Source: Methylomarinum sp. Ch1-1 (GTDB taxonomy: Bacteria; Pseudomonadota; Gammaproteobacteria; Methylococcales; Methylomonadaceae). From it: a DNA stretch of 64,000 bases. The DNA is taken from the NCBI RefSeq assembly GCF_030717995.2, contig NZ_CP157743.1, positions 4,304,501 through 4,368,500 of the forward strand, given 5' to 3'. Below, in pieces: positions 1-64,000 of the stretch. Position 1 is the stretch's first letter, and the number at the start of each line of letters is the position of its first letter. The notes beneath the pieces were generated by a model. That model ran no database searches, was not told the DNA's origin, and worked only from the letters and a program-made list of their open reading frames with translations. Both the position numbers and the translations under genes were made by a program.

Positions 1-188
1 AAATAGCAAAGCGGAATCAGTGCTGTGATCCCAAGGGGTAAAACTTCAAATATCCACCACACAACCATCCACCCCATTAGCAACAAGCAAAGATAGGCAT
101 TGCGATCTCCTTGGGGCATTCCGATAACGACTGTCATTAACAACAAGACTATAGGCAAGAAGATAACGATGGTTTTTTTAAAATTCAT
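1..188 (-). CDS. SLC13/DASS-type anion transporter, N-terminal part (cut by window edge)
   Basis: The minus-strand frame opens at ATG 188 and runs off the left edge, giving 62 residues. It starts MNFKKTIVIFLPIVLLLM, a first membrane segment. A second hydrophobic stretch follows with the block WWIFEVLPLGITALIPL, which matches the tryptophan-rich E-x-x-P-L-x-x-T-A-L-x-P block of sodium:dicarboxylate/sulfate symporters. Family members move dicarboxylates or sulfate with sodium across the inner membrane. The substrate cannot be told from this piece. A miniature transposable element sits only a few bases upstream of the start codon, so the native ribosome-binding region and promoter have been displaced. 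Family assignment is likely; the completeness of the gene beyond the window is unknown. Confidence 0.7.
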   Translation of the reverse strand, partial: MNFKKTIVIFLPIVLLLMTVVIGMPQGDRNAYLCLLLMGWMVVWWIFEVLPLGITALIPLCY

Positions 189-192
189 AAGT

Positions 193-444
193 GATATTAA
201 TCAGCAATTCCCAATTTGAGTATTTTGCGGGGTTTAGGGCATGAGGTGTGTCTGTCGAGGAGCGCCGTTCACCCAGCACCTAAATAAACGACGATAATAA
301 ATCATAGCCAATAGTCTATGGTATTTAGGTGCTGGGTAAACCCATCCCTGGGGGCTTGACGGCAGCATCCTTGCTGCCGACATCCTCGCCAAACACACCC
401 CATGCCCTTTTTGAACGCCAAAGTGGGAATTGCTGGATATTAAT
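193..444. repeat. MITE copy 1 (202–435) with 9-bp target duplication
   Basis: The element starts CAGCAATTCCCA and ends in the inverse, GGGAATTGCTG. It is flanked by perfect 9-bp direct repeats GATATTAAT at 193–201 and 436–444. It is 234 bp long only because a 67-bp palindromic element (271–337) sits inside it. Without that insert it matches the copy at 43239–43407 almost base for base. A third copy lies at 31624–31754. It has no coding capacity. The ends resemble those of the defective IS at 36117–37525, a possible source of transposase. Confidence 0.88.
271..337. repeat. 67-bp palindromic mobile repeat, copy 1
   Basis: The arms are ACCCAGCACCTAAATA and its exact inverse, around a roughly 35-bp centre. 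The element sits inside MITE copy 1; the MITE at 43239–43407 shows the uninterrupted sequence. A second copy, also 67 bp and in the opposite orientation, lies at 46978–47044. REP-like or MITE-like mobility is inferred from the filled and empty sites. Confidence 0.8.
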
Positions 445-986
445 GTCGAATCTGTTATTCATACCATTTTATGATATAGAGTTCTTATCAGGCCGATAAG
501 AACTACCGACTGCGTCGTCTGTGTGCCGATATCGGTATGGCTTGGCGGTCTCCCAAAAACGATTACGTTGTCTTATGCCCGTCGGCCAATTGCCTCGAAG
601 CTTATCTCAGCTACCGGGCCTAAGGGCATGCAGGTCCTGGGTAATCTAGTGCAGATTGATCTGCATAAGCTGCCTGGGATACGAGAAGACTGGTCCGGCC
701 ACTATAGATGCCGAAATTATACCTTGGCTTGCATCAATAGTAGACAACCGGTCCGGGAGGCTTTTCTTTTTCGATGAGGCCGAATGAATGTCGACTAAAT
801 ATTCGATCAGAGATCGATTTCATGGGAAATCAAAACAATCGCAGAATTTGTTGTTCGAGTAGCCTTCAAATCGGAATTTGTCCATAACGACTTTCGACTT
901 TATTAAGTCGGGCTGAAATCGTTCATATGAACGTTCAATCCATATTGCCGCCGCCATGCTGCTAACCGTTAATTGTTGCACTAACT
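445..986. other. Intergenic region, no supported gene; palindrome at 481–503
   Basis: No convincing coding frame is present. A perfect 9-bp inverted repeat GTTCTTATC/GATAAGAAC with a 5-bp spacer lies at 481–503. It has no T-run, so it is not an obvious terminator and could be an operator. This stretch holds the former upstream region of the SLC13-type gene, moved away by MITE copy 1, and the upstream region of the DUF1993 gene. Confidence 0.5.
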
Positions 987-1493
987 ATGTCTATTTCCAT
1001 GTACCAAGCCTCTATTCCCCATTTTATTCGTATGCTTGGTAATTTATCGTCGATCATCGACAAGGCCAGTTCTTATGCCGAGGCCGAAGGAATCGATGAA
1101 GCCGTTCTTCTCGACGCCCGTTTGGCGCCGGATATGTATCCGCTCAGCCAACAAATTCAAATCGCCGCCGATATGGCGAAAACGTGCGCTGCGCGCTTAG
1201 CCGGGATTAACGCCCCCCAATACGAATTCAATGAAATCACATTCGACGACTTCAAGAAGAGAATAAGCAAGACCACTGATTTTTTGCGAGGAATCGATAG
1301 CGAATTGATCAACCATAGCCATGATCGACTGATTACATTCAAGTTAGCGGACAAAGAAGTCGTTTATACGGGGCGAGATTATTTGTTGGCTAATATCCTT
1401 CCCCATTTCTATTTTCATGTCACGACGGCCTACGCCATATTGCGCCATCAAGGAGTCGAACTCGGTAAAAAAGACTACCTCGACAATGAGTAA
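987..1493 (+). CDS. DUF1993 family protein
   Basis: This 168-residue protein opens MSISMYQASIPHFIRMLGNL, the usual start of DUF1993 proteins. These are all-helical, DinB-like soluble proteins of about 165–170 residues. Other family-like features are the central block with MYPLSQQIQIAADMAK and the C-terminal PHFYFHVTTAYAILRHQG, with histidines placed as in DinB-type metal-binding folds. The length fits a complete protein. It stands alone, with no operon partner. Its biochemical role is not known; family members are often near stress or detoxification genes. Start ATG 987 gives the conserved N-terminus. Confidence 0.85.
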   Translation: MSISMYQASIPHFIRMLGNLSSIIDKASSYAEAEGIDEAVLLDARLAPDMYPLSQQIQIAADMAKTCAARLAGINAPQYEFNEITFDDFKKRISKTTDFLRGIDSELINHSHDRLITFKLADKEVVYTGRDYLLANILPHFYFHVTTAYAILRHQGVELGKKDYLDNE

Positions 1494-1793
1494 GGAATAT
1501 GCACAAATTTCACTCCGACCCCGGCTTAGATGAAATATAGTCATCGCACTTCAAAATTCGGCACATTGATACCTTCTCCCTCCGGGAGAAGGTTGGATGA
1601 GAACTCATAAAAACCGGATTTTGCAGTGCGAACTGTATAACGCAGATCACCCCATTTAAATTATGCATATTCGCAACAGTCTTATGCTAATTTCGATATC
1701 GGCTATGTATTTTAATGATTAGAAATTTATTATATAATTATCCTGCTGATTCAAAAGCATCCTAAAGAAGCCGCTACTTAAAGGAGATTGCCT
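1494..1793. promoter_or_regulatory. Intergenic region with inverted repeat and possible promoter
   Basis: A 9-bp inverted repeat CCTTCTCCC/GGGAGAAGG lies at 1572–1592; a similar stem-forming sequence occurs near 6088–6122, so it may be a dispersed genomic repeat. An AT-rich block contains TATAAT at 1733–1738, a possible -10 box for the methyltransferase gene at 1794; no strong -35 is seen. AAAGGAGATT at about 1780–1789 is a good ribosome-binding site for that gene. Confidence 0.4.
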
Positions 1794-2594
1794 ATGTCCG
1801 GCTACGTCGATGAAGTTGTCATTCCGTATGATCGCGATCTCGGACCGGTCCTATTCGAACATTACGGTGCCGATACCGCAAGACGCGTCGCCGAACAAGC
1901 GCCGAAGGACGTGTTGGAAATCGCCGCCGGAACCGGGATCGTGACGCGCCACTTGCGCAACTTGTTAGCGCAAGACGCTCGCCTGACCGCCGTCGACATT
2001 AGCGATTCGATGATGGCCGTGGCTCGAAAAAAGTTTCGGCCCGACGAACAAGTCACGTTTCAAAACGTCGACGCCACCGCCTTGCCGTTCGCTGACGAAG
2101 CCTTCGATGCCGTCGTCTGTCAATTCGGCATCATGTTTTTCGACCGCGACAAAGGCTTTCGCGAGGTTTACCGGGCTTTAAAGCCCGGCGGCCGTTACTT
2201 GTTCCGCGTTTGGGACTCGGAACACTACAACCCGTATGCCAGTTTGACCTTTGAAGTGCTCAAGCAATATTTTCCGTCGGATACCCCGCGGTTTTTATTC
2301 GATACGGTATCCTGCCATCAAATCGATCCGCTCAAGGAACAGTTGATTCAGATCGGCTTCGATCCCATCGTCATTTCGGTGCAGCGGCACGTCTACGACA
2401 TTCTCGACGTGACCGCATTTGCCCGCGCCTTGGTCTACACGCCGGTGATCTTCGAAATCAGAGACAAAGGCGGAGTCGATCCTGAAGACATCGTCAAAGA
2501 ACTGGCCGACGCTTTCAAAAAAGAGTTCGGTTCCAGTCCGACGCGCTATCCGATGCAAGCGATTCTATTCGAGACGGAAAAACCTAAGATCTGA
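1794..2594 (+). CDS. Class I SAM-dependent methyltransferase (Methyltransf_11 type)
   Basis: The fold is a Rossmann-type methyltransferase of about 266 residues. Motif I is VLEIAAGTGIVTRHL near residue 40, followed by the acidic strand LTAVDISDSMMAVARKK and the post-motif FQNVDATALPFADEAFDAVV. The block REVYRALKPGGRYLFRVWD is typical of ubiE/arsenite or small-molecule methyltransferases. The substrate is not evident. ATG 1794 is preferred over the upstream TTG because a strong AAAGGAG site lies directly before it. A second, unrelated methyltransferase lies at 3906 with a secreted propeller protein between them, all on the same strand but separated by gaps, so a shared operon is not certain. 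Confidence 0.8.
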   Translation: MSGYVDEVVIPYDRDLGPVLFEHYGADTARRVAEQAPKDVLEIAAGTGIVTRHLRNLLAQDARLTAVDISDSMMAVARKKFRPDEQVTFQNVDATALPFADEAFDAVVCQFGIMFFDRDKGFREVYRALKPGGRYLFRVWDSEHYNPYASLTFEVLKQYFPSDTPRFLFDTVSCHQIDPLKEQLIQIGFDPIVISVQRHVYDILDVTAFARALVYTPVIFEIRDKGGVDPEDIVKELADAFKKEFGSSPTRYPMQAILFETEKPKI

Positions 2595-2631
2595 TAATCT
2601 TGATCCTAACCCAAATAACGTTGTGCACACT

Positions 2632-3696
2632 ATGAAAACAAAATCCTTTATCCCCAAGCCATGTTTGGCGGCGTTGACGCTTCTTTTGACGCAGAACGTG
2701 TCTTATGCGATGCCTGGCATGGACATGTCGACCAGCGAAAAGGCGAAACCGCACCCGCTAGCGAAAAGCATTGGCGCGCCGATCAATTCATCAGCCTCGG
2801 AATTTGAACTAACCTACAGTGCCGACGGTAAAACGGTCGTTTTCGTTTCAACTCGACCTGGCGTCATCGAGTCAAAAGGCAATCCCTACAGCTTCGACAT
2901 CTGGATGTCTCATAACGTGAATGGCATTTGGCAAACCCCGATTCATTTGGGGCCCGATGTCGACCCACGCGTGGGGCCAAACATCAATACGTCTGCCTGG
3001 GAGCTGGAACCGAGCCTCTCGGATGACGGCAACGCCCTTTATTTCACCCGTTACGAACCGGGCAACCTCTCTACCGGCGATCTCTACGTGGCGCAGAAAA
3101 TCGATGGAGTCTGGCAACCGGCCAGAAATTGGAACGACGTACCGGAACTGCCCCACCTCAATACGCCGACCGGGGAAGAACATTGCCCGATCATTGCGTC
3201 GGACAGCCTGATTTACTTCAGCTACCAGCAACCCGGCGTCACCCAGGATAGCGACATTTGGAAAGTCGAAAAGAAAAATGGGGCTTGGCAGAAACCCCAG
3301 AGCCTGGGTCCCCGGATCAACTCGCCTTACCGGGACCATTTGCACTGGACGGGACTCTCAAAAGACGGCAAAAGCCTGATCATTACCAGCACCCGCACCG
3401 ACATGGGCTCGCGTGGCGGCCATGACGAATGGATTTCTTACCAGAACCCCCAGGGCGAATGGCAAGAGCCCTTGAACCTGGGCGACACCGTCAACACGGA
3501 CGGCGAAGACATGTGCTGGGCATTCACGCCAGATGGCAAGAAATTTTTCGGCGGCTGGGGTTCGCGAGGCTCTTATGATATGAATGTTATGCAGGTCAAC
3601 AAAGACGAGGTGCCGTTACTCAAGAACTTCGATCCAATCGGCCCGCCCTCCAATTTGCTGGCCAAAAGTAAGACAAAAACCGGCACTATTAAATAG
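2632..3696 (+). CDS. Secreted PD40/TolB-like beta-propeller protein
   Basis: About 354 residues. The N-terminus has a signal peptide (MKTKSFIPKPCLAALTLLL, then an Ala-rich cleavage region near residue 28). A Met/His-rich start to the mature protein follows (MPGMDMSTSEKAKPHP). The body has repeated PD40-type blades, each with an S-x-D-G-K/N-x-L/V-x-F/I core, such as YSADGKTVVFVSTRPG, LSDDGNALYFTRY, LSKDGKSLIITSTR and FTPDGKKFFGGWG. Such propellers are usually periplasmic binding or scaffold proteins related to TolB. The Met-rich segment might bind copper, but that is a guess. ATG 2632 is chosen over GTG 2623 because it begins the signal peptide cleanly. Confidence 0.75.
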   Translation: MKTKSFIPKPCLAALTLLLTQNVSYAMPGMDMSTSEKAKPHPLAKSIGAPINSSASEFELTYSADGKTVVFVSTRPGVIESKGNPYSFDIWMSHNVNGIWQTPIHLGPDVDPRVGPNINTSAWELEPSLSDDGNALYFTRYEPGNLSTGDLYVAQKIDGVWQPARNWNDVPELPHLNTPTGEEHCPIIASDSLIYFSYQQPGVTQDSDIWKVEKKNGAWQKPQSLGPRINSPYRDHLHWTGLSKDGKSLIITSTRTDMGSRGGHDEWISYQNPQGEWQEPLNLGDTVNTDGEDMCWAFTPDGKKFFGGWGSRGSYDMNVMQVNKDEVPLLKNFDPIGPPSNLLAKSKTKTGTIK

Positions 3697-3905
3697 TCGT
3701 GCAGTTCTGCTTAATCTCTCCTGATTACTCATAAGCATCTGCTAAAGCGACTTATAGAAATAAAGCCGCCCAGTCCGAAACATTCTCCGTTGATTGAGCG
3801 GAGCCGAAGTCGATGGCTGCAATCGATCTAAGAAATCGCCTAATTTGAACAAGCTGATATTAGAACAGGGCAACAACAAACAACACCCACAACCGGAGAA
3901 TACAC

Positions 3906-4979
3906 ATGACAATGCATTTGAACGAAGTCGACGCCGGTAAACTGGAACAGCTACAAGGCAAAGTGATCAACGATGTCGCCGGCTCCTTGGGCCTGTTGAT
4001 GGCTTATATCGGCGACAAACTCGATCTCTACAGCGCGCTATTGGAGATCAGTCCGGCCAGCAGCCGGGAACTCGCCGACAGCACCGGCATGGACGAACGC
4101 TATCTACGTGAATGGCTTTCCGCCAATGCCGCCGCCGGTTACGTCAATTATGACGCCGCATCCGGAAAATTCTCACTGTCGCCGGAACAAGCGGTCATTT
4201 TTGCCTCGGAAGGCCATCCGGCCTGCATGCAGGGCTTCTTTCAAGCGGTGATGTCGGTTTATATCGACGAACCCAAGTTGACCGAAGTTTTCCGTTCCGG
4301 CCAAGGGCTGCCATGGCGCGAACACAGCCCATGTCTGTTCTGCGGCACCGAACGCTTCTTCCGGCCGATGTATGCGATGAATCTGATCGATGTCTGGCTG
4401 CCGGCGCTCGACGGTGTGCGGGAAAAACTCGAAGCAGGCGCCAGAGTCGCCGACATTGGCTGCGGTCACGGTTCGTCAACGATCTTGATGGCCAAGGCCT
4501 TCCCGAATTCGACGTTTCACGGCTTCGATTTCCACGAACCATCGATCGAACACGCCCGCGAACGGGCTCGTGCCGCCGGCGTCGCCAGCAACACGATTTT
4601 CGAGGTAGTGACGGCGAAGGAATATCCGGGCAAGAACTACGATCTGGTGACGATCTTCGACGCACTGCACGACATGGGCGATCCGGTCGGCGCGGCCAGC
4701 CATGTCGCAAGCACCCTGGCCGATGGTGGAACCCTCATGCTGGTCGAACCGTTTGCCGGCGACAGTCTGGAAGAGAACCTGCATCCATTGGGGCAAATTT
4801 ATTATTCGTTCTCGACCATGGTCTGCGTACCCGCGTCCAAATCGCAAAAAGTCGGCCTAGGTCTGGGCGCCCAGGCCGGGCAGAAACGGCTCACCGAAGT
4901 GCTGAACGCCGCTGGTTTCGGCCAAGTCAGACGCGCCGCTACGACGCCAACCAACCTGGTGCTAGAGGCGAAAATTTAA
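3906..4979 (+). CDS. SAM-dependent methyltransferase with N-terminal winged helix
   Basis: 357 residues in two parts. Residues about 25–90 form a dimerising winged-helix region, including LADSTGMDERYLREWLSANAAAGYV. Residues about 160–330 form a Rossmann methyltransferase with VADIGCGHGSSTILMAKAFP as motif I, FHGFDFHEPSIEHARERA as the acidic strand, and LVTIFDALHDMGDPVGAASHV downstream. This layout matches O-methyltransferase-like proteins of the Rv2258c type. A cysteine pair (CLFCG) sits in the linker. Substrate unknown. A clear AACCGGAGAA site precedes ATG 3906; ATG 3912 is a possible alternative start. The gene is followed by a toxin–antitoxin pair that begins the accessory stretch. Confidence 0.8.
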   Translation: MTMHLNEVDAGKLEQLQGKVINDVAGSLGLLMAYIGDKLDLYSALLEISPASSRELADSTGMDERYLREWLSANAAAGYVNYDAASGKFSLSPEQAVIFASEGHPACMQGFFQAVMSVYIDEPKLTEVFRSGQGLPWREHSPCLFCGTERFFRPMYAMNLIDVWLPALDGVREKLEAGARVADIGCGHGSSTILMAKAFPNSTFHGFDFHEPSIEHARERARAAGVASNTIFEVVTAKEYPGKNYDLVTIFDALHDMGDPVGAASHVASTLADGGTLMLVEPFAGDSLEENLHPLGQIYYSFSTMVCVPASKSQKVGLGLGAQAGQKRLTEVLNAAGFGQVRRAATTPTNLVLEAKI

Positions 4980-5053
4980 GCTAAGCATTACATCATTTGA
5001 ATTCGCACCAAACAGTGATAGCATTGATAGCAATCAAGTTCTAGGAGCCCGTC

Positions 5054-5290
5054 ATGCCAAGCTTAGTTGTTAGAAATCTGGATGAATCGATCGTTAATGC
5101 GTTGAAGGAACGAGCCGTTAAACACCACCGCTCGACCGAAGCCGAACACCGAGCTATTCTGGCCGAAGTGCTGATGAAACCGCAACGTAAAAGCTTTGCT
5201 GAAGCGTTAACCAGCATTCCTGCCGTTGGCATGGAGTCGGATTTTCAGCGGGCCAATGACGATACCAACGAATCCAATGTATTTGATTGA
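5054..5290 (+). CDS. FitA/VapB-type antitoxin
   Basis: This 78-residue protein begins MPSLVVRNLDESIVNALKER, the ribbon-helix-helix DNA-binding start of FitA-like (Arc/MetJ-class) antitoxins. AEHRAILAEVL follows, and the C-terminal tail would bind the toxin. The protein normally neutralises the PIN-domain toxin and represses its own operon. The toxin start codon at 5277 lies within the last codons of this gene, a 14-bp overlap typical of coupled pairs. AGGAGCC at 5043–5049 is the ribosome-binding site. Confidence 0.85.
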   Translation: MPSLVVRNLDESIVNALKERAVKHHRSTEAEHRAILAEVLMKPQRKSFAEALTSIPAVGMESDFQRANDDTNESNVFD

Positions 5291-5696
5291 CACCAACATC
5301 ATCAGCGAACTTAGGAAAGGTCATAATGCCAATTCCGGTGTGCGGGAATTCTTCGATAAAGTCATTCAGGAGAATGTACCTATTTATATCTCAGCCATGA
5401 CAATTGGGGAATTACGCAGAGGCGTCGATCTGATTCTTCACCGTGGCGACACAACTCAAGGCAAACTGCTGGAAAATTGGCTCAATACTATTCTCGATCA
5501 ATATCAAGACAACATCCTGTCCATTGATGGTGAAATTGCTTTACTTTGGGGAAAGTTACGCGTCCCTAGACACGAGCACTCTTTAGATAAATTGATTGCT
5601 GCTACCGGGATAATCTATGATTTAACCGTTGTTACGCGAAACACCAAAGACTTTGAAAATACCGGGGTACGATTGATAAACCCGTTTTCAGAATAA
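5277..5696 (+). CDS. PIN-domain ribonuclease toxin, FitB/VapC type
   Basis: From ATG 5277 the protein is 139 residues and starts MYLIDTNIISELRKG, the classic PIN-domain opening with the first catalytic aspartate. Further acidic positions are in ISAMTIGELRRGVD, and HSLDKLIAATGIIYDLTVVTRN carries the later Asp and the T-R-N motif. PIN toxins cut RNA in a Mg-dependent way. An upstream in-frame start at 5226 would add 17 residues before the PIN fold and is disfavoured. It overlaps the antitoxin gene and is probably translated with it. The reading frame and catalytic residues look intact. Confidence 0.85.
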   Translation: MYLIDTNIISELRKGHNANSGVREFFDKVIQENVPIYISAMTIGELRRGVDLILHRGDTTQGKLLENWLNTILDQYQDNILSIDGEIALLWGKLRVPRHEHSLDKLIAATGIIYDLTVVTRNTKDFENTGVRLINPFSE

Positions 5697-5745
5697 TTGC
5701 AATCAATTGGCTGTTAAGGATCATGCTAAAAATGACCTCCCGATA

Positions 5746-5929
5746 GGGTTCCCATGCTCTGCGCTCATCGTTATACATAAGTCTCGTCATACCCGCCGGG
5801 AGCGGGTATCCAGGCTACAAGGATGACAAGCCAAATACATCCTTGTAGCCTGGATTTCGGCAATCCCTGCCGGAATGACATGGTTCACATAAAGATGCGT
5901 ATAACGATGAGTGCTCTGCGTGGGAACCC
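5746..5929. repeat. Nested inverted repeats between 5.7 and 5.95 kb
   Basis: An outer imperfect 31-bp inverted repeat has arms at 5746–5776 and 5899–5929 (GGGTTCCCATGCTCTG outward). It encloses a perfect 18-bp inverted repeat with arms at 5808–5825 and 5838–5855 (ATCCAGGCTACAAGGATG). No target duplication is evident. The 547-bp gap between the toxin and the helicase gene contains no supported gene. Apart from this element it has a degenerate CTCTCCC-type stem at about 6088–6122. Confidence 0.6.
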
Positions 5930-6243
5930 GGCTAGGGACGCTCCAGCGTCCCGAACCGCTGAGCGGTTCAGACTTCATTTCCACGCAGAGCGCGGGAACG
6001 ATTGTGCAGATCCTGAAAGTTAGTTACACAGCCATATCCTAACGATCATGGCGCTTGGGCGCCACCCCAGCCAATGAACTGATCGTTCCCTCTCCCCGAC
6101 CCTCTCCCAGAGGGCGAGGGAGATTAAGGTACGCTTCGCGACTTTCATAATAAACTGTTGGTGCTCAGTGAATCATACTCGATTAGCAGTAATCCGACCT
6201 GATGGGTTATTGTCGAATAACATACTTTCGGCTGAAAGAAAAT

Positions 6244-8652
6244 ATGAATAACGACCTTAACCAAAAAATTGCCGCTTTAGAAAAAGAGATTCATGCTTTA
6301 GATGCCAAAAGAGCATCGTTACAGCGACAACTCAACGATCTCAAATCATTAAAATCACCTAGCTCTTCAGCCCCGGTCACCCAATTATCGTCTAACTCCG
6401 AGAAAATTCGTTTATTTCGCGAGCTGTTTAAAGGCCGGGAAGATGTCTATCCACGGCGCTGGGAAAACAGCAAAACCGGAAAGTCAGGTTATTCGCCTGT
6501 TTGTGGTAATGAATGGAAGAAAGGTATCTGTGAAAAACCCAGAGTCAAATGCGGCGCGTGTCAACACAAGGTATTTCTGCCGGTAACGGACCAGGTTATT
6601 CAAAGCCATCTTTCCGGAACTGACTATCACTCAAATACTGGTTTTGTGATGGGAGTATATCCCATGTTGCCGGATGAGCGTTGTTGGTTTGTCGCGGTGG
6701 ATTTTGATAAAGCACAATGGCAATCCGATGTTCAGGCCTTCTCACGCATCTGCCAACAAAAACAAGTTCCTCATGCCATAGAAATTTCCCGCTCCGGACA
6801 GGGAGCACATATTTGGGTGTTTTTTACCCAAGCGATTTTTGCGGTTGAAGCTCGGAAATTGGCCGCGCTGTTATTAACACAAGCGATGGCGAAACATCCT
6901 GAAATCGGGTTCGATTCGTATGATCGCTTTTTTCCGAATCAGGATACTCTGCCAAAAGGAGGATTTGGAAACCTGATTGCTTTGCCGTTACAAAAGAAAG
7001 CGCGTGGTCAAGGAAATAGCGTATTTGTCGATGAACATTTCAAGCCTTATGAAGACCAATGGGCGTTTTTATCCACACTGAAACGCTTATCTCCCATTGA
7101 GACGAGACAACTGATTGAACAAGCAGAGAGCGAAGGTAACTTGTTGGGCGTTCGTATGCCGGTTGCAGAAGACGATGGCGAACCTTGGGTGTTACCCCCT
7201 TCACGTAAAACCAAGATTACTATTCAGTCAGATCAGTTACCGGCAACATTGCGTGTCATTCAGGCTAACCAGTTATTCATCGAAAAACAAAACTTACCGG
7301 CAAACCTACAAAATAAAATTATTCATTTGGCGGCATTTCAGAACCCGGAGTTTTATAAAGCCCAGGCGATGAGATTGCCGACGTTTGATAAACCCAGAAT
7401 CATTGCCTGTGCAGAAAACTATTCACAACATATTGCCATACCCAGAGGTTGCCTTGAAGAACTGCTGTCGTTATGTCAGGAATTGAACATTCAGGTGGAT
7501 CTACAGGATGAACGTTTTGCCGGTAACAAAATTGAAGAAATACATTTTCAGGGAGAATTATTGCCTGAACAACAAACGGTAGTGGATTGTTTATTGCAGC
7601 ACGATACCGGTACATTATCGGCAACAACGGCTTTCGGCAAAACGGTCATCGCTTTAAATCTTTTGGCACAAAGGCAGGTCAATACATTGATCGTTGTTCA
7701 CCGTCGGCAATTACTTGACCAATGGCTTGAACGAATTGCACAGTTTTTAGCGATAGATCAAAAAAAGGTAGGACGGATTGGCGGAGGCAAGCGCAAGCCG
7801 ACGGGTATTATCGATGTGGCGGTTATGCAAAGCTTGTTTCGACAACAACAGGTCGAAGACGTAGTCGCACATTATGGTCAAGTCATTTTTGATGAGTGCC
7901 ATCATTTGTCCGCAGTGAGTTTTGAAAATGTAGCTAAAGCCTGTAAAGCAAAATACGTTCTCGGCTTGTCGGCAACATTGGTTCGTAAAGATGGGCATCA
8001 TCCGATCGTCACCATGCAATGCGGCCCTGTACGCTATAAAGTCGATGCGAAAAAACAAGCGGTAGCCCGGCCATTTGAGCACAGGTTGGTATTCAGGGAT
8101 ACCGAGTTTAGCTTACCGGCAACAGAAAATGTTGATTCTCATTTAGCTATTCATCAAATATACCAAGCGTTGATCCAGGATGAAAAACGCAATCAGCTGA
8201 TCATTGATGATGTGAAAAAATTGTTGCAAGAAGGACGATCACCGCTAGTGCTAACTGAACGTAAACAGCATGTTTCCGTATTGGCGGAAAAAATCCGAAT
8301 ATTTGCCAAACATGTTGTCGTACTGCAAGGTGGTGCAACAACTAAACAACGAAAGATTATCCAATCAACACTCGACAATATCCCTGAACAGGAAGAACGG
8401 GTTTTAATTGCAACCGGTCGCTACTTGGGCGAAGGATTTGATGACGCTCGCTTGGATACTTTGTTATTAGTCTTACCGGTATCCTGGAAAGGCACATTAG
8501 CTCAGTACGTTGGAAGGCTACACCGGCTACATCACGCCAAAACCGAAGTCCTCATTTATGACTATGCGGATGATGTGCCCATGCTGAACCGGATGAGAGA
8601 CAAACGCCTGGCGGGTTATAAGGGACTGGGCTACGTACTTGCTGATAACTAG
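6244..8652 (+). CDS. Primase–helicase fusion of the TOTE conflict-system type
   Basis: About 802 residues from ATG 6244; a longer start at 6202 is possible. Order: an N-terminal coiled coil (residues 1–40); a region from about 60 beginning KIRLFRELFKGREDVYPRRW with a four-cysteine knuckle (CGNEWKKGIC … CGAC); an archaeo-eukaryotic primase-like core with VAVDFDK near 152 and SRSGQGAHIWVFF near 185; then an SF2 helicase with ATTAFGKT (Walker A, about 460), DECHH (Walker B, about 550), LSATLVRKDG, and the C-terminal ATGRYLGEGFDD and QYVGRLHR. This arrangement matches proteins called TOTE conflict-system primases. A role in defence against mobile DNA is an inference. The gene stands alone and is more AT-rich than the housekeeping genes. 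Confidence 0.78.
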   Translation: MNNDLNQKIAALEKEIHALDAKRASLQRQLNDLKSLKSPSSSAPVTQLSSNSEKIRLFRELFKGREDVYPRRWENSKTGKSGYSPVCGNEWKKGICEKPRVKCGACQHKVFLPVTDQVIQSHLSGTDYHSNTGFVMGVYPMLPDERCWFVAVDFDKAQWQSDVQAFSRICQQKQVPHAIEISRSGQGAHIWVFFTQAIFAVEARKLAALLLTQAMAKHPEIGFDSYDRFFPNQDTLPKGGFGNLIALPLQKKARGQGNSVFVDEHFKPYEDQWAFLSTLKRLSPIETRQLIEQAESEGNLLGVRMPVAEDDGEPWVLPPSRKTKITIQSDQLPATLRVIQANQLFIEKQNLPANLQNKIIHLAAFQNPEFYKAQAMRLPTFDKPRIIACAENYSQHIAIPRGCLEELLSLCQELNIQVDLQDERFAGNKIEEIHFQGELLPEQQTVVDCLLQHDTGTLSATTAFGKTVIALNLLAQRQVNTLIVVHRRQLLDQWLERIAQFLAIDQKKVGRIGGGKRKPTGIIDVAVMQSLFRQQQVEDVVAHYGQVIFDECHHLSAVSFENVAKACKAKYVLGLSATLVRKDGHHPIVTMQCGPVRYKVDAKKQAVARPFEHRLVFRDTEFSLPATENVDSHLAIHQIYQALIQDEKRNQLIIDDVKKLLQEGRSPLVLTERKQHVSVLAEKIRIFAKHVVVLQGGATTKQRKIIQSTLDNIPEQEERVLIATGRYLGEGFDDARLDTLLLVLPVSWKGTLAQYVGRLHRLHHAKTEVLIYDYADDVPMLNRMRDKRLAGYKGLGYVLADN

Positions 8653-8921
8653 AGTGCCCTTAGAAAGTCATTCGGTAATCATACTGCAATCGGGAGCGGT
8701 AAGAATCTCATGGTCGAGATAAGGCCTCGCGAAACGGCGTAGAGCCATTTGAGGTAGTGCTACGGAGCCCGCATCGAGTATACGATGATGTGGCGCAGTG
8801 GCACGGACGCAGGGCGAATCGAGGCCGCCGAAGGCAATAATCGCCACGTCATTTTTCGCTGCTGAAATCGGACGGACCCCATTTCAGCTTTCGCGAAAAA
8901 TCGTGGCGCGCTTGAAAAAAC

Positions 8922-9126
8922 GTAACTACTCGCCCCTCACTCGCAAGCCTTCCCCGCCAATGCTAATTGAATGGCGGTCAGCGGGTTATAGCCTTTATTG
9001 GCCATGGTCTGTAAATAACTGGAAATCCGGCAATAGGCATGAACATAGTCTTCTTCGGAAAACAGCTTTTCTGTGTCGAAAAACCTGTCAAGTCTTTTTT
9101 TGACTTTTTTAGGGGTGAGTAGTTAC
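8922..9126. repeat. Small element with GTAACTACTC ends
   Basis: The ends are inverted: GTAACTACTCGCCCCTCAC at 8922 and AGGGGTGAGTAGTTAC ending at 9126. The same end motif (GTAACTACTCACCCC) recurs at about 47846 inside another repeat. The interior carries a transposase fragment. No clean target duplication is visible. Confidence 0.5.
8937..9105 (-). pseudogene. Transposase C-terminal remnant (IS66-like)
   Basis: The minus-strand frame reads about 56 codons to a TGA at 8937–8939. It includes RFFDTEKLFSEEDYVHAYCR and NPLTAIQLALAGKAC. This resembles the C-terminal tail of IS66-class transposases (a short aromatic/charged helix then a helical end with ISSYLQTMANKGYNPL). The rest of the gene is missing. 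Family assignment is tentative. Confidence 0.4.
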
Positions 9127-9300
9127 CATTAAAAAACTCATTGGCGAGTAAAATCCAACACTAACTGGAAAAATCAAAGATAGAATTTTGCTCTAACATT
9201 ACAAAACGGAATTACCTCCCCTGCTCTTGATCTTTGTCTATCAATGATCGTGATCCTGAAAAGAACGAGTGTGTTATGTTTCAGACTATTGGTTCTGATC

Positions 9301-9328
9301 ACTTGTGTTAATTCACATTAACACAAGT
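9301..9328. repeat. Perfect 12-bp hairpin, related to 13341–13364
   Basis: ACTTGTGTTAAT (9301–9312), a TCAC loop, then ATTAACACAAGT (9317–9328). A related hairpin TTGCGTTAA–TACAGC–TTAACGCAA lies at 13341–13364 in similar flanking sequence (GATCAYTTG … ACTCAGAAYC). Both arms have changed together, which suggests the stem itself is maintained or was copied as an inverted repeat. Confidence 0.6.
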
Positions 9329-9752
9329 AATAGAAACGTACTCAGAATCGAAATCTCTAAAAATCCGAACGCTAACGACTAAGACGTTATTATTTTAACG
9401 ATAAAGTTTTAGCTGAAGCGGCGTATAGCAATGCAACACAGTCAGTTCATTTTGATGAGCCAGTTTCAGTCGATATCCGCTCTAGTGGCAAACAACATGA
9501 TATAATTAACTTTGTGATTAGTTGTTCGGGCTGCATTAGCTCAGTACATGCATGAGCCTAGTTGTCTTGAAGCAGAGCAGAGCATATCTTACTCGACCAA
9601 TCTTTTTTCACTGTCGATGAGGGGTCATTGGCTCAAGTTCCAAACGTTGCTGGATTAACCATTACCTCCTACGGATAAATTGCGTCGTTTACTCAAGAAA
9701 ATAGCCCTTGGGATTAAGCGCAGACTTTTACCTTTCCGTATTAATGCGAATT

Positions 9753-9787
9753 AAAACGCCTAAAATTATCGATTTTTAGGTGTTTTT
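9753..9787. terminator. Possible intrinsic terminator or hairpin
   Basis: AAAACGCCTAAAA (9753–9765) pairs with TTTTTAGGTGTTTT after a short loop and is followed by T-residues. The stem is AT-rich and thus weak. No gene ends just upstream, so its role is unclear. Confidence 0.3.
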
Positions 9788-10084
9788 AGCTGGTTGCTGA
9801 GCATAGGTCTGTTTTACACATTTTAAGGTTAGTTTTCTATTAAAGTCAGATGTTACGCAAACCAACAAAATATTGGGTAATGATAGACTAAATAACCACT
9901 ATATATTGTGATTCAGCCAATCGTTTTACGTAACATCAGGTTAAGTTATTAAATAGGTTTTTTAACTTTTAAAATATTATCAACTTACCTCGGGATGATG
10001 AAGATCATACGCGCAGAATAGAAGCGATGCAGTTTAGAAACCCGATTTACTCGGCCTTGATTATTGTCATCGAAGGTTTTATAG

Positions 10085-11302
10085 ATGGATTCGAATCTTG
10101 TTATCAATGTTGATCTAAACACGCTAAAATTGCAGCGATTTGCACTAGATCAGCCTGGATCGTTGCTGCACGACTTTGCTGTATTGCTGGATTTCGTCAG
10201 CGCAGGCATTGAAGTATCAGCCAAAACACATTTGTTACCCCAGAAGGCATTACTGGAAATCAATCAGCGCTTGGCGAATCCAATGACAGTCAAATTGAAA
10301 CGGCCGCAACAAAAGTCGTTTCCCTATATCAATGGCTTGTTTTTGATTCTGCGCTCATCGGGTTTAACAAGGGTAATCAACGCTGGACCAAAACCTCGCT
10401 TGATTTTAGATGAGAAGGTGTTGGCCAATTGGCATTCGCTGACAGCTATCGAGCAATATTTTTCTCTACTCAATGCGTGGTTTTTACGTGGTAGTCCCGA
10501 GATTCTAGGGGATAGACCTGGGATTTGGGAATGCCATTATTACCTCTTCAAATGTCTTGAATTTTTCAAGCGAATGCCTGCTGAAGGTATTGATGTCACG
10601 GCCACGAAAGATGGGTTTGATCATCTCAAGTATTATCCAGAGTTGCACAATCTAGCGCTAATGGACTTGTTCGGTTTGGTAACAATTGAAATCGATCCCT
10701 CTTTAGAGCAGAACTGGCCGGTATCGAAAATAATACCCACTCAGTGGGGACAGTTTATTACCGAATATTATCGTACAAGAACTCTCCGCAATTTAGAGCA
10801 AGAGGAGGAACAAGGACCGTTTACGCTGGCGTGGGATAGCGAATTGCAATCGGTTTTTCCCGAATTAAAACGGCAATTGGCAGAACCTGTATCTGAGGGG
10901 ATGTTGAATGCAACGATTGTGTTTAAAGTGGTTTTACATAAGGCTTATCGCTTAATACAGGTATCAGGATCAACCATCTTAGATGATTTTGCCTCCGCAA
11001 TTTTAGATGCATTTGACTTCGATCATGATCATCTATACCAATTTTCCTTCAAAAACGTATATGGCTATTCAGAACACATCAGCCACCCTATGATGACTGA
11101 TGTCGCCAAAATCACAGTCGAATGTAGGGTTGGTGAATTGCCGTTAATGCAAGGAATGGAAATCGTATTCACTTTTGATTTTGGAGATAACTGGGAGTTT
11201 TCATGTGTCGTAGAGTCGATCCTTGATCAGCCCTGTGACCAAAAGCCAAAAGTTCTTAAGAAACAGGGTAAGCCGCCAAAGCAATATGCGTTTGATTATT
11301 AG
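10085..11302 (+). CDS. PRiA4_ORF3 (IS1096 passenger-like) domain protein
   Basis: 405 residues. The last 130 or so residues match the plasmid pRiA4b ORF-3-like domain: YRLIQVSGSTILDDFASAIL, then FDFDHDHLYQFSF and the end block IVFTFDFGDNWEFSCVVES. That domain is found alone or beside mobile elements and has no proven biochemical role. The N-terminal 270 residues are not recognised; they look soluble and helical. The domain is common in accessory regions, which fits the debris on both sides. Start ATG 10085 has TTTTATAG rather than a strong ribosome-binding site before it. Confidence 0.75.
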   Translation: MDSNLVINVDLNTLKLQRFALDQPGSLLHDFAVLLDFVSAGIEVSAKTHLLPQKALLEINQRLANPMTVKLKRPQQKSFPYINGLFLILRSSGLTRVINAGPKPRLILDEKVLANWHSLTAIEQYFSLLNAWFLRGSPEILGDRPGIWECHYYLFKCLEFFKRMPAEGIDVTATKDGFDHLKYYPELHNLALMDLFGLVTIEIDPSLEQNWPVSKIIPTQWGQFITEYYRTRTLRNLEQEEEQGPFTLAWDSELQSVFPELKRQLAEPVSEGMLNATIVFKVVLHKAYRLIQVSGSTILDDFASAILDAFDFDHDHLYQFSFKNVYGYSEHISHPMMTDVAKITVECRVGELPLMQGMEIVFTFDFGDNWEFSCVVESILDQPCDQKPKVLKKQGKPPKQYAFDY

Positions 11303-11313
11303 GCGTATCGTTC

Positions 11314-11521
11314 ATGACTTCTTCAGAAAACAAATCGCCAAGCACTTTTAAACCAGGAGAAAGTTGTTTGGTTTGAGCGTATTCCGGGTGGGGAATATGT
11401 CTACCCGGTTAGCGCTAATGTGCTAGCGTTAACCCCAAAACGGGTAAAGATTAAGGCAGACGACGATGGAAAAATCGTCATTCGCTATGTTCAGCCAGAA
11501 AGCTTACAATGCAAACGGTAG
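11314..11521 (+). pseudogene. Small frameshifted gene of unknown family
   Basis: ATG 11314 opens MTSSENKSPSTFKPGE and then stops. A second frame continues the same protein, reading GEKVVWFERIPGGEYVYPVS and VKIKADDDGKIVIRYVQPES, up to TAG 11519–11521. Joining the two frames gives a smooth small protein of about 68 residues, so a small indel near 11360 probably broke it. I do not recognise the family. Its tail overlaps the most upstream possible starts of the next gene, which argues for a later start there. Confidence 0.5.
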
Positions 11522-11529
11522 AAACGTCG

Positions 11530-12221
11530 TGGATAAACACAAAGTTATTGTTATCACAGGTGCTACAAGAGGACTTGGTCGCGCCATGGCCAGTCAAATT
11601 GCCAGTTTGGGTCACACCGTGATTGGCTGCGGTCGATCTGAAGCCGCGATAGATACCCTCATGACAGAGCTTGGCACGCCGCATCGGTTTGATGTGGTTG
11701 ACGTGACCCGAGATGGAGACGTGGCGACCTGGGCGGCATCGGTCATTAAGGACTTCGGACCGCCCGATCTGTTGATGAACAACGCTGCATTGATCAACTC
11801 GGTCAAGCCACTCTGGCAGATGTCAGCGCAAGATTTTGATCCGGTTATCGACGTCAACATAAAAGGAGTCGCTAACGTCGTTCGTCACTTTGTCCCGGCC
11901 ATGATCGAACGGCAATCGGGTGTTATCGTCAATTTCAGCTCGGGGTGGGGGCGAGGAACCGATTCAGGTGTCGCGCCGTACTGTACAACTAAATGGGCTA
12001 TTGAAGGACTAACACGCTCATTAGCGCAAGAACTGCCTAAGAATATGGCGGCGATACCGTTGAATCCGGGCATCATCGATACCGACATGCTGAAAATCTG
12101 TTTTGGTGACGAGGCCAAGCATTACCCGTCTGCAGAACGCTGGGCTGAAATAGCCGTACCTTTTCTGCTTAAGTTAAGTGCTAGCGATAACGGAAGGCCG
12201 CTATCAGTGCCAGGTTATTAG
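11530..12221 (+). CDS. Short-chain dehydrogenase/reductase (SDR)
   Basis: About 230 residues. VIVITGATRGLGRAMA is the glycine-rich NAD(P) site and LMNNAALINS is the N-A-A motif. The catalytic Ser is in VIVNFSSGWGRG, and Tyr-x-x-x-Lys is PYCTTKWAIEGLTRS. LNPGIIDTDML is the usual post-catalytic block. These show an intact classical SDR; the substrate is unknown. The start is uncertain: in-frame ATGs at 11466 and 11490 lie inside the remnant of another gene, so GTG 11530 (VDKHKVIVITG) is preferred. The gene sits among accessory genes with no obvious pathway partner. Confidence 0.75.
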
Positions 12222-12259
12222 TCACTGGTCTTAATTCAGATTGTTACTTCCAAATTTAA

Positions 12260-13183
12260 TTGATGAAAAAAATAGCCAGTAAAATCTCTAAACGATTGAG
12301 TAAAGTCCAAGCTTCTAAGATTATCGACCTCTCTAGCTATCGCCAGCAAAAGCAAGAAGCTGAGGCATTATTTAGTCAAATCAAAACTACTCAAAAAAAC
12401 ATCGATAATGGTCACGATCCCTTACATGCCGTTTATATTCATGCCCAAAATTTATTGTCTGTATTAGTGGATTGTCTTCAAGAAGTTCCTGAACCCGCAC
12501 TTGATCGGTTTTTTAAAGTGATTGACGAGGCTGATCGAGATTATATGCCCGAGGGTCCACCTATTAGCCCTTTGACAAAAAGTTACTTCAATAGCTGGTT
12601 GCTGTTTGACTTGGTCATTGGGTTGGACAAAGAAACTTTGACAACGATTATTCTCGATCTTGCTCGTCAGTTTGGTTTAGATAAACAAATGATTGAGACC
12701 ATAGGGATCATGCAAGATTCACGTATGGGCATCTACGAATTTATAGGACGGCAAAACGGACATATTTTGTTAAAGGAACTTACCAAGGACTCTATTATCG
12801 AGTGTATTTGCCCGGCAGGTTATCAAGGTAGTCAGCCTGGTGAGTTATGGTTTGTCAGGATCTTGCCACCCGTATTTGATTGCTTCGATTACAGCTTGGT
12901 GTTTACAACGCCTTATGTATTATCTCATGCCGATAAAAATGCTTGGTTAGACTATCTGGCACGTACAGTGACAGGTAAAAAGACCAAAACAACGGCGACT
13001 GACGTAAATCAATTGATGAAATACGGGCTATCACCCTTTTATTGGCACGAATATATCTTTGAAGCCTATTTGGATGCCCGCTCAGAGGTTATTTTTTTGT
13101 CTGGGCTTCCTGATATTAGGGCTAGCCGTCCACAGGCAACTGATATTCAGGAGTTTTTAGCTATTTTGCCGGAAAGACAGTAA
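12260..13183 (+). CDS. Hypothetical protein, 307 residues
   Basis: The family is not recognised. The N-terminus is basic (MMKKIASKISKRLSK) and may be amphipathic; no signal peptide or membrane segment is evident. The rest looks soluble and mixed helical, with aromatic-rich blocks such as FVRILPPVFDCFDYSLVF and FYWHEYIFEAYLD. It starts 38 bases after the SDR gene on the same strand and could be co-transcribed. Base composition is AT-rich like the surrounding accessory genes. The long open frame and plausible codon use support a real gene. Confidence 0.6.
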   Translation: MMKKIASKISKRLSKVQASKIIDLSSYRQQKQEAEALFSQIKTTQKNIDNGHDPLHAVYIHAQNLLSVLVDCLQEVPEPALDRFFKVIDEADRDYMPEGPPISPLTKSYFNSWLLFDLVIGLDKETLTTIILDLARQFGLDKQMIETIGIMQDSRMGIYEFIGRQNGHILLKELTKDSIIECICPAGYQGSQPGELWFVRILPPVFDCFDYSLVFTTPYVLSHADKNAWLDYLARTVTGKKTKTTATDVNQLMKYGLSPFYWHEYIFEAYLDARSEVIFLSGLPDIRASRPQATDIQEFLAILPERQ

Positions 13184-13544
13184 GTGACCTGAAAAAGTTT
13201 ACTTGTCTTTGACTTCGTCGTTCCGGCATGGATTGCCGGAATCCAGTTATTATGGATGATAGCTTATACCAATGAACTTCTTTCAAAGGACTTAGCTTTG
13301 GTGCTGAAAATGACAGATAACCGCTCATTTTTTCGATCATTTGCGTTAATACAGCTTAACGCAAGCAACAATAGTGGCATACTCAGAACCAGCATTTCTG
13401 AAATCCGTTGCGAGCAATTCTTAAGCCTAAAGAACTACAATGTGATCCGTCTAGAGCTTCCTTTGCTATGATGGCTTATAATTTCCGCATAGCGATTGTT
13501 GCGATTGACTTATTTATTGAACACTGGAGATTGGAGACAGATAC
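13184..13544. other. Intergenic region with hairpin repeat and possible promoter
   Basis: There is no supported gene. The hairpin at 13341–13364 is the partner of 9301–9328. TATAAT near 13478–13483 could be a -10 box for the zeta-like gene. A TTCCGGCATGGATTGCCGGAA palindrome around 13222–13242 resembles common dispersed genomic repeats. Confidence 0.4.
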
Positions 13545-14116
13545 ATGCAAGTTTTTTGGATCATTGCCGGCCCTAACGGGGCTGGTAAAACCACGTTTGC
13601 CATGGAGTATCTGCCAGCAGTTACCCACTGTAAAAACGTTATCAATGCCGATATGATTGCGGTAGGAGTGTCTCCGCTAGCGCCTGACATCAACCGATCG
13701 CTGCGAGTCGTATTTTTCTTAATGAGATTGAACGTCGTATCGACAAACGTCAAGACTTTGCTTTCGAAACTACGCTTTCGGGAAAAACTTATTTAAAGTT
13801 GATCGATCGTTTGCAAAATGATGGCTGGCGAATAGAGTTGGTTTATTTAACATTGCCCAGTATGGAAATGTCAAAGCTTCGGGGGGCCGAACGCGTAGCG
13901 CATGGTGGTCATAACATTCCAGTAAAGGATATTTCTCGGCGTTTTCCCCGAAGTTTAAAAAATCTATTGATGCATTTCAGCCATCACGTAGATCGAACGC
14001 GCTGTTTTATGAATAGTAGCGAAATCCCTGAGCTCATTTTCGAACAGCAAAACGATAAACGGACGATTGCTCATCAAGATTTATACCCGTTACTTTTACA
14101 AGAGTCAGAACGATGA
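13545..14116 (+). pseudogene. Zeta-toxin-like P-loop kinase, frameshifted
   Basis: The first frame reads [20 protein letters not shown], a Walker A motif at the very N-terminus, then [19 protein letters not shown]. The frame then shifts. A second frame continues with [40 protein letters not shown] and a basic RGAERVAHGGHNIP block, ending in HQDLYPLLLQESER. Together they give about 190 residues of the zeta-toxin-like ATPase/kinase family with a single indel near 13690–13700. The downstream partner gene is also broken. The break could be decay or a sequencing error. Confidence 0.75.
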
Positions 14117-14303
14117 TTAGCCCTGATCAAACACCTTCGCCTGATAGTCAAGTCATGCTGGATGCGTTAAAAAAAGCAGTGAGTAAAGCACTGAACAAGA
14201 AAAGGCGCTTGGGACAATAGCTGTTATCTGGTCGGACAATAAACCCATTTTGATTGGTGAAGATGCCCCTCAAGAAGAACACGTCAAAGAATCATCAAAA
14301 TAA
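14113..14303 (+). pseudogene. Small partner gene of the zeta-like kinase, frameshifted
   Basis: ATG 14113 overlaps the kinase stop (ATGA). The frame reads MISPDQTPSPDSQVMLDALK … KKRRLGQ and stops at TAG 14218–14220. The next frame carries on as IAVIWSDNKPILIGEDAPQE to TAA at 14301–14303. A one-base loss explains both parts. Such short proteins with a basic K/R-R-L-G-Q centre commonly follow zeta-like kinase genes and may be the cognate antitoxin; that role is inferred. Confidence 0.6.
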
Positions 14304-14632
14304 TGCCAGCAATCGAACCTTCAATTTTTGAAGAGGATGAATTTCTGTTGTCTGTCTTAGTTGGCTAATCAAGAAAGCATAGCAATGAAACACAGTCTAT
14401 CTGATGAGTTGGTTTCAGTCGATATTCGCGGTCAGAGCAATCAATGTGGTCAGATTGATCAGGCCTTTTTCTCTGTTGATTCGGATACATTTACCCAGTT
14501 CCAGGCACCTCTGGCTTAACGAGAACAGCAATTTTTTTTGATTAGCAAGCTTCTTCAGATAAAGCCCAAAAACCAGGATATTCTCGGCCAGAAGGCGCAT
14601 ACTGGCCACTTAATTCCCCAGGAGTCCAACTC
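14304..14632. other. Intergenic region before IS1595-type transposase
   Basis: There is no supported gene; only a 44-codon frame at about 14384–14518 (MKHSLSDELVSVDIRGQ) is open. Its nucleotide sequence around 14381–14425 resembles 9428–9480 (AGCAATG-AACACAGTC … GTTTCAGTCGATAT). This marks a diverged repeat shared by the two ends of the accessory stretch. Confidence 0.35.
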
Positions 14633-15585
14633 ATGGCCATGAATAAAATTCAGTTTCAAGCAGGCCTGTCACTGCCTGACTTTTTAGCGCAATTCGGCAC
14701 CGAAGCGCAATGTGAAGTCAGCCAGGAACAGTCCCGTTGGCGCCAAGGCTTTCGCTGCCCCGACTGCGGACATGCCGAACACTATGCACTTAAATCTGGC
14801 AGGCGCAAAACCTTCCAATGTCGGTCCTGCCGGTTACAGACGTCGCTGATTGCGGGCACTTTATTCCAGAGCACCCACCTTAAACTGACGGTCTGGTTTC
14901 TGGCGATCTACTTGATCAGCCAGGCTAAGACCGGCTTGTCTGCCCTCACTTTGAAACGGCAATTGGGCGTCAGTTACCCCACTGCATGGTTGATCCAGCA
15001 GAAACTGATGCAAGCGATGGTCGAACGAGAGGCCCGATACACCTTGGACGGCGACATCCAGGTAGACGATGCCTATCTCGGGGGCGAATTGGCTGGCAGC
15101 AAGGCCGGTCGCGGTTCGGAGAACAAGGTACCGTTTATCGCGGCACTCTCACTCACCCCCGAGGGACAGCCGAGGTTTATCAAGATGGAGCCGATTCCCG
15201 GTTTTACCCGTAAAGCCATTGCCAATTGGGCACAAGATGATCTCAGCCCCGGCTGTGTCGTGCGGCCCGATGGATTGGCCTGTTTTTCCGGCGTGACCGA
15301 TGCCGATTGCAAACACCAGGTGATCATCGCCGGTGGCCGGAAACCCAAGGACCTGCCGGAATTCTGTTGGATCAATACGGTGCTGGGCAATCTCAAAACC
15401 AGTCTAGGGGCGCCTACCATGCTTTCGATTTCGCAAAATACGGCACCCGTTACTTAGGTGCGTTCGCATACCGCTTTAACCGACGCTTCCGTCTCGATAC
15501 CATTACGACGCGCCTTATCGTGGCTGCGGCTACGACTGAACCCCGCCCGGATTATTGGCTTCGGCAAGCTGACGCATCTTGCTAA
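14633..15585 (+). pseudogene. IS1595-family transposase, frameshifted near the C-terminus
   Basis: The N-terminal zinc ribbon is FRCPDCGHAEH … FQCRSCRLQTS. It is followed by TLFQSTHLKLTVWFLAIYL and an ISXO2-like DDE core beginning GDIQVDDAYLGGELAGSK. After about 262 residues the frame shifts near 15405. The true C-terminus reads on in another frame as GAYHAFDFAKYGTRYLGAF and ends at 15585. IS1595 elements move by a cut-and-paste DDE mechanism; this copy is probably inactive. AGGAG at about 14619 is its ribosome-binding site. Its 3' end meets the convergent hipA stop. Confidence 0.8.
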
Positions 15586-16790
15586 TCGAGTAATAGTTTG
15601 GTCTGCTTTTCTATCACACGCCCTACCCGCTGCAATGCTGGTTGCTGTCCATACTGATTTTCGATCGTTGCTTGTATTAACTGATAGTGTTTTTCAAATG
15701 CTGTTATCAGTTGATCCAAAATATCAATCAATCGCTTGGGGCGTATTCGGCATTGGTTCGCCATTTCGGTTAAATTTGTTCTGGTAATTAGGTCGGGATT
15801 CTTTTGATTGCCGACATAGAGAGCTAATGTGCTATCTAAATGTTCAATTGCACGGGTACTGACCAGATCATAGAATGGCGCTAATCGAGTTTGATTTTTG
15901 TCATAAAGGAACGACAGGTTTTTGATGTGCGCGTCCGAATTACCCACAATCACGTTAAACAACTGCCACTTTAAAAGTTGCTCTACATCCTCTAACGGAT
16001 TAGAAGAGTATTCGATGATCAATTGATAGCATTGGGTAAAATTCGGCTCATTTCCTCGTTGATATTTTTCCTTATACCCTAAAGCTTGACAAAAGTCTTC
16101 CTGGTGAATCCGGGTCACCTTATCTTCACCTATCAACCTATCATAACGTTTTGAGAGTGTGTAACTCTTCGAGTCCAAAAATCTGAGTTCAATATCGATA
16201 GTCTTCAAGCCAACGGCTTGCGCTAAAGTCGTAGTAAATACTTCATAGAGCGGTACATTCTTAAAATCGGTAACTTCAAATTTCAGAATGTGGGTAGAGG
16301 GCGTCTGCCCAACAGGTAAATAAAGACCGTCTTTTTTGACATGAACGGTCATTTTATCTTGGGCGCCGGCTAATGATAATCGCGGTTTGTTTTCAAGTAT
16401 TATAGAAGCCCCTCGTGTTTCAATCAGTTTAACCAAATCTGCTTCATCGATTTTCTGATATGCATACTGAAGATCCGGTGATTGTTCGACAGGCAATATA
16501 GAAATAGCCCCTGCGCACTCAGCACCTATTTCCCTGAGTAAATCGAAGTCGGTATCCGGACATCGAAGCCGTCGACATAATCGTTCTCTTGCAGAACCTT
16601 CCGGCAGCAGGTTTGCAAAAAAACGATGCCCCACCGACTGCTCAATTTTTTTATCCAAAGGGAGGCTGATAGACAGCGGAAACAGGTTCCAATTATCATC
16701 ATACTGAAAGGACATAACGCCAGCCTCATTGCGCCACAGATAGCCCACTATCTGATCATCATGCCAAACATTCAGCTCGTCTTCGATCAT
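15582..16790 (-). CDS. hipA: HipA-family serine/threonine kinase toxin
   Basis: 402 residues. The N-terminal lobe includes VGYLWRNEAGVMSFQYDD and the couple SISLPLDKK. A Gly/Ala-rich nucleotide loop is SLAGAQDKM. The catalytic core has GNSDAHIKNLSFLYD, with the Asp and Asn of the HipA active site, followed by the DFG-like LAPFYDLVST. HipA kinases phosphorylate aminoacyl-tRNA synthetases such as GltX and slow growth. The start overlaps the hipB stop by 4 bp. All key residues appear present, so the toxin is probably functional, unlike the dead transposases on both sides. Confidence 0.88.
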   Translation of the reverse strand: MIEDELNVWHDDQIVGYLWRNEAGVMSFQYDDNWNLFPLSISLPLDKKIEQSVGHRFFANLLPEGSARERLCRRLRCPDTDFDLLREIGAECAGAISILPVEQSPDLQYAYQKIDEADLVKLIETRGASIILENKPRLSLAGAQDKMTVHVKKDGLYLPVGQTPSTHILKFEVTDFKNVPLYEVFTTTLAQAVGLKTIDIELRFLDSKSYTLSKRYDRLIGEDKVTRIHQEDFCQALGYKEKYQRGNEPNFTQCYQLIIEYSSNPLEDVEQLLKWQLFNVIVGNSDAHIKNLSFLYDKNQTRLAPFYDLVSTRAIEHLDSTLALYVGNQKNPDLITRTNLTEMANQCRIRPKRLIDILDQLITAFEKHYQLIQATIENQYGQQPALQRVGRVIEKQTKLLLD

Positions 16791-17032
16791 GGTGTACCCC
16801 GTGGAACGATACGAATCTCAAGACCTAGGAATTTCAAAATCTGCAATACCTTGCCAATTTGACAGGTTTCTTTTCCCCGTTCAAATTCCCCAATGAGTCG
16901 AGGGCTTATCAAGGCAAGATCGGATAAATCTTCGATCCGTACTTTTTGAGACTTACGATGCTGACGGACTAACACCCCCATTTCTGCTACGCTATTAATC
17001 TTACCGTAAGGTACTTTTTTTGTATTTTTCAT
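16787..17032 (-). CDS. hipB: HipB-type antitoxin, XRE helix-turn-helix
   Basis: 81 residues. VAEMGVLVRQHRKSQKVRIE and DLALISPRLIGEFERGK form a Cro/C1-type helix-turn-helix, and ending LEIRIVPRGTP resembles the HipB C-terminal strand. It binds HipA and represses the pair. It lies directly upstream of hipA with a 4-bp overlap. The 60 bases upstream are AT-rich and contain repeated CTAAT–ATTAG-like half-sites (about 17036–17083), a likely operator zone. Confidence 0.85.
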   Translation of the reverse strand: MKNTKKVPYGKINSVAEMGVLVRQHRKSQKVRIEDLSDLALISPRLIGEFERGKETCQIGKVLQILKFLGLEIRIVPRGTP

Positions 17033-17429
17033 ACCTAATTAGAAAATAATTACCGATAAGTAAGATTATAGCCTAATCATTAGAAAAGACCTTTATTATT
17101 ACTGAACGGTATTACTACGGCCTCATTGCTCATTTGTAAAATGAGTATGCGATGTCGCCCATGATTAGCTACAAAGTACGCAATTGATATAGCCCAGCGC
17201 ATTACTCCACAATGACTCAAAGATCACAAAACAACATAATCATCAAAACTGATGTGACCATGAGCACATATCTTCACGAAGCCCTGCTTAATGAGCTTAA
17301 CCCTCACTCATGCATCGGACGAAGAAACGCTTGCTGTTTTAAAAACGGTGAAAATGGTTGTTTCACCGATTCAACAAACAGAACGAGTCAAAAATATTCC
17401 TTACCTTTGTAATCATGTAGTGACGGGGC
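17033..17429. other. Intergenic region upstream of hipB
   Basis: There is no supported gene. The first 70 bases hold the probable hipBA promoter/operator (AT-rich, CTAATTAG and CTAATCATTAG). Further right are traces in frame with the IS66-type transposase (a frame with THASDEETLAVLKTVKMVV), which may be its damaged N-terminal region. Confidence 0.35.
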
Positions 17430-18514
17430 ATGGTGATCATTTACTCAACGCCTCCCTCGCAGGATTCTCCCAAACAACGGGCTGAACGGCGGAAGAAACC
17501 GAAAAGTGGCCGGCCGAAAGGGGCGCAACGCGGTCATCGCAAACATCAACGAGCCTTATGGGAGGAAGGGAAAGTGGATGTCATCGAGCGTTATTACCCG
17601 TCGGCGCGTTGGCCTGTGGAGGGACGATAGAGATGGCCGGCCTGCCAGATGAGCGTCATCAAATTTTTGATCTGCCCGAAGTCAAACCGACCGTGACCGA
17701 ACATCAACGCTATTCCGACGTTTGCCGGCATTGCGGCAGTCGGCATAAAAGCGCGTATCCGGATACGGTGCCATCAGGCCAAATGGGGCCGGGGTTAATC
17801 AGCTGGATCAGTTTACTGAATGGCGGCTATCGGTTGTCGTTGAGGCAGGTTCAGCGCTTGTTACAAGAGCACTGGGGACTGGGGACTGGGGACTGGCCTT
17901 TAGTTTAGGGGCGATCAGCGAATCACAGGGCAAAATCACGGACTGGCTGCAACCGGTTTATGCGCAAATTGGCGATGAAGTGCGCCAATCGGCCGTGGCG
18001 CATGCCGACGAAACCACGCATTATCGCAACACGTCACATTTTTGGCTGTGGGGGCTCTGTACCGACCAAGCCGTTTATATGATGACGCATTATTCACGCG
18101 GCAAGACAGCGGCCAATGCACTGTTGGCGAATTTCGACGGGGTCTTGGTCAGCGATCGTCATGGCGGTTACAACGACCATCCCGCCAAGCAACATCAATA
18201 ATGCCAAAAATTGTTACACGATGAACCGCGGTTTTGGACCTTTCTCAAGGATGCCCCCGGCGCCATTCCATTGACTAACAATACGGCGGAACGGGCGATA
18301 AGGCCCTACGTCATTAGGCGAAAGACCCGTTTCTTCAGTCAATCCCCATCAAAGGGACCAATTCCGACCGATGATCTTATCCATGTTGGAAACCTGCAAG
18401 CGCCAAACAATCAGCGACTATGACTTGTTGAGTGAAATCTGTACCCAAGGCTTAGTAGTCAAGCCCATTGACGTTTCCCTGTTTTCAGAACGCTTACCGG
18501 CACTACCTGTTTAG
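17430..18514 (+). pseudogene. IS66-family transposase, multiply disrupted
   Basis: The pieces are, in order: STPPSQDSPKQRAERRKKPK (the usual polar linker), VCRHCGSRHKSAYPD (zinc-binding), ISWISLLNGGYRLSLRQVQR, VAHADETTHYRNTSHFWLWG (first catalytic Asp region), VLVSDRHGGYND (second Asp), IPLTNNTAERAIRPYVIRRK (the T-N-N-x-A-E-R glutamate motif), and a tail ending at TAG 18512–18514. Frameshifts occur near 17620, 17890 and 18410. A premature stop lies at 18199, and sequence seems missing between the second Asp and the LLHDEPRFW segment. It is inactive. The associated small IS66 genes (TnpA/TnpB) are absent. Confidence 0.82.
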
Positions 18515-18767
18515 AGGGTTGTGAACGGTTACAAAAAATCGCCTTTCTATCGCCTTAAAATGCGATGTCCTACAATCGACAAATCAAGTGAACTTAGAAT
18601 AGTGCTAGGATCTTATCGTTCATTAACCGCCCCAGTCGACCAAAAGCCGCCTCCTACGTTAATATTACGTATGACAGCACTTAAATGAAAGCTGCCTGAC
18701 AGTGTTTAGCTATAAACGCTTGATTGCAAGACTTGACCCTGGCTTCTCGCAATTTTATTTTCATGGC

Positions 18768-19577
18768 TTATCTGGCAAAACTTATAATCTTATTTTGATT
18801 ACCCATATCAGCCATAACTATTCCTTCTCTCTCAATTTGCTCTTTGATTTCGCTAAATGCTTCGGTCAAATTACTTTGACTTTTATCTGGCGCATCATAA
18901 GCAAATAAAATCTCATCCGGCCTTATGAAACGTAACTTCTCAAGCTGTTGAATTTTTGCTAACCATGTAAGACCATGATCAATTAGCTGACTTGGTTTAT
19001 CATGTTTGAAATGAAGAGGCTTAATGATCTTTAGCTTATTATTTTGACGAACAAATGGAAATCGAACTTCATATTTATCACGTTCTCCGACAGCACCTTC
19101 TTTGTATTTAGCTCCCAGATCATATCGATCAAGCAAATCGCGCATCTGTTTTTTCATTTTTTCCTCATAACTTGGTTCATGAAGAAAGCTACGATGAACG
19201 TAATGTTCGAATAATTCATCAACAGTTTTTACCGGGTCACTGCAAAATAAAACACGGTTATCGCTAAAACGAATAATATCTTCACGACAACGAATTAACT
19301 CGGCATACAAATCAATCTCTGCTCCTTTTGTTTTGTCCATAAATTTCTTAATCCGTTCAATTTCACGACGAATGACTTTATTCGTCTGAACAAAAATATC
19401 CCTGCACATGGGATCAAAAAAATGCGTGATTCTTGCGTGTTGCTTGCTATCCAGCAGCCTGAATTCAAGGCGATTGGAAGCCGTTGCATACAGCACAATA
19501 CCGATATTGGCAAACTCTTCTGTTTCAGCATAAGGCTGAAATCGAATAATGCTGTACTTACACACTTGTTTTTTCAT
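18768..19577 (-). CDS. DUF3037 family protein
   Basis: From ATG 19577 it is 269 residues. The N-terminal block KYSIIRFQPYAETEEFANIG is the mark of DUF3037 (Y-x-x-I-R-F-x-P … E-F-x-N-I-G). A charged helical middle and KLKIIKPLHFKHDKPSQLI complete it. DUF3037 proteins are often encoded beside HipA-like kinases; here hipBA is about 1.7 kb away with an IS66 remnant between. Whether they once formed a unit is a guess. A TTG start at 19592 is possible but less likely. Confidence 0.75.
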   Translation of the reverse strand: MKKQVCKYSIIRFQPYAETEEFANIGIVLYATASNRLEFRLLDSKQHARITHFFDPMCRDIFVQTNKVIRREIERIKKFMDKTKGAEIDLYAELIRCREDIIRFSDNRVLFCSDPVKTVDELFEHYVHRSFLHEPSYEEKMKKQMRDLLDRYDLGAKYKEGAVGERDKYEVRFPFVRQNNKLKIIKPLHFKHDKPSQLIDHGLTWLAKIQQLEKLRFIRPDEILFAYDAPDKSQSNLTEAFSEIKEQIEREGIVMADMGNQNKIISFAR

Positions 19578-19691
19578 GGCAGCTTTAACCAAATATCTCC
19601 GTGAGCTTCATTTTTTAGACGTTGCAGGTGAAAATCAGGATCGACATTTCCCTTGAGATAGAAAATACTTGGAAATAAAAACGACGGGCAT

Positions 19692-19724
19692 AAAAAAAGC
19701 AGCCCAGATTATACTGTAACTGCT
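19692..19724 (-). terminator. Intrinsic terminator of tRNA-Lys
   Basis: Read on the minus strand, AGCAG … CAG pairs with CTG … CTGCT and is followed by seven T residues (A-run 19692–19698 on the plus strand). It lies about 20 bases past the tRNA 3' end. The stem has an internal mismatch loop. Confidence 0.65.
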
Positions 19725-19743
19725 TGATTTATTTGTAACTTGA

Positions 19744-19819
19744 TGGTGGGTCGTGAGCGATTCGAACGCTCGACCATCGCATTAAAAGTGCGGTGCTCTA
19801 CCAGCTGAGCTAACGACCC
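19744..19819 (-). tRNA. tRNA-Lys (UUU anticodon), CCA encoded
   Basis: The minus strand reads GGGTCGTTAGCTCAGCTGGT onward. The acceptor arm GGGTCGT pairs with ACGACCC, followed by A and an encoded CCA. The anticodon loop is CTTTTAA, giving anticodon TTT. The T-arm has GTTCGAATC. All arms close, for 76 nt in total. The accessory stretch lies on its 3' side (lower coordinates), the side where integrating elements usually insert, though no integrase or duplicated tRNA end was found. Confidence 0.97.
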
Positions 19820-19833
19820 GAGAAAGATTTACT

Positions 19834-19861
19834 ATTATAAAGATTTTTTCCGGCTTGGCAA
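19834..19861 (-). promoter_or_regulatory. Sigma-70 promoter of tRNA-Lys
   Basis: On the minus strand TTGCCA is followed after 16 bases by TATAAT, a near-consensus -35/-10 pair. The expected start site falls a few bases before the mature tRNA 5' end at 19819. Confidence 0.75.
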
Positions 19862-19891
19862 CTCTTTTTTTTATTTTTTCAAAAAAGTTGT

Positions 19892-20620
19892 TTAAACCGC
19901 TATCCCTACTTGCAAAGCCTCAAACCAATCCAGGAAACGCTTGACATCGTCGCCTTTAAACATTCTGCCGTGCTGTGGAGCCAGGATGTCGATATCGAGT
20001 TCTCTGACTCTATCGATCCACGCTCTCTTGGCCTGGTTCGAGGGCATCCAGCGCTGATGGAAAAAGCGCATCTTTTCAACATGCGCATCGAAGTTTTCGA
20101 CAAACACCGGTGCTCCAGGCGCCTCCAAAGCTGCGCCTATGTCTCCGGACATCAAAATCTTCGCCTCGGGATCATAAATATTAAAATTCGCCGAGGAGTG
20201 CATATAGTGCGCCGGAACGAGGCGCAATTCTACCCTATCCAGTTGAATTACGCCACCATTATCGGCTATCGGCACATATTCTATCGTTTCGCAGCCAAAA
20301 TGCCTTAAAAAGCCTTCCCACAAGCCGGCGGCATGGAGTTTGGCGTGCGGCAAGGCCTGATCCCATAGTCCCAGCGACGAAATAATGTCGGGATCCTGAT
20401 GCGAGGCGAACAAATCGGTGATTTCTTCCACGGGGGCATGATGCAGAACTGCCGCCAGCATCGGCGCGAATAATTCGATGCCGCCGGGATCGATCAGAAG
20501 ACAGCGATTTGCCGTTCTGACGACATACTGATTGGTATCGATAATTTTTTCCGGCTTGCCGGGGTCACGACCGAACATAATCCATTGGTACGATCCTTCG
20601 TAAATTTTGGTCATTTTCAT
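19892..20620 (-). CDS. Oxygen-binding di-iron protein (ODP), metallo-beta-lactamase fold
   Basis: 242 residues. The fold is that of the flavodiiron metallo-beta-lactamase-like domain without the flavodoxin part: CLLIDPGGIELF, FASHQDPDIISSLGLWD (the H-x-D-x-D-like metal motif), PAHYMHSSANFNIYDP, ILMSGDIGAAL, and ILAPQHGRMFKGDD. The order of His/Asp motifs matches ODP-type proteins, where the di-iron site binds oxygen rather than reducing it. In Treponema denticola such a protein serves as an oxygen sensor for chemotaxis. Its neighbour 42 bases upstream is a chemoreceptor-like protein, so a two-part sensor is a reasonable inference. Start ATG 20620; ATG 20614 is also possible. Confidence 0.78.
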   Translation of the reverse strand: MKMTKIYEGSYQWIMFGRDPGKPEKIIDTNQYVVRTANRCLLIDPGGIELFAPMLAAVLHHAPVEEITDLFASHQDPDIISSLGLWDQALPHAKLHAAGLWEGFLRHFGCETIEYVPIADNGGVIQLDRVELRLVPAHYMHSSANFNIYDPEAKILMSGDIGAALEAPGAPVFVENFDAHVEKMRFFHQRWMPSNQAKRAWIDRVRELDIDILAPQHGRMFKGDDVKRFLDWFEALQVGIAV

Positions 20621-20662
20621 TTATACACCGCCTCTTTTAACAAGTTCTTGAAGAAGATGTCG

Positions 20663-21277
20663 TCAATCGGTCAAATCGATGACATTTAACGCACTTCTGC
20701 ATCGTTGCACCTTATCATGGATAATCTGCGCCGCATGGTCAACGCTTTCGGCCACGGCCTGCAGGCTCTGCAGATATTCTCCGGCCTGTGAGGCTTCGAT
20801 TCTGGAATTGGCCGCGATCACCCTGGCCGCCCTGGCCGGATGCATGACCTCGCCTAATTGATCCAGCAATTCCGTCACATGGACATTGAAGCTTTTCCGG
20901 CATTGCTGCATTTTTTGCCTGACCTCATGCAACGGCTGTTCCAGAGAACTCCCATAAGGGGCATTATTGCTGGTTTGATAGACCCGTTCGAATTTATCGC
21001 ACGCCTCGGTCATGCGATATTCATCGACCGTCAGTTGATAAAGATACGACGCGTGTTTGTTGATATCGTTGACCAGCTCTATCGTTTCCTTGGCCAGTTC
21101 ATTGATGAAATCGGTGATCGGCTGAAAGCCCTTGGCCTTCTCTCCGGCCCTGAAGGCGATGGCCTTGGCATTGGCGGCGGCCAGCGATATTTCTTTGGCG
21201 ACGTCCATGACGGCGCTTAATTCGGCGGCAATCGATGCGACGGCTACAAACTGCGATTTTGTTTGACTCACACTCAT
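20663..21277 (-). CDS. Small soluble chemoreceptor-like coiled-coil protein
   Basis: 204 residues, helical throughout, no membrane segment. Residues 30–68 (ISLAAANAKAIAFRAGEKAK … FINELAKETIEL) resemble the MCP hairpin-tip consensus N-L-L-A-L-N-A-A-I-E-A-A-R-A-G-E-x-G-R-G-F … V-R-x-L-A. A second, weaker match lies at about 150–185 (ARVIAANSRIEASQAGEYLQ). It is far shorter than a normal methyl-accepting protein. It precedes the ODP gene by 42 bases on the same strand, so it may relay the ODP oxygen signal to the chemotaxis kinase. This role is inferred from neighbourhood and the tip-like sequence. Confidence 0.65.
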   Translation of the reverse strand: MSVSQTKSQFVAVASIAAELSAVMDVAKEISLAAANAKAIAFRAGEKAKGFQPITDFINELAKETIELVNDINKHASYLYQLTVDEYRMTEACDKFERVYQTSNNAPYGSSLEQPLHEVRQKMQQCRKSFNVHVTELLDQLGEVMHPARAARVIAANSRIEASQAGEYLQSLQAVAESVDHAAQIIHDKVQRCRSALNVIDLTD

Positions 21278-21843
21278 GGTTTTATGGCGCTTACAGGGCG
21301 ATATTCGGTTTGGTTACAGCCAGCTTAGATCAGATCGCAAAATTATCCTAGTCGACTGAACAGGTTTCGAGCACGAGACTATGGAATTAAACTCTGGGCA
21401 ACAAGGCTTAAAATCGACCAGCACAGCCTCGCGCGCCGGGTGCGGCGCTCAATTAACGGAGACCAATGCTTGCGAATACGAGGGGATATTGTAGGCGGTG
21501 TTGAACCAAAGCCAAGCAAAACACACGGTGCGCTTCCTATCGTCAGCGCACCCTACTAGGTTTGTTTTATCATCAATTCCGAGGACGGCGCTCCTAATTG
21601 TGATTAATTTTTAGGTTAATTGCGCCGGTTGGCGATGAACGATAGTGGAGCCCAGCATTTTCGGAGCGCCTTGAATTTGCTGGTTGTCATTCAGCTCAAT
21701 TTACGCGGTGAGAAATACCGCAAGTTATGGGTAAGGTGGAGCGTGGGCGCCCGGGGAAAAGGGAAACATTGGGACGGGATACATATCCCGTCCCCCGAAA
21801 AACACGGTGCGCTTCCTATCGTCAGCGCACCCTACCGGATTTG
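21278..21843. repeat. Intergenic region with 34-bp direct repeats and a long palindrome
   Basis: There is no supported gene. A 34-bp sequence beginning ACACGGTGCGCTTCCTATCG occurs at 21523–21556 and again at 21802–21835, followed each time by RGRTTTGTT-like sequence. A palindrome GGGACGGGATA–CA–TATCCCGTCCC lies at 21771–21794. The second repeat ends just after the queC stop. These look like dispersed genomic repeats. Confidence 0.6.
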
Positions 21844-22533
21844 TTAAGCGTCGGTCGCCGTTTTTTGATAGCGGGTCGGGTCTTCGACACCGAGGCTGGC
21901 GAAGCCGGCGGCTCTTAAGCGACAGGCATCGCAGTGGCCGCAGGCGCGGCCTTCGCTATCGGCGGAATAACAGGAAACCGTCTGACGATAATCGACGCCC
22001 AACTCCAAACCTTCTTTGATGATTTCGGCTTTGCTTAACGCAATCAGCGGGGTATGTATCATGGTTTTTTCGCCTTCGACGCCGGCCTTGGTCGCCAAGT
22101 TGGCGAGATTCTGGAAGGCCTCGATAAATTCCGGGCGACAATCGGGATAGCCGGAATAGTCGACGGCATTGACGCCGATGAATATATCCCGGGCCTGCAA
22201 AACCTCCGCCCAACCTAACGCGAAGGACAGGAAAATAGTGTTGCGCGCCGGCACATAAGTGACCGGAATACCTTCCTGGGGGTGGTCGGGGACTGCGATA
22301 TGCACATCGGTCAAGGCGGAACCGCCTATCGCGCCCAAGCCCAGGCTGATAATCTTATGTTCGACGACTTGATAATGCTCGGCGATTTTTTTGGCCGCAT
22401 TGAGCTCGGCGTTATGGCGCTGGCCATAATCGAAACTCAGCGCATAGCATACATAGCCCTGCTGCTTGGCATGGGCCAATACGGTGATCGAGTCCAAGCC
22501 GCCCGACAATAAAATGATGGCTTTTTTTGACAT
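21844..22533 (-). CDS. queC: 7-cyano-7-deazaguanine synthase
   Basis: 229 residues. It makes preQ0 from 7-carboxy-7-deazaguanine, ammonia and ATP in the queuosine pathway. [20 protein letters not shown] is the ATP-pyrophosphatase P-loop. The zinc site is four cysteines in [18 protein letters not shown] near the C-terminus. [12 protein letters not shown] and [17 protein letters not shown]-like blocks (here [16 protein letters not shown]) are typical. It is the last gene of the tol-pal/que run, 3 bp after queE, so the two pathway steps are coupled. The length is normal. Confidence 0.95.
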
Positions 22534-22536
22534 AGC

Positions 22537-23181
22537 TTATTTTCCCTGGGCGTCATTCCAAAGATATTTGTGTAACTGGATCTGAAACCTGACCGGCAGT
22601 TGATCGGCCAGAATCTGGTCGGCCAGCTGCGCCGGCTGCATCTGTCCCATGACCGGCGAAAACAGCACCTGGCATTTTGCCGCGAGCCGATGTTCTTCTA
22701 GGATGGTCTTGGACCACTGATAGTCCGTCTCATTGGCGATGACGAATTTCACCTGATCTTGCTCAGTCAGATAGTCGATATTGTCATAACGGTTCCTGTC
22801 CAATTCGCCGGAAGCCGGTGTTTTCAAATCCATGACCTTGACGACGCGCGGATCGATGTCCGACACATCCAGCGCGCCGCTGGTTTCCAATGAAACGCTG
22901 TAATCTTCTTCGAGCAGTAATGTCATCAAATCGTTGCACCTCGGCTGCGCCAACGGCTCGCCGCCGGTCACGGTGACATAGCGGGTGTCATATTGCCTGA
23001 CCTGGGCCAGAATCTCGGCCAAGGTCTTTTTCTCGCCCCCTGTAAAGGCATAAGCGGTATCGCAATAAACGCAGCGCAACGGACAACCGGTCAATCGAAC
23101 GAACACGGTCGGCAGACCGACGGTATTGGCTTCCCCTTGCAGCGAGTAAAAAATCTCGCTGATACGTAATGTCTTATCCAT
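22537..23181 (-). CDS. queE: 7-carboxy-7-deazaguanine synthase (radical SAM)
   Basis: 214 residues. It converts carboxy-tetrahydropterin to 7-carboxy-7-deazaguanine. The opening ISEIFYSLQGEANTVGLPTV is characteristic. The radical-SAM cluster site is CPLRCVYC, and VTVTGGEPLAQP is the SAM-binding G-G-E-P motif. It sits between cpoB and queC with very short gaps. The length fits the gammaproteobacterial form. Confidence 0.95.
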   Translation of the reverse strand: MDKTLRISEIFYSLQGEANTVGLPTVFVRLTGCPLRCVYCDTAYAFTGGEKKTLAEILAQVRQYDTRYVTVTGGEPLAQPRCNDLMTLLLEEDYSVSLETSGALDVSDIDPRVVKVMDLKTPASGELDRNRYDNIDYLTEQDQVKFVIANETDYQWSKTILEEHRLAAKCQVLFSPVMGQMQPAQLADQILADQLPVRFQIQLHKYLWNDAQGK

Positions 23182-23186
23182 TAGGC

Positions 23187-23975
23187 CTACTGCTGATCCA
23201 GCTGCATTAATTTCTTCGCCGCCAGATGGGCCGCGGTGGAGCCGGGGTATTGCACGGAGACTTGAGTCAGATAATCCCTGGCCTTGGCGATGTTGTTCTG
23301 GTCAAACTCGATATAGCCCAGTTTCAATAACGCATCCGGCACCTTGGGACTGTTTGGATAGATCTCGATGACTTTAGTGAAGGCGACCCGCGCCGATTCG
23401 ATATCCTGATTGACCTTGTAGGCCTCGCCCAACCAATACTGGGCGTTATCCGCATACTCGCCGGCCGGAAATTGATTCAGCAAATCCTTGAACGCCGCGA
23501 TGGCCTGGGTGTTATGGCCGTTTCTCAGCGTTTCATAAGCCTCCCGATAGAGTTGCTTCTGATTGACCGTGACCGGCTGGCTGGCGGGAGCCTGAGGGCT
23601 GGCGACCTTGGTCGACTCGATCCGACTAGGCGCGGGCGAGACAGGCGTCGGCGGCAAGGCCGGAGCCCCCTCTTGCGAACCTGAACTCAGCGCCTGCAGC
23701 CGTTGATCCAGATCGGAATAAATATTGCTCTGCCGATTCTTCAAGTTTTCTATCGCCTGCGCCTGTTCTTCGACGACGCCGCGCAACTGCTGGACCTCGT
23801 GTTGGAGCTGTTCAAGCCGGCCCAGCACCTCGTAGAGGGCATTACTGGAGGGCGCGTCGCTGCTGTAAGCGGCGCCTCCCGGATAGGTCGAGTTATCGAT
23901 GACCGGCGGCAACGACCGAGGTTCGGCCGACACGCCGGTGCATAACGGCAACAATAACAAATATTTTTTGTTCAT
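23187..23975 (-). CDS. cpoB: Cell division coordinator CpoB (YbgF), Tol-Pal associated
   Basis: 262 residues, periplasmic. There is a signal peptide (MNKKYLLLLPLCTGVSAEP), then a trimerising coiled coil around 45–95 (LEQLQHEVQQLRGVVEEQAQ), a Pro/Ser-rich linker, and C-terminal TPR repeats starting near 145 (YREAYETLRNGHNTQAIAAF, YWLGEAYKVN, LLKLGYIEFDQNN). CpoB couples peptidoglycan synthesis with Tol-driven outer-membrane constriction. It directly abuts the pal stop, as in other gammaproteobacteria. Confidence 0.93.
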   Translation of the reverse strand: MNKKYLLLLPLCTGVSAEPRSLPPVIDNSTYPGGAAYSSDAPSSNALYEVLGRLEQLQHEVQQLRGVVEEQAQAIENLKNRQSNIYSDLDQRLQALSSGSQEGAPALPPTPVSPAPSRIESTKVASPQAPASQPVTVNQKQLYREAYETLRNGHNTQAIAAFKDLLNQFPAGEYADNAQYWLGEAYKVNQDIESARVAFTKVIEIYPNSPKVPDALLKLGYIEFDQNNIAKARDYLTQVSVQYPGSTAAHLAAKKLMQLDQQ

Positions 23976-24545
23976 TTAACGAGCCTGATAAACCAATTCA
24001 ACACGGCGGTTTAATTGCCAGGCAGCCTCATCATGTCCAGTCGCGTCAGGCTTTTCTTCGCCATAGCTGACCACTTCCAATTGACTCTCGGCAACCCCTT
24101 GAACCTTCATCATTCTGGCGACCGACTTGGCGCGCTGCTCACCCAGCGCAATATTGTATTCCGGTGAACCGCGTTCATCGGCATGTCCTTCCAACACCAG
24201 ACGCTGGGCAGGATGTGCCAACAAATACTGAGAATGCGCGGCGATCACCGGAATGAAATCCTGCTGCACCTGGCTGCTGTCATACATGAAATAAATGGTG
24301 TGTTTGGATAACGGGTTTTGCGGGTCGGTGAACTCGGCCCCCATTTCCTCGGGACTCAGCTCGCCGGTGATCATTTCGCCACCGCCGATCCCCGCTCCCT
24401 CACTGTAACCGCTGGTCGCGGCGCCTTCAACGGCGGCGCTCTGGCCGCCTTCCAACAAGTCTGCGCCTTTTTCTTCTGTCGAACTACAACCGCTTAACAG
24501 GAACGCGGTCGCGGCTAAAGCCAGGTAAGTTTTGCTAAATTTCAT
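23976..24545 (-). CDS. pal: Peptidoglycan-associated lipoprotein Pal
   Basis: 189 residues. A lipoprotein signal with the lipobox LSGC places the acylated Cys near residue 20. A low-complexity Gly/Ala/Glu linker follows, then an OmpA-like peptidoglycan-binding domain with LVLEGHADERGSPEYNIALG and QRAKSVARMMKVQGV. It anchors the outer membrane to the wall and binds TolB/TolA. Gene order tolB–pal–cpoB is standard. Confidence 0.95.
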   Translation of the reverse strand: MKFSKTYLALAATAFLLSGCSSTEEKGADLLEGGQSAAVEGAATSGYSEGAGIGGGEMITGELSPEEMGAEFTDPQNPLSKHTIYFMYDSSQVQQDFIPVIAAHSQYLLAHPAQRLVLEGHADERGSPEYNIALGEQRAKSVARMMKVQGVAESQLEVVSYGEEKPDATGHDEAAWQLNRRVELVYQAR

Positions 24546-24619
24546 CGTCTAATTCCCCGAATATAGGATTGATAACACTGGTTGATAATTACGTTACTGC
24601 CGGCCAGCCGGCTTTCTTG

Positions 24620-25906
24620 TCAGGGCGCCCAAGCCGGCTCGCGCACTTCGCCACTTTCGAACGCCAATTTCTGCTGCATTCTGCCGTCCACCGAAACGGC
24701 TGCCAACACCGAACGGTTGCCTTTTTTGGAGGCATATAAAATCATCGTATCGTTGGGCGCGAAACTGGGCGATTCATCCAGCGGCCCGGCCGTCAGTACA
24801 TTGAGGGTGCGGGTTTTCATATCCATCACCGCGATCCGGTAATCGCCGCGATTGGCATGGACCATGACGATGCTTTTGCCGTCGTGGGAAAAATGTCCGC
24901 GGGCATTGTAATCGCCGGTAAAAGTCAGTCGAGTGACCCTGCCTCCGTGACTCGGAATCATGTACAACTGCGGTTTGCCGCCGCGATTCGAGGTGAACAC
25001 GATATTCCCGCCATCCGGCGACCAGTTCGGTTCTGTGTCGATCGCATAGCTTTTAGTCAGCTTCTGCAACGATTTGTTCGCCAGGTTCAACACATAAATA
25101 TCCGGACTGCCATCTTTGGACAGGGTCAGCGCCAGGCGCTTGCCATCCGGTGAAAACGCCGGCGCGCCATTGATGCCCCTGAACGACGCCACCCGGTTTC
25201 GTTGTCCCGTCGCCAGCGTCTGCACATAGATCGCCGAACGCTTGCGTTCAAAAGAAACATAGGCGATTTTTTTGCCGTCCGGCGACCAGGCCGGAGACAT
25301 CAACGGCTCCGACGAAGCGGCGATGGTCTTCGGACTGTAGCCGTCGGCATCGGCGACCTGTAATTTGTACTGCTTTTTACCCCCTGCGCCGATAACGCTG
25401 GTGACATAGGCAATGCGGGTGTCGAACACCCCCGGCTTACCGGTCAGCTTCTCGAACACCAGATCGCTGATATGGTGTGCGGTGCGGCGAAGCTCATAAG
25501 CGGAAACGGTCAACCGATAGCCCATGATCTGTACGCCCTGGTAGACGTCGAACAGTTGGAACTGCACGTTATAACGGCTGCCGTTGGGGCTCAATTGTCC
25601 GATCAACAGATAGTCCTGTCCCAACGCCCGCCAGTTTCTCAATTTTACGCTGGCGGCATCCGAAGGCTTGGTCAGCATATCCCGCTCCGGCAGGGTCTTA
25701 AAATAACCGCTGCGGCTTAAGTCGGCCTGAACGACGGCGGCGATATCGACCGGCGCTCTCCCCGGCAGCTGCTCGGCGAAGGGAACGACGGCGATCGGCA
25801 CCGCCGTTTCCGCGCCTTTGGTAATTTCTATCGTCAATGCCGCCTGGGAGACTCCGTTCCACAAGAGGCATAAACTGATCAGCACTAATTTTCTCAATAA
25901 AACCAT
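24620..25906 (-). CDS. tolB: Tol-Pal system beta-propeller protein TolB
   Basis: About 428 residues from ATG 25906; AGGAA lies directly upstream, so this is favoured over ATG 25930. Signal peptide: MVLLRKLVLISLCLLW, cleaved near Ala. An N-terminal domain (VPIAVVPFAEQLPGRAPVDI) is followed by a six-bladed propeller with repeats such as SPAWSPDGKKIAYVSFE, APAFSPDGKRLALTLSKDG and EPNWSPDGGNIVFTSNRGG. It is periplasmic, binds Pal, and links it to TolA. Confidence 0.95.
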   Translation of the reverse strand: MVLLRKLVLISLCLLWNGVSQAALTIEITKGAETAVPIAVVPFAEQLPGRAPVDIAAVVQADLSRSGYFKTLPERDMLTKPSDAASVKLRNWRALGQDYLLIGQLSPNGSRYNVQFQLFDVYQGVQIMGYRLTVSAYELRRTAHHISDLVFEKLTGKPGVFDTRIAYVTSVIGAGGKKQYKLQVADADGYSPKTIAASSEPLMSPAWSPDGKKIAYVSFERKRSAIYVQTLATGQRNRVASFRGINGAPAFSPDGKRLALTLSKDGSPDIYVLNLANKSLQKLTKSYAIDTEPNWSPDGGNIVFTSNRGGKPQLYMIPSHGGRVTRLTFTGDYNARGHFSHDGKSIVMVHANRGDYRIAVMDMKTRTLNVLTAGPLDESPSFAPNDTMILYASKKGNRSVLAAVSVDGRMQQKLAFESGEVREPAWAP

Positions 25907-25947
25907 TTTTTTATTCCTAGCCGCCATCATAGCGGCATACTTGGCAA

Positions 25948-26880
25948 TTATTCCGGTTTAAATACAAAGGTGAATGTCCTGAAGTTGCGGCTAAATAAGG
26001 TTCTGTCCTTAGGCACCGGCAATGGCGAGGCCTTGCGCACTGCATTTTCGGCGGAACGGTCGAATACCGAATCGCCACTGCTTTTAACCACGCTGGCATC
26101 CATCACATCGCCGCTGGCCAATAACTTCACCTGCACGGTGCAGCTCAGCCCCTTGCTGGAGGTCATCGGCCGTATCCAACTGTTGTTGACTTTGCGCTGG
26201 ATCGCCGCGGTCGCGGTGATCGTGGCCTGACGATCCTGCTCGGCTTTGGCCTTGGCGGCCTCGGCCTGCTGTCTGGCGAGCTCTTCACGACGAGCCTGCT
26301 CCGCTTTCTGTTTGGCCAACAATTCCTGTTTACGTTTTTCCTCCGCCAACCTTTCCTGTTCGCGTTTTTTCGCCGCGGCCGCTTTTTCCGCCTCGATGCG
26401 TTTTTGTTCGGCCTCGCGTTGCGCCTTCAGCCTTTTCTGTTCGGCGGCCCGCTGCTCCTTTATCTTAGCCAATCTGGCCGCTTCTTCAACCAGTTGTTTT
26501 TTCAAATCGGCCTGTTTTTGCCGCTCCTTCTCTTCCGCCTGTTTTCGCCGTTCGACCAACTCCTTGGCTTTTTTCTCTTCTCGCAGACGTCGTTCGCGGA
26601 CCTGCTGTAGTCTTTTTTCCTCGGCCGCTCTTTGCTCGGCCAACTCTTGCCGCCGCTTTTCCTTAAGCTGTTGTTTTTCCACCTCCGCCTGCTTGAGACG
26701 CTCGGCTTCCTGAATGACCTGTTCGTCATCGAGCACCGAGGCCTGGATAATTTCCGGCGCCGGCTTTTGCGTCACAACTTCCGGTTCGCTGTCGAAACTC
26801 AGCCCGAACACCAGCAACAGGCTGAAGTGCAGGGCCAAGGCCAGCGCAAACGATAGACCGAATTTCTGCATCTTGTTCAT
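25948..26880 (-). CDS. tolA: TolA energy-transducing protein
   Basis: 310 residues. One N-terminal membrane helix (FGLSFALALALHFSLLLVFG) anchors it in the inner membrane. Residues about 50–220 are a very long Lys/Glu/Ala/Gln-rich coiled coil that spans the periplasm. The C-terminal domain from about 230 (INNSWIRPM-like, here VNNSWIRPMTSSKGLSCTVQ) contacts Pal and TolB. It lies 4 bases after tolR. The repetitive Lys/Glu coding sequence produces false open frames on the other strand. Confidence 0.95.
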   Translation of the reverse strand: MNKMQKFGLSFALALALHFSLLLVFGLSFDSEPEVVTQKPAPEIIQASVLDDEQVIQEAERLKQAEVEKQQLKEKRRQELAEQRAAEEKRLQQVRERRLREEKKAKELVERRKQAEEKERQKQADLKKQLVEEAARLAKIKEQRAAEQKRLKAQREAEQKRIEAEKAAAAKKREQERLAEEKRKQELLAKQKAEQARREELARQQAEAAKAKAEQDRQATITATAAIQRKVNNSWIRPMTSSKGLSCTVQVKLLASGDVMDASVVKSSGDSVFDRSAENAVRKASPLPVPKDRTLFSRNFRTFTFVFKPE

Positions 26881-26883
26881 CGC

Positions 26884-27309
26884 CTATTGCTCTAGCGGAC
26901 TGGTCATCAGGCCGACGCTGGGCACGCCGGCATTTTTCAGCGCCGCCATCACGGTCACGACCTTGCCGTAATCGACGCTGTGATCGCCACGGATATAAAC
27001 CTGAGTTTGCGGCTTATTGCGCAACACCGCTGCCACCCGAATCAACAAATCCTGGGGCTGCACCGGCTGGTCTTCGCGCTCGCCGAGATCGATATAATAG
27101 CGGCCCTGCTTGTCGATCGAGACGATCACCGGCGGTTCATTTTCCTGCTCTACCGGCGCGGTGACGGCCTGAGGCAAATCGACATCGACGCCGGTTTGCA
27201 CCAGCGGCGCGGTAATCATGAAAATAATCAACAACACGAAGGTGACATCAATGTATGGCACGACATTGATTTCGGCCATCGGTTTTCTTTTTGAGGAACG
27301 CCGACTCAT
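26884..27309 (-). CDS. tolR: TolR, Tol-Pal motor subunit
   Basis: 141 residues. ExbD/TolR family: a basic start (RRSSKRKPMAEINVVPYIDV) leads into one membrane helix with the proton-carrying Asp (IDVTFVLLIIFMITAPL), and a periplasmic domain follows. It works with TolQ to use the proton gradient. It sits 5 bases after tolQ in the normal order. Confidence 0.95.
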   Translation of the reverse strand: MSRRSSKRKPMAEINVVPYIDVTFVLLIIFMITAPLVQTGVDVDLPQAVTAPVEQENEPPVIVSIDKQGRYYIDLGEREDQPVQPQDLLIRVAAVLRNKPQTQVYIRGDHSVDYGKVVTVMAALKNAGVPSVGLMTSPLEQ

Positions 27310-27314
27310 CGTGG

Positions 27315-27983
27315 TTACGCCTGTCTGTGCAATAGAGTGACGAATTCGTCGATAAACAATTCATAGCGGCCCGCCAACCTGTCCAGGCGGGTGCTGAAAC
27401 GGTTATAGGCAATCACCGCCGGGATCGCCGCGAACAGACCGATCGCGGTCGCGATCAGCGCCTCGGAAATGCCGGGAGCGACATTGGCGAGCGTGGCGTG
27501 CTTCATTTCGCCCAAGGCGCGGAAGGAATTCATGATGCCCCACACGGTGCCGAACAGGCCGACATAAGGGCTGGTCGAACCGACCGTCGCCAAGAACGGT
27601 AAGGTTTCGTCGAGCCGGTCCAGCTCGCGCGATAATTCGATGCGCATCGCCCGTTGCGCGCTTTCCACCTTGACCTCGGCGCTGATATCGCTTTTCTGGT
27701 GCATGCGGGAAAACTCCCTGTAGCCGGCCATGAAGATTTTTTCGATGCCTTCCGGTTGAATGTCGTGCCCGGCCAACTTGCGGTAGAGATCCGTCAGCTC
27801 GCCGCCGGACCAGAATTCCTGTTCGAAATCTTCGGTGATTTCCATCGACCTGCTCAGTTCTTTGCGCTTGTTGAAGATAAAGGTCCAGGACAGCACCGAA
27901 GCGACCAGCAGGATCAGCATGACAAACTGCACGACAAAGCTGGCTTGCAGCACTAAATCGATGAAAGAAGGATGACTGCTCAT
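27315..27983 (-). CDS. tolQ: TolQ, Tol-Pal motor subunit
   Basis: 222 residues. MotA/TolQ/ExbB family with three membrane helices: residues about 12–38, 130–155 (LATVGSTSPYVGLFGTVWGI) and 165–195 (ISEALIATAIGLFAAIPAVI). It forms the proton-driven stator with TolR. Its start overlaps the ybgC stop by 4 bp (ATGA), showing translational coupling. Confidence 0.95.
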   Translation of the reverse strand: MSSHPSFIDLVLQASFVVQFVMLILLVASVLSWTFIFNKRKELSRSMEITEDFEQEFWSGGELTDLYRKLAGHDIQPEGIEKIFMAGYREFSRMHQKSDISAEVKVESAQRAMRIELSRELDRLDETLPFLATVGSTSPYVGLFGTVWGIMNSFRALGEMKHATLANVAPGISEALIATAIGLFAAIPAVIAYNRFSTRLDRLAGRYELFIDEFVTLLHRQA

Positions 27984-28375
27984 GATAATTGTTCCAAAAT
28001 AGCGGCGGGTATCGCCTTCGGGCGCATGCTTTGCGCATCGAGACAGGCGATGCGTACTTCGCCTTGACAGAGTAAGTCGTCGCCGCGAACGATTTCCTGG
28101 GCAAACAAGAAACTGGTTTTTTTCGCCTGCGTCACTTCGGCGCTGACCAGGATTTGCTCATTGAAGCGAGCCGGCTTCAGGTAGTCGACCTGTAGCGAAC
28201 GCACGACAAAAATGACCTTTTGCTCGTTGATCAACTGATCCTGTTCAAAGCCTTGGGAGCGCAGCATTTCCGTTCTGGCTCGTTCAAAAAACTTCAAATA
28301 ATTAGCGTAGAATACGACGCCGCCGGCGTCGGTATCCTCGTAATAGACCCTGACGGGCCAGTTAAATTTTCCCAT
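27980..28375 (-). CDS. ybgC: Acyl-CoA thioesterase YbgC (hotdog fold)
   Basis: 131 residues. VRVYYEDTDAGGVVFYANYL, with the active-site Asp, and FFERARTEMLRSQGF are the 4-hydroxybenzoyl-CoA thioesterase-type signature. It hydrolyses short acyl-CoA or acyl-ACP and is nearly always the first gene of the tol-pal operon, as here. The gap from ruvB (about 100 bases) probably holds the tol-pal promoter. Confidence 0.93.
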   Translation of the reverse strand: MGKFNWPVRVYYEDTDAGGVVFYANYLKFFERARTEMLRSQGFEQDQLINEQKVIFVVRSLQVDYLKPARFNEQILVSAEVTQAKKTSFLFAQEIVRGDDLLCQGEVRIACLDAQSMRPKAIPAAILEQLS

Positions 28376-28474
28376 TGCTTAACAACGTCTGTGATTACTG
28401 CTTGTGTTGATTTTATCAGGCTCAATGCGACGACTATCAGTCCCTAGGACGAAGTTTAAACCGCCGAACCTTGC

Positions 28475-29512
28475 TCAGATATTAAAAATATCATCGCGGA
28501 GAGCTTCCTTTGCCGGCGACTGCAAACCAAAATGCAGATAAGCCTTCTGGGTCGCGATGCGGCCGCGGGGCGTGCGCATGATGAACCCTTGCTGCAATAA
28601 ATAAGGCTCCAGCACGTCCTCGATGGTGCCGCGTTCCTCGCTGATCGCAGCGGCCAGCGTATCCAATCCGACCGGCCCGCCGTCAAAATGTTCGATCATC
28701 GACAACAATAATTTGCGATCCAGCGCATCAAAGCCGTTATCATCGATTTTCAGCATCTTCAATGCCTGACTGGATATATCCCGGTTGACCTTACCGTCAC
28801 CCTTGACCTCGGCAAAGTCGCGCACCCGCCTCAACAAACGGTTGGCGATGCGCGGCGTGCCGCGGGAACGCCGCGCAACCTCGTCGGCGCCGTCATTGTC
28901 CATCGCGACGCCCAGCAATCTGGCTGAACGCCGCACGATATCGGCCAGCTCGGCGATGCTGTAGAATTCCAAGCGCTGCACGATGCCGAAGCGGTCACGC
29001 AACGGCGAGGTCAGCAGGCCGGCCCGGGTGGTGGCGCCGATCAGCGTGAACGGCGGCAAATCCAGCTTGATCGAACGCGCCGCCGGCCCCTCGCCGATCA
29101 TGATATCGATTTGATAATCCTCCATCGCCGGATACAGGACCTCTTCCACCGCCGGGCTGAGGCGGTGAATTTCATCGATGAACAGCACATCGTGAGCTTC
29201 CAGGTTGGTCAACAAGGCCGCCAGGTCGCCGGCCTTGTCCAGCACAGGCCCGGAGGTCTGGCGGATATTGACGCCCATTTCGGTGGCGATGATGTTGGCC
29301 AGCGTGGTTTTACCCAAGCCGGGCGGACCGAAAATCAACACATGATCGAGCGCTTCGTCGCGCGCCAGCGCGGCGCGAATAAAAATATCCATCTGCTGAC
29401 GCAATTCCGTTTGTCCGACATAATCGGCCAGCCGCTTGGGGCGGATCGCCCGATCCAAGCGCTCCTCATCGGAACCGCCTTGCGCGCTGATCAAACGGTC
29501 GCTTTCGATCAT
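28475..29512 (-). CDS. ruvB: Holliday junction branch-migration ATPase RuvB
   Basis: 345 residues from ATG 29512, which overlaps the ruvA stop (ATGA). An upstream start at 29554 would extend into ruvA and lacks the conserved MIESDRLIS start. AAA+ motor: [18 protein letters not shown] (Walker A), [16 protein letters not shown] (Walker B), [18 protein letters not shown] (sensor), and a C-terminal winged helix ([18 protein letters not shown]). It drives branch migration with RuvA. Confidence 0.96.
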
Positions 29513-30117
29513 CGCAGCGCTCCTTGCAAGGCCAAACGAATAATATCTTCGCAACTCTTATCTTCAACGGCGATATTGCGCACCATCTTGTCGGCGTCCT
29601 GCGCTTTATAACCCAGCGCGCACAGCGCCGAGAGCGCCTCTTGCCTGGGGTTGCCGACCGCCGTATCGGCAGTTTCCGCCGGCATTCTACCGTCCGTAGC
29701 TGATGAATCGCTTAAATCCGGCAAGCGGTCGCGCATTTCGATGATCAAGCGCTCCGCGGTCTTTTTCCCGACCCCCGGCAGGCGGACCAACGACTGGGTG
29801 TCGTTATTATGTATACAGCGATGAAATTCCTCGGCGCTCTGACCGGACAAGATCGTCAACGCCAACTTGGGCCCCACGCCATTGACCTTGATCAGAGTCC
29901 TGAACATCATCCGGTCGCTTACGGAACTGAAGCCGAACAGCGTATGGGCGTCTTCGCGCACCACCAGATGGGTGTGCAGCGTGACCTCTTCGCCCAAAGC
30001 CGGCAGCTGGTAAAAGGTGGTCATCGGCGCCTCGACCTCATAGCCGACGCCCTGTACATCCAGCAACAACTGCGGCGGCGTCTTGGCCGCCAATTTACCG
30101 CGCAAAAAGCCTATCAC
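29509..30117 (-). CDS. ruvA: Holliday junction DNA-binding protein RuvA
   Basis: 202 residues from GTG 30117, where [18 protein letters not shown] begins the conserved N-terminus; the longer frame upstream lies inside ruvC. The OB-fold is followed by two helix-hairpin-helix motifs ([20 protein letters not shown] and [19 protein letters not shown]) and the C-terminal RuvB-binding domain. The GTG overlaps the ruvC stop (GTGTGA), so translation is coupled. Confidence 0.94.
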
Positions 30118-30611
30118 ACTCGCCCCTTTTGCAAACGCATTGCGGTTTCCCGGTGATGACTGTGACACAGGCAAATGCCCAGCGCATCACCGGCATCGAC
30201 CTGCATCTCGCCTTGAATATTGAGCAGAATTTTCACCATGTGCTGCACCTGCGCCTTTTCGGCGCTGCCTTTGCCGACCAGAGCCTGTTTGATTTGGCGG
30301 GCGGCGTATTCATAAACCGGCAAATCGCTGTTCAGCGTCGCGCAAATCGCCGCCCCCCTGGCCTGCCCCAGCTTCAGCGCCGAATCGGCATTCTTGTGCA
30401 TAAACACCTGCTCGATCGCCATTTGTTGGGGCTGATAAAGGGCAATGACTTCGGCCACGCCGTCAAAGATCTGTTTCAAGCGCAGCGGAAAAGAATCGGC
30501 CTTGATCCGAATACTGCCGCTGGCGATATAGCGGTTGCCCTGCGGCAGCGATTCGATGACGCCATAACCGGTGATCCTGGAACCGGGATCTATACCTAGA
30601 ATTCTGGTCAA
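30114..30611 (-). CDS. ruvC: Crossover junction endodeoxyribonuclease RuvC
   Basis: 165 residues. The acidic catalytic residues lie in [17 protein letters not shown] (Asp7), [20 protein letters not shown] (Glu) and [13 protein letters not shown] (Asp pair). It resolves Holliday junctions and acts with RuvAB, encoded directly downstream. It is normal length and follows yebC, as in many gammaproteobacteria. Confidence 0.95.
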
Positions 30612-30675
30612 TGATTATTCAACTTTAAATAGCGAGGGTGAACGATCTCATCCTCGTGGATTAACGGCGGCAAGC

Positions 30676-31425
30676 TCATTGTTCGCTGATATCGGCCATG
30701 ATTTCATCGCTGATATCGGCATTGGAATAAACGTTCTGGACATCGTCTAGGTCTTCCAGGCGATCGATCAAGCGCAACATCTTGGCCGCAGTATCGGCAT
30801 CCAGATCGGTATTGGTGTCCGCCTGCATCGTCACTTCGGCGTTCTCCGGCTCGAATCCGGCCGAGACCATCGCTTCCTTGACGGTCAGATACTCTTCCGG
30901 CGTCGTCATCACATCGACGGAACCGTCATCGTTAGTGACAATATCTTCGGCGCCGGCTTCCAGCGCCGCTTCCATCACGGCGTCCTCGTCCACCGAATCG
31001 CCATAACTGATGATGCCGACCTTGTTGAACATATAGGCCACGGAACCGTCGGTGCCGAGGTTGCCGCCGGCCTTGGAGAAAGCGTGGCGCACTTCGGCGA
31101 CGGTGCGATTACGGTTATCGGTCAAACAATCGACCATAACCGCTGTGCCGCCGGGGCCATAGCCTTCATAACGAACCTCTTCGTAACTGACTCCATCCAA
31201 CGCGCCGGTCGCTTTCTTGATGGTATTATCGATGGTGTCTTTTTTCATGTTGGCGCCCAGCGCCTTATCGATAGCCGAACGCAAGGCTGGATTATTGGTC
31301 GGATCGGCCCCCGCTTTGGCCGCGACGCTGATCTCACGGATCAGTTTGGTGAAAATTTTGCCTCGTTTTGCGTCCTGGGCGCCCTTACGGTGTCTAATAT
31401 TAGCCCACTTACTATGTCCTGCCAT
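30676..31425 (-). CDS. yebC: YebC/PmpR family translational or transcriptional regulator
   Basis: 249 residues. [20 protein letters not shown] is the invariant start, and [20 protein letters not shown] is a family block. YebC proteins have been linked to relief of ribosome stalling and to gene regulation. It is located just upstream of ruvC, the standard position. Confidence 0.95.
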
Positions 31426-31614
31426 GTTTACTCTCTAAATCGTTCTTGAAAATTACTTGTGTTGACCCGGCATCGCGGGTAAATAAGGTCTCGCCTTTTT
31501 TACAGTCGCGAAATCCGGGACGAAATAAGTCAATATCCTGTTCGATGCGCGAATCCCTGACACACAGAATAACAGCCGATTTTACCATTGTGCCCGCGTC
31601 ATATCGAATTTTGC

Positions 31615-31763
31615 TTATCACAGCCGCAATTCCCAGATTGAGCATTTTTAAAGCCATGGATTTAGGTGCTGGAGGCTTGACGCCGGCCTACCTGCCGCCA
31701 AGTCCTCGCCAGATAGACTCCTTACCCTCTTCGATCCTCAAATGGGAATGACTGTTATCACAG
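31615..31763. repeat. MITE copy 3 (31624–31754) with 9-bp target duplication
   Basis: The left end is GCAATTCCCAGATTGAG and the right end CTCAAATGGGAATGACTG. Perfect 9-bp direct repeats TTATCACAG flank it at 31615–31623 and 31755–31763. It is the most diverged of the three copies. It holds ATTTAGGTGCTGG (about 31660–31672), matching only one arm of the 67-bp palindromic element, as if that insert had been partly deleted. It occupies the 373-bp gap between yebC and serB, which contains no supported gene. Confidence 0.8.
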
Positions 31764-31798
31764 CCGCCATCCGCTGATCGAATTGAGGATGGGAACAG

Positions 31799-32440
31799 TT
31801 ATAACAGATAAGCCAACACCGCGGTCAGATCCGGTCCGGCGACGAAATAGTCCGCCTGCGCCTTGACCGCATCCCGGGCGACAACGCCACCGAAACCGAT
31901 CACCGTCGCGCCGGCCTGTTTCGCTTCCAGGTCCGTTTTTCCGTCGCCGACCATCGCCAATACGCCGTTGCCATCAATAATCTGCTTACAGACTTTGGCC
32001 TTGCCGCCGCTGTAAGCCAGCGGCGAGGCCTTGGCATAACCCAGATAGGCGCCCTCTTCGCTTAACTCTATATCGACGGCATGAACCTGCTGCGAAGGCA
32101 CGCCGAGAAATTCGGCCAGCGGCAAAATCGCCTGGCGCAAGCCGCCACTGATGATATGCACCTGTTTGTGTTGTTGTTGCAGCTTGGCGATCGTGTCTCG
32201 CGCACCGGGCACCACTTCGTCGATGTAGAGCTGCGCCAACCAATCGACCGAGGCTTTATCCGGTTTAATCAACGCCAAGCGGTTTTCATAAACTTCCTCC
32301 AGCGCCAGCTCGCCATTCATCGCGGCATTGGTCAATTCGGCGACGCGCTCGAACATGCCGTTGCGGCGCGCCAGTTCATCTATGCCTTCGACGCGACTCA
32401 AGGTGCTGTCGCAATCAAAGCAAACGGTATCGAAACTCAT
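31799..32440 (-). CDS. serB: Phosphoserine phosphatase-like HAD hydrolase
   Basis: 213 residues. TVCFDCDSTLSRVEGIDELA carries the HAD D-x-D nucleophile. HIISGGLRQAILPLAEFLGV is motif II, and LAMVGDGKTDLEAKQAGATV is motif IV. It removes phosphate from O-phosphoserine, the last step of serine synthesis. Its start overlaps the serA stop by 4 bp, so two steps of the pathway are coupled. It is the short form without an ACT domain. Confidence 0.88.
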   Translation of the reverse strand: MSFDTVCFDCDSTLSRVEGIDELARRNGMFERVAELTNAAMNGELALEEVYENRLALIKPDKASVDWLAQLYIDEVVPGARDTIAKLQQQHKQVHIISGGLRQAILPLAEFLGVPSQQVHAVDIELSEEGAYLGYAKASPLAYSGGKAKVCKQIIDGNGVLAMVGDGKTDLEAKQAGATVIGFGGVVARDAVKAQADYFVAGPDLTAVLAYLL

Positions 32441-34020
32441 AATTGTATCTGTTTGACTGTATGGACCGCAGCAATATCACAAACCGCCTGTACTAATTTT
32501 TCATCGAGCGGTTCAGAGACGCTAATCACCGCCATCGCTTGCTGTTGCTCATCGGCCATGCCGACCTGCATCCTGGAGATGTTGATATTCGACTCACCCA
32601 ATACCGAACTGATCGCAGAGATGACGCCCGGCTTGTCATCATGACGAGTCACCAACAACGTGCCTTCCGGCACCACCTCGATTTCGAACTGATCGATACT
32701 GACCAGACGAGGATGGCAATCGCCGAGCAAAGCGCCTTCCAATGACACCGATTTGTCTTCGCAGTAACCGGTGACCTTGATCAGCGACAAATAGCCCTGT
32801 GATTCGTCGGTCATCGTTTCTATCAGCGAGATGCCTTGACGCTTGGCGATGTTTTCGACGTTGACGCTGTTTACCGGTGTGGAGAACTGATCGGCCAGCA
32901 AACCCACCAGCGCCTCCACCGAAATGGGACGAATCGCTACTTCCGCCGCCTTGCCGTAGGTGCCCACTTCCAACTTCCTAATCGGCGCATCGACCAGGTT
33001 GGCCAGCATTTTGCCGAGAATGTGGGCCAGCATCATGAATTGACGTGATTTCTTCAGTTCTTCCGCCGAGAGCCGCGGCAGATTCAGCGCATTGACCGCC
33101 TCGCCGCTATTCAGATAGGTGACGACTTGTCTGGCGATTTCGACGCTGACTGCAACCTGGGCTTCGCGGGTCGACGCCCCCAAATGCGGCGTAAACAAGA
33201 CATTGCTCAAGTCTAACAACGGCGAATCCTTGGGTGGCTCATGTTCGTATACATCCAGGGCCGCGCCGGCGATTTCGTGATTGTTCAGGGCCCGGTATAA
33301 GGCGTCCTCATCGACCAGGCCGCCGCGGGCGCAATTGATCAGGAAGGCCGACTTCTTCATCATCGTCAATTGTTCGGCGCCGATGATCCCTCGGGTTTTT
33401 TCCATCATCGGACAATGTAGAGTCAGATAGTCGGCCTGCTTGATCAATTCTTCGAGACTGACCGGTTCGGCGCCGTATTCGGCGAACACCTCCGGCGTCA
33501 CGAACGGATCATAGGCGATGACCCGCATCTTCAAACCGTTACCGCGTTGTGCAACGATGCGCCCTATCGTACCGAAGCCCAGTATCGCCAGGGTTTTGTG
33601 GCTGATTTCCGCACCCATCAGCCGGCTGCGTTCCCATTTTCCCTGCTTGACCGACTGGTTGGCTTCGGGCAGATTGCGACTCAACGAGAACATATGCGCC
33701 AGCGCCAGTTCGGCCGTGGTCGTGGCATTGGCGTCCGGCGTGTTCATGACAATGACGCCCTGTTCGGTGGCGGCCGGCACGTCGACATTGTCGACGCCGA
33801 TGCCGGCGCGACCTACGACTTTCAGTTTCCGTCCCGCCTTCAATACCTTCGCGGTCACTTTCGAGCCGCTGCGAATCAGCAAGGCGTCATATTCCGGAAT
33901 CAGTTCGCACAATTCCTCTTCGCTTAAGCCTGTTTGAATATGAATTTGTATGCCTTCCTGGCGATTCAGAAAATTAATGCCGTCATCAGCCAGCTTATCG
34001 GAAATCAGTATCTTCTTCAT
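32437..34020 (-). CDS. serA: D-3-phosphoglycerate dehydrogenase
   Basis: 527 residues from ATG 34020 (MKKILISDKLADDGINF); the upstream TTG is less likely. It is an NAD-dependent 2-hydroxyacid dehydrogenase: LAILGFGTIGRIVAQRGNGL (G-x-G-x-x-G), the catalytic Arg in INCARGGLVDEDALYRAL, Glu in ALDVYEHEPPKDS, and His in LFTPHLGASTREAQ. An intervening domain and a C-terminal ACT domain (LVTRHDDKPGVISAISSVLG) make this the long form. It starts serine synthesis; serB follows directly. Confidence 0.95.
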   Translation of the reverse strand: MKKILISDKLADDGINFLNRQEGIQIHIQTGLSEEELCELIPEYDALLIRSGSKVTAKVLKAGRKLKVVGRAGIGVDNVDVPAATEQGVIVMNTPDANATTTAELALAHMFSLSRNLPEANQSVKQGKWERSRLMGAEISHKTLAILGFGTIGRIVAQRGNGLKMRVIAYDPFVTPEVFAEYGAEPVSLEELIKQADYLTLHCPMMEKTRGIIGAEQLTMMKKSAFLINCARGGLVDEDALYRALNNHEIAGAALDVYEHEPPKDSPLLDLSNVLFTPHLGASTREAQVAVSVEIARQVVTYLNSGEAVNALNLPRLSAEELKKSRQFMMLAHILGKMLANLVDAPIRKLEVGTYGKAAEVAIRPISVEALVGLLADQFSTPVNSVNVENIAKRQGISLIETMTDESQGYLSLIKVTGYCEDKSVSLEGALLGDCHPRLVSIDQFEIEVVPEGTLLVTRHDDKPGVISAISSVLGESNINISRMQVGMADEQQQAMAVISVSEPLDEKLVQAVCDIAAVHTVKQIQL

Positions 34021-34186
34021 ATGTGCATTGCCGAAGGTGTTGGGATAAGCCAATTATTTTAACAGCTTTGATATAATTACAATAACTCGGCGCTTATTCT
34101 ATGCCGCTAAAACGCTCAAACGGGGATTGGCTCGCTAATTCTGAAAAAATGCATCCCTGATCCCTAACCAATCCTTTAATTCCCTA

Positions 34187-35488
34187 ATGTCCGAACAATC
34201 CGCCTCATTTTTATCGATCATCGCCTGGAAACAACGTCTGGTTTTCTGGTTTGGCGCCATCTTCGTCGGACTGCTGATCGTCGCGATGACGCTGCTCAGC
34301 GAATGGGCCGCCGAAACCTACCGCAGCCTGTCGCAACAGTTTTTCTGGTTTAATTTTGTCGTCGCTCCGCTGGGATTGAGTCTCACCGTCTGGCTGACTT
34401 ACCGTTTTTTCCCCGGCTCTGAACGCAGCGGCATCCCGCAAGTCAAATCCGCACTGGAAATCACCGGCGACCTATCCCAGCGCGCCGGTTTGCTGTCGTT
34501 GCGTATCGCCGTCGGTAAAATGCTGCTGCCGATCATGGGTCTGCTGTCGGGGGCTTCGGTCGGCTTCGGCGGACCGGCCACTCATGTCGGCGCGTCGTTT
34601 ATGGCCTCCTTGGGCAAGGCCGTCAAATTCCCGCCGCATTATATGGAGAAAGGCCTGATTCTGGCCGGCAGCGCCGCCGGTTTTGCCGCGATGTTCAGCG
34701 CCCCTCTGGCCGGCATCATCTTCGCCATCGAAGAAATGGGCCGCGCCCTGGAAGAAAAAGTCAGCAGCCTGGTGTTGACCGCAATCGTGTTTTCCGGGGT
34801 CACCGCCTATGCCTTGCTTAACAGCTATATCTTTTTCGCCGACAACTTCTTCGTCATGCCGTGGGACCGCAGCTGGCTCGCCGTGCCCTTATGCGGCATC
34901 GTCGGCGGCTTCATGGGCGGCCTGTTCAGCAAAATCATCATCAGCGGCGACAAGCTACTGAAACGAACCGGCTTATCGTTCGTCACGATCGCCTTCGTCT
35001 GCGGCGGCCTGATCGCGATCTTGGGTTTTTATTCGCATGGTGACTCTTTCGGCACCGGCTACCAACAAGCCAAATCGATCTTGGTCAATCGGAATGACAT
35101 GGATCCTTACTTCCCGCTCTATAAAATGCTGGCGACCTGCGCCACCTATTTCAGCGGCATTCCCGGCGGCATCTTCGTGCCATCGATCGCGACCGGCGCC
35201 GGCATCGGCGCCAATCTGGCCGACTGGATTCCCCTAGCTCCCGCATCGGTGATGATACTGTTGACCATCACCGCCTATTTTTCCGGCATGCTGCAGTCGC
35301 CATTGACTTCGTTTGTGATCGTGATGGAAATGACCTATAGCAACGAGATCCTGATCCCGTTAATGGCGTCCGCCTTTTTCGCCACCGGCACCTCGAAACT
35401 GATTAATCCACTGCCTTTGTACCGCGCCTTGAGCGACAACTACAAACGCGACGAGAACAAAAAAGTAGAACCGAAAGATGAAGATTAA
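34187..35488 (+). CDS. ClC-family chloride channel-like protein without the gating glutamate
   Basis: 433 residues with about ten membrane helices. ClC signatures: RSGIPQVK (selectivity motif 1, near 80), VGFGGPATHVGASF (motif 2, near 126), and PGGIFVPSIATGAG (motif 3, near 325). FAIEEMGRALEEK keeps the internal acidic residues. In motif 2 the canonical G-R/K-E-G-P reads G-F-G-G-P, so the external gating glutamate is replaced by glycine at about residue 128. That predicts uncoupled, channel-like chloride flux rather than proton exchange; this is inferred from the family. It has no CBS domains. Its 3' end overlaps the next gene by 11 bp. Confidence 0.85.
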   Translation: MSEQSASFLSIIAWKQRLVFWFGAIFVGLLIVAMTLLSEWAAETYRSLSQQFFWFNFVVAPLGLSLTVWLTYRFFPGSERSGIPQVKSALEITGDLSQRAGLLSLRIAVGKMLLPIMGLLSGASVGFGGPATHVGASFMASLGKAVKFPPHYMEKGLILAGSAAGFAAMFSAPLAGIIFAIEEMGRALEEKVSSLVLTAIVFSGVTAYALLNSYIFFADNFFVMPWDRSWLAVPLCGIVGGFMGGLFSKIIISGDKLLKRTGLSFVTIAFVCGGLIAILGFYSHGDSFGTGYQQAKSILVNRNDMDPYFPLYKMLATCATYFSGIPGGIFVPSIATGAGIGANLADWIPLAPASVMILLTITAYFSGMLQSPLTSFVIVMEMTYSNEILIPLMASAFFATGTSKLINPLPLYRALSDNYKRDENKKVEPKDED

Positions 35489-36032
35489 ACATGGCCTGAC
35501 CTTATTATTCATTGCCGCTCTGTCTATCGCCGCCGTCTGGCTTTGGCGGACCGAGACGATAAGACCGGCTCCCGCCGCCGCCTTTAAAACCATCGACAAT
35601 GAAGACATCAGCCTGGGTGCGTTAAAAGGCAAACCGGTCATCGTGACATTCTGGGCCACAGACTGTCCGGGCTGTATCGAGGAAATTCCGCACCTGATCG
35701 AGCTCTATCGCCAATATCATCGACGCGGCCTGGAAATCATCGCGGTATCGATGTATTACGACCCACCCAGTCATGTCGTCAACATGCGCACCGCCAAGCA
35801 ATTGCCTTATGACGTCGTCCTGGATTTACGGGCCGAACACAGCCAGGCCTTCGGCAACGTGATGCTGACGCCGACGACCTTCCTGATATCGCCGGAAGGC
35901 AATATCGTGATGCAGAAAATCGGCGTGTTCGATTTACAAGACATGAAGGCGAGAATCGAAGCCTTGTTGAACCTCGCTAAGCCCGCGCCGACAACAAGCA
36001 CAGCGGCAAACGGCGGCCATCCCGAGACCTAG
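35478..36032 (+). CDS. TlpA-like thioredoxin-fold protein
   Basis: 184 residues. One N-terminal membrane/signal helix (LTLLFIAALSIAAVWLW) exports the domain. The redox motif CPGC lies in VTFWATDCPGCIEEIPHLIE, followed by IIAVSMYYDPPSHVV and the cis-Pro loop LTPTTFLISPEGNIV. It is a periplasmic, membrane-tethered thiol oxidoreductase or thiol-reducing protein. It overlaps the ClC gene by 11 bp, suggesting co-expression. C-P-G-C is an uncommon variant of C-x-x-C. Confidence 0.85.
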   Translation: MKIKHGLTLLFIAALSIAAVWLWRTETIRPAPAAAFKTIDNEDISLGALKGKPVIVTFWATDCPGCIEEIPHLIELYRQYHRRGLEIIAVSMYYDPPSHVVNMRTAKQLPYDVVLDLRAEHSQAFGNVMLTPTTFLISPEGNIVMQKIGVFDLQDMKARIEALLNLAKPAPTTSTAANGGHPET

Positions 36033-36106
36033 CGCTGCGAGCGCGACGACAGACATTTCTTCGTGGCCGTTGGATGCGGCAACGGACACGAAGCGGATTT
36101 CCGTAA

Positions 36107-37535
36107 CACTTGACTGCAGCAATTCCCAATTTAAAACCTTACGTTTTCCTGGGTATTAGATTTTCACCATATAGCATGAACCGCATCAGATGCTGCCAAT
36201 TATCAAAAGGCATGAACTGAAGCAAGGTTCGGAATTGTTCGAAGAAAGTGCGCCTGGAGGGCGCCGCATGGCGGACGGCCCGGTAAGCCTCGTCCAACCA
36301 TTCAAGCGCGGTATGAGCGAGGAAAGCCAATAAGTTAAGGGTCGCCAAGAAGTTGGACAAATGCTGCTTGCCGTGGGCAAAGTTATGCTCGAAATGATAG
36401 CCGTGATTCTTGAGAACATTGTTGTTTTCGTTCTCTATTTTCCAGCGCGCGCGGCCTGCAGCGACCATGTCGATCACATTGTGTTCGTCGAGGGTGTGTG
36501 ATGTCGCCCAGGCATTACGGTAGACCACTTCTTGTTTGGCATTGAGGATCGTCACTTCGCACCAATTGACCATTAACGCATCGTCGCTGTTGCGGAGCGG
36601 GACTTGATTGAGGTAACGGTAGCGTTCGGTCAGGCGTTGTTTGCCGTTCCAACGGCTTTTTTCGAGCGTTTGGACCTCGCCGGTCCGGGTAAAATCGTCG
36701 AGCCATTCGTACAATAACGCATGGGAATCAGGCTTGCAGACGAACAGAAAATCCAGGTGCTGCGCACGCACGGCCTCACAAAACGGCTGGTGACAATACA
36801 AATCATCGCCCAGCACGGTGATGCCTCGAGGAGCGTAATGAGCACCCACGTGGTGAGCCAGCGCTTGGCCGCCGCCAATTCGCAGTCTTGTTTGTCGACG
36901 CCGTCTTGGACGCGAACAAATTCCGGCGGCAAAGGCACCACGCGGCTTTGCCCGGGGGCGACAATCACCGGTGTCACGACGGTGTGACGGTATAAGGTTT
37001 GGCCGTTTTTCAGCGTTTGTTGAGTACAGCACGGACAGGAAATCTTTTCCGAGCTGAAGGAATCGGTGCCGTCCATCGCCACCAACAAGGTGCCGCCAAC
37101 ACTCATGAACGGCTTCAGACAACCCTGCGTGTAAAGCTGGTCACCCACCTCGGCCAACACCGGATAGAGTGTTTCCGGTGCAATCGGATCCAGCAGGTTG
37201 CCGATTTGGCTGGTCGAAGGAATTTGATGGACACCAAAAATTGATTACGCATTATTTCGATTGTGAAGCTTTTGCATTCGCTGCTGATAGTCCAGAAAAG
37301 ACGGGCTTTGCGTAAAGAAGACCGAGAAGGCGCTCAGGGCGGCATCTTCCACCGCATATTTCCGATTGTTGCCGGGTTTGCGGTGGTCAGGCAGGTTTTC
37401 GAAGGTAGTGCGAATCTGGTTAATTATTTCCAAGTCCATTTGAATTGACCTATGGGATTATGGGGGGTGATTTACAGGTTTAAAATTGCCACTATTTTAC
37501 CAGGGTTTTAAATTGGGAATTGCTGCACTTGACTG
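36107..37535 (-). mobile_element. Defective insertion sequence, 36117–37525, with target duplication
   Basis: The terminal inverted repeats are CAGCAATTCCCAATTTAAAA at 36117 and the inverse ending at 37525. They are flanked by the direct repeat CACTTGACTG (36107–36116 and 37526–37535); 9 or 10 bp of it is target duplication, because the ends are partly palindromic. The element is 1409 bp and carries one transposase gene, broken by a stop and a frameshift. Its ends match those of the three MITE copies in this window, so it or an intact relative may have mobilised them. Confidence 0.88.
36139..37439 (-). pseudogene. DDE transposase, broken by a nonsense codon and a frameshift
   Basis: It starts MDLEIINQIRTTFENLPDHR and continues with YAVEDAALSAFSVFFTQSPS. 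A TAA at about 37245–37247 interrupts RNNA*SIFGVHQIPSTSQIG in the same frame (CAA to TAA would explain it). After VDKQDCELAAAKRWL the frame shifts near 36860. The rest reads ITVLGDDLYCHQPFCEAVRA, FLFVCKPDSHALLYEWLDDF, and ARWKIENENNNVLKNHGYHF, the last giving the catalytic Glu of an IS4-superfamily DDE fold. C-terminal end PRKT at 36139. I cannot assign the exact IS family. Confidence 0.8.
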
Positions 37536-37696
37536 GCCGTATTCCCTGCGAACTCCTATACTAGGAACCAATCACAGGTGACTTTGACTTAACCTCAGTT
37601 CGGGATAAAAGAATCGTATATTACAAAGGGTTAAGACAGTATCAGGTCGCTCGGGAAGGAGTGTGCTAGGAAAACAGCCTGCCATGAATTAACAAA

Positions 37697-37827
37697 CACA
37701 TACTGTAACCATTCAGCTTGATACCGAGAAAATATTTCTTTTACTATCAATTGCTTGCGTAAACGGCGTCTTCTGGAGCAAGTAACTGATAGTAAAAGCA
37801 TTTTCATACTGAATAGTTACCACATAC
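37697..37827. repeat. GTAAYTATTCAG-family repeat, short copy (37705–37820)
   Basis: The ends are GTAACCATTCAGCTTGATAC at 37705 and CATACTGAATAGTTAC ending at 37820. The inner arms TTTTACTATCA and TGATAGTAAAA also pair. It is flanked by CACATAC at 37697–37703 and 37821–37827. The second duplication is shared with the next repeat copy, which starts at 37828. The left arm recurs at 47803 almost unchanged. Confidence 0.7.
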
Positions 37828-37971
37828 GTAATTATTCAGCGTATTTTTATCAGAGGGAGTAGGCTATTGATTTATCGGGCTGTCTGCAACAGGACGTTGC
37901 AGTCAGAGCTTACATGGAAGTATTCACGCGTCCCGAGAAATCAATGGTCTACTCCCTAAACCCTGAAAGAT

Positions 37972-39552
37972 ACTGAATAGCTGAAGTTTCCTAAAAACGC
38001 CTCAAGCCACCATGCGTAACAACACCGCGACCAGCGAATTTTTCATGGGATTGGTGGGTTTATGGCAAAGCCTATCAAAATCTTCACTCAGTGAGGCTTC
38101 GGCGATGAGGCGCCGGACATCGGAAAAGGCGAAACTCGTCCGCCCCTTGACCTTGTGCCGACGTTGCGGATCCGCTTTGATGCGATCGGCGTACATCCAG
38201 GTGACCGTGGTGGCCATCATACAGAAATGCAGGTGGTTTATCACGGCCTGGGCATTCCGGCTCTGGCATTTTTGACTGCCAATGTCTTGCTTGAGTTCTT
38301 TAAAGCCGGACTCGATCTTCCAGCGAGCGCCATAATATTCGATGACCTGGGTGACCGACAAGTCGAGATCGGTCGTAAACAAGGCGACCCACTGGGTTTT
38401 ACGAAACACCCACACGACCTTGATGGGGCATTTTAAGGTCTTCAGCATGACGGTTTTCTCAACCGCCAGTACTTCGCGTACTTTGCCATACAGGTTAACC
38501 TGATAGGCAGCAGTTTGCTGCCGGAGCGCGTGCGCTCGGTCGGTCACGGTCCCCAGACGCTGGCCGTATTTACGGGGGCGTCCGCGTGTCTTGGCATCGG
38601 CGGACCGGGCGTCGGGGAGCGCATAGAGCACCTGGTTGCTGCGCAATCGGGATAACAGGTGAAAACGTTCGCCTACCGTTTGGCGCACCGGCTTCCATAA
38701 CCCCTGATTCCCAAACCAGCTGTCGGTGACCGCCAGCATTGGTGTCGAAGCAAAGTGACCGGCGACGGCGATTAGCAATTCCGCCGCTTGCGTGAGTTTG
38801 CTTTGAAACGGCGCGACTTGGCCTTTGATTTTGGCGGTTTCCTTTTGTTCGGCGATCATGTGACGGGGTAAGTAAAACGAAAGCCCAAAACAAACAGGCC
38901 CAACGACCTTTGACCTGCTTCAGTAAGCCGATCGACACCACATTTTGCGCCCAGGGGTAACGGCTTTGATTCGCTTTGGCGGCATGATCGAAAATCGACG
39001 CGCAGCCGAAAATGTGTTGACCCACTTTGAGGTTGATAAAATCGTCCAAGCCAATCAATAAGCGGCCATCGGTCGTGGGGGACGGAATCAATCCCCACAG
39101 CGTCGTCCAAAGCCTTTCCCAGGGCAGTGTCGACGAAGCCATGAAGGTATAGAACCGCTTTTGCTTAATCTCGATCCCGAACAAAGTCTCCAAGGCCCGC
39201 CATAAATTAGACGACATCGATGAGGTAAACGGAACAATCACGGCGAGCAGCGTGTAGACAAACAAAGAAGCTCGCTCCCGTCCCAGATCAGTCTCGGAAA
39301 AATGGGCTTGGAGAGGGCGGAGAAGATCGCGTAAAATGAACATGAATGAGGCCCTTTTGTTTGTGTAATCAATGATTTAGAAACCAATATTATACTACAA
39401 AAGGCGACCTCATTCACCCATAAGCTATTGTTTTTAATGAGATTCGGCATAGCCTAACAATCAATATTAGAGCCAGCTAATGTTTAAGCTGAATATTAGC
39501 ATTATCTGATATTCCTTGCCCTCAAAAAATTGGGAAACTTCAGACTGAATAG
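37972..39552 (-). mobile_element. Insertion sequence 37981–39543 nested in a repeat
   Basis: The inverted ends are CTGAAGTTTCC at 37981 and GGAAACTTCAG ending at 39543. A perfect 9-bp target duplication ACTGAATAG lies at 37972–37980 and 39544–39552; these bases are the right end of the host repeat. The element is 1563 bp with one transposase gene, which carries a frameshift. The perfect duplication implies a fairly recent insertion. Confidence 0.9.
38002..39343 (-). pseudogene. IS4-superfamily (IS701-like) transposase, single frameshift
   Basis: The first part starts MFILRDLLRPLQAHFSETDL and includes DGRLLIGLDDFINLKVG (first Asp). Near 38870 the frame changes at a short T-run. The second part reads MIAEQKETAKIKGQVAPFQ, PMLAVTDSWFGNQGLWKPV (second Asp), VIEYYGARWKIESGFKELKQ (Glu motif Y-x-x-R-W-x-I-E) and ends at 38002. 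All three catalytic residues are present, so one base change separates it from an intact gene of about 445 codons. Sequencing error or programmed shifting cannot be excluded. The exact family is tentative. Confidence 0.82.
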
Positions 39553-39609
39553 TTGCCACATACTTTATTCAAAATCTGTCATCACCATGCTGCGAGGATC
39601 ACCGAATCG

Positions 39610-41007
39610 ATGAACAAGGCACTGGCGGAACTTAAATCGAATCTGCATTCCGGGCTGAAATTAATGCTCTGGAGAAGCTGCCGATTGCAGGATTTCCATA
39701 TCAACATCGATCAGGCCGTTTTATTGCTGATTCTGGCGCTGCTCGTGAATATCCTCGGTGATTACCTGACGAACTTGCCGGCCCCATATTTCAGCGTCTT
39801 CGGTTTCGCCGGCTTCGGATTCAGCCTGACCTGCCTGCTGTTCGCTTGCTATCTGATCGGCAAGATCATCGATCGGCGCGACGCACTGTTGAGCTTGCTG
39901 GTGCTGCTATACAGCTCGATGCCTCTGCTCTATCTGACATCTACGACGCTATGGCTGCTGCAACGCTATAGCGAAGTCAACTTTAGCGTCTATGCGGTAA
40001 CGCTGTTGTATTATGCGTTGCTGGCCGCGCTATTAAGCCGCCCAGTCCAATTGGTAGCCCGGCCGCTGAAACGTTACGCCTGGCTGGGAATCGTGCTTTT
40101 TGCGCTGCTGTGGATCGCTCCCGCCTATTATTTCGACCGTTACGATTTTTGGTATCAGGAAGAAAGAGACAATGAAGAAGACCCCTACGCCGAATATCGC
40201 GCCTTAAACGCCGAACAAATCCTGTTTAATCAAGCGAGAATTTTGTCTAACCACCTAGGCGCCTTGCAGCCGGGCCGGAAAGGTCGCATCGATGTATTTT
40301 CTGTCAACTTCGCCGGCTATGCCTATCAAGACGTCTTCAAGAAAGAGGTGGAATACACCCAGGACCTGTTGGACCGGCGTTTTGGCGCCCGGGGTCATTC
40401 TATACGCCTGATCAATCACCTGAAAACCTATCAAAGCGTTCCGCTGGCCAGCGCCACCAATCTGGCGGCCAGCTTAAACCATATCGGCAGGCTCATGAAC
40501 CGCGATGAAGACGTCCTGATCCTCTATCTAAGCAGTCACGGCTCCGAAGACCATCAATTGGCGGTCGACTTTTGGCCCTTGCCGCTGAACGATATTAATC
40601 CTGAGATGCTGAAAACGATGCTGGACGACGCGGGGATACGCTGGCGGATCATCGTCATCTCCGCCTGTTATTCCGGCGGCTTCATCGCGCCGTTACAGAC
40701 GGATCATACGCTGATCGCCACCGCCGCTGCCTCCGAACGAACCTCATTCGGCTGCAGTCATGAAAACGATTTCACCTATTTCGGCGAAGCGCTAGTCAAG
40801 GATCAACTGAGATATCAGTTTTCGTTCGTCAAGGCCTTTCAGCTGGCGGCCGAGAACATAGCAAAACGGGAAATGGCCGAACAGCTGACGCCCTCCCAGC
40901 CCCAATTATTCATCGGTGCACAGATGCAGAAAAAAATTACCGAATTAACCTCCTCCATCACCGCCGACTTTTGCCGGGACTCGAACGACGGCGTCGAACC
41001 CTGCTGA
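39610..41007 (+). CDS. Membrane-anchored C13 family (caspase-like) cysteine peptidase
   Basis: 465 residues from ATG 39610; an upstream start at 39553 lies in the mobile repeat. The N-terminal half (to about 195) has five or six membrane helices, for example AVLLLILALLVNILGDYL, FGFSLTCLLFACYLIG and LGIVLFALLWIAPAYY. The C-terminal half is a legumain-type C13 domain with IDVFSVNFAGYAYQDVFKKE, the catalytic His in VLILYLSSHGSEDHQLAV, and Cys in RIIVISACYSGGFIAPL. Related bacterial proteins have unknown substrates. The catalytic domain probably faces the periplasm or cytosol near the membrane; topology is not settled. Confidence 0.8.
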   Translation: MNKALAELKSNLHSGLKLMLWRSCRLQDFHINIDQAVLLLILALLVNILGDYLTNLPAPYFSVFGFAGFGFSLTCLLFACYLIGKIIDRRDALLSLLVLLYSSMPLLYLTSTTLWLLQRYSEVNFSVYAVTLLYYALLAALLSRPVQLVARPLKRYAWLGIVLFALLWIAPAYYFDRYDFWYQEERDNEEDPYAEYRALNAEQILFNQARILSNHLGALQPGRKGRIDVFSVNFAGYAYQDVFKKEVEYTQDLLDRRFGARGHSIRLINHLKTYQSVPLASATNLAASLNHIGRLMNRDEDVLILYLSSHGSEDHQLAVDFWPLPLNDINPEMLKTMLDDAGIRWRIIVISACYSGGFIAPLQTDHTLIATAAASERTSFGCSHENDFTYFGEALVKDQLRYQFSFVKAFQLAAENIAKREMAEQLTPSQPQLFIGAQMQKKITELTSSITADFCRDSNDGVEPC

Positions 41008-41081
41008 GCTCAGCCGTGATAGAATGCTCCTTTGCGGACATTTTCAGATGACCGCGTTCCGTCAACAGATTAGGAAAAAAC

Positions 41082-41507
41082 ATGCTCTGGTTAAAAGCAA
41101 TGCATTTGATTTTCATGGTGACCTGGTTCGCCGGTCTGTTCTATCTGCCGCGATTGTTCGTCTATCACGCCATGAGCGAGGACCAGATAAGCCATGAGCG
41201 CTTCAAGGTCATGGAGCGCAAGCTTTATTACGGCATTATGACCCCGGGTATGATCCTGACCCTGCTATTCGGCATCTGGATGTTGGTCGATTATGCCTGG
41301 GCGTTATACGGCAGTTCCGGATGGCTGCACGCAAAGCTGACCTTGTTGCTGTTGTTGGTGATTTACCATATTTTTTGTGGAAAATGGCTGTCGGATTTCA
41401 AACATGACCGTAACCGACGTTCCCATGTTTATTTCCGTTGGGTCAATGAGATACCGGTGCTGTTCCTGATCGGCATCGTCATTTTGGCGACAGTGAAACC
41501 GTTTTAA
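41082..41507 (+). CDS. hemJ: Protoporphyrinogen IX oxidase HemJ
   Basis: 141 residues with four membrane helices. MLWLKAMHLIFMVTWFAGLF has the conserved His near residue 8; YYGIMTPGMILTLLFGIWML, WLHAKLTLLLLLVIYHI and RWVNEIPVLFLIGIVIL follow. HemJ oxidises protoporphyrinogen IX to protoporphyrin IX in heme synthesis and replaces HemG/HemY in many bacteria. It is two bases from the sulfurtransferase gene, so the two are likely co-transcribed. Confidence 0.9.
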   Translation: MLWLKAMHLIFMVTWFAGLFYLPRLFVYHAMSEDQISHERFKVMERKLYYGIMTPGMILTLLFGIWMLVDYAWALYGSSGWLHAKLTLLLLLVIYHIFCGKWLSDFKHDRNRRSHVYFRWVNEIPVLFLIGIVILATVKPF

Positions 41508-41509
41508 CG

Positions 41510-42355
41510 ATGTCTGAATCGGCCTTGGTCAGCTGCGAATGGCTGCGGACAAACCTGCATGCCGAATCGCGAGTCATCCTGGACGCGACCTTCTTTCTGC
41601 CCAGACAGCGGCGCGATGCGCTAGCCGAATATCGACTGGCCCATATTCCCGGCGCATCGTTTTTCGATATCGATAAGATCGCCGACCTGGACAATCCCTT
41701 GCCGCATAGCCTGCCGAGCGCCGAACGGTTCGCCGAGGCCGTTGGACAGCTGGGAATCGGCAATGACAGCGACGTCATCATTTACGACAACAATCGTTTT
41801 TTCGCCGCCGCCCGGGCCTGGTGGATGTTCCGTCTATTCGGACACGCGCGGGTCAAGGTCGTCGACGGCGGCTTGGTCCGCTGGAAGCAATTATCTTTTC
41901 CGCTGGACAGCGCCATGCCGGCGCCGAAAAACAAACACTTTAGCGCGCATTATCGCCCCGAGCTGGTCTGCGATCTGCCCCGGATGAAGCGCATCCAGCA
42001 AACGGCCGGACGGCAAATCATCGATGCCCGCTCGCCGGACAGTTTTCTGGGACGCCGGTCATTGTCCGACCCTAAGCTTCAGCCCGGTCATCTACCCGGC
42101 AGTCTCAATATCCCCTATGCCAAGCTAACGGATGACGATCAGCAAACCTTACTGCCGAACCGGCAATTGCAGGCGTTGTTTGCCGATGCCGGCGTCGAGC
42201 TAGCCAAACCGGTCGTCACCAGTTGCGGCTCGGGCGTTTCCGCGGCGGTGCTGGCATTGGCTTTATATCAAATTGGCGTCGCCGAAGTCCCGGTTTATGA
42301 CGGCTCCTGGGCGGAATGGGGACGGCAAAGCGACACCCCGAAACAAAAGGCCTAA
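41510..42355 (+). CDS. sseA: 3-mercaptopyruvate (or thiosulfate) sulfurtransferase
   Basis: 281 residues in two rhodanese domains. The N-terminal one has VILDATFFLP and AHIPGASFFDIDKIADLD. The catalytic C-terminal one has IIDARSPDSFLG and the active-site loop VTSCGSGVSAAVLAL. The C-G-S-G-V-S/T-A loop favours 3-mercaptopyruvate over thiosulfate. It transfers sulfur to cyanide or thiols. It follows hemJ directly, and the next gene starts within a few bases of its end. Confidence 0.88.
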   Translation: MSESALVSCEWLRTNLHAESRVILDATFFLPRQRRDALAEYRLAHIPGASFFDIDKIADLDNPLPHSLPSAERFAEAVGQLGIGNDSDVIIYDNNRFFAAARAWWMFRLFGHARVKVVDGGLVRWKQLSFPLDSAMPAPKNKHFSAHYRPELVCDLPRMKRIQQTAGRQIIDARSPDSFLGRRSLSDPKLQPGHLPGSLNIPYAKLTDDDQQTLLPNRQLQALFADAGVELAKPVVTSCGSGVSAAVLALALYQIGVAEVPVYDGSWAEWGRQSDTPKQKA

Positions 42356-42360
42356 AGGTC

Positions 42361-43206
42361 ATGGCGACGTTATTGCCGCTCCTTATCACAAATTTATTGC
42401 TGGGATTCGGTTTATTAAGCCCCGCCCATGGCGCCGAAAACCCTTTCTTGAGCGCCGGCGCCCCGGTCGCAGATGGCAAACTGGGCGCATTCAAGCAAAA
42501 CGCCGGCGGGGACTGTTTCTTTCTCGCCAGCCTGTTGGCCATTGCCCAGGATTCTAAGGGCCAAGCACTGATAGAATCGGCGTTCCGCGGCAATCCACAG
42601 CAACGACGCTGGCGTATCGTTTTTCCCAATCTCCCCGAACGAGCCGCCGAGGTGAGCGAACAAGAACAACGCTCATACCGCCTGCTCGGCTCGGATAGTC
42701 ATCGTTATTCCGCGCCGGTTTGGGGCGATCCCGATGTCGCGAGCCTGGAAATCGCCGCCGATAAGATCTGGAAAAAAACGATCAAGGCGGAAGGTCTTTG
42801 GGACGATGTGCCGATGAATGCCTTGTTCATGTTTTCAGGCGCTGAACAGATGCTGATCTGGAAGCGCGGCAAGGCGGCTGTCGAAAACATCGACGATATC
42901 GATAAATACCGCCGCCTGCCGGCGGGCCTGGTGAAAGAAATTCAGCCTAGCAGCCCGGCGAATGCCGAGATGATCCTGAAAAACATTATCGCTGGCGACA
43001 GGGACGGCATCAGCATGGTGCTGATCGATTATATCCGTTATCACGCCTCGGCCATTGTCGACTTGGATTTCGACTCCCGAACCTACCGCATCATTGATCC
43101 GCATAGCAGCGTTCCGGCGACATACGATTTAAACGGGCTATTAGACAGCCTGATCAACGGTCAGTACGCGGTGAATTATGTTGAGATCAGGCCTACAGTC
43201 CCATAG
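42361..43206 (+). CDS. Secreted calpain-like (papain-fold) protein
   Basis: 281 residues from ATG 42361, with a signal peptide (MATLLPLLITNLLLGFGLLS, cleaved near PAHG-A). The mature start has FKQNAGGDCFFLASLLAIAQ, the calpain-type Q-x-x-x-G-D-C-x-F-L motif with Cys near 52. A His follows in YIRYHASAIVDLDFD and RIIDPHSSVPATY could give the third residue. The overall order Gln–Cys–His–Asx fits the calpain/papain fold. Calpain-like domains are rare in bacteria and usually cytosolic; a secreted single-domain version is unusual. The substrate is unknown. It lies 5 bp after the sulfurtransferase; a MITE begins soon after its stop. Confidence 0.72.
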   Translation: MATLLPLLITNLLLGFGLLSPAHGAENPFLSAGAPVADGKLGAFKQNAGGDCFFLASLLAIAQDSKGQALIESAFRGNPQQRRWRIVFPNLPERAAEVSEQEQRSYRLLGSDSHRYSAPVWGDPDVASLEIAADKIWKKTIKAEGLWDDVPMNALFMFSGAEQMLIWKRGKAAVENIDDIDKYRRLPAGLVKEIQPSSPANAEMILKNIIAGDRDGISMVLIDYIRYHASAIVDLDFDSRTYRIIDPHSSVPATYDLNGLLDSLINGQYAVNYVEIRPTVP

Positions 43207-43229
43207 CTTATTTTCCTGGATTACGCTGC

Positions 43230-43416
43230 GCACCATCCCAGCAATTCCCAGTTTGAGTATTTATGCGGGGTTTAGGGCATGGGGTGTGTCTGTCGAGGAG
43301 CGCCGTAAACCCATCCCTGGGGGCTTGACGGCAGCATCCTTGCTGTCGACATCCTCGCCAAACACACCCCATGTCCTTTTTGAACGCCAAACTGATGGAA
43401 ATTGCTGGCACCATCC
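43230..43416. repeat. MITE copy 2 (43239–43407) with 9-bp target duplication
   Basis: The element starts CAGCAATTCCCAGTTTGAG and ends GGAAATTGCTG. It is flanked by GCACCATCC at 43230–43238 and 43408–43416. At 169 bp it is the uninterrupted form: it reads GAGCGCCGTAAACCCATCC where copy 1 contains the 67-bp palindrome. It lies between convergent genes. Confidence 0.88.
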
Positions 43417-43447
43417 CGACTACCGGCTCATGTTGAAGGCGGGCGTA

Positions 43448-43936
43448 TTATCGGGAAATCAACCCCGTCAGCCATAAGCGCAAACGCATGCCCCATTCGC
43501 TGCTGTAACCGACCGAGGTCAGCATGATGTCGCCATCACCGTCGACAAAAAACAGCGCCGGCACGCCCTTGACGCCGTAGCGATCGGCGATCGCCCCTTG
43601 GTTATCGTTGACCACCGGCCATGTCAGCCTGCGTTCCCGTAAATAGGCTGTGACCTTGGCGTCATTGCCGGACCTGACCGCCACCGTCACTGCTGGAGCG
43701 TCCCGCAATAGCGAATCCACCGAAGCCTGCATCATCTTGCAGATGCCGCACCATTCCGCCCAGAAATAAATCATTCTAGGGCCTGCGTCCGTTTGCGGCA
43801 TGGCCGTTCGGCCGGCCAGGGTCTTCTCTGCGATCGGCGGCATCCTGCCGCTTACCAGCCCACGATTGACGAAAAACTGGCCGCCGAAGATGACTCCGAT
43901 CACGAACAGATAAAACAAGGTTTTCTTCAGTTTCAT
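43448..43936 (-). CDS. Membrane-tethered thioredoxin-like disulfide oxidoreductase
   Basis: 162 residues from ATG 43936, which overlaps the upstream gene's stop (ATGA). There is one N-terminal membrane helix (LFYLFVIGVIFGGQFFV). The thioredoxin motif is WCGIC in MIYFWAEWCGICKMMQASV, followed by WPVVNDNQGAIADRYGVKGV and the cis-Pro loop GVPALFFVDGDG. It resembles ScsD/DsbE-like periplasmic oxidoreductases. It is translationally coupled to the YgjP-type gene. The partner protein is unknown. Confidence 0.82.
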   Translation of the reverse strand: MKLKKTLFYLFVIGVIFGGQFFVNRGLVSGRMPPIAEKTLAGRTAMPQTDAGPRMIYFWAEWCGICKMMQASVDSLLRDAPAVTVAVRSGNDAKVTAYLRERRLTWPVVNDNQGAIADRYGVKGVPALFFVDGDGDIMLTSVGYSSEWGMRLRLWLTGLISR

Positions 43937-44682
43937 AACCCCAACATCAAACTGTGGCCATGCTGTTTCAGCCAATTCCTGTGCCGCCGATAATCCGGTA
44001 GATGATCCTCGACCAGTTGCCAGAAATCCTGCGAATGATTGCGATGGCGGATATGACAAAGCTCATGCACCACGACGTATTCCATCACCGCCGGCGGCGC
44101 GATGATCAGCAGCCAATTCATGTTGATATCGTCATGAATTCCGCAGCTGCCCCAACGGCTTTTCTGCGTTTTAATGCGTATAGAACGGGGATAAAGCCGG
44201 TGCCTTTGGCCGTGTTTTTCCACGTAAAGGGTCACCTCCTTTCTGGCCTGCTCCTTCATCCATTTGATCAACGCCGCGCGAATCAACTCGCTGGTTTCGC
44301 CGTCCAACTGACTGGGAAGCTGGACGCTAAAGCCCAGCTCTCGTTCAAAATCGATGCGGGTCCGGCGTACCGACGCTGGTTTGACCGACAACAGAAAATG
44401 TTGCCCCTTAAACGGCACTTTAACACCATGCCCATAGTGAGCCGGCGCCATCGATTTGATCGTTTCCCCGCGACACTGCATTTTTTTAACGGCCTCGCGC
44501 ACCCAGTCTTGCTGCGCACAGACAAAGCCATGAATTTGCTGTTCCGTTACCTTGGGCGGCGCGACGACCTCGATCTTATCGCCGGTGACGACGATACGCG
44601 TTTTTTTCGCTCGTCGACTGCGGCGGATCTGATAATCAAAGGCCAAAGGCCGGCCTCGTTTTTTGGTAAATAGATGTTTCAG
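43933..44682 (-). CDS. YgjP/DUF45 family zinc metallopeptidase-like protein
   Basis: 249 residues from ATG 44682. The zinc motif H-E-x-x-H is in YVVVHELCHIRHRNHSQDFW, with the third ligand further on. TQKSRWGSCGIHDDINMNWL is the other family block (K-x-R-W-G-S-C). It is SprT/M48-like in fold. Its exact substrate is unknown; such genes often sit near restriction or repair genes, but not here. A GTG at 44727 is a possible longer start. Confidence 0.87.
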   Translation of the reverse strand: MKHLFTKKRGRPLAFDYQIRRSRRAKKTRIVVTGDKIEVVAPPKVTEQQIHGFVCAQQDWVREAVKKMQCRGETIKSMAPAHYGHGVKVPFKGQHFLLSVKPASVRRTRIDFERELGFSVQLPSQLDGETSELIRAALIKWMKEQARKEVTLYVEKHGQRHRLYPRSIRIKTQKSRWGSCGIHDDINMNWLLIIAPPAVMEYVVVHELCHIRHRNHSQDFWQLVEDHLPDYRRHRNWLKQHGHSLMLGL

Positions 44683-44779
44683 CATGACAGATAGGGTCCA
44701 TAAGATGTGCTGACGTAGGAAGCGCACAGTCGTCGCCCAATAATGTATTTTTCGCCGTTCAGCACACGTTTTCTCAGCG

Positions 44780-45166
44780 TCATTGATTGATCATATGACT
44801 GGCGAGCTGCGCCAAGGACGAACGGATGCTTTCGCGCAGTGCTGCGTCCATGTTTACTTCGTCCAACGCCTTGTTCATGCACAGCATCCATTGATCGCGT
44901 TCCGCCTGACCGATGGCAAAGGGAAAGTGACGCTTCCGCAACATCGGATGGCCGTATTCCTCAATGAACAAATTTGGCCCGCCCAACCATCCGGACAAAA
45001 ACTTGAATAATTTATCCTTCGCCGGCTGCAGACTCTTGCCATGCAGGGCCCGGACCTCCTGGGCCTCGCCCAAGGTATCCATGTAAAAATAAAAGCGGTC
45101 GACCAGGCTCAACACGGCCTGTTCGCCTCCGATCAATTCATAAGGTGTCTTTGTTTGTGTTGCCAT
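44780..45166 (-). CDS. Group II truncated hemoglobin
   Basis: 128 residues. It starts with TPYELIGGEQAVLSLVDRFY, where the Phe/Tyr pair is at B9/B10. YGHPMLRKRHFPFAIGQAER includes the proximal His region, and DQWMLCMNKALDEV has the Trp at G8 that marks group II (trHbO). These proteins bind oxygen and may take part in oxygen or NO chemistry. It stands alone on the minus strand. A promoter region with a repeat fragment lies upstream. Confidence 0.92.
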   Translation of the reverse strand: MATQTKTPYELIGGEQAVLSLVDRFYFYMDTLGEAQEVRALHGKSLQPAKDKLFKFLSGWLGGPNLFIEEYGHPMLRKRHFPFAIGQAERDQWMLCMNKALDEVNMDAALRESIRSSLAQLASHMINQ

Positions 45167-45541
45167 TATTAGATATTTGTTTTTCCTTAATTGCTTATTT
45201 TACAGCCGCCAGCGATCCGTTTCGGATTTTTTGCCCATCGTTGCCGGAACAGCCCTTGTCTTGGAGGCGCAAACGTCTTGCTATAGGCGATACAGCTCAA
45301 CTGATTCCCCTGTATCGCCTCTCCGCTTAAGGAGTCACTATTCAGTATCTTTCAGGGTTTAGGCAGTCGGTCATTGATTTCTCGGGACGCGTGAATAATT
45401 ATTCTAAGGAAACATTGAATAAATCTGCATTTTGTTAAAATATCCGCAGTCAGCTTTTAAATTACTGACAAAAGAACAGAAACTCTTGTAAGATTGTCTG
45501 GTCATAATCGTTACTGTGTTTAATTGAGGAACCAAAGAACT
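45167..45541. repeat. Intergenic region with a truncated repeat copy (45338–45407)
   Basis: There is no supported gene. CACTATTCAGTATCTTTCAG to GGGACGCGTGAATAATTATTC is the right half of the GTAAYTATTCAG-family repeat in reverse orientation; the left half is missing. Next comes the promoter region of the BI-1 gene, with TTGTTAAAATAT at about 45432–45443 as a possible -10 zone and GAGGAACC at about 45525 as the ribosome-binding site. Confidence 0.55.
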
Positions 45542-46210
45542 ATGAGACTGACTACCGCAAGCTCACACTCACAAGAAAGCATTTTAGCAACCAATAAAAT
45601 GCTGAGAAACACTTATATGCTGTTGTCCATGACCCTGCTGTTCAGTGCGGCCATGGCAGGCATGGCCATGTACTTGAATATGCCGCATCCCGGCATGATC
45701 ATAACCTTGGTCGGTTACTTCGGCCTGCTGTTTTTAACGAATAAATTCAGCAACAGCTCTCTGGGTCTGTTGTTCGTATTCGCGTTGACTGGCTTCATGG
45801 GATTGACGCTGGGCCCGATACTGAACATGTATCTGAATGCGTTCAGCAACGGCCATGAGTTGGTCATGACGGCATTGGGCGGCACCGGGGTCATTTTTCT
45901 GGGCTTGTCTGGCTATGCTCTGACCACCCGCAAGGACTTCAGCTTTATTGCCGGTTTCCTGATGGTCGGCATACTGGTCGCCTTTATCGCCGGCCTGGCC
46001 GCGATGTTGTTTTCCATTCCGGCTTTATCACTGGCGGTCTCGGCGATGTTTGTGCTGTTGATGTCGGGAATGATCCTGTTCCAAACCAGTGCGATCATCC
46101 ACGGTGGAGAAACCAATTACATAATGGCGACCGTTTCGCTGTATGTATCGATCTACAACCTGTTCCTGAGTCTGCTGCAATTGCTGGCGGCTTTTGGCGG
46201 CGATGAATAA
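45542..46210 (+). CDS. Bax inhibitor-1/YccA family membrane protein
   Basis: 222 residues from ATG 45542. Seven membrane helices include NTYMLLSMTLLFSAAMAGMA, GMIITLVGYFGLLFLTNKF and TALGGTGVIFLGLSGYALTT. FAGFLMVGILVAFIAGL-type and ATVSLYVSIYNLFLSLLQLL blocks end the protein; the conserved Asp pair zone of BI-1 is near S-L-Y-x-x-I-Y-N. In E. coli the relative YccA modulates the FtsH protease; YbhL is another member. An intrinsic terminator follows 20 bases after the stop. Confidence 0.9.
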   Translation: MRLTTASSHSQESILATNKMLRNTYMLLSMTLLFSAAMAGMAMYLNMPHPGMIITLVGYFGLLFLTNKFSNSSLGLLFVFALTGFMGLTLGPILNMYLNAFSNGHELVMTALGGTGVIFLGLSGYALTTRKDFSFIAGFLMVGILVAFIAGLAAMLFSIPALSLAVSAMFVLLMSGMILFQTSAIIHGGETNYIMATVSLYVSIYNLFLSLLQLLAAFGGDE

Positions 46211-46790
46211 GTTCATCCCGAAAAGCGCACAAAGTCCGGTCTTGGCCGGACTTTTTTTTATCGCCCTGCTGACCGGCTGCCAGGTCGCTAAGACTCCGGA
46301 TCAAGTCACGCTGAAGTTCTGGCAGGCGATGGCCGACAACGACCTCGACAGCGCCAGACTCTATGTCAGCAAGGATAGCGAGGATTTGCTGCAAGCGCCT
46401 GAAAGGAACTTGCAAGAGGCCGATTTTGCGGTCGGGCAAATCGTCATTAACGACACTCAGGCCCGCGTCGAAACCGTGGCCAGCTTTCCCGACAACACCC
46501 AGTCGTCTTTTTCCACCTTCCTGATCAAAGAAGGCGATGATTGGCGAATCGATTATCGGCGCACCCGCTACAGCTTATCCGGCAACCTGTTCAACGGCCT
46601 GTTCGACAGCCTGAAGAATATCGGCGAAAACTTGAACAAACAATTGGAACAGCAAATGCCGCAGATCGAAAAGGAAATGGAATCGTTCGGGCAGGAACTG
46701 CAAAAGCAGCTGGACAACTTGGGCAAGGAGCTGGAAAAATCATTTCCGCCACCGAAGCAAAAGCCGGACCCTTATCAGGACAGTATCTGA
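46203..46790 (+). CDS. DUF4878-like lipoprotein with C-terminal coiled coil
   Basis: 195 residues from ATG 46203, overlapping the BI-1 stop by 8 bp. Lipoprotein signal: VLAGLFFIALLTGC, with acylated Cys near residue 25. A compact alpha/beta domain follows (TLKFWQAMADNDLDSARLYV … ARVETVASFPDN … DWRIDYRRT), as in DUF4878/NTF2-like lipoproteins. The tail from about 140 is an amphipathic coiled coil rich in Glu/Gln/Leu. A strong terminator lies inside the signal-peptide codons, so transcription from the BI-1 gene would largely stop there unless suppressed. Confidence 0.72.
   Translation: MNKFIPKSAQSPVLAGLFFIALLTGCQVAKTPDQVTLKFWQAMADNDLDSARLYVSKDSEDLLQAPERNLQEADFAVGQIVINDTQARVETVASFPDNTQSSFSTFLIKEGDDWRIDYRRTRYSLSGNLFNGLFDSLKNIGENLNKQLEQQMPQIEKEMESFGQELQKQLDNLGKELEKSFPPPKQKPDPYQDSI
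46231..46259 (+). terminator. Intrinsic terminator inside the lipoprotein 5' coding region
   Basis: AAAGTCCGG (46231–46239), loop TCTTGG, CCGGACTTT (46246–46254) and five more T residues. The 9-bp perfect stem and T-run are canonical. It follows the BI-1 stop at 46210 but overlaps codons of the next gene. Confidence 0.8.
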
Positions 46791-46819
46791 CCCGCCCGCC
46801 AGCGTACCGAAACGTTGTT

Positions 46820-47113
46820 CTCACAGTGTAATTATTCAGCGTAGTTTTACTAAGAGGGAGTAGGTTATTGATTTATCGGGCTGTCTGCAACAGGACGTTG
46901 CAGTCAGAGCTTACGCCGCACAGGGAAGTGCAAGTGCCGCGTGAAGCAGGATGCTGTTAGCTGCCATGGATGTATTCACCCAGCACCTAAATACCCTAGG
47001 TTATTGGCTATGATTAATAATCTTCGTTAATTTAGGTGCTGGGTGAACGCGTCCCGAGAAATCAATGACCTACTGCCTAAAACCCGAAAGATACTGAATA
47101 GTTACCTCACAGT
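46820..47113. repeat. GTAAYTATTCAG-family repeat (46828–47105) with 8-bp duplication
   Basis: The ends are GTAATTATTCAGCG at 46828 and CTGAATAGTTAC ending at 47105. The 8-bp target duplication CTCACAGT lies at 46820–46827 and 47106–47113, abutting the stop of the DUF2802 gene. A 67-bp palindromic element is inserted in it. It shares its body with 37828–37980 and includes a segment (GCCGCACAGG … GTTAGCTGCCATGGATGTATTC) that recurs at about 53110–53180. Confidence 0.82.
46978..47044. repeat. 67-bp palindromic mobile repeat, copy 2 (inverted)
   Basis: The arms are ACCCAGCACCTAAATA and ATTTAGGTGCTGGGT. The centre (GGTTATTGGCTATGATTAAT) is the reverse complement of the centre of the copy at 271–337. 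It interrupts GTATTCACGCGTCCCGAGAA, which is continuous at about 37918–37937. The length is 67 bp in both copies. Confidence 0.82.
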
Positions 47114-47509
47114 TTAGCGGGCGTGCAGCCTGATCAGTAGATCGGCCTCGTCTCGGCTTAAACCGCATTCCCTGACCAGCTCTTCGGCGCTGGCGCCCTG
47201 ATGTATTTTGTCGATGGCGACTTGATAGGGCGGCAATTCAGCTTGCTGATCCCGAGTCGCGTTTCCATCATCATAAGCCGCGATCTTCGCCGCCATCGCC
47301 TTCAATTGCTCATCGGCCCCCTGCACGCGGCTATCGACCGCGACCGCCGCCGAACAAATGCCGGCAATGTCCTCGCTGTTACGACTGACCTTGTGCTCCA
47401 GTTCGAGCAAACGCCGTCTCAGTTTTCTGTGCTCATATAACAACCAAAGCACAGCGGCAAGCACAGCCATCAATAAGGCTACCAAACTAGCCAGCAGAAT
47501 TTCGTTCAT
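47114..47509 (-). CDS. DUF2802 protein of the flagellar/chemotaxis cluster
   Basis: 131 residues. There is one N-terminal membrane helix (LLASLVALLMAVLAAVLWLL), then a coiled coil (EHRKLRRRLLELEHKVSRN), and a C-terminal helix-turn-helix-like end, AEELVRECGLSRDEADLLIR. In Pseudomonas and relatives this gene follows cheW at the end of the chemotaxis operon. Function unknown; likely polar/chemotaxis related. Its ATG overlaps the stop of the 55-codon gene upstream by one base. Confidence 0.85.
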   Translation of the reverse strand: MNEILLASLVALLMAVLAAVLWLLYEHRKLRRRLLELEHKVSRNSEDIAGICSAAVAVDSRVQGADEQLKAMAAKIAAYDDGNATRDQQAELPPYQVAIDKIHQGASAEELVRECGLSRDEADLLIRLHAR

Positions 47510-47676
47510 TAAACCCTTTCATCGATGTGCTGTAGCGGCTCATCGCCGCCTTGTTCGCCGCTGTCATCATCTCGCCGTGGTTGTTGCTGTTCATCCTGGC
47601 GTCGTTTGTCATCACGTTCGATACGATGCGGCCTGATCGGCGGATGGGTAGGAGTTATCGGAGTTATTTCAGCCAT
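47509..47676 (-). CDS. Small proline/charge-rich protein, 55 residues
   Basis: MAEITPITPTHPPIRPHRIE is followed by an Arg/Asp/Gln-rich stretch and PLQHIDERV. It is mostly disordered. The TAA overlaps the ATG of the DUF2802 gene (TAATG), strong evidence for translation. Similar short proteins seem to accompany DUF2802 in flagellar clusters. Function unknown. Confidence 0.7.
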   Translation of the reverse strand: MAEITPITPTHPPIRPHRIERDDKRRQDEQQQPRRDDDSGEQGGDEPLQHIDERV

Positions 47677-47794
47677 AATGCCCTCACTTTACCATACTGT
47701 CTGTCACGACAACGACGCATAACCGGCTTGCAGCAATGCCCAGAGCGTTTTAACGGTATTTAACCTGATACCGGCTTAACCCTTTGCAAGATAT

Positions 47795-48156
47795 GTTTCT
47801 TTGTAACTATTCAGCTTGATACTGAGAAAATATTTCTTTTACTGTAACTACTCACCCCCATTCGTAGGGTGGATAAGCGGAGCGCATCCCCCCGGATCGG
47901 CATCTTTGGTGGATGCGCCCTTCAGGCTTATCCACCCTACATGCTGACCGCCATGGATGGTGGAAATGCCGATTTTGCCATAATGCCATGGATGGCATGT
48001 AGTAGAGCAATGCAGGAGCAATTGCCGATAACGCCATGGAGGGCGTGTATTAGAGCAATGCAGGAGCAATTGCCGAGGAGCAAAAATCGGCCCTGCCGCG
48101 TTCGATAAGTGGGGCGAGCATTTTTATACTGAATAGTTACGTTGTTACGTTTCTTT
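47795..48156. repeat. GTAAYTATTCAG-family composite repeat (47803–48148)
   Basis: The left arm GTAACTATTCAGCTTGATAC copies that at 37705; the right end is ATACTGAATAGTTAC plus GTTGTTAC. Direct repeats GTTTCTTT flank it at 47795–47802 and 48149–48156. It contains a second end motif GTAACTACTCACCCC, an inverted GTAGGGTGGATAAGC / GCTTATCCACCCTAC pair (about 47872–47940), and two tandem units of about 48 bp from 47983 centred on GCAATGCAGGAGCAATTGCC. The whole element fills the gap between cheW and the 55-codon gene, which has no other gene. Confidence 0.65.
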
Positions 48157-48171
48157 TATCCCGAACTGAGG

Positions 48172-48645
48172 TTAAAACATATCTAGCTCCGCTTTTTCGT
48201 CGTCGCTGAGAAATTTGTTTAAATCAACCAAGATCAGCAGTTCGTCATCGCGACTGGTCACGCCCTGGATATATTTCGAGCTTTCTTCATTGCCGACATT
48301 CGGCGCCGTTTCAATATCCGAGGCCCTGAGTTCGACCACCTCGGCAACGCTGTCGACCAGGATGCCGATAATATGATCTTCGGTTTCGATAATGACGACC
48401 CTAGAGGCATCATCGGCTTCCTGACAAGGCAAGCCAAAGCGATTACGGGTATCGATCACGGTGACGACATTACCGCGTAAGTTGATAATACCTAAGACAT
48501 AGGAAGGCGCACCAGGCACCGGCGCAATTTCGCTGATTCTCAGCACTTCCTGAACCTGCATCACGTTGATGCCGTATTTTTCATCGCCCAGACAAAAGGT
48601 CACCCACTGCATGACCGGATCGTTTTGCTTATCTTCTTCACTCAT
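48172..48645 (-). CDS. cheW: Chemotaxis coupling protein CheW
   Basis: 157 residues from ATG 48645. QWVTFCLGDEKYGINVMQVQ, EIAPVPGAPSYVLGIINLRG, VTVIDTRNRFGLP and GILVDSVAEVVELRASDIE are the standard CheW strands. It bridges receptors and CheA. It is separated from the next cheW-like gene by about 100 bases, and from downstream cluster genes by a repeat insertion. Confidence 0.95.
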   Translation of the reverse strand: MSEEDKQNDPVMQWVTFCLGDEKYGINVMQVQEVLRISEIAPVPGAPSYVLGIINLRGNVVTVIDTRNRFGLPCQEADDASRVVIIETEDHIIGILVDSVAEVVELRASDIETAPNVGNEESSKYIQGVTSRDDELLILVDLNKFLSDDEKAELDMF

Positions 48646-48749
48646 GTTTGCTGTTATCCAATTATTGTTCTTCGCGAGTGGCTCGGCGCATAACCGAACG
48701 ACTGACACTCTTTCAAATCATGAAATCGCAATCCAGCCGCCATCCGTTA

Positions 48750-49469
48750 TCAGCGCGGCTTCCGATGCGGCACCAATTGCTGTACATCGATCACCGCGGT
48801 TAATTCTTCGATCACGGTCCCGATCAGCCACGGTCTTTTTTTCCGCAACGTACGCCATCTGACTTTTTCCGGCTCCAACTTGCTGATCGACAAGACTTCG
48901 TCACAAGCCAGGCCCCAGCGTCCGTCTTGGGTAATCAAAATACTCTTGAAAGGGTCTTGTTTCAGGTCACGCTGCCCCCCCCGGCTCTTGCCATAGACCA
49001 GCTGTCCGGTATCCAGCACCCCGACGCGCTTATCCTGATCATCCAGCAAGCCTATAAACCAGGAAGGCTGGCCCGGTATTTTAGTCGGTTGCCGGGTGAT
49101 GGTGATCGTTCTGAGCAGCTCGGTCAAGGGCGCGGCCAAGATTAGCTGATCCACTTTAAAAAACAAGGCCTGAAATTCATGTCGGGACCATTCCGGCATC
49201 AGCGATAAGGGCTGCCGCTTTATGACCGCCGGAGCATTGACGATCGCCGACGACTCGACGTCGATGTCTGGCATTTTCGGCGCTTGCTCAAGCGGCGGCG
49301 GTGCTAGCGGCTCCGTTGCCTGTTGCCGCGCGGGCTCTAACTGCGCTTCCGCGTTATCCAGCGCTGACGCCGCGTCGTCGCTCGGGATCTCATCGAGCAG
49401 TGTCTTTAGATAGCTGTCGAGCGCCAGTTCCTGATGAACAAGCTGATGAGGGGATTTATCATGGGCCAT
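48750..49469 (-). CDS. Second CheW-domain protein with N-terminal extension
   Basis: 239 residues. The first 95 residues are polar and Pro/Ala/Glu-rich (LDEIPSDDAASALDNAEAQL), then a divergent CheW domain reads ALFFKVDQLILAAPLTELLR, FIGLLDDQDKRVGVLDTGQL and LACDEVLSISKLEPEKVRWR. In Pseudomonas-like clusters this is the ParA-linked CheW paralogue, ParP-like, that helps place chemotaxis arrays at the pole. Its ATG overlaps the parA stop by one base, which supports a ParA–ParP pair. Confidence 0.88.
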   Translation of the reverse strand: MAHDKSPHQLVHQELALDSYLKTLLDEIPSDDAASALDNAEAQLEPARQQATEPLAPPPLEQAPKMPDIDVESSAIVNAPAVIKRQPLSLMPEWSRHEFQALFFKVDQLILAAPLTELLRTITITRQPTKIPGQPSWFIGLLDDQDKRVGVLDTGQLVYGKSRGGQRDLKQDPFKSILITQDGRWGLACDEVLSISKLEPEKVRWRTLRKKRPWLIGTVIEELTAVIDVQQLVPHRKPR

Positions 49470-50272
49470 TAAGACATTGCCATTTTTTTGTCATGCTGCT
49501 GATTGTCCAGCAATAATAATTCCAATAAATCGGCATAGGCCTCGACCGCTTTCGATTCCTTGACGAACAAGGACAGCGGCGTCGCCGCCTGGCTGGCTTC
49601 GCGGACCTTGGTATCGACCGGAATAAATGATTTCCAAACATGATCCGGGTATTTCATGCGCAGTGAACTCAAACTTTCCCGCGCGGCCCGTGTCCTTTTA
49701 TCAAACATCGTCGGCACGATGGTGTAATGTGGGGGTATTTTACGCGAATTAAACACCATGCCAATAGTATGCAACATACGATCTAATCCCTTCAGGGCCA
49801 GATATTCCGACAACACCGGAATGACCAGATGATCGCAGGCCGCCAATGCATTGATCATCAGCACGCCCAGCATCGGCGGGCTGTCGATAATCACATAATC
49901 ATAGCGATTAGCGACCTTTTTCAAGGCCGAGGAAATCACCAGCCCCATGCCGCCCATTGAAGCCACCTGGCGATCGAGCGTCGCGATAGCGGTCGAGGCC
50001 GGCAACACCGAAATGCCGTCGAACTCGGTTTTGACGATATAAGGTTCCGGCCCGCTGTTTTTTTTCTTCAGGCTGGCGTCATGAAACAAGTTATAGACGC
50101 TGGCTTGCATTTCATCGGGATTCATTTTGAAATAACTGGTCAAAGAACCATGAGGATCGAGATCCACCAACAGGGTGTTAAAGCCCCAGGACGATAATAG
50201 ACCGCCCAAGGTCACCACCGTCGTGGTTTTGCCGACGCCGCCTTTCTGATTAGATACGGACCATACTTTCAT
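49469..50272 (-). CDS. parA: ParA/Soj-family ATPase of the chemotaxis cluster (ParC-like)
   Basis: 267 residues. MKVWSVSNQKGGVGKTTTVV is the deviant Walker A; VDLDPHGSLTSYF and IIDSPPMLGVLMINALAA complete the ATPase. Here it is between motD and the CheW paralogue, the position of the ATPase that positions chemoreceptor arrays at the flagellated pole, not of chromosome ParA (no parB or parS nearby). Confidence 0.9.
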   Translation of the reverse strand: MKVWSVSNQKGGVGKTTTVVTLGGLLSSWGFNTLLVDLDPHGSLTSYFKMNPDEMQASVYNLFHDASLKKKNSGPEPYIVKTEFDGISVLPASTAIATLDRQVASMGGMGLVISSALKKVANRYDYVIIDSPPMLGVLMINALAACDHLVIPVLSEYLALKGLDRMLHTIGMVFNSRKIPPHYTIVPTMFDKRTRAARESLSSLRMKYPDHVWKSFIPVDTKVREASQAATPLSLFVKESKAVEAYADLLELLLLDNQQHDKKMAMS

Positions 50273-50284
50273 AATAAACCCGGG

Positions 50285-51148
50285 TTAAGGCAAGGCGCGT
50301 TCGCTGACCGAACCTTCGCTTGCCCGCTCGAAATTCAATGCCTTGGCTCTTTCATCGTCACTCATGCCATAGCGAGCAAAGGCTTGAGACATCAACACCA
50401 CTTCCACTCTACGATTTTTGAAACGCCCCTTGCTGGTATTGTTATCGGCAATCGGATGAAATTCTCCATAGCCGACCGCCGATAAGCGTGACGGCGGAAT
50501 ATCGCTATCGATTAATGCCCTGACCACGCTTGTGGCGCGCGCAGCCGATAAATCCCAGTTGGACGGAAACTCCACCGTATCGATGGGCACATTATCGGTA
50601 TGCCCCTCTATATGAACCACATTCGGCAGCCGTCTGATCACTACAGCGACTTTTTTCAGCACTGGAATGGCCTTGCGCGACAATTCCGCTTCGCCGCTGG
50701 AAAACAGCAATTCGCTGTTCATTTCCAGTTCGATCCAGAAATCATGCCTTTTCACCGCCACTAATTCGTCTTCGATATAGGGCGCCAGCACATCCTCCAG
50801 GTTTTCCGAAACCTGTTTCAGCTGCCTTCTTTCCTGCAAGATCTCTTCACTCAACTGCTGGCGCTTGATGTCTTCCTCGGTCGTTGGATGGTCGAGGACT
50901 ATCGGCTGCATGACGGTGGGAGGATTGCCCATCTGAATCGGGTTGTCGCTGCCCTGCTGCCTTTGTTGACGATGAAAAACCTGATCCAGCGCCGAGCTAA
51001 GGCTTTGATATTTTTTGTTATTGACCGAAGAAATCGAATACATCACGACAAAAAAAGCGAACAGCAAGGTAATGAAATCGGCATAGGAAACCAACCAACG
51101 GTCATGATTTTGCGGTTCTTCAACAACCCTTTTTCTGCGTCTAGCCAT
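50285..51148 (-). CDS. motD: Flagellar motor stator protein MotD
   Basis: 287 residues. MotB family: a basic start (MARRRKRVVEEPQNHDRWLV) and one membrane helix with the proton-binding Asp in SYADFITLLFAFFVVMYS. A plug/linker and an OmpA-like peptidoglycan-binding domain (VVHIEGHTDNVPIDTVEFPS … GYGEFHPIADN) follow. It pairs with MotC, 13 bases upstream. Confidence 0.93.
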   Translation of the reverse strand: MARRRKRVVEEPQNHDRWLVSYADFITLLFAFFVVMYSISSVNNKKYQSLSSALDQVFHRQQRQQGSDNPIQMGNPPTVMQPIVLDHPTTEEDIKRQQLSEEILQERRQLKQVSENLEDVLAPYIEDELVAVKRHDFWIELEMNSELLFSSGEAELSRKAIPVLKKVAVVIRRLPNVVHIEGHTDNVPIDTVEFPSNWDLSAARATSVVRALIDSDIPPSRLSAVGYGEFHPIADNNTSKGRFKNRRVEVVLMSQAFARYGMSDDERAKALNFERASEGSVSERALP

Positions 51149-51160
51149 CGTTAGCTCCCG

Positions 51161-51904
51161 TTAATCCAGCAAATATCCGGACAGCTTCAGCTCGATATTC
51201 CTGGGATTTTCGCCTTCGGCAATGGCGCTGATGCCTTCCATCATCATTTCCTGGGCCTGGGAAATCATCAACACTTGAGCCTTTAACTTATTAGCGATCG
51301 GCAAGAACAATAAATTGGCCAGCCCCACGCCATAAATCGTCGCGACAAATGCAGTGGCGATGCCCGCCCCCAACAGCTCCGGATTGGCAAGGTTCTGCAT
51401 CACATGAATCAGTCCGATAACCGCACCGATAATGCCGATCGTCGGCGAATAGCCGCCCATCGCGTGATAAACATTAGCGGCCTGCAGATCCATCTGCTCG
51501 CGAGTCGTGATTTCAACTTCCAGACAATCGCGTATCGCTTCCGGTTCGTTACCGTCGACCAACAATTGCAGGCCCTTGCGGGCAAAGGCGTCTTGTTCCA
51601 CCTCGATGACCCCTTCCAGGCCCAACAAGCCTTCTTTCCTGGCCAACGCGCTCCAATCGACTATTTTAATAATTTGCCGGCGCAAAGGAATTTTTTGCGG
51701 ACTGACCACCCAGCGCGATATTTTGACGCTTTGCCAGACGACTCTGGGAGGAAAATGCAGCAAGGTTGCCCCCAAAGTGCCGCCGAGCACGATGATCAGT
51801 GCATGCACATTCAATAAAAAGTCAAAGTCGCCGCCGCCCAACGAATTACCGGCAATGATCGCGGAAAAACCAATCAAAACGCCAATAATGCTCAGAATAT
51901 CCAT
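51161..51904 (-). CDS. motC: Flagellar motor stator protein MotC (MotA family)
   Basis: 247 residues. Four membrane helices; ILSIIGVLIGFSAIIAGNSL at the N-terminus, and YSPTIGIIGAVIGLIHVMQN plus AFVATIYGVGLANLLFLPIA in the C-terminal half are the MotA signature. It forms the proton channel with MotD. Its ATG overlaps the cheB stop by one base. Confidence 0.94.
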   Translation of the reverse strand: MDILSIIGVLIGFSAIIAGNSLGGGDFDFLLNVHALIIVLGGTLGATLLHFPPRVVWQSVKISRWVVSPQKIPLRRQIIKIVDWSALARKEGLLGLEGVIEVEQDAFARKGLQLLVDGNEPEAIRDCLEVEITTREQMDLQAANVYHAMGGYSPTIGIIGAVIGLIHVMQNLANPELLGAGIATAFVATIYGVGLANLLFLPIANKLKAQVLMISQAQEMMMEGISAIAEGENPRNIELKLSGYLLD

Positions 51905-52953
51905 CAGCTTAATTTGTCAAATTGCTGGGCGATTTCGTCAAGGCTATAGATATGATTCGCCAATTGGGCATCGGCTATCGCCTTGGGCATGCCATAAATG
52001 GTGCTGCTGGCCTCGTCCTGGGCCCAAATCTCGGCGCCGCGTTGTTTTAGCAAGCTAGCGCCTTGCTGGCCATCAGAACCCATGCCGGTTAGAACCACCG
52101 CCAACACCTGACCGGATGCCTGGCGGGCGACCGAGGAGAAGGTGATGTCGGCGCAGGGACTATAAATTTCTCCCAGAGCCTTAGGCCGCAGACTGACTAT
52201 CTGTTTGCCATATTGGTTTTTCAGCTCCATCTGCATGCCCCCCGGTCCCAGCAACGCCAGCCCCGGCTGCAATATGTCGCCTTGTTCGGCCTGTTTTACT
52301 CGAATATTGCATAGATCATTCAGGCGCTCGGCAAAACTCTTGGTGAAGTTCTGCGGCATATGCTGAATCAGTAAAATGGGAATGGAACAGCTCTTCGGTA
52401 TCCGAGCCAAAACTTTTTGTATCGCCACCGGCCCCCCGGTCGAGGCCGCGATCAACAACAAATCACGCCGGGGCTTGCGGCCGCCGGCCATGCGCTGAAC
52501 CGGCGCAGCCGCCTGCTTCACCTGAGCCTGACTGACCTGTCTCCTGATTTTTGACGCCTGCTGGGCGACCACCCGGACACGCCTTCTCAACAGCCTCTTG
52601 GCCATTTCCCGATTGCCGTCGATATCGTCCAGCTGTTTCGGCAGAAAATCAATGGCGCCGGCATTCAGCGCATCCAGCGTGGCCTTGGCGCCGACTTGAG
52701 TCGAGGCGGAAAACATCAGGATCGGCGCAGGACAATCGCTCATGATTTTCTTGACTGCGGTGATGCCGTCCATCAACGGCATTTCCACATCCATCGTGAT
52801 CACATCCGGCTTCAGTTGGGCGGCCAATTTGACGGCCTCCCGGCCATTTCCGGCGACCCCGACAACCGTGTATTCCTGATCTTCCTCCAGGATTTGCTGT
52901 ATTCTTTTGCAGATAAACCTGGAATCATCAACAATCAGCACCCTAATAGTCAT
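51904..52953 (-). CDS. cheB: Chemotaxis response regulator methylesterase CheB
   Basis: 349 residues. The N-terminal receiver has the Asp in VITMDVEMPLMDGITAVKKI; the C-terminal esterase has Ser in LIAASTGGPVAIQKVLARI, His in IPILLIQHMPQNFT and Asp in VLTGMGSDGQQGAS. It removes methyl groups from chemoreceptors. No cheR is in the window. A roughly 300-bp gap with a repeat separates it from cheA. Confidence 0.95.
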   Translation of the reverse strand: MTIRVLIVDDSRFICKRIQQILEEDQEYTVVGVAGNGREAVKLAAQLKPDVITMDVEMPLMDGITAVKKIMSDCPAPILMFSASTQVGAKATLDALNAGAIDFLPKQLDDIDGNREMAKRLLRRRVRVVAQQASKIRRQVSQAQVKQAAAPVQRMAGGRKPRRDLLLIAASTGGPVAIQKVLARIPKSCSIPILLIQHMPQNFTKSFAERLNDLCNIRVKQAEQGDILQPGLALLGPGGMQMELKNQYGKQIVSLRPKALGEIYSPCADITFSSVARQASGQVLAVVLTGMGSDGQQGASLLKQRGAEIWAQDEASSTIYGMPKAIADAQLANHIYSLDEIAQQFDKLS

Positions 52954-52956
52954 AAT

Positions 52957-53255
52957 CTAACCGCCATCGCTAAGGAACGAGTATGAAATAACTTTTCCAA
53001 ATGTCGGAAGAGGAATCGGTGGCTCGATTGACAGGTGTCGGCGGCATGGCAGATTTTTTCCTCCTGCAAAATCTGCATTTCCACCATCCCTGGCGGGCAG
53101 ATAGCCGCCGTCAAGCCTACGCCGCACAAGGACGTATAAGTGCTGCGGTAAGCAGGAGCTGTTAGCTGCCACGGATGTATTCACGGCGTCCTGTCAAGCG
53201 AGTTACCGAACCTCCACAAAGCCTACTGTTTCGGGAAGTTATTTTGTGCATATTC
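52957..53255. repeat. Gap between cheB and cheA with repeat sequence
   Basis: No gene is supported. GCCGCACAAGGACGTATAAG to GTTAGCTGCCACGGATGTATTCAC (about 53110–53180) matches part of the repeat at 46910–46977. Possible element ends AAATAACTTTTCC (about 52986) and GGGAAGTTATTT (about 53234–53245) are inverted, without a clear target duplication. The insertion splits cheA from cheB in an otherwise tight operon. Confidence 0.5.
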
Positions 53256-55463
53256 CTAACCGGCATAGCGATTCATTAGTCCCGGCACATCGAGGATCAA
53301 TGCAATCTTGCCATCACCGGTAATGGTCGCTCCCGCCAGGCCTTCCAAGCCTTGCAACTGTGCCCCCAAGGGCTTGATCACGACTTCCTCCTGTCCGATC
53401 AATTGGTCCACGACGAAGCCAACCTGCCGACCGCCTGCATTGACGACCACCACATGACTCATCGTCTGTTTGTTAACCTCGTAGCCGGGCTCATGAACCA
53501 GCCATTCCCCCAAATAAAACAACGGCAGCGCTCTTTCCCTGACGATTACCACCGGCTGCCCGTCGACGACATTGGTTTTGCGCAAGTCCAAATCCAGTAT
53601 CTCCACGACACTGGCCAGCGGCAAGGCAAAAGCCTGATCGCCCAGTTTGGTCATCAGCGTCGGCATGATAGCCAACGTCAACGGCACCTTGATGACGATG
53701 GTGCTGCCGACGCCTTCCTCGGAGTCAATTTCCACGACGCCATTCATTTGAGAAATACGCGTTTTAACCACATCCATGCCGACCCCGCGTCCCGAAACAT
53801 CGGAGATTTCGGTTTTGGTGGAAAAACCCGGTAGAAAAATCAAGTTATAGCATTCCTTGTCATCGAGTCTGGCGGCAGTCTCCGCATCCATCAAGCCTTT
53901 TTCGATGACTTTTGCCCTCAATGCATCGGCATTCATGCCCTTGCCGTCATCCTGAATCGACAACAGGATATGATCCCCTTCTTGGGATGCGGTCAGAATC
54001 ACCAAACCTTCCCTGGATTTGCCGGCCGCTTGCCGCTGTTCGGGCAATTCTATGCCGTGATCGACAGCGTTGCGCACCAGATGCACCAACGGGTCGGCCA
54101 GGGCTTCGACCAGATTCTTATCGAGATCGGTTTCCTCCCCGACCAGCTCCAGACGGATTTCCTTATTCAGACTTCTGGCCAAGTCCCTGACCACGCGGGG
54201 AAAACGGCCGAACACCTTCTTAATCGGCTGCATCCGGGTCTTCATCACGGCCAGCTGCAAATCGGCCGTCACCACATCGAGATTAGAAACGGCCTTGGAG
54301 AATTGCTCCCCGGTCTCTTCATTCGCTTTCAGCGTTTGAAAACGGTTGCGCACCAGAACCAGTTCCCCCACCATGTTCATGATTTCATCCAATACATGGG
54401 TGTCGACTCGAACGGTAGATTCCCCTTGCGCAGGCGAGGCTTTGTGATTTTTTTTCGCGTCCTTAGCGGTAGAGGCGTTGACCGGTTTTGCCGCCGCTGT
54501 GACCGGTTCGACTTTTTTCGGCGTTGGCTCGGAGGACGCTTGCGGCTTTGTGATTTTTGTTTCGTTAACCGCAATTTCCGGTTCGGCGACTGATGGAACG
54601 TTGGTTTTGAGGTTTTCGCCGCTGAATTTACCCTTGCCATGCAGTTCATCCAACAGCTGCTCGAACTCTTCCTCGGTAATATCGCCGGAATCGCCGGTCT
54701 TCGCAGTCACAGCCTCGTTTTCCGTTTGTTGTTGCGCCGATACGACGTTTTCTCCGGAGAACCGGCCCTTGCCGTGCAGTTCGTCTAACAGCTGCTCGAA
54801 CTCTTCTTCGCTGATTTCGTCCGCGGCCGGCTGCTCGGCGGGGGCGCTGTTCGATTGAGGCGTTGGCGAACCGCCCTTGCCATGCAAGCTGTCTAAAAGC
54901 TGTTCAAATTCTTCTTCGCTAATCTCATCATCGGAAGCCTGGGCGCCGCCCTCTTCGCCGCTGTCCAGCATCGCCTCAAATTCCTGCTCGACGATATCGG
55001 TCACCGCTGCCGGCTCGACAATAGGGGCCGGCTCCACGCTGACTACATCGCCGCCCGGAAAGGGCTCTGCTTCCTCGGCCGCGGTATAGCTCCGCAGACG
55101 TTGCAACAGCGCCTGATTGGCCGGCTCAGGTTGGTTGCCGGCGCGCACTTGGTCAAACATTTCATTGACGACGTCGACAACCTGCAGGATGACATCCATT
55201 AAGTCGGCGGAAACTTGACGATCGCCCTGCCTGAGCACATTGAAGACGTCCTCAGCGCTGTGGCAGACATCGACCAGCGCATTGATCGCCAGAAAACCTG
55301 CGCCCCCCTTGACGGTATGGAACCCTCTGAAAATGGCGTTCAATAAGTCCAGGTCATCCGGTGATTGCTCTAGCTCGACCAGCTGTTCACCCAACGACTC
55401 GAGTATCTCTCCGGCCTCCACCAGGAAGTCTTGTAAAATTTCGTCATCCAGATCAATCGACAT
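53256..55463 (-). CDS. cheA: Chemotaxis histidine kinase CheA with triple linker repeat
   Basis: 735 residues. The Hpt domain has the phospho-His near residue 49 in FRGFHTVKGGAGFLAI. Residues about 175–290 hold three copies of an acidic motif I-S/T-E-E-E-F-E-Q-L-L-D-x-L-H-G-K-G. No P2 domain is evident. Then come the dimerisation domain (STVRVDTHVLDEIMNMVGEL), the HATPase domain (PLVHLVRNAVDHGIELPEQR, ILLSIQDDGKGMNADALR, SGRGVGMDVVKTRI) and the CheW-like domain to the end. It phosphorylates CheY and CheB. The motif repeats are probably docking sites; their partner is unknown. Confidence 0.94.
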   Translation of the reverse strand: MSIDLDDEILQDFLVEAGEILESLGEQLVELEQSPDDLDLLNAIFRGFHTVKGGAGFLAINALVDVCHSAEDVFNVLRQGDRQVSADLMDVILQVVDVVNEMFDQVRAGNQPEPANQALLQRLRSYTAAEEAEPFPGGDVVSVEPAPIVEPAAVTDIVEQEFEAMLDSGEEGGAQASDDEISEEEFEQLLDSLHGKGGSPTPQSNSAPAEQPAADEISEEEFEQLLDELHGKGRFSGENVVSAQQQTENEAVTAKTGDSGDITEEEFEQLLDELHGKGKFSGENLKTNVPSVAEPEIAVNETKITKPQASSEPTPKKVEPVTAAAKPVNASTAKDAKKNHKASPAQGESTVRVDTHVLDEIMNMVGELVLVRNRFQTLKANEETGEQFSKAVSNLDVVTADLQLAVMKTRMQPIKKVFGRFPRVVRDLARSLNKEIRLELVGEETDLDKNLVEALADPLVHLVRNAVDHGIELPEQRQAAGKSREGLVILTASQEGDHILLSIQDDGKGMNADALRAKVIEKGLMDAETAARLDDKECYNLIFLPGFSTKTEISDVSGRGVGMDVVKTRISQMNGVVEIDSEEGVGSTIVIKVPLTLAIMPTLMTKLGDQAFALPLASVVEILDLDLRKTNVVDGQPVVIVRERALPLFYLGEWLVHEPGYEVNKQTMSHVVVVNAGGRQVGFVVDQLIGQEEVVIKPLGAQLQGLEGLAGATITGDGKIALILDVPGLMNRYAG

Positions 55464-55472
55464 GATGTTCCC

Positions 55473-56198
55473 TTAGAATCCTAAACTGGACAACAAATCG
55501 TCCACATCGTCCTGATTGTTTGCCACATCGCCGACCTTGTCATCGACGCCTGGCACGACCGGGCCAGGCAGCTGTGACTCTTCCACCGCCTCTTCCTGTT
55601 TCACCCGGCCGCCGGAAATGCGGATCAGCTCCACCATACTGGCTTCAAGTTCTTGCACCAGGTCGATGACCCTGCGGATAATCTGGCCGGTGATGTCCTG
55701 AAAACCCTGCGCCATTAAAATATCATTGAGCCCGGATTGAACGTCATGCAAGGATTTCTCCGAAGTCCTAAAATGCAAGGCGATCTCCCGACTCATCGCC
55801 TTGAATTCTTGATAGGGCATTTCTCGGTCCAGAAAACGCTCCCATTTTCCGGCCAGCGCCGAGGCCTGCTCGTTCAATCGTTCGGATACCGGCAATAAAG
55901 CCTCGACGGCATTCAGGGTCTGATTAGCGGCCTGTTCGGTCATGTTGATGACATAATGCAAACGCTCCTTAGCATCCGGTATATCTTTTTCCGTCATCGC
56001 CGCGATTCTTGAATCCACCGCAAAACCAGTCATCGTGTCATGCAATTGACGGGTCAGACGGCCGACTTCCTTGAATAACTGAGTTTCCCGCAGGCCGGCA
56101 ATTTCATCCAGCAAGCTATCGGCGCTTGCTTCGTCGCCTTGCTCCAAGGCGGTCACTAAATCTCTGGCCAACGCTAGGCGAGTCTCATGAGTCATCAA
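55473..56198 (-). CDS. cheZ: Protein phosphatase CheZ
   Basis: 241 residues, mostly a long helical hairpin. The catalytic block is GFQDITGQIIRRVIDLVQEL (Asp and Gln at the active site), and the C-terminal CheY-binding tail is DDVDDLLSSLGF. It dephosphorylates CheY-P. It lies between cheY and cheA as usual. Start ATG 56198 or 56195. Confidence 0.94.
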   Translation of the reverse strand: MMTHETRLALARDLVTALEQGDEASADSLLDEIAGLRETQLFKEVGRLTRQLHDTMTGFAVDSRIAAMTEKDIPDAKERLHYVINMTEQAANQTLNAVEALLPVSERLNEQASALAGKWERFLDREMPYQEFKAMSREIALHFRTSEKSLHDVQSGLNDILMAQGFQDITGQIIRRVIDLVQELEASMVELIRISGGRVKQEEAVEESQLPGPVVPGVDDKVGDVANNQDDVDDLLSSLGF

Positions 56199-56215
56199 TA
56201 TTCTCCTTTTCCGCG

Positions 56216-56590
56216 CTAACCATCGATTCGTTCAAAGATTTTTTCGATTTTTTCCTTCAATGTCGCTGCGGTAAACGGCTTGATCACATAACCGTTAACG
56301 CCGGCCTGCGCCGCCAGTATGATCTGTTCCCGCTTCGCTTCGGCCGTGACCATCAGCACCGGCAGATTGGCTAAATTCGGATTGGCGCGAACGGCCTTTA
56401 ATAAATCGATACCGGTCATGCCCGGCATATTCCAGTCCGTTACCAAGAAATCTATGCCGCCTTTTTCTAAGATAGGCAAAGCCGTTTTACCATCGTCTGC
56501 TTCAACGGTGTTGGTAAAACCGAGATCTCTCAATAGATTTTTGACAATACGCCGCATCGTTGAAAAATCGTCAACGATGAGAATTTTCAT
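56216..56590 (-). CDS. cheY: Chemotaxis response regulator CheY
   Basis: 124 residues from ATG 56590. [20 protein letters not shown] carries the acidic pair, [20 protein letters not shown] the phosphorylated Asp, [13 protein letters not shown] the Thr/Ser, and [16 protein letters not shown] the Lys. A single receiver domain, it signals from CheA to the flagellar switch. TTG 56602 is a weaker alternative start. Confidence 0.95.
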
Positions 56591-56884
56591 ATTTTTATCC
56601 AAGGATAAACTCCAAGCTACTCTCTATAATCATTAATCAATTAATCGACATCAACCGCGATAACTTGAACGGTTTCTAAACAAACGCCGTAAATGCTTAG
56701 CTGAACGGCCATTCATGTCGCGGGAACCATATTCACGGTGATTTTCAGAACAGGAGTCGGCGGTTGATTGAGCAGACCGACTGCAACAGGCGGATTTTTG
56801 CATTGCTCTCGGACTTATGGCATCGCATTCTGAACAATCCATGACCTGCTGCTGTTTCAGGTAACCTGTGGTTTATATAACCAT
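56591..56884. other. Gap between fliA and cheY
   Basis: No gene is supported. A short segment with inverted pairs (CCGCGATAA and TGTCGCGGGAACC) and a TCAGGTAACCTG palindrome near the fliA end are visible. It may hold the cheY promoter; no clear sigma-28 or sigma-54 box was identified. Confidence 0.35.
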
Positions 56885-57637
56885 TTAATAAACATCTTGT
56901 TTATTATCATTCCCCTGCACCCAATCTGCAAGCCTGGCGCGCAGCCGCAGCATGGCCTGACTGCAAATCTGGCTGACCCGGGATTCGCTGACCTCAAGCA
57001 CCTGACCGATTTCTCGCAAATTCAGCTCTTCGTCGTAATACAGCGAGACCACCAAACGCTCTCTCTCCGGTAATTTCTTAATCGCATCGGCCAATGCCTG
57101 ATGAAAATTTTCCTGGAGCAAATGATCCACCGGCTGCATGTCCGACAATTGCGCCTCTTGCAGAAAGGCATCGCCGGAATCGCCCAATTCTTCGACGCTG
57201 AAAGTCTTACAACCGACACTGTCTTGCAAGATCTGTCGGTATTCTTCCGGCGAAATCCCTAAGTGCTCGGCGACGTCACTTTCTCGGGCGTCATGTCCCA
57301 GTTTGTTTTCAACGTCATGGATCGCCTCGGCCACCATGCGCGCCTTTTTATGCACGGAGCGCGGCGTCCAATCGGAGCGTCTAACTTCGTCCAACATCGC
57401 GCCGCGTATGCGGATGCCCGCATAGGTGTCGAAACTGGCGCCCTGTGAAGCGTCATAGTTTTTCATCGCCTCCAACAAACCCAGCATACCGGCCTGAATC
57501 AAATCGTCGACCAGTACCGTATCGGGCAGCCTGCCGAGCAGATGGTAGGCAATGCGCTTGACTAATGGCGCATGTTGCAACACCCTGTCCTGGGTGTCGC
57601 CGGTCTGCACCGAAGCATACATAGCCGCTCCATTCAT
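56885..57637 (-). CDS. fliA: Flagellar sigma factor FliA (sigma-28)
   Basis: 250 residues from ATG 57637, which overlaps the fleN stop (ATGA); an upstream start at 57721 lies inside fleN. Region 2 has HAPLVKRIAYHLLGRLPDTV and DLIQAGMLGLLEAMKNYDAS, and region 4 has LVVSLYYDEELNLREIGQVL and EVSESRVSQICSQAMLRLRA. It directs late flagellar and chemotaxis genes. It is followed by the che genes. Confidence 0.95.
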   Translation of the reverse strand: MNGAAMYASVQTGDTQDRVLQHAPLVKRIAYHLLGRLPDTVLVDDLIQAGMLGLLEAMKNYDASQGASFDTYAGIRIRGAMLDEVRRSDWTPRSVHKKARMVAEAIHDVENKLGHDARESDVAEHLGISPEEYRQILQDSVGCKTFSVEELGDSGDAFLQEAQLSDMQPVDHLLQENFHQALADAIKKLPERERLVVSLYYDEELNLREIGQVLEVSESRVSQICSQAMLRLRARLADWVQGNDNKQDVY

Positions 57638-58506
57638 GCAACGTCCTCTTCCGATGCGTATTGAATCATGCGTTCGACAAAAAATTCCAGGTAACCGCCA
57701 CTGCGGGTTCTGACCGGCCATTGATCGACTCTACGCGCCAGATTTTTGAACGCCAATGCCGCCTTGCTCTGCGGAAAGACATCGACCACCGGACTCTGCT
57801 TTTGCACCGATTTACGCAAATAATCATCCATAGGAATCGCACCAACAAACTGCAAATTCACATCCAGATAACGGTCGGTCACCTTCGTCAGCTTCGTGAA
57901 CAAGTTTTGTCCGTGCTGAAAAGACTGCACCATATTGGTGATCACATGAAAATTATTCAGGCCATAGTCGCGATTCAGCAGTTTAATATAGGCATAAGCA
58001 TCGGTCAGCGAAGTCGGCTCGTCACAAACGACGACGATGATTTCCTGACAGGCCCTGGCGAAGTTAACGACGCTGGCGGAGATGCCGGCCGCGGTATCGA
58101 CAATCAACACATCCAACTCTTTATCGATTTCGCTGAATGCGCGAATCACGCCGGCTTGCTCTATCGTCGACAATTCCGACATGTGCTGAATGCCGGACGC
58201 CCCCGGAATCACCCGCAGCCCCCCCGGGGCCGTCAACATGATCTCATTCAACGTTTTTTCGCCTTTCAACACATGCGATAGATTAAATTTTGGCGACAAT
58301 CCCAGCAGGATATCGACATTGGCCAAGCCCATATCGGCATCCAACAAAGCCACGCGCCGCCCCATCTTGGCCAGCGCCACACCCATGTTGACCGATAAGT
58401 TGGTTTTACCTACGCCACCTTTACCACTGGTGACGGCAATAACACGCACCGGTTTCATCATACTCATTTTTCTAATTCCAGCTGCCTGATCGAGGGACCT
58501 AAACAT
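57634..58506 (-). CDS. fleN: Flagellar number regulator FleN/FlhG
   Basis: 290 residues from ATG 58506. Its N-terminus has the activator-helix motif DQAAGIRK that stimulates FlhF GTPase, then the MinD-type P-loop VIAVTSGKGGVGKTNLSVNM, LLDADMGLANVDILLG and LIVDTAAGISASVVNFAR. With FlhF it limits polar flagellum number. It overlaps the flhF stop by 8 bp, which favours this start over the longer one at 58530. Confidence 0.94.
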   Translation of the reverse strand: MFRSLDQAAGIRKMSMMKPVRVIAVTSGKGGVGKTNLSVNMGVALAKMGRRVALLDADMGLANVDILLGLSPKFNLSHVLKGEKTLNEIMLTAPGGLRVIPGASGIQHMSELSTIEQAGVIRAFSEIDKELDVLIVDTAAGISASVVNFARACQEIIVVVCDEPTSLTDAYAYIKLLNRDYGLNNFHVITNMVQSFQHGQNLFTKLTKVTDRYLDVNLQFVGAIPMDDYLRKSVQKQSPVVDVFPQSKAALAFKNLARRVDQWPVRTRSGGYLEFFVERMIQYASEEDVA

Positions 58507-59923
58507 AACCTTCGGCGCCCCAATCATCATAACTCAATTCATTAGTATAGTCGTTTTCCTGCTCTATCCCAGCAACACAATGACCAATTAATGATTCCGC
58601 TTCCGGGATATGAATATCTTCGGGAACCTGCTGCCCGTCAGTTAAAAATGACAACGGCAGTTGATATTCGATGATAGCCGATATTGCCGATCCCTGCGCG
58701 ACTGATTCATCCAACTTGGTCAATATGCCGGCTTGAGGCTGATATTGTTGAAACGCTTCGATGGTTTCACTGAGGGCCTTATACTGGGTTGCCGCCGACA
58801 TCACCAAATAGGTTTTGATCGGCATATCATCGTACTGCAGGGTCTTGATCTGCTCGGCCAAACGCATATCGCGTTGACTCATGCCGGCCGTATCGATCAA
58901 GATTAGTCGTTTGTCGGCGAAACTTTGGATATGACGACGGAGTTCTTCGGCGTTGTTGGCCACCCTGACCGGCACATCGAGAATCCGACCATAGGTATTC
59001 AATTGTTCGTGGGCCCCGATCCGATAATTGTCGGTCGTGATCAACGCCACTTGCCGGGGGCCGTGCTTGAGAATGAACTGAGCCGCGATCTTGGCGATGG
59101 TCGTCGTTTTCCCGACCCCTGTCGGCCCTACCAAGGCCGCGACACCGCCCTGTTCAAGCAGTTGATCGTCGGCGATAGGCGTAATCCTGGCCAGCATCTC
59201 CTGGGCCTTTTCCAAGGCCAAGCCGGTCTCTTTATGACTGCCCAGGCGATTGGCGATTTTTGCCGACAACTTCCTGGAAAACCCCATGTCCGCCAAATGT
59301 CGCAATAATTCCAGGCGGACAGGCTGTCCCGGCTGTTCGACCGGCCCGTTCAATGCCTCTAGCTTGGCGTCGATCAACGACGTTAAGCCGCTTATTTGTT
59401 TGCGCATCTCGCCACGCACCTCCTGCATGATCTGTTCGACCGATATTTCAGGTCGTGGCGCTGTCACCGATGCCTGCCGAGGCTGTGGGTCTGGCCGGCT
59501 AATTTCCGCTTTGTTCGCCTTAACCTGGCGTTGATCGGAAGCTTTTTGACTTTGCTGACGACTCGCCACCTGCATTTTTTCCGCATAACCCAAGTACTGA
59601 TCCATGTTACGACGAATCGGGCTTTCCGGTATAGTTCCGTCAGGCCTTTTCTTTCTACTGCTGCTAATGACATGCAGCGGCTTGTCAGAGTTATCGAAGC
59701 TGGCGAACCCGGCCGATTTCCGCTCCACGCCAGCATTGCTTTCCGTCGTCTGTTTTTTCAATCGATTATGTATCACCTGCTCGTCGAAGTCCCTGGCGGC
59801 CACGATTTCCACACCACCATCCACCGAACGGTTGGACATAATGACGGCATCGGCGCCCAGTTCTTCCTTGACCATTTTCATCGCCTTGCGAATATCGGGA
59901 GCAAAAAAACGTTTAATCTTCAT
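58499..59923 (-). CDS. flhF: Flagellar biosynthesis GTPase FlhF
   Basis: 474 residues. The N-terminal B domain begins MKIKRFFAPDIRKAMKMVKE, then a polar linker. The SRP-type GTPase has VALVGPTGVGKTTTIAKIAA, TTDNYRIGAHEQLNTYGRIL, LILIDTAGMSQRDMRLAEQI and GILTKLDESVAQGSAIS. It positions the polar flagellum. Confidence 0.95.
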   Translation of the reverse strand: MKIKRFFAPDIRKAMKMVKEELGADAVIMSNRSVDGGVEIVAARDFDEQVIHNRLKKQTTESNAGVERKSAGFASFDNSDKPLHVISSSRKKRPDGTIPESPIRRNMDQYLGYAEKMQVASRQQSQKASDQRQVKANKAEISRPDPQPRQASVTAPRPEISVEQIMQEVRGEMRKQISGLTSLIDAKLEALNGPVEQPGQPVRLELLRHLADMGFSRKLSAKIANRLGSHKETGLALEKAQEMLARITPIADDQLLEQGGVAALVGPTGVGKTTTIAKIAAQFILKHGPRQVALITTDNYRIGAHEQLNTYGRILDVPVRVANNAEELRRHIQSFADKRLILIDTAGMSQRDMRLAEQIKTLQYDDMPIKTYLVMSAATQYKALSETIEAFQQYQPQAGILTKLDESVAQGSAISAIIEYQLPLSFLTDGQQVPEDIHIPEAESLIGHCVAGIEQENDYTNELSYDDWGAEGYV

Positions 59924-59941
59924 CGCGCGTCCTCATCACTA

Positions 59942-62038
59942 TTATGCACGCTGTCCGACAGTCGAAATCACCTTGATCTGCCGATCCTCGGGGATTTCGT
60001 TATATGCCAGCACATGTAATCCGGAAATTGAATGACGAACGAAGCGGGCCAGCCAGGGACGCACGAAAGAGGACACCAACAATACCGGCGTCATGCCTTC
60101 CATTTCCATTTTTTGTGCGCTTTCTTCCAGTGATTTGTGCATTTGTTCCGCCAATCCCGGCTCCAATCCGGCCCCGCCTTCGCTCGCCGTCTGCAAAGAT
60201 TGCTGCAATATCCGTTCCAACTCCGGATCGAGCGTGATGACCGCGACTTCCTGATGTACCCCATTGATTTCGTGAATAATTGAGCGTCCCAAGGCGGACC
60301 GAACCGACGAGGTCAGGATGTCCGGATCTTGACTCTTGCCCCCGTATTCCGCCAAAGTTTCGGCGATCGTCCGCATGTCTCGAATCGAAACGCGTTCCTG
60401 CAGCAGATTTTGCAGAACCTTGACGACAATGCCCAGCGGCAGCGTTTTCGGCACCAGATCTTCAACCAGTTTAGGCGCCTGTTTGGCCAGATTGTCGAGA
60501 ATTTGCTGCGCTTCCTCGTAACCGAACAATTCATGGGCGTTGGACTGCAGAATATGGCTCAGATGGGTGGCCACGACCGTGCCGGGATCAACCACGGTAT
60601 AGCCCAGCGTTTGCGCATGATCTCTCTGCGACGGCTCGATCCATACCGCATCGAGGCCAAACGCGGGATCCTGGCATGGCGTGCCTTGCAAACTGCCGAA
60701 CACCCTGCCCGGATTAATCGCCATTTCCAAATCCGGCATGATATCGGCCTGCCCGGTCGTCACCCCCATCAGGGAAATGCGGTATTCGGTCGGCGATAAA
60801 TCGAGGTTATCGCGTATATGCACCGACGGAATCAGAAAACCCAGTTCCTGCGACAATTTCTTGCGCACGCCCTTGATACGGGTCATCAACTGCCCGCCCT
60901 GGTTTTTGTCGACCAGCGGAATCAAGCGATAGCCGACTTCCAATCCGATCATATCGACCGGCATCACGTCATCCCAGCCCAACTCCTTGATTTCGGTTTT
61001 CGCCTGCTGCGGCGCGGTCGCGACCCGTTCCAACGCCAGGCTTTCTTCCTGTTTATGTCGCTTATCGATCAGATAGGCGGCGCCGACCAGGGCCGCAGAA
61101 AGCAGGATGAACACCGCATTCGGCATGCCCGGTATGATGCCCAATAAACCCATCACCGCCGCGGTAATCAACAGCGTCTTAGGGTCATTGAATAATTGCG
61201 ACGACACCTGCTTGCCGATATCTTCGGTGCTGCCCCTAACCCGGGTCACGACGATCGCCGAGGCCGACGACAATAACAACGAGGGAATTTGCGCCACCAG
61301 CCCGTCGCCGATCGTCAGCAGCACATAGACTTCACCGGCGTCGGCAAAGCTCATGTCATGCTGTCCGACGCCGATCGCCAGCCCGCCGATGATGTTGACG
61401 AATAAAATGATAATGCCGGCCACCGCATCGCCGCGGACAAATTTACTGGCACCATCCATAGAGCCGTAAAAATCCGCTTCCGCGGCGATTTCCTCGCGCC
61501 GTTCCCGGGCCTCCTCCTGGTTGATCAGACCGGAATTCAAATCGGCATCGATGGCCATCTGTTTACCGGGCATCGCATCTAGCGTGAAGCGGGCTCCGAC
61601 TTCGGCGACCCGACCGGCACCCTTGGTGACGACGACGAAGTTGATCACCACCAGGATCGCGAACACCACCAAACCGACCGCAAAGTTGCCGCCGATGACG
61701 AAGGAGCCGAACGCTTCGATGACCTTGCCCGCGGCATCTCCGCCTTCATGACCTTCCAACAACACGATCCGGGTCGAGGCGACATTCAGGGCCAGACGCA
61801 ACAGCGTCGCCACCAGGATGACGGTGGGAAACACCGCGAATTCCAGCGGCTTCATGGTATAAACGACCACCAACAAGATAATCAGCGAAAAAGCGATATT
61901 GAAGGTGAAGAATAGATCCAATAAAAACGGCGGCAACGGCAGCACCACCATCGCCAAGATCATCAATATCATCAATGGAGCGCCAAGCCCCATACCGGAT
62001 ATCGTCCGGCCTGCATGCGCTATTTTCTGTAAATCCAT
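59942..62038 (-). CDS. flhA: Flagellar export gate protein FlhA
   Basis: 698 residues. Eight N-terminal membrane helices (e.g. LMILMILAMVVLPLPPFLLD, FAVGLVVFAILVVINFVVVT) include the FHIPEP-type loop region GARFTLDAMPGKQMAIDADL. The large cytoplasmic domain from about 350 ends near VISTVGQRA. It is the export gate that docks chaperone–substrate complexes. Operon with flhB upstream (6-bp gap). Confidence 0.96.
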   Translation of the reverse strand: MDLQKIAHAGRTISGMGLGAPLMILMILAMVVLPLPPFLLDLFFTFNIAFSLIILLVVVYTMKPLEFAVFPTVILVATLLRLALNVASTRIVLLEGHEGGDAAGKVIEAFGSFVIGGNFAVGLVVFAILVVINFVVVTKGAGRVAEVGARFTLDAMPGKQMAIDADLNSGLINQEEARERREEIAAEADFYGSMDGASKFVRGDAVAGIIILFVNIIGGLAIGVGQHDMSFADAGEVYVLLTIGDGLVAQIPSLLLSSASAIVVTRVRGSTEDIGKQVSSQLFNDPKTLLITAAVMGLLGIIPGMPNAVFILLSAALVGAAYLIDKRHKQEESLALERVATAPQQAKTEIKELGWDDVMPVDMIGLEVGYRLIPLVDKNQGGQLMTRIKGVRKKLSQELGFLIPSVHIRDNLDLSPTEYRISLMGVTTGQADIMPDLEMAINPGRVFGSLQGTPCQDPAFGLDAVWIEPSQRDHAQTLGYTVVDPGTVVATHLSHILQSNAHELFGYEEAQQILDNLAKQAPKLVEDLVPKTLPLGIVVKVLQNLLQERVSIRDMRTIAETLAEYGGKSQDPDILTSSVRSALGRSIIHEINGVHQEVAVITLDPELERILQQSLQTASEGGAGLEPGLAEQMHKSLEESAQKMEMEGMTPVLLVSSFVRPWLARFVRHSISGLHVLAYNEIPEDRQIKVISTVGQRA

Positions 62039-62044
62039 AACCGT

Positions 62045-63175
62045 TTAAGACTGTCTAAATTCATCGGGCACCGGCACGTCGGCGGGCGGGTAAGGTTTTT
62101 CCCAGCCGTTTTCGGAGGCCGCCTTTAACTGAAAAACATAGGCCAAGACCTGGGCGACAGCCAAAAAAAGACCTTGCGGAATTTCCTCGTTCAAATCGGT
62201 GGAATAATACAAGGCCCTGGCCAGCGGCGGTGCGGCCACCAACGGCACATCGGCCGCCAACGCCGCGTTACGGATTTGCGCGGCGATCAGGTCGACGCCC
62301 TTGGCGACCAATACCGGGGCGCCGCTGCCGTTTTGATCATATTTCAACGCGACGGCAAAGTGACTGGGATTGGTCACGATCACATCGGCCTTCGGCACCT
62401 CGTCCATCATGCGACGCTGGGAAATTTCCATCTGCATGCGCCGGACCCGCCCCTTGACCTCGGGACTGCCTTCCGATTCCTTGTTTTCGTCCTTCACTTC
62501 CTGCTTGGTCATCTTCAGCTGGCGCTTGTTATTCCATAACTGATAAGGCACATCGACCAGCACCACCAATAACAACGCCGAACTCAGGATCAACAGGCAA
62601 CGAACGATAATGTCGGCGGAACGATAAATGGCTCGGTCCACCGGCAAATTATTCATCGCGACCAGTTCATCTCGATATACATTGAACAAGGCGCCGGCGA
62701 CGATGAATACCAACGTGACTTTGAGCAGGGCCTTCAACAGTTCGACCAACCCCTGAATGCCGAAGATTTTCTTCAGCCCCTTCAACGGATTGAATTTCGA
62801 CAGCTTCGGTTGCATGGCCTCGCCGCTGAAATTCCAGCCGCCCATCAACATCGGCGTGATCAGCGCCGCCACCGCCAGCACCAACGCGAAGGGCGCAATC
62901 AACAGAATGCCATCGCTCATGCTGCGGCCGAAGTGACTGAGCGGACTGCTCGGGTCGAAAATAACTTCCCGGGACAAGCGAAACTGTCGCTTCATGATCT
63001 CAGCCAGACCGCGAGCCATATAGCCGCCCATGAAAATGAACAGCACCGAACTCGTGATCAACGAGACAAAGGTGTCCAACTCCTTGGAACGGGGGACTTG
63101 GCCTTTTTTACGCGCGTCTTCAAGACGCTTACTGGTGGGCTCTTCGCTTTTGTCTTGCCCTGAATCTTCAGCCAT
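62045..63175 (-). CDS. flhB: Flagellar export switch protein FlhB
   Basis: 376 residues. It starts with SGQDKSEEPTSKRLEDARKK (the family block E-x-P-T-x-K-R), has four membrane helices, and a cytoplasmic autocleavage domain with VIVTNPSHFAVALKYDQNGS. The cleavage motif is N-P-S-H rather than the usual N-P-T-H, a conservative change that should still allow cleavage. It sets export specificity from hook to filament. Confidence 0.95.
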   Translation of the reverse strand: MAEDSGQDKSEEPTSKRLEDARKKGQVPRSKELDTFVSLITSSVLFIFMGGYMARGLAEIMKRQFRLSREVIFDPSSPLSHFGRSMSDGILLIAPFALVLAVAALITPMLMGGWNFSGEAMQPKLSKFNPLKGLKKIFGIQGLVELLKALLKVTLVFIVAGALFNVYRDELVAMNNLPVDRAIYRSADIIVRCLLILSSALLLVVLVDVPYQLWNNKRQLKMTKQEVKDENKESEGSPEVKGRVRRMQMEISQRRMMDEVPKADVIVTNPSHFAVALKYDQNGSGAPVLVAKGVDLIAAQIRNAALAADVPLVAAPPLARALYYSTDLNEEIPQGLFLAVAQVLAYVFQLKAASENGWEKPYPPADVPVPDEFRQS

Positions 63176-63949
63176 TTATAACCTCAGTAAGTCGCTGACC
63201 AGGGTAAAGCCGTCATGCAAAATCGTGGCGAAACCTTCCAACATGTCCGCCAAGGTAACCCAGATCAGCACCATGCCCAGCATGATGGTAATCGGAAAAC
63301 CGACCCCGAAAATCTGTAACTGGGGCGCCGCCCTTGAGGCCACGCCAAAACTGATATGGACAAACAATATCGTCACCATGACCGGCAACGCCAATAAAAC
63401 GCCGCCGGCGAAAATTTGACTGCTCCAGGCAATCAAGCGCCATAAATCCGACTTTTGCAAACCGATTTCCGCCACCGGCAACGTGGTGAAACTCTGCGCA
63501 AGCATTTCGATCAACAACAGATGACCGTTTACCGCCAGAAATAACAGGCTGGCCGAAATCACAAAAATCTGCGCCACGACCGGCACCTGTATGCCGGTGG
63601 CGGGATCGACCAGAGAGGCAAACCCCAGCCCCATGCTGTAAGCGATCGACTGTCCCGCCACCAGCATCACCGAAAACACCATTTGCAGAATAAATCCAGC
63701 GCTGACGCCCAAGGCCATTTGCTGTATCGCCACGACGAAGCCTTGATAACTGAACAATTCGATAGCCGGCATCGGCGGCAACACCGGCACAATCACGCCG
63801 GTAATCAGCAACGACGCCATCACCCGGATTCTGGCCGGCAGCGCTTGTACGCTGAGCACCGGGGCGACCAAGAACATCGAGCTGATGCGAAAGAAGGGCC
63901 AAATAAACGAGGCCAGCAAGCCCAGCAGTTGATCCTCGCTGAAGTTCAT
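63176..63949 (-). CDS. fliR: Flagellar export apparatus protein FliR
   Basis: 257 residues with about six membrane helices, such as FIWPFFRISSMFLVAPVLSV, ASLLITGVIVPVLPPM and FAGGVLLALPVMVTILFVHI. It forms the export gate core with FliP and FliQ. Its ATG overlaps the fliQ stop, and its stop abuts the flhB start (1 bp). Confidence 0.95.
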   Translation of the reverse strand: MNFSEDQLLGLLASFIWPFFRISSMFLVAPVLSVQALPARIRVMASLLITGVIVPVLPPMPAIELFSYQGFVVAIQQMALGVSAGFILQMVFSVMLVAGQSIAYSMGLGFASLVDPATGIQVPVVAQIFVISASLLFLAVNGHLLLIEMLAQSFTTLPVAEIGLQKSDLWRLIAWSSQIFAGGVLLALPVMVTILFVHISFGVASRAAPQLQIFGVGFPITIMLGMVLIWVTLADMLEGFATILHDGFTLVSDLLRL

Positions 63950-64000
63950 CCTATCAGGCTGGGAATTTCTCTGACCAAGCCCTGAAAATAGTCGATCAGC
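63946..64000 (-). CDS. fliQ: FliQ, C-terminal end (cut by window edge)
   Basis: The minus-strand codons before the fliR start read LIDYFQGLVREIPSLIG and then TGA (63946–63948), matching the FliQ C-terminus and its normal position before fliR. Only 17 residues lie in the window; the stop overlaps the fliR ATG. Confidence 0.75.
   Translation of the reverse strand, partial: LIDYFQGLVREIPSLIG

Follow-up and report, generated by a model that had tools for sequence, protein, structure and literature searches.

A MITE family of Methylomarinum sp. Ch1-1 with insertion sequence-type ends and a YPAL-like hairpin core

The stretch of DNA analyzed here (the window, 64,000 nucleotides) is contig C2 4304501–4368500 of the 4.77-Mb genome of Methylomarinum sp. 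Ch1-1, and three short repeats in it are, judged from their sequence, mobile non-autonomous DNA transposons (MITEs). The MITE is very probably a composite, in which ends of the type carried by a resident insertion sequence (IS) surround a core resembling the YPAL/RU-2 repeat of Yersinia; the core would have been captured in an ancestor and the unit would be moved in trans. The shared ends, target duplications, empty sites, intact transposase frames and the homology and fold of the core were read from the sequence and are described below.

Window copies, genomic family and empty sites

Copy 1 (202–435, plus strand) is a long form of 234 bp and lies between 9-bp target duplications at 193–201 (GATATTAAT) and 436–444. 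Copy 2 (31624–31754, plus strand), with duplications at 31615–31623 (TTATCACAG) and 31755–31763, is degenerate and shortened to 131 bp. Copy 3 (43239–43407, plus strand; L001 in the script) is a short form of 169 bp with duplications at 43230–43238 (GCACCATCC) and 43408–43416. The MITE copies terminate in CAGCAATTCCCA-type inverted repeats. Sequence reading and a script reproduced exactly the positions and 9-bp direct repeats given in an earlier note on this DNA, and the elements were also supported by alignment (copies 1 and 2) or genome search (copy 3). The same note had called copies 1 and 2 almost identical, which was wrong, because it is copies 1 and 3 that share two common blocks at 92–93% identity, whereas copy 2 is shorter and diverged. 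Copy 2 has one mismatch in its left end and two in its right (three in total), but its duplication is still perfect. Of the extra hairpin that marks the long form, it retains ATTTAGGTGCTGG as a remnant, and a search of the window with the core model R1 gave no match in it. The direct repeat of copy 2 runs four bases (CCGC) into the left end, where CAGC was expected (31615–31627 and 31755–31767). Elsewhere in the window, three repeats of ~76 nt with starts 108–135 nt apart (54609–54948) lie in a long minus-strand ORF (53256–55463) and are probably protein repeats, and a 48-nt repeat forms a tandem pair, 92% alike, at 47980–48075.

The family was first described as having three members, which holds within the window and falls far short for the genome, where the end count puts it at more than a hundred. 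Searching the genome with copy 3 produced 299 first-look candidates, and the best 40 of them all had an E value of 2.9e-65 or better. The 12-base end CAGCAATTCCCA occurred 243 times in the genome versus 0 times for its reversed control, so these occurrences are not due to chance. Up to 14 of them belong to seven IS copies (see below), leaving ~229 and therefore, at two ends each, more than 100 elements.

Target duplications were scored at 64 end pairs drawn from the window and 103 genome loci (30 from the copy 3 search and 73 further genome loci), all having no more than two end mismatches per pair, a length of 100–260 and a recognisable core. An exact 9-bp duplication flanked 47 pairs, an exact 10-bp duplication 3, a duplication with one mismatch 4, and none was present at 10. 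At least two of these ten (L015_166 and L197_245) were alternative pairings, in which the element has a duplication with another end. As a control, left and right 9-mers of different pairs matched in 1 of 4032 pairings. The flanking 9-mers of other genome copies, which the earlier note had proposed to list, were duplicated at most of the tested end pairs. Looser end criteria yielded exact 9- or 10-bp duplications at 58 elements of 110–317 bp, which were selected for having one. The target 9-mers (53 sites) showed an A/T-rich middle and favoured G or C at both ends.

Among relatives, 36 loci gave 25 end pairs, 18 of them with 9–10 bp duplications. Full-length matches to the MITE were found in 6 of the 61 genomes searched, own included (G000, G001, G010, G015, G021, and G036). 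The element has the features by which bacterial MITEs are recognised, namely short length, inverted ends, target duplications and many copies. A mechanical ORF listing contained a 101-aa ORF overlapping copy 2. Plasmid and phage collections searched with the MITE gave no match in either, and the literature on methanotroph MITEs, at the level of titles and the beginnings of abstracts, held none evidently about this element.

The joined flanks of the 58 elements, keeping one duplication, were compared with the fetched genome sequence, ignoring self-matches of loci. At least 5 of the 58 matched elsewhere with no gap across the junction. A paralogous empty site for L008 was located in the window at 46828–46979 (plus strand; 152 bp, 98.7%, ungapped), within a repeat related to that at 37851–37961. 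Empty sites for L030 and L197 were both found in L033 (96%), that for L149 also in L033 (97%), and that for L005 in L141 (88%). The comparison with related strains, also proposed earlier, gave a syntenic copy 3 locus without the element in the congener G001. Both neighbour genes were present there in order, 308 bp apart versus 545 in the window, and G001 aligned better to the joined flanks of copy 3 than to the filled locus, its target being too diverged for a base-by-base alignment. Four further genomes of the genus, searched for this locus, matched over a short stretch of one gene only. The earlier reading of a MITE family inserted separately with 9-bp duplications is thus supported by the duplications (54 of 64 pairs), the empty sites, the congener locus and an IS with the same ends.

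A partner insertion sequence

An IS of 1409 bp with MITE-type ends (CAGCAATTCCCAATTTAAAACC) was found in the window by sequence reading and genome search (36117–37525, minus strand). It is flanked by 10-bp duplications at 36107–36116 (CACTTGACTG) and 37526–37535, read in the sequence and with an end script, and its transposase frame is broken. The genome holds seven copies of this IS, 99–100% identical, one of them split, and all six unsplit copies have 9- or 10-bp duplications. An intact 433-aa frame is present in two copies of 1410 bp (L032 and L035). The IS end has 16 bases in common with the left end of copy 1 and 12 with the left end of copy 3. A potentially autonomous element with the same ends, as looked for in assigning a MITE, is therefore resident in the genome, and this 1.4-kb IS is the likely mover of the family. 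Since the IS and the MITE share just 12–16 end bases, we infer, rather than observe, that the ends are recognised in trans.

The intact transposase matched the Pfam domain DDE_Tnp_1 with 25.2 bits (cut-off 23). The NCBIfam IS4 model gave 19.4 bits versus a cut-off of 152, and the IS1380 model was also far below its cut-off. The spacing from E to K in the transposase, judged by eye, did not fit what we take to be the YREK motif of IS4. The partner resembles IS4-type DDE elements in its DDE_Tnp_1 domain and inverted ends, and several IS4 subgroups in its 9- to 10-bp duplications as far as the available source describes them. By eye, however, its ends do not correspond to any of the six patterns that this source shows for IS4 ends.

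Loci of IS relatives were fetched in 80 cases, and 28 of them were inspected. In 23 of the 28, the best inverted repeat was CAGCAATTC- or CAGCAGTTC-like; three of the remaining five had no inverted repeat and two (Verrucomicrobiales MAG) had an unlike one. Six of the 23 had flanking duplications of at least 9 bp (that of L089 measures 11 bp and is off by one base), and another had one of 7 bp; this count leans upward, since end pairs that showed a duplication were favoured by the script. At E ≤ 1e-80, 16 of 121 genomes of the family, own included, contained a transposase relative. Among the six genomes with a full-length MITE, such a relative occurred in G000, G010, G015, and G036 (a fragment in G036), and none was found at this threshold in G001 and G021.

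Fold, distribution and function of the core

The interior of the MITE is, on covariation support, a three-way-junction hairpin rather than a decayed transposase. In the consensus fold, complementary arms (P1, 21 pairs) enclose the hairpins P2 (9 pairs) and P3 (GCC...TTYAC...GGC, 6 pairs). In an alignment of 40 examples, 15 columns were invariant and 32 of the 36 pairs changed on both sides. Paired cells amounted to 92.6%, versus 69.7% for shuffled and 36–48% for slid alignments, and the covariation score was 0.627 versus 0.197 (shuffled) and 0.110–0.143 (slid). The 40 examples were hand-picked from 64 pattern matches and mix MITE cores with others, and these figures describe them only. Model R1 placed the core at 43270–43380 in copy 3 (minus strand, E 7.8e-31) and at 300–411 in copy 1 (minus strand, E 2.3e-12), where it is interrupted by the extra hairpin. 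Two further cores lie on the plus strand of the window. One has different arms and no adjoining CAGCAATTCCCA-type end (37851–37961, E 1.7e-17), and the other has insertions in two loops (53007–53219, E 2.9e-14) and sits within a 285-bp stretch with other ends (52973–53257).

What the earlier note took for a nested insert in copy 1 does consist of 69 bp of extra sequence (267–335, plus strand; borders set by aligning it with the short form), but it is common to a long subfamily at the same alignment place. This subfamily comprises 21 of the 58 duplication-flanked elements and measures 205–253 bp. The insert is, by alignment, an extra hairpin with arms CCAGCACCTAAAT / ATTTAGGTGCTGG, and its place is fixed, between the TTYAC and GGCG of the core. 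Read along the minus strand, ...GGGTTTAC is followed directly by GGCG... in the short form, and the long form inserts its 69 bases there (CCAGCACC...GGTGCTGGGTGAAC). A second core type also carries the extra hairpin at this place (~46980–47048 of the window), and the loop of the hairpin occurs in two or more sequences, of which one is seen in both orientations. Its 15-base arm was counted 380 times in the own genome, 26 times in G015, 13 times in G021 and 6 times in G001, and was absent from the other 57 of 61 genomes. In a MITE of Methylotuvimicrobium buryatense 5G (G015; L244, near 1440–1500), extra sequence in the P2 loop could form a short hairpin like that of the long form. The repeats at 37851–37961 and 46828–47060 are two copies of another YPAL-like repeat, the first with a TACATGGAAGTATTCAC-type core and the second with the extra hairpin, and both lie near repeated ATACTGAATAG stretches.

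Searched with R1, the own genome gave 2322 candidates, the best 150 of which all had E 5.2e-6 or better, some of them outside MITEs. At E ≤ 1e-4, 32 out of 398 genomes drawn from the phylum, own included, contained the core. All 31 others belong to the same class, where, with the own genus, 20 of 213 genera and, by a count of the listing, 14 families are represented. The weaker matches came from three genomes of one family and from G156 (E 1e-9 to 4e-7). A 25-base core motif alone occurred in 7 of 274 genomes of the class (the own genome and G015 among them; control 0), and a single IMG/VR contig (L332) contains it as well. In G052 and G058 the MITE matched in its middle only, and there, as in other genomes, long complementary arms that differ in sequence enclose this middle. 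With up to two mismatches allowed per end, both MITE-type ends were within reach in 1 of 68 core loci outside methanotroph MITEs, a sample in which 29 of the 31 other R1-positive genomes are represented by one locus each. This locus, L320 in G763, was the sole one outside methanotrophs with both end-like sequences, and the other ten scanned G763 loci lacked the pair. Around end-less cores (G763, G703, and G794), 3 of 20 loci had repeats of 8–9 bp and 17 had none of at least 7 bp; as the offsets of the three were unequal, no consistent duplication pair was present. A Halomonas record (11 places) and a Marinobacter plasmid record matched cores from other lineages. An exact-string literature search for core sequences found none, and the intergenic-repeat literature for Halomonas, Marinobacter, and Xanthomonas contained no such element by title.

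The whole MITE folds at −97.6 kcal/mol (z −10.1), one long hairpin forms on either strand, and TTTTT follows the stem on the strand of copies 1 and 3. With home-made gene calling on short flanks, 54 of 55 copies were intergenic and 1 was inside a called frame. The fold, the T-run and the position between called genes would all suit a useful mobile terminator or RNA-stability hairpin, whose T-run, present on one strand, would terminate transcripts of the gene upstream. Among the 55 copies, tandem neighbours ran with the T-run strand in 15 cases and against it in 14 (divergent 9, convergent 6, neighbour uncalled 10), which shows no orientation preference and speaks against this role. The end-less cores of G052 (L221, L223–L229) also had, by eye, no four-T run after the stem. 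The mobile-terminator role was set aside on this lack of bias, and a selected hairpin of this kind appears rather unlikely. Because the intergenic copies show no orientation preference, we favor, with moderate confidence, a selfish mobile element.

Relation to YPAL and origin of the composite

The primary paper on YPAL is said to be De Gregorio 2006. YPAL/RU-2 is a Yersinia palindromic sequence of ~168 bp, with a published RU-2 sequence of 168 bases (PMC2759123). In the available part of the description it is intergenic, multicopy and predicted to be mobile; its inverted repeats are internal, and its duplications, 3 to 26 bp long, lie at dyad symmetry or close to it (PMC2229807). The accessible passages give YPAL for Yersinia and Erwinia (PMC2229807, PMC2759123).

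At the Rfam gathering score, six MITE or core loci gave no match, and six other core loci gave only RF02770 (Ysr224), in two of them (L304 and L306, both R1 loci). L321 and L329 matched Ysr224 over its full length below the gathering score (E 3e-4 to 5e-4), and L226 did not match it at E ≤ 0.005. Permissive Rfam searches also returned microRNA models, regarded as chance matches on long hairpins. The alignment score of L306 with published RU-2/YPAL was 127 (shuffle maximum 29). For the copy 3 core it was a modest 34 versus 25, and for L305, one of eight sequences compared, it was 25 versus 25 and not at the core. From these comparisons we judge the MITE core homologous to the Yersinia YPAL/RU-2 core, mainly through the chain from R1 via L304/L306 and Ysr224 to RU-2.

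Like YPAL/RU-2, the MITE core has a hairpin P2, an AGCC(T/C)(A/C)CANGGATGNNTTYACGGCG hairpin P3 and complementary P1 arms. The MITE is likewise intergenic, multicopy and predicted to be mobile, as YPAL is in the portion of its description at hand (PMC2229807). The two differ in length and ends. The MITE has terminal inverted repeats, whereas those of YPAL are described in that portion as internal, and its duplications are 9 bp, rarely 10, in contrast to the 3 to 26 bp given there for YPAL. The published RU-2 sequence, as printed in the section available, neither begins nor ends with MITE-type ends. As the MITE lacks two YPAL features (its inverted repeats are terminal and its duplication is of nearly constant length), we file it as carrying a YPAL-like core and not as YPAL. 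At listing level, the literature retrieved under the name YPAL held nothing that connects it with methanotrophs or with a core occurring across the class, a link that may already be published. A similar partnership is described for RUP of Streptococcus pneumoniae, a short hairpin element sharing ends with the resident IS630-Spn1; unlike the present MITE, RUP has other ends and TA targets, and the passage on it mentions no YPAL-like core (PMC2229807). QMITE2 of Coxiella burnetii has, by its figure legend, the same layout (7–9-bp repeats, 23–29-bp ends, 113–145-bp core), and homology is not claimed. Further sources, seen in part for the YPAL, MITE and IS comparisons, were PMC2267715, PMC5193452, PMC10969869, PMC3733652, and PMC2266710.

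The composite reading, in which we have good confidence, would work as follows. In each unit, a YPAL-like core would be enclosed by a pair of DDE-transposase IS ends (CAGCAATTC[CT]CA-type, with a 9- to 10-bp duplication). Transposase made from the intact IS copies would recognise the shared ends in trans and move the unit as DNA, and staggered joining would leave the 9-bp duplications. Most likely, an ancestor of these methanotrophs was where two IS ends captured a YPAL-like repeat, giving the core a new mover, and a variant with the extra hairpin in one core loop would then have been amplified as the long form. The capture and its direction, like recognition in trans, are what we infer.

The reverse direction, with initial spread of the core as part of this MITE and loss of the ends in other lineages, could account for methanotrophs holding cores both with and without ends, for the occurrence of degenerate ends, and for L320, in another family, with both end-like sequences at loose match. 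It is improbable against a full-length MITE confined to 6 of 61 genomes (own included) while cores occur in 14 families, and against a published RU-2 that, in the section available, has no such ends at its start or finish. Likewise improbable is an ordinary deletion-derived MITE whose interior is shrunken, by chance palindromic IS sequence resembling YPAL by convergence, which fits the shared ends, duplications and IS partner and the explanation of MITEs by decay of transposase and core in the consulted part of a MITE review, but not the 15 invariant columns and strong covariation, the other arms of the core in many genomes, there without these ends in 67 of 68 loci, or a search with the whole IS, whose best 40 of 57 candidates (E ≤ 1e-5) were IS copies or distant relatives and no MITE.

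Other ends were also seen around the core. Four loci (L205, L233, L236, and L250), from M. buryatense (G015) and G036, have this core enclosed by CTCCCTT ... AAGGGAG ends flanked by TA, and in L205 (M. buryatense) a MITE with a 9-bp duplication is nested inside such an element. TTAGGAA...TTCCTAA-like ends surround a YPAL-like core in L339, L340, and the window stretch 52973–53257, whose copy has extra sequence in two loops; the exact TTAGGAA-type end pattern was found by the script in the window copy only. These few loci suggest a third kind of end around the core. Going beyond the composite reading, and on the basis of the few loci with other ends, we propose tentatively that the core may be a class-wide, modular, self-folding passenger, captured independently by unrelated ends (CAGCAATTC[CT]CA; CTCCCTT; possibly TTAGGAA) and travelling elsewhere without any, with the near-invariant P3 hairpin as a recognition site of a factor that would aid the spread or survival of its carrier.

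By the homology and model matches above, a core previously named only in Yersinia-type repeats is present in many other bacteria. YPAL appears to be one member of a superfamily of structured repeats, spread over 14 families of one class in the 398-genome sample. A conserved fold can accordingly pass for a nested insertion or for the decayed interior of an IS, and such readings call for caution. The MITE that encloses a YPAL-like core offers one testable candidate mover, with a resident transposase and known ends and target length. The old question of how hairpin repeats without an enzyme of their own spread would thereby become accessible to a simple assay.
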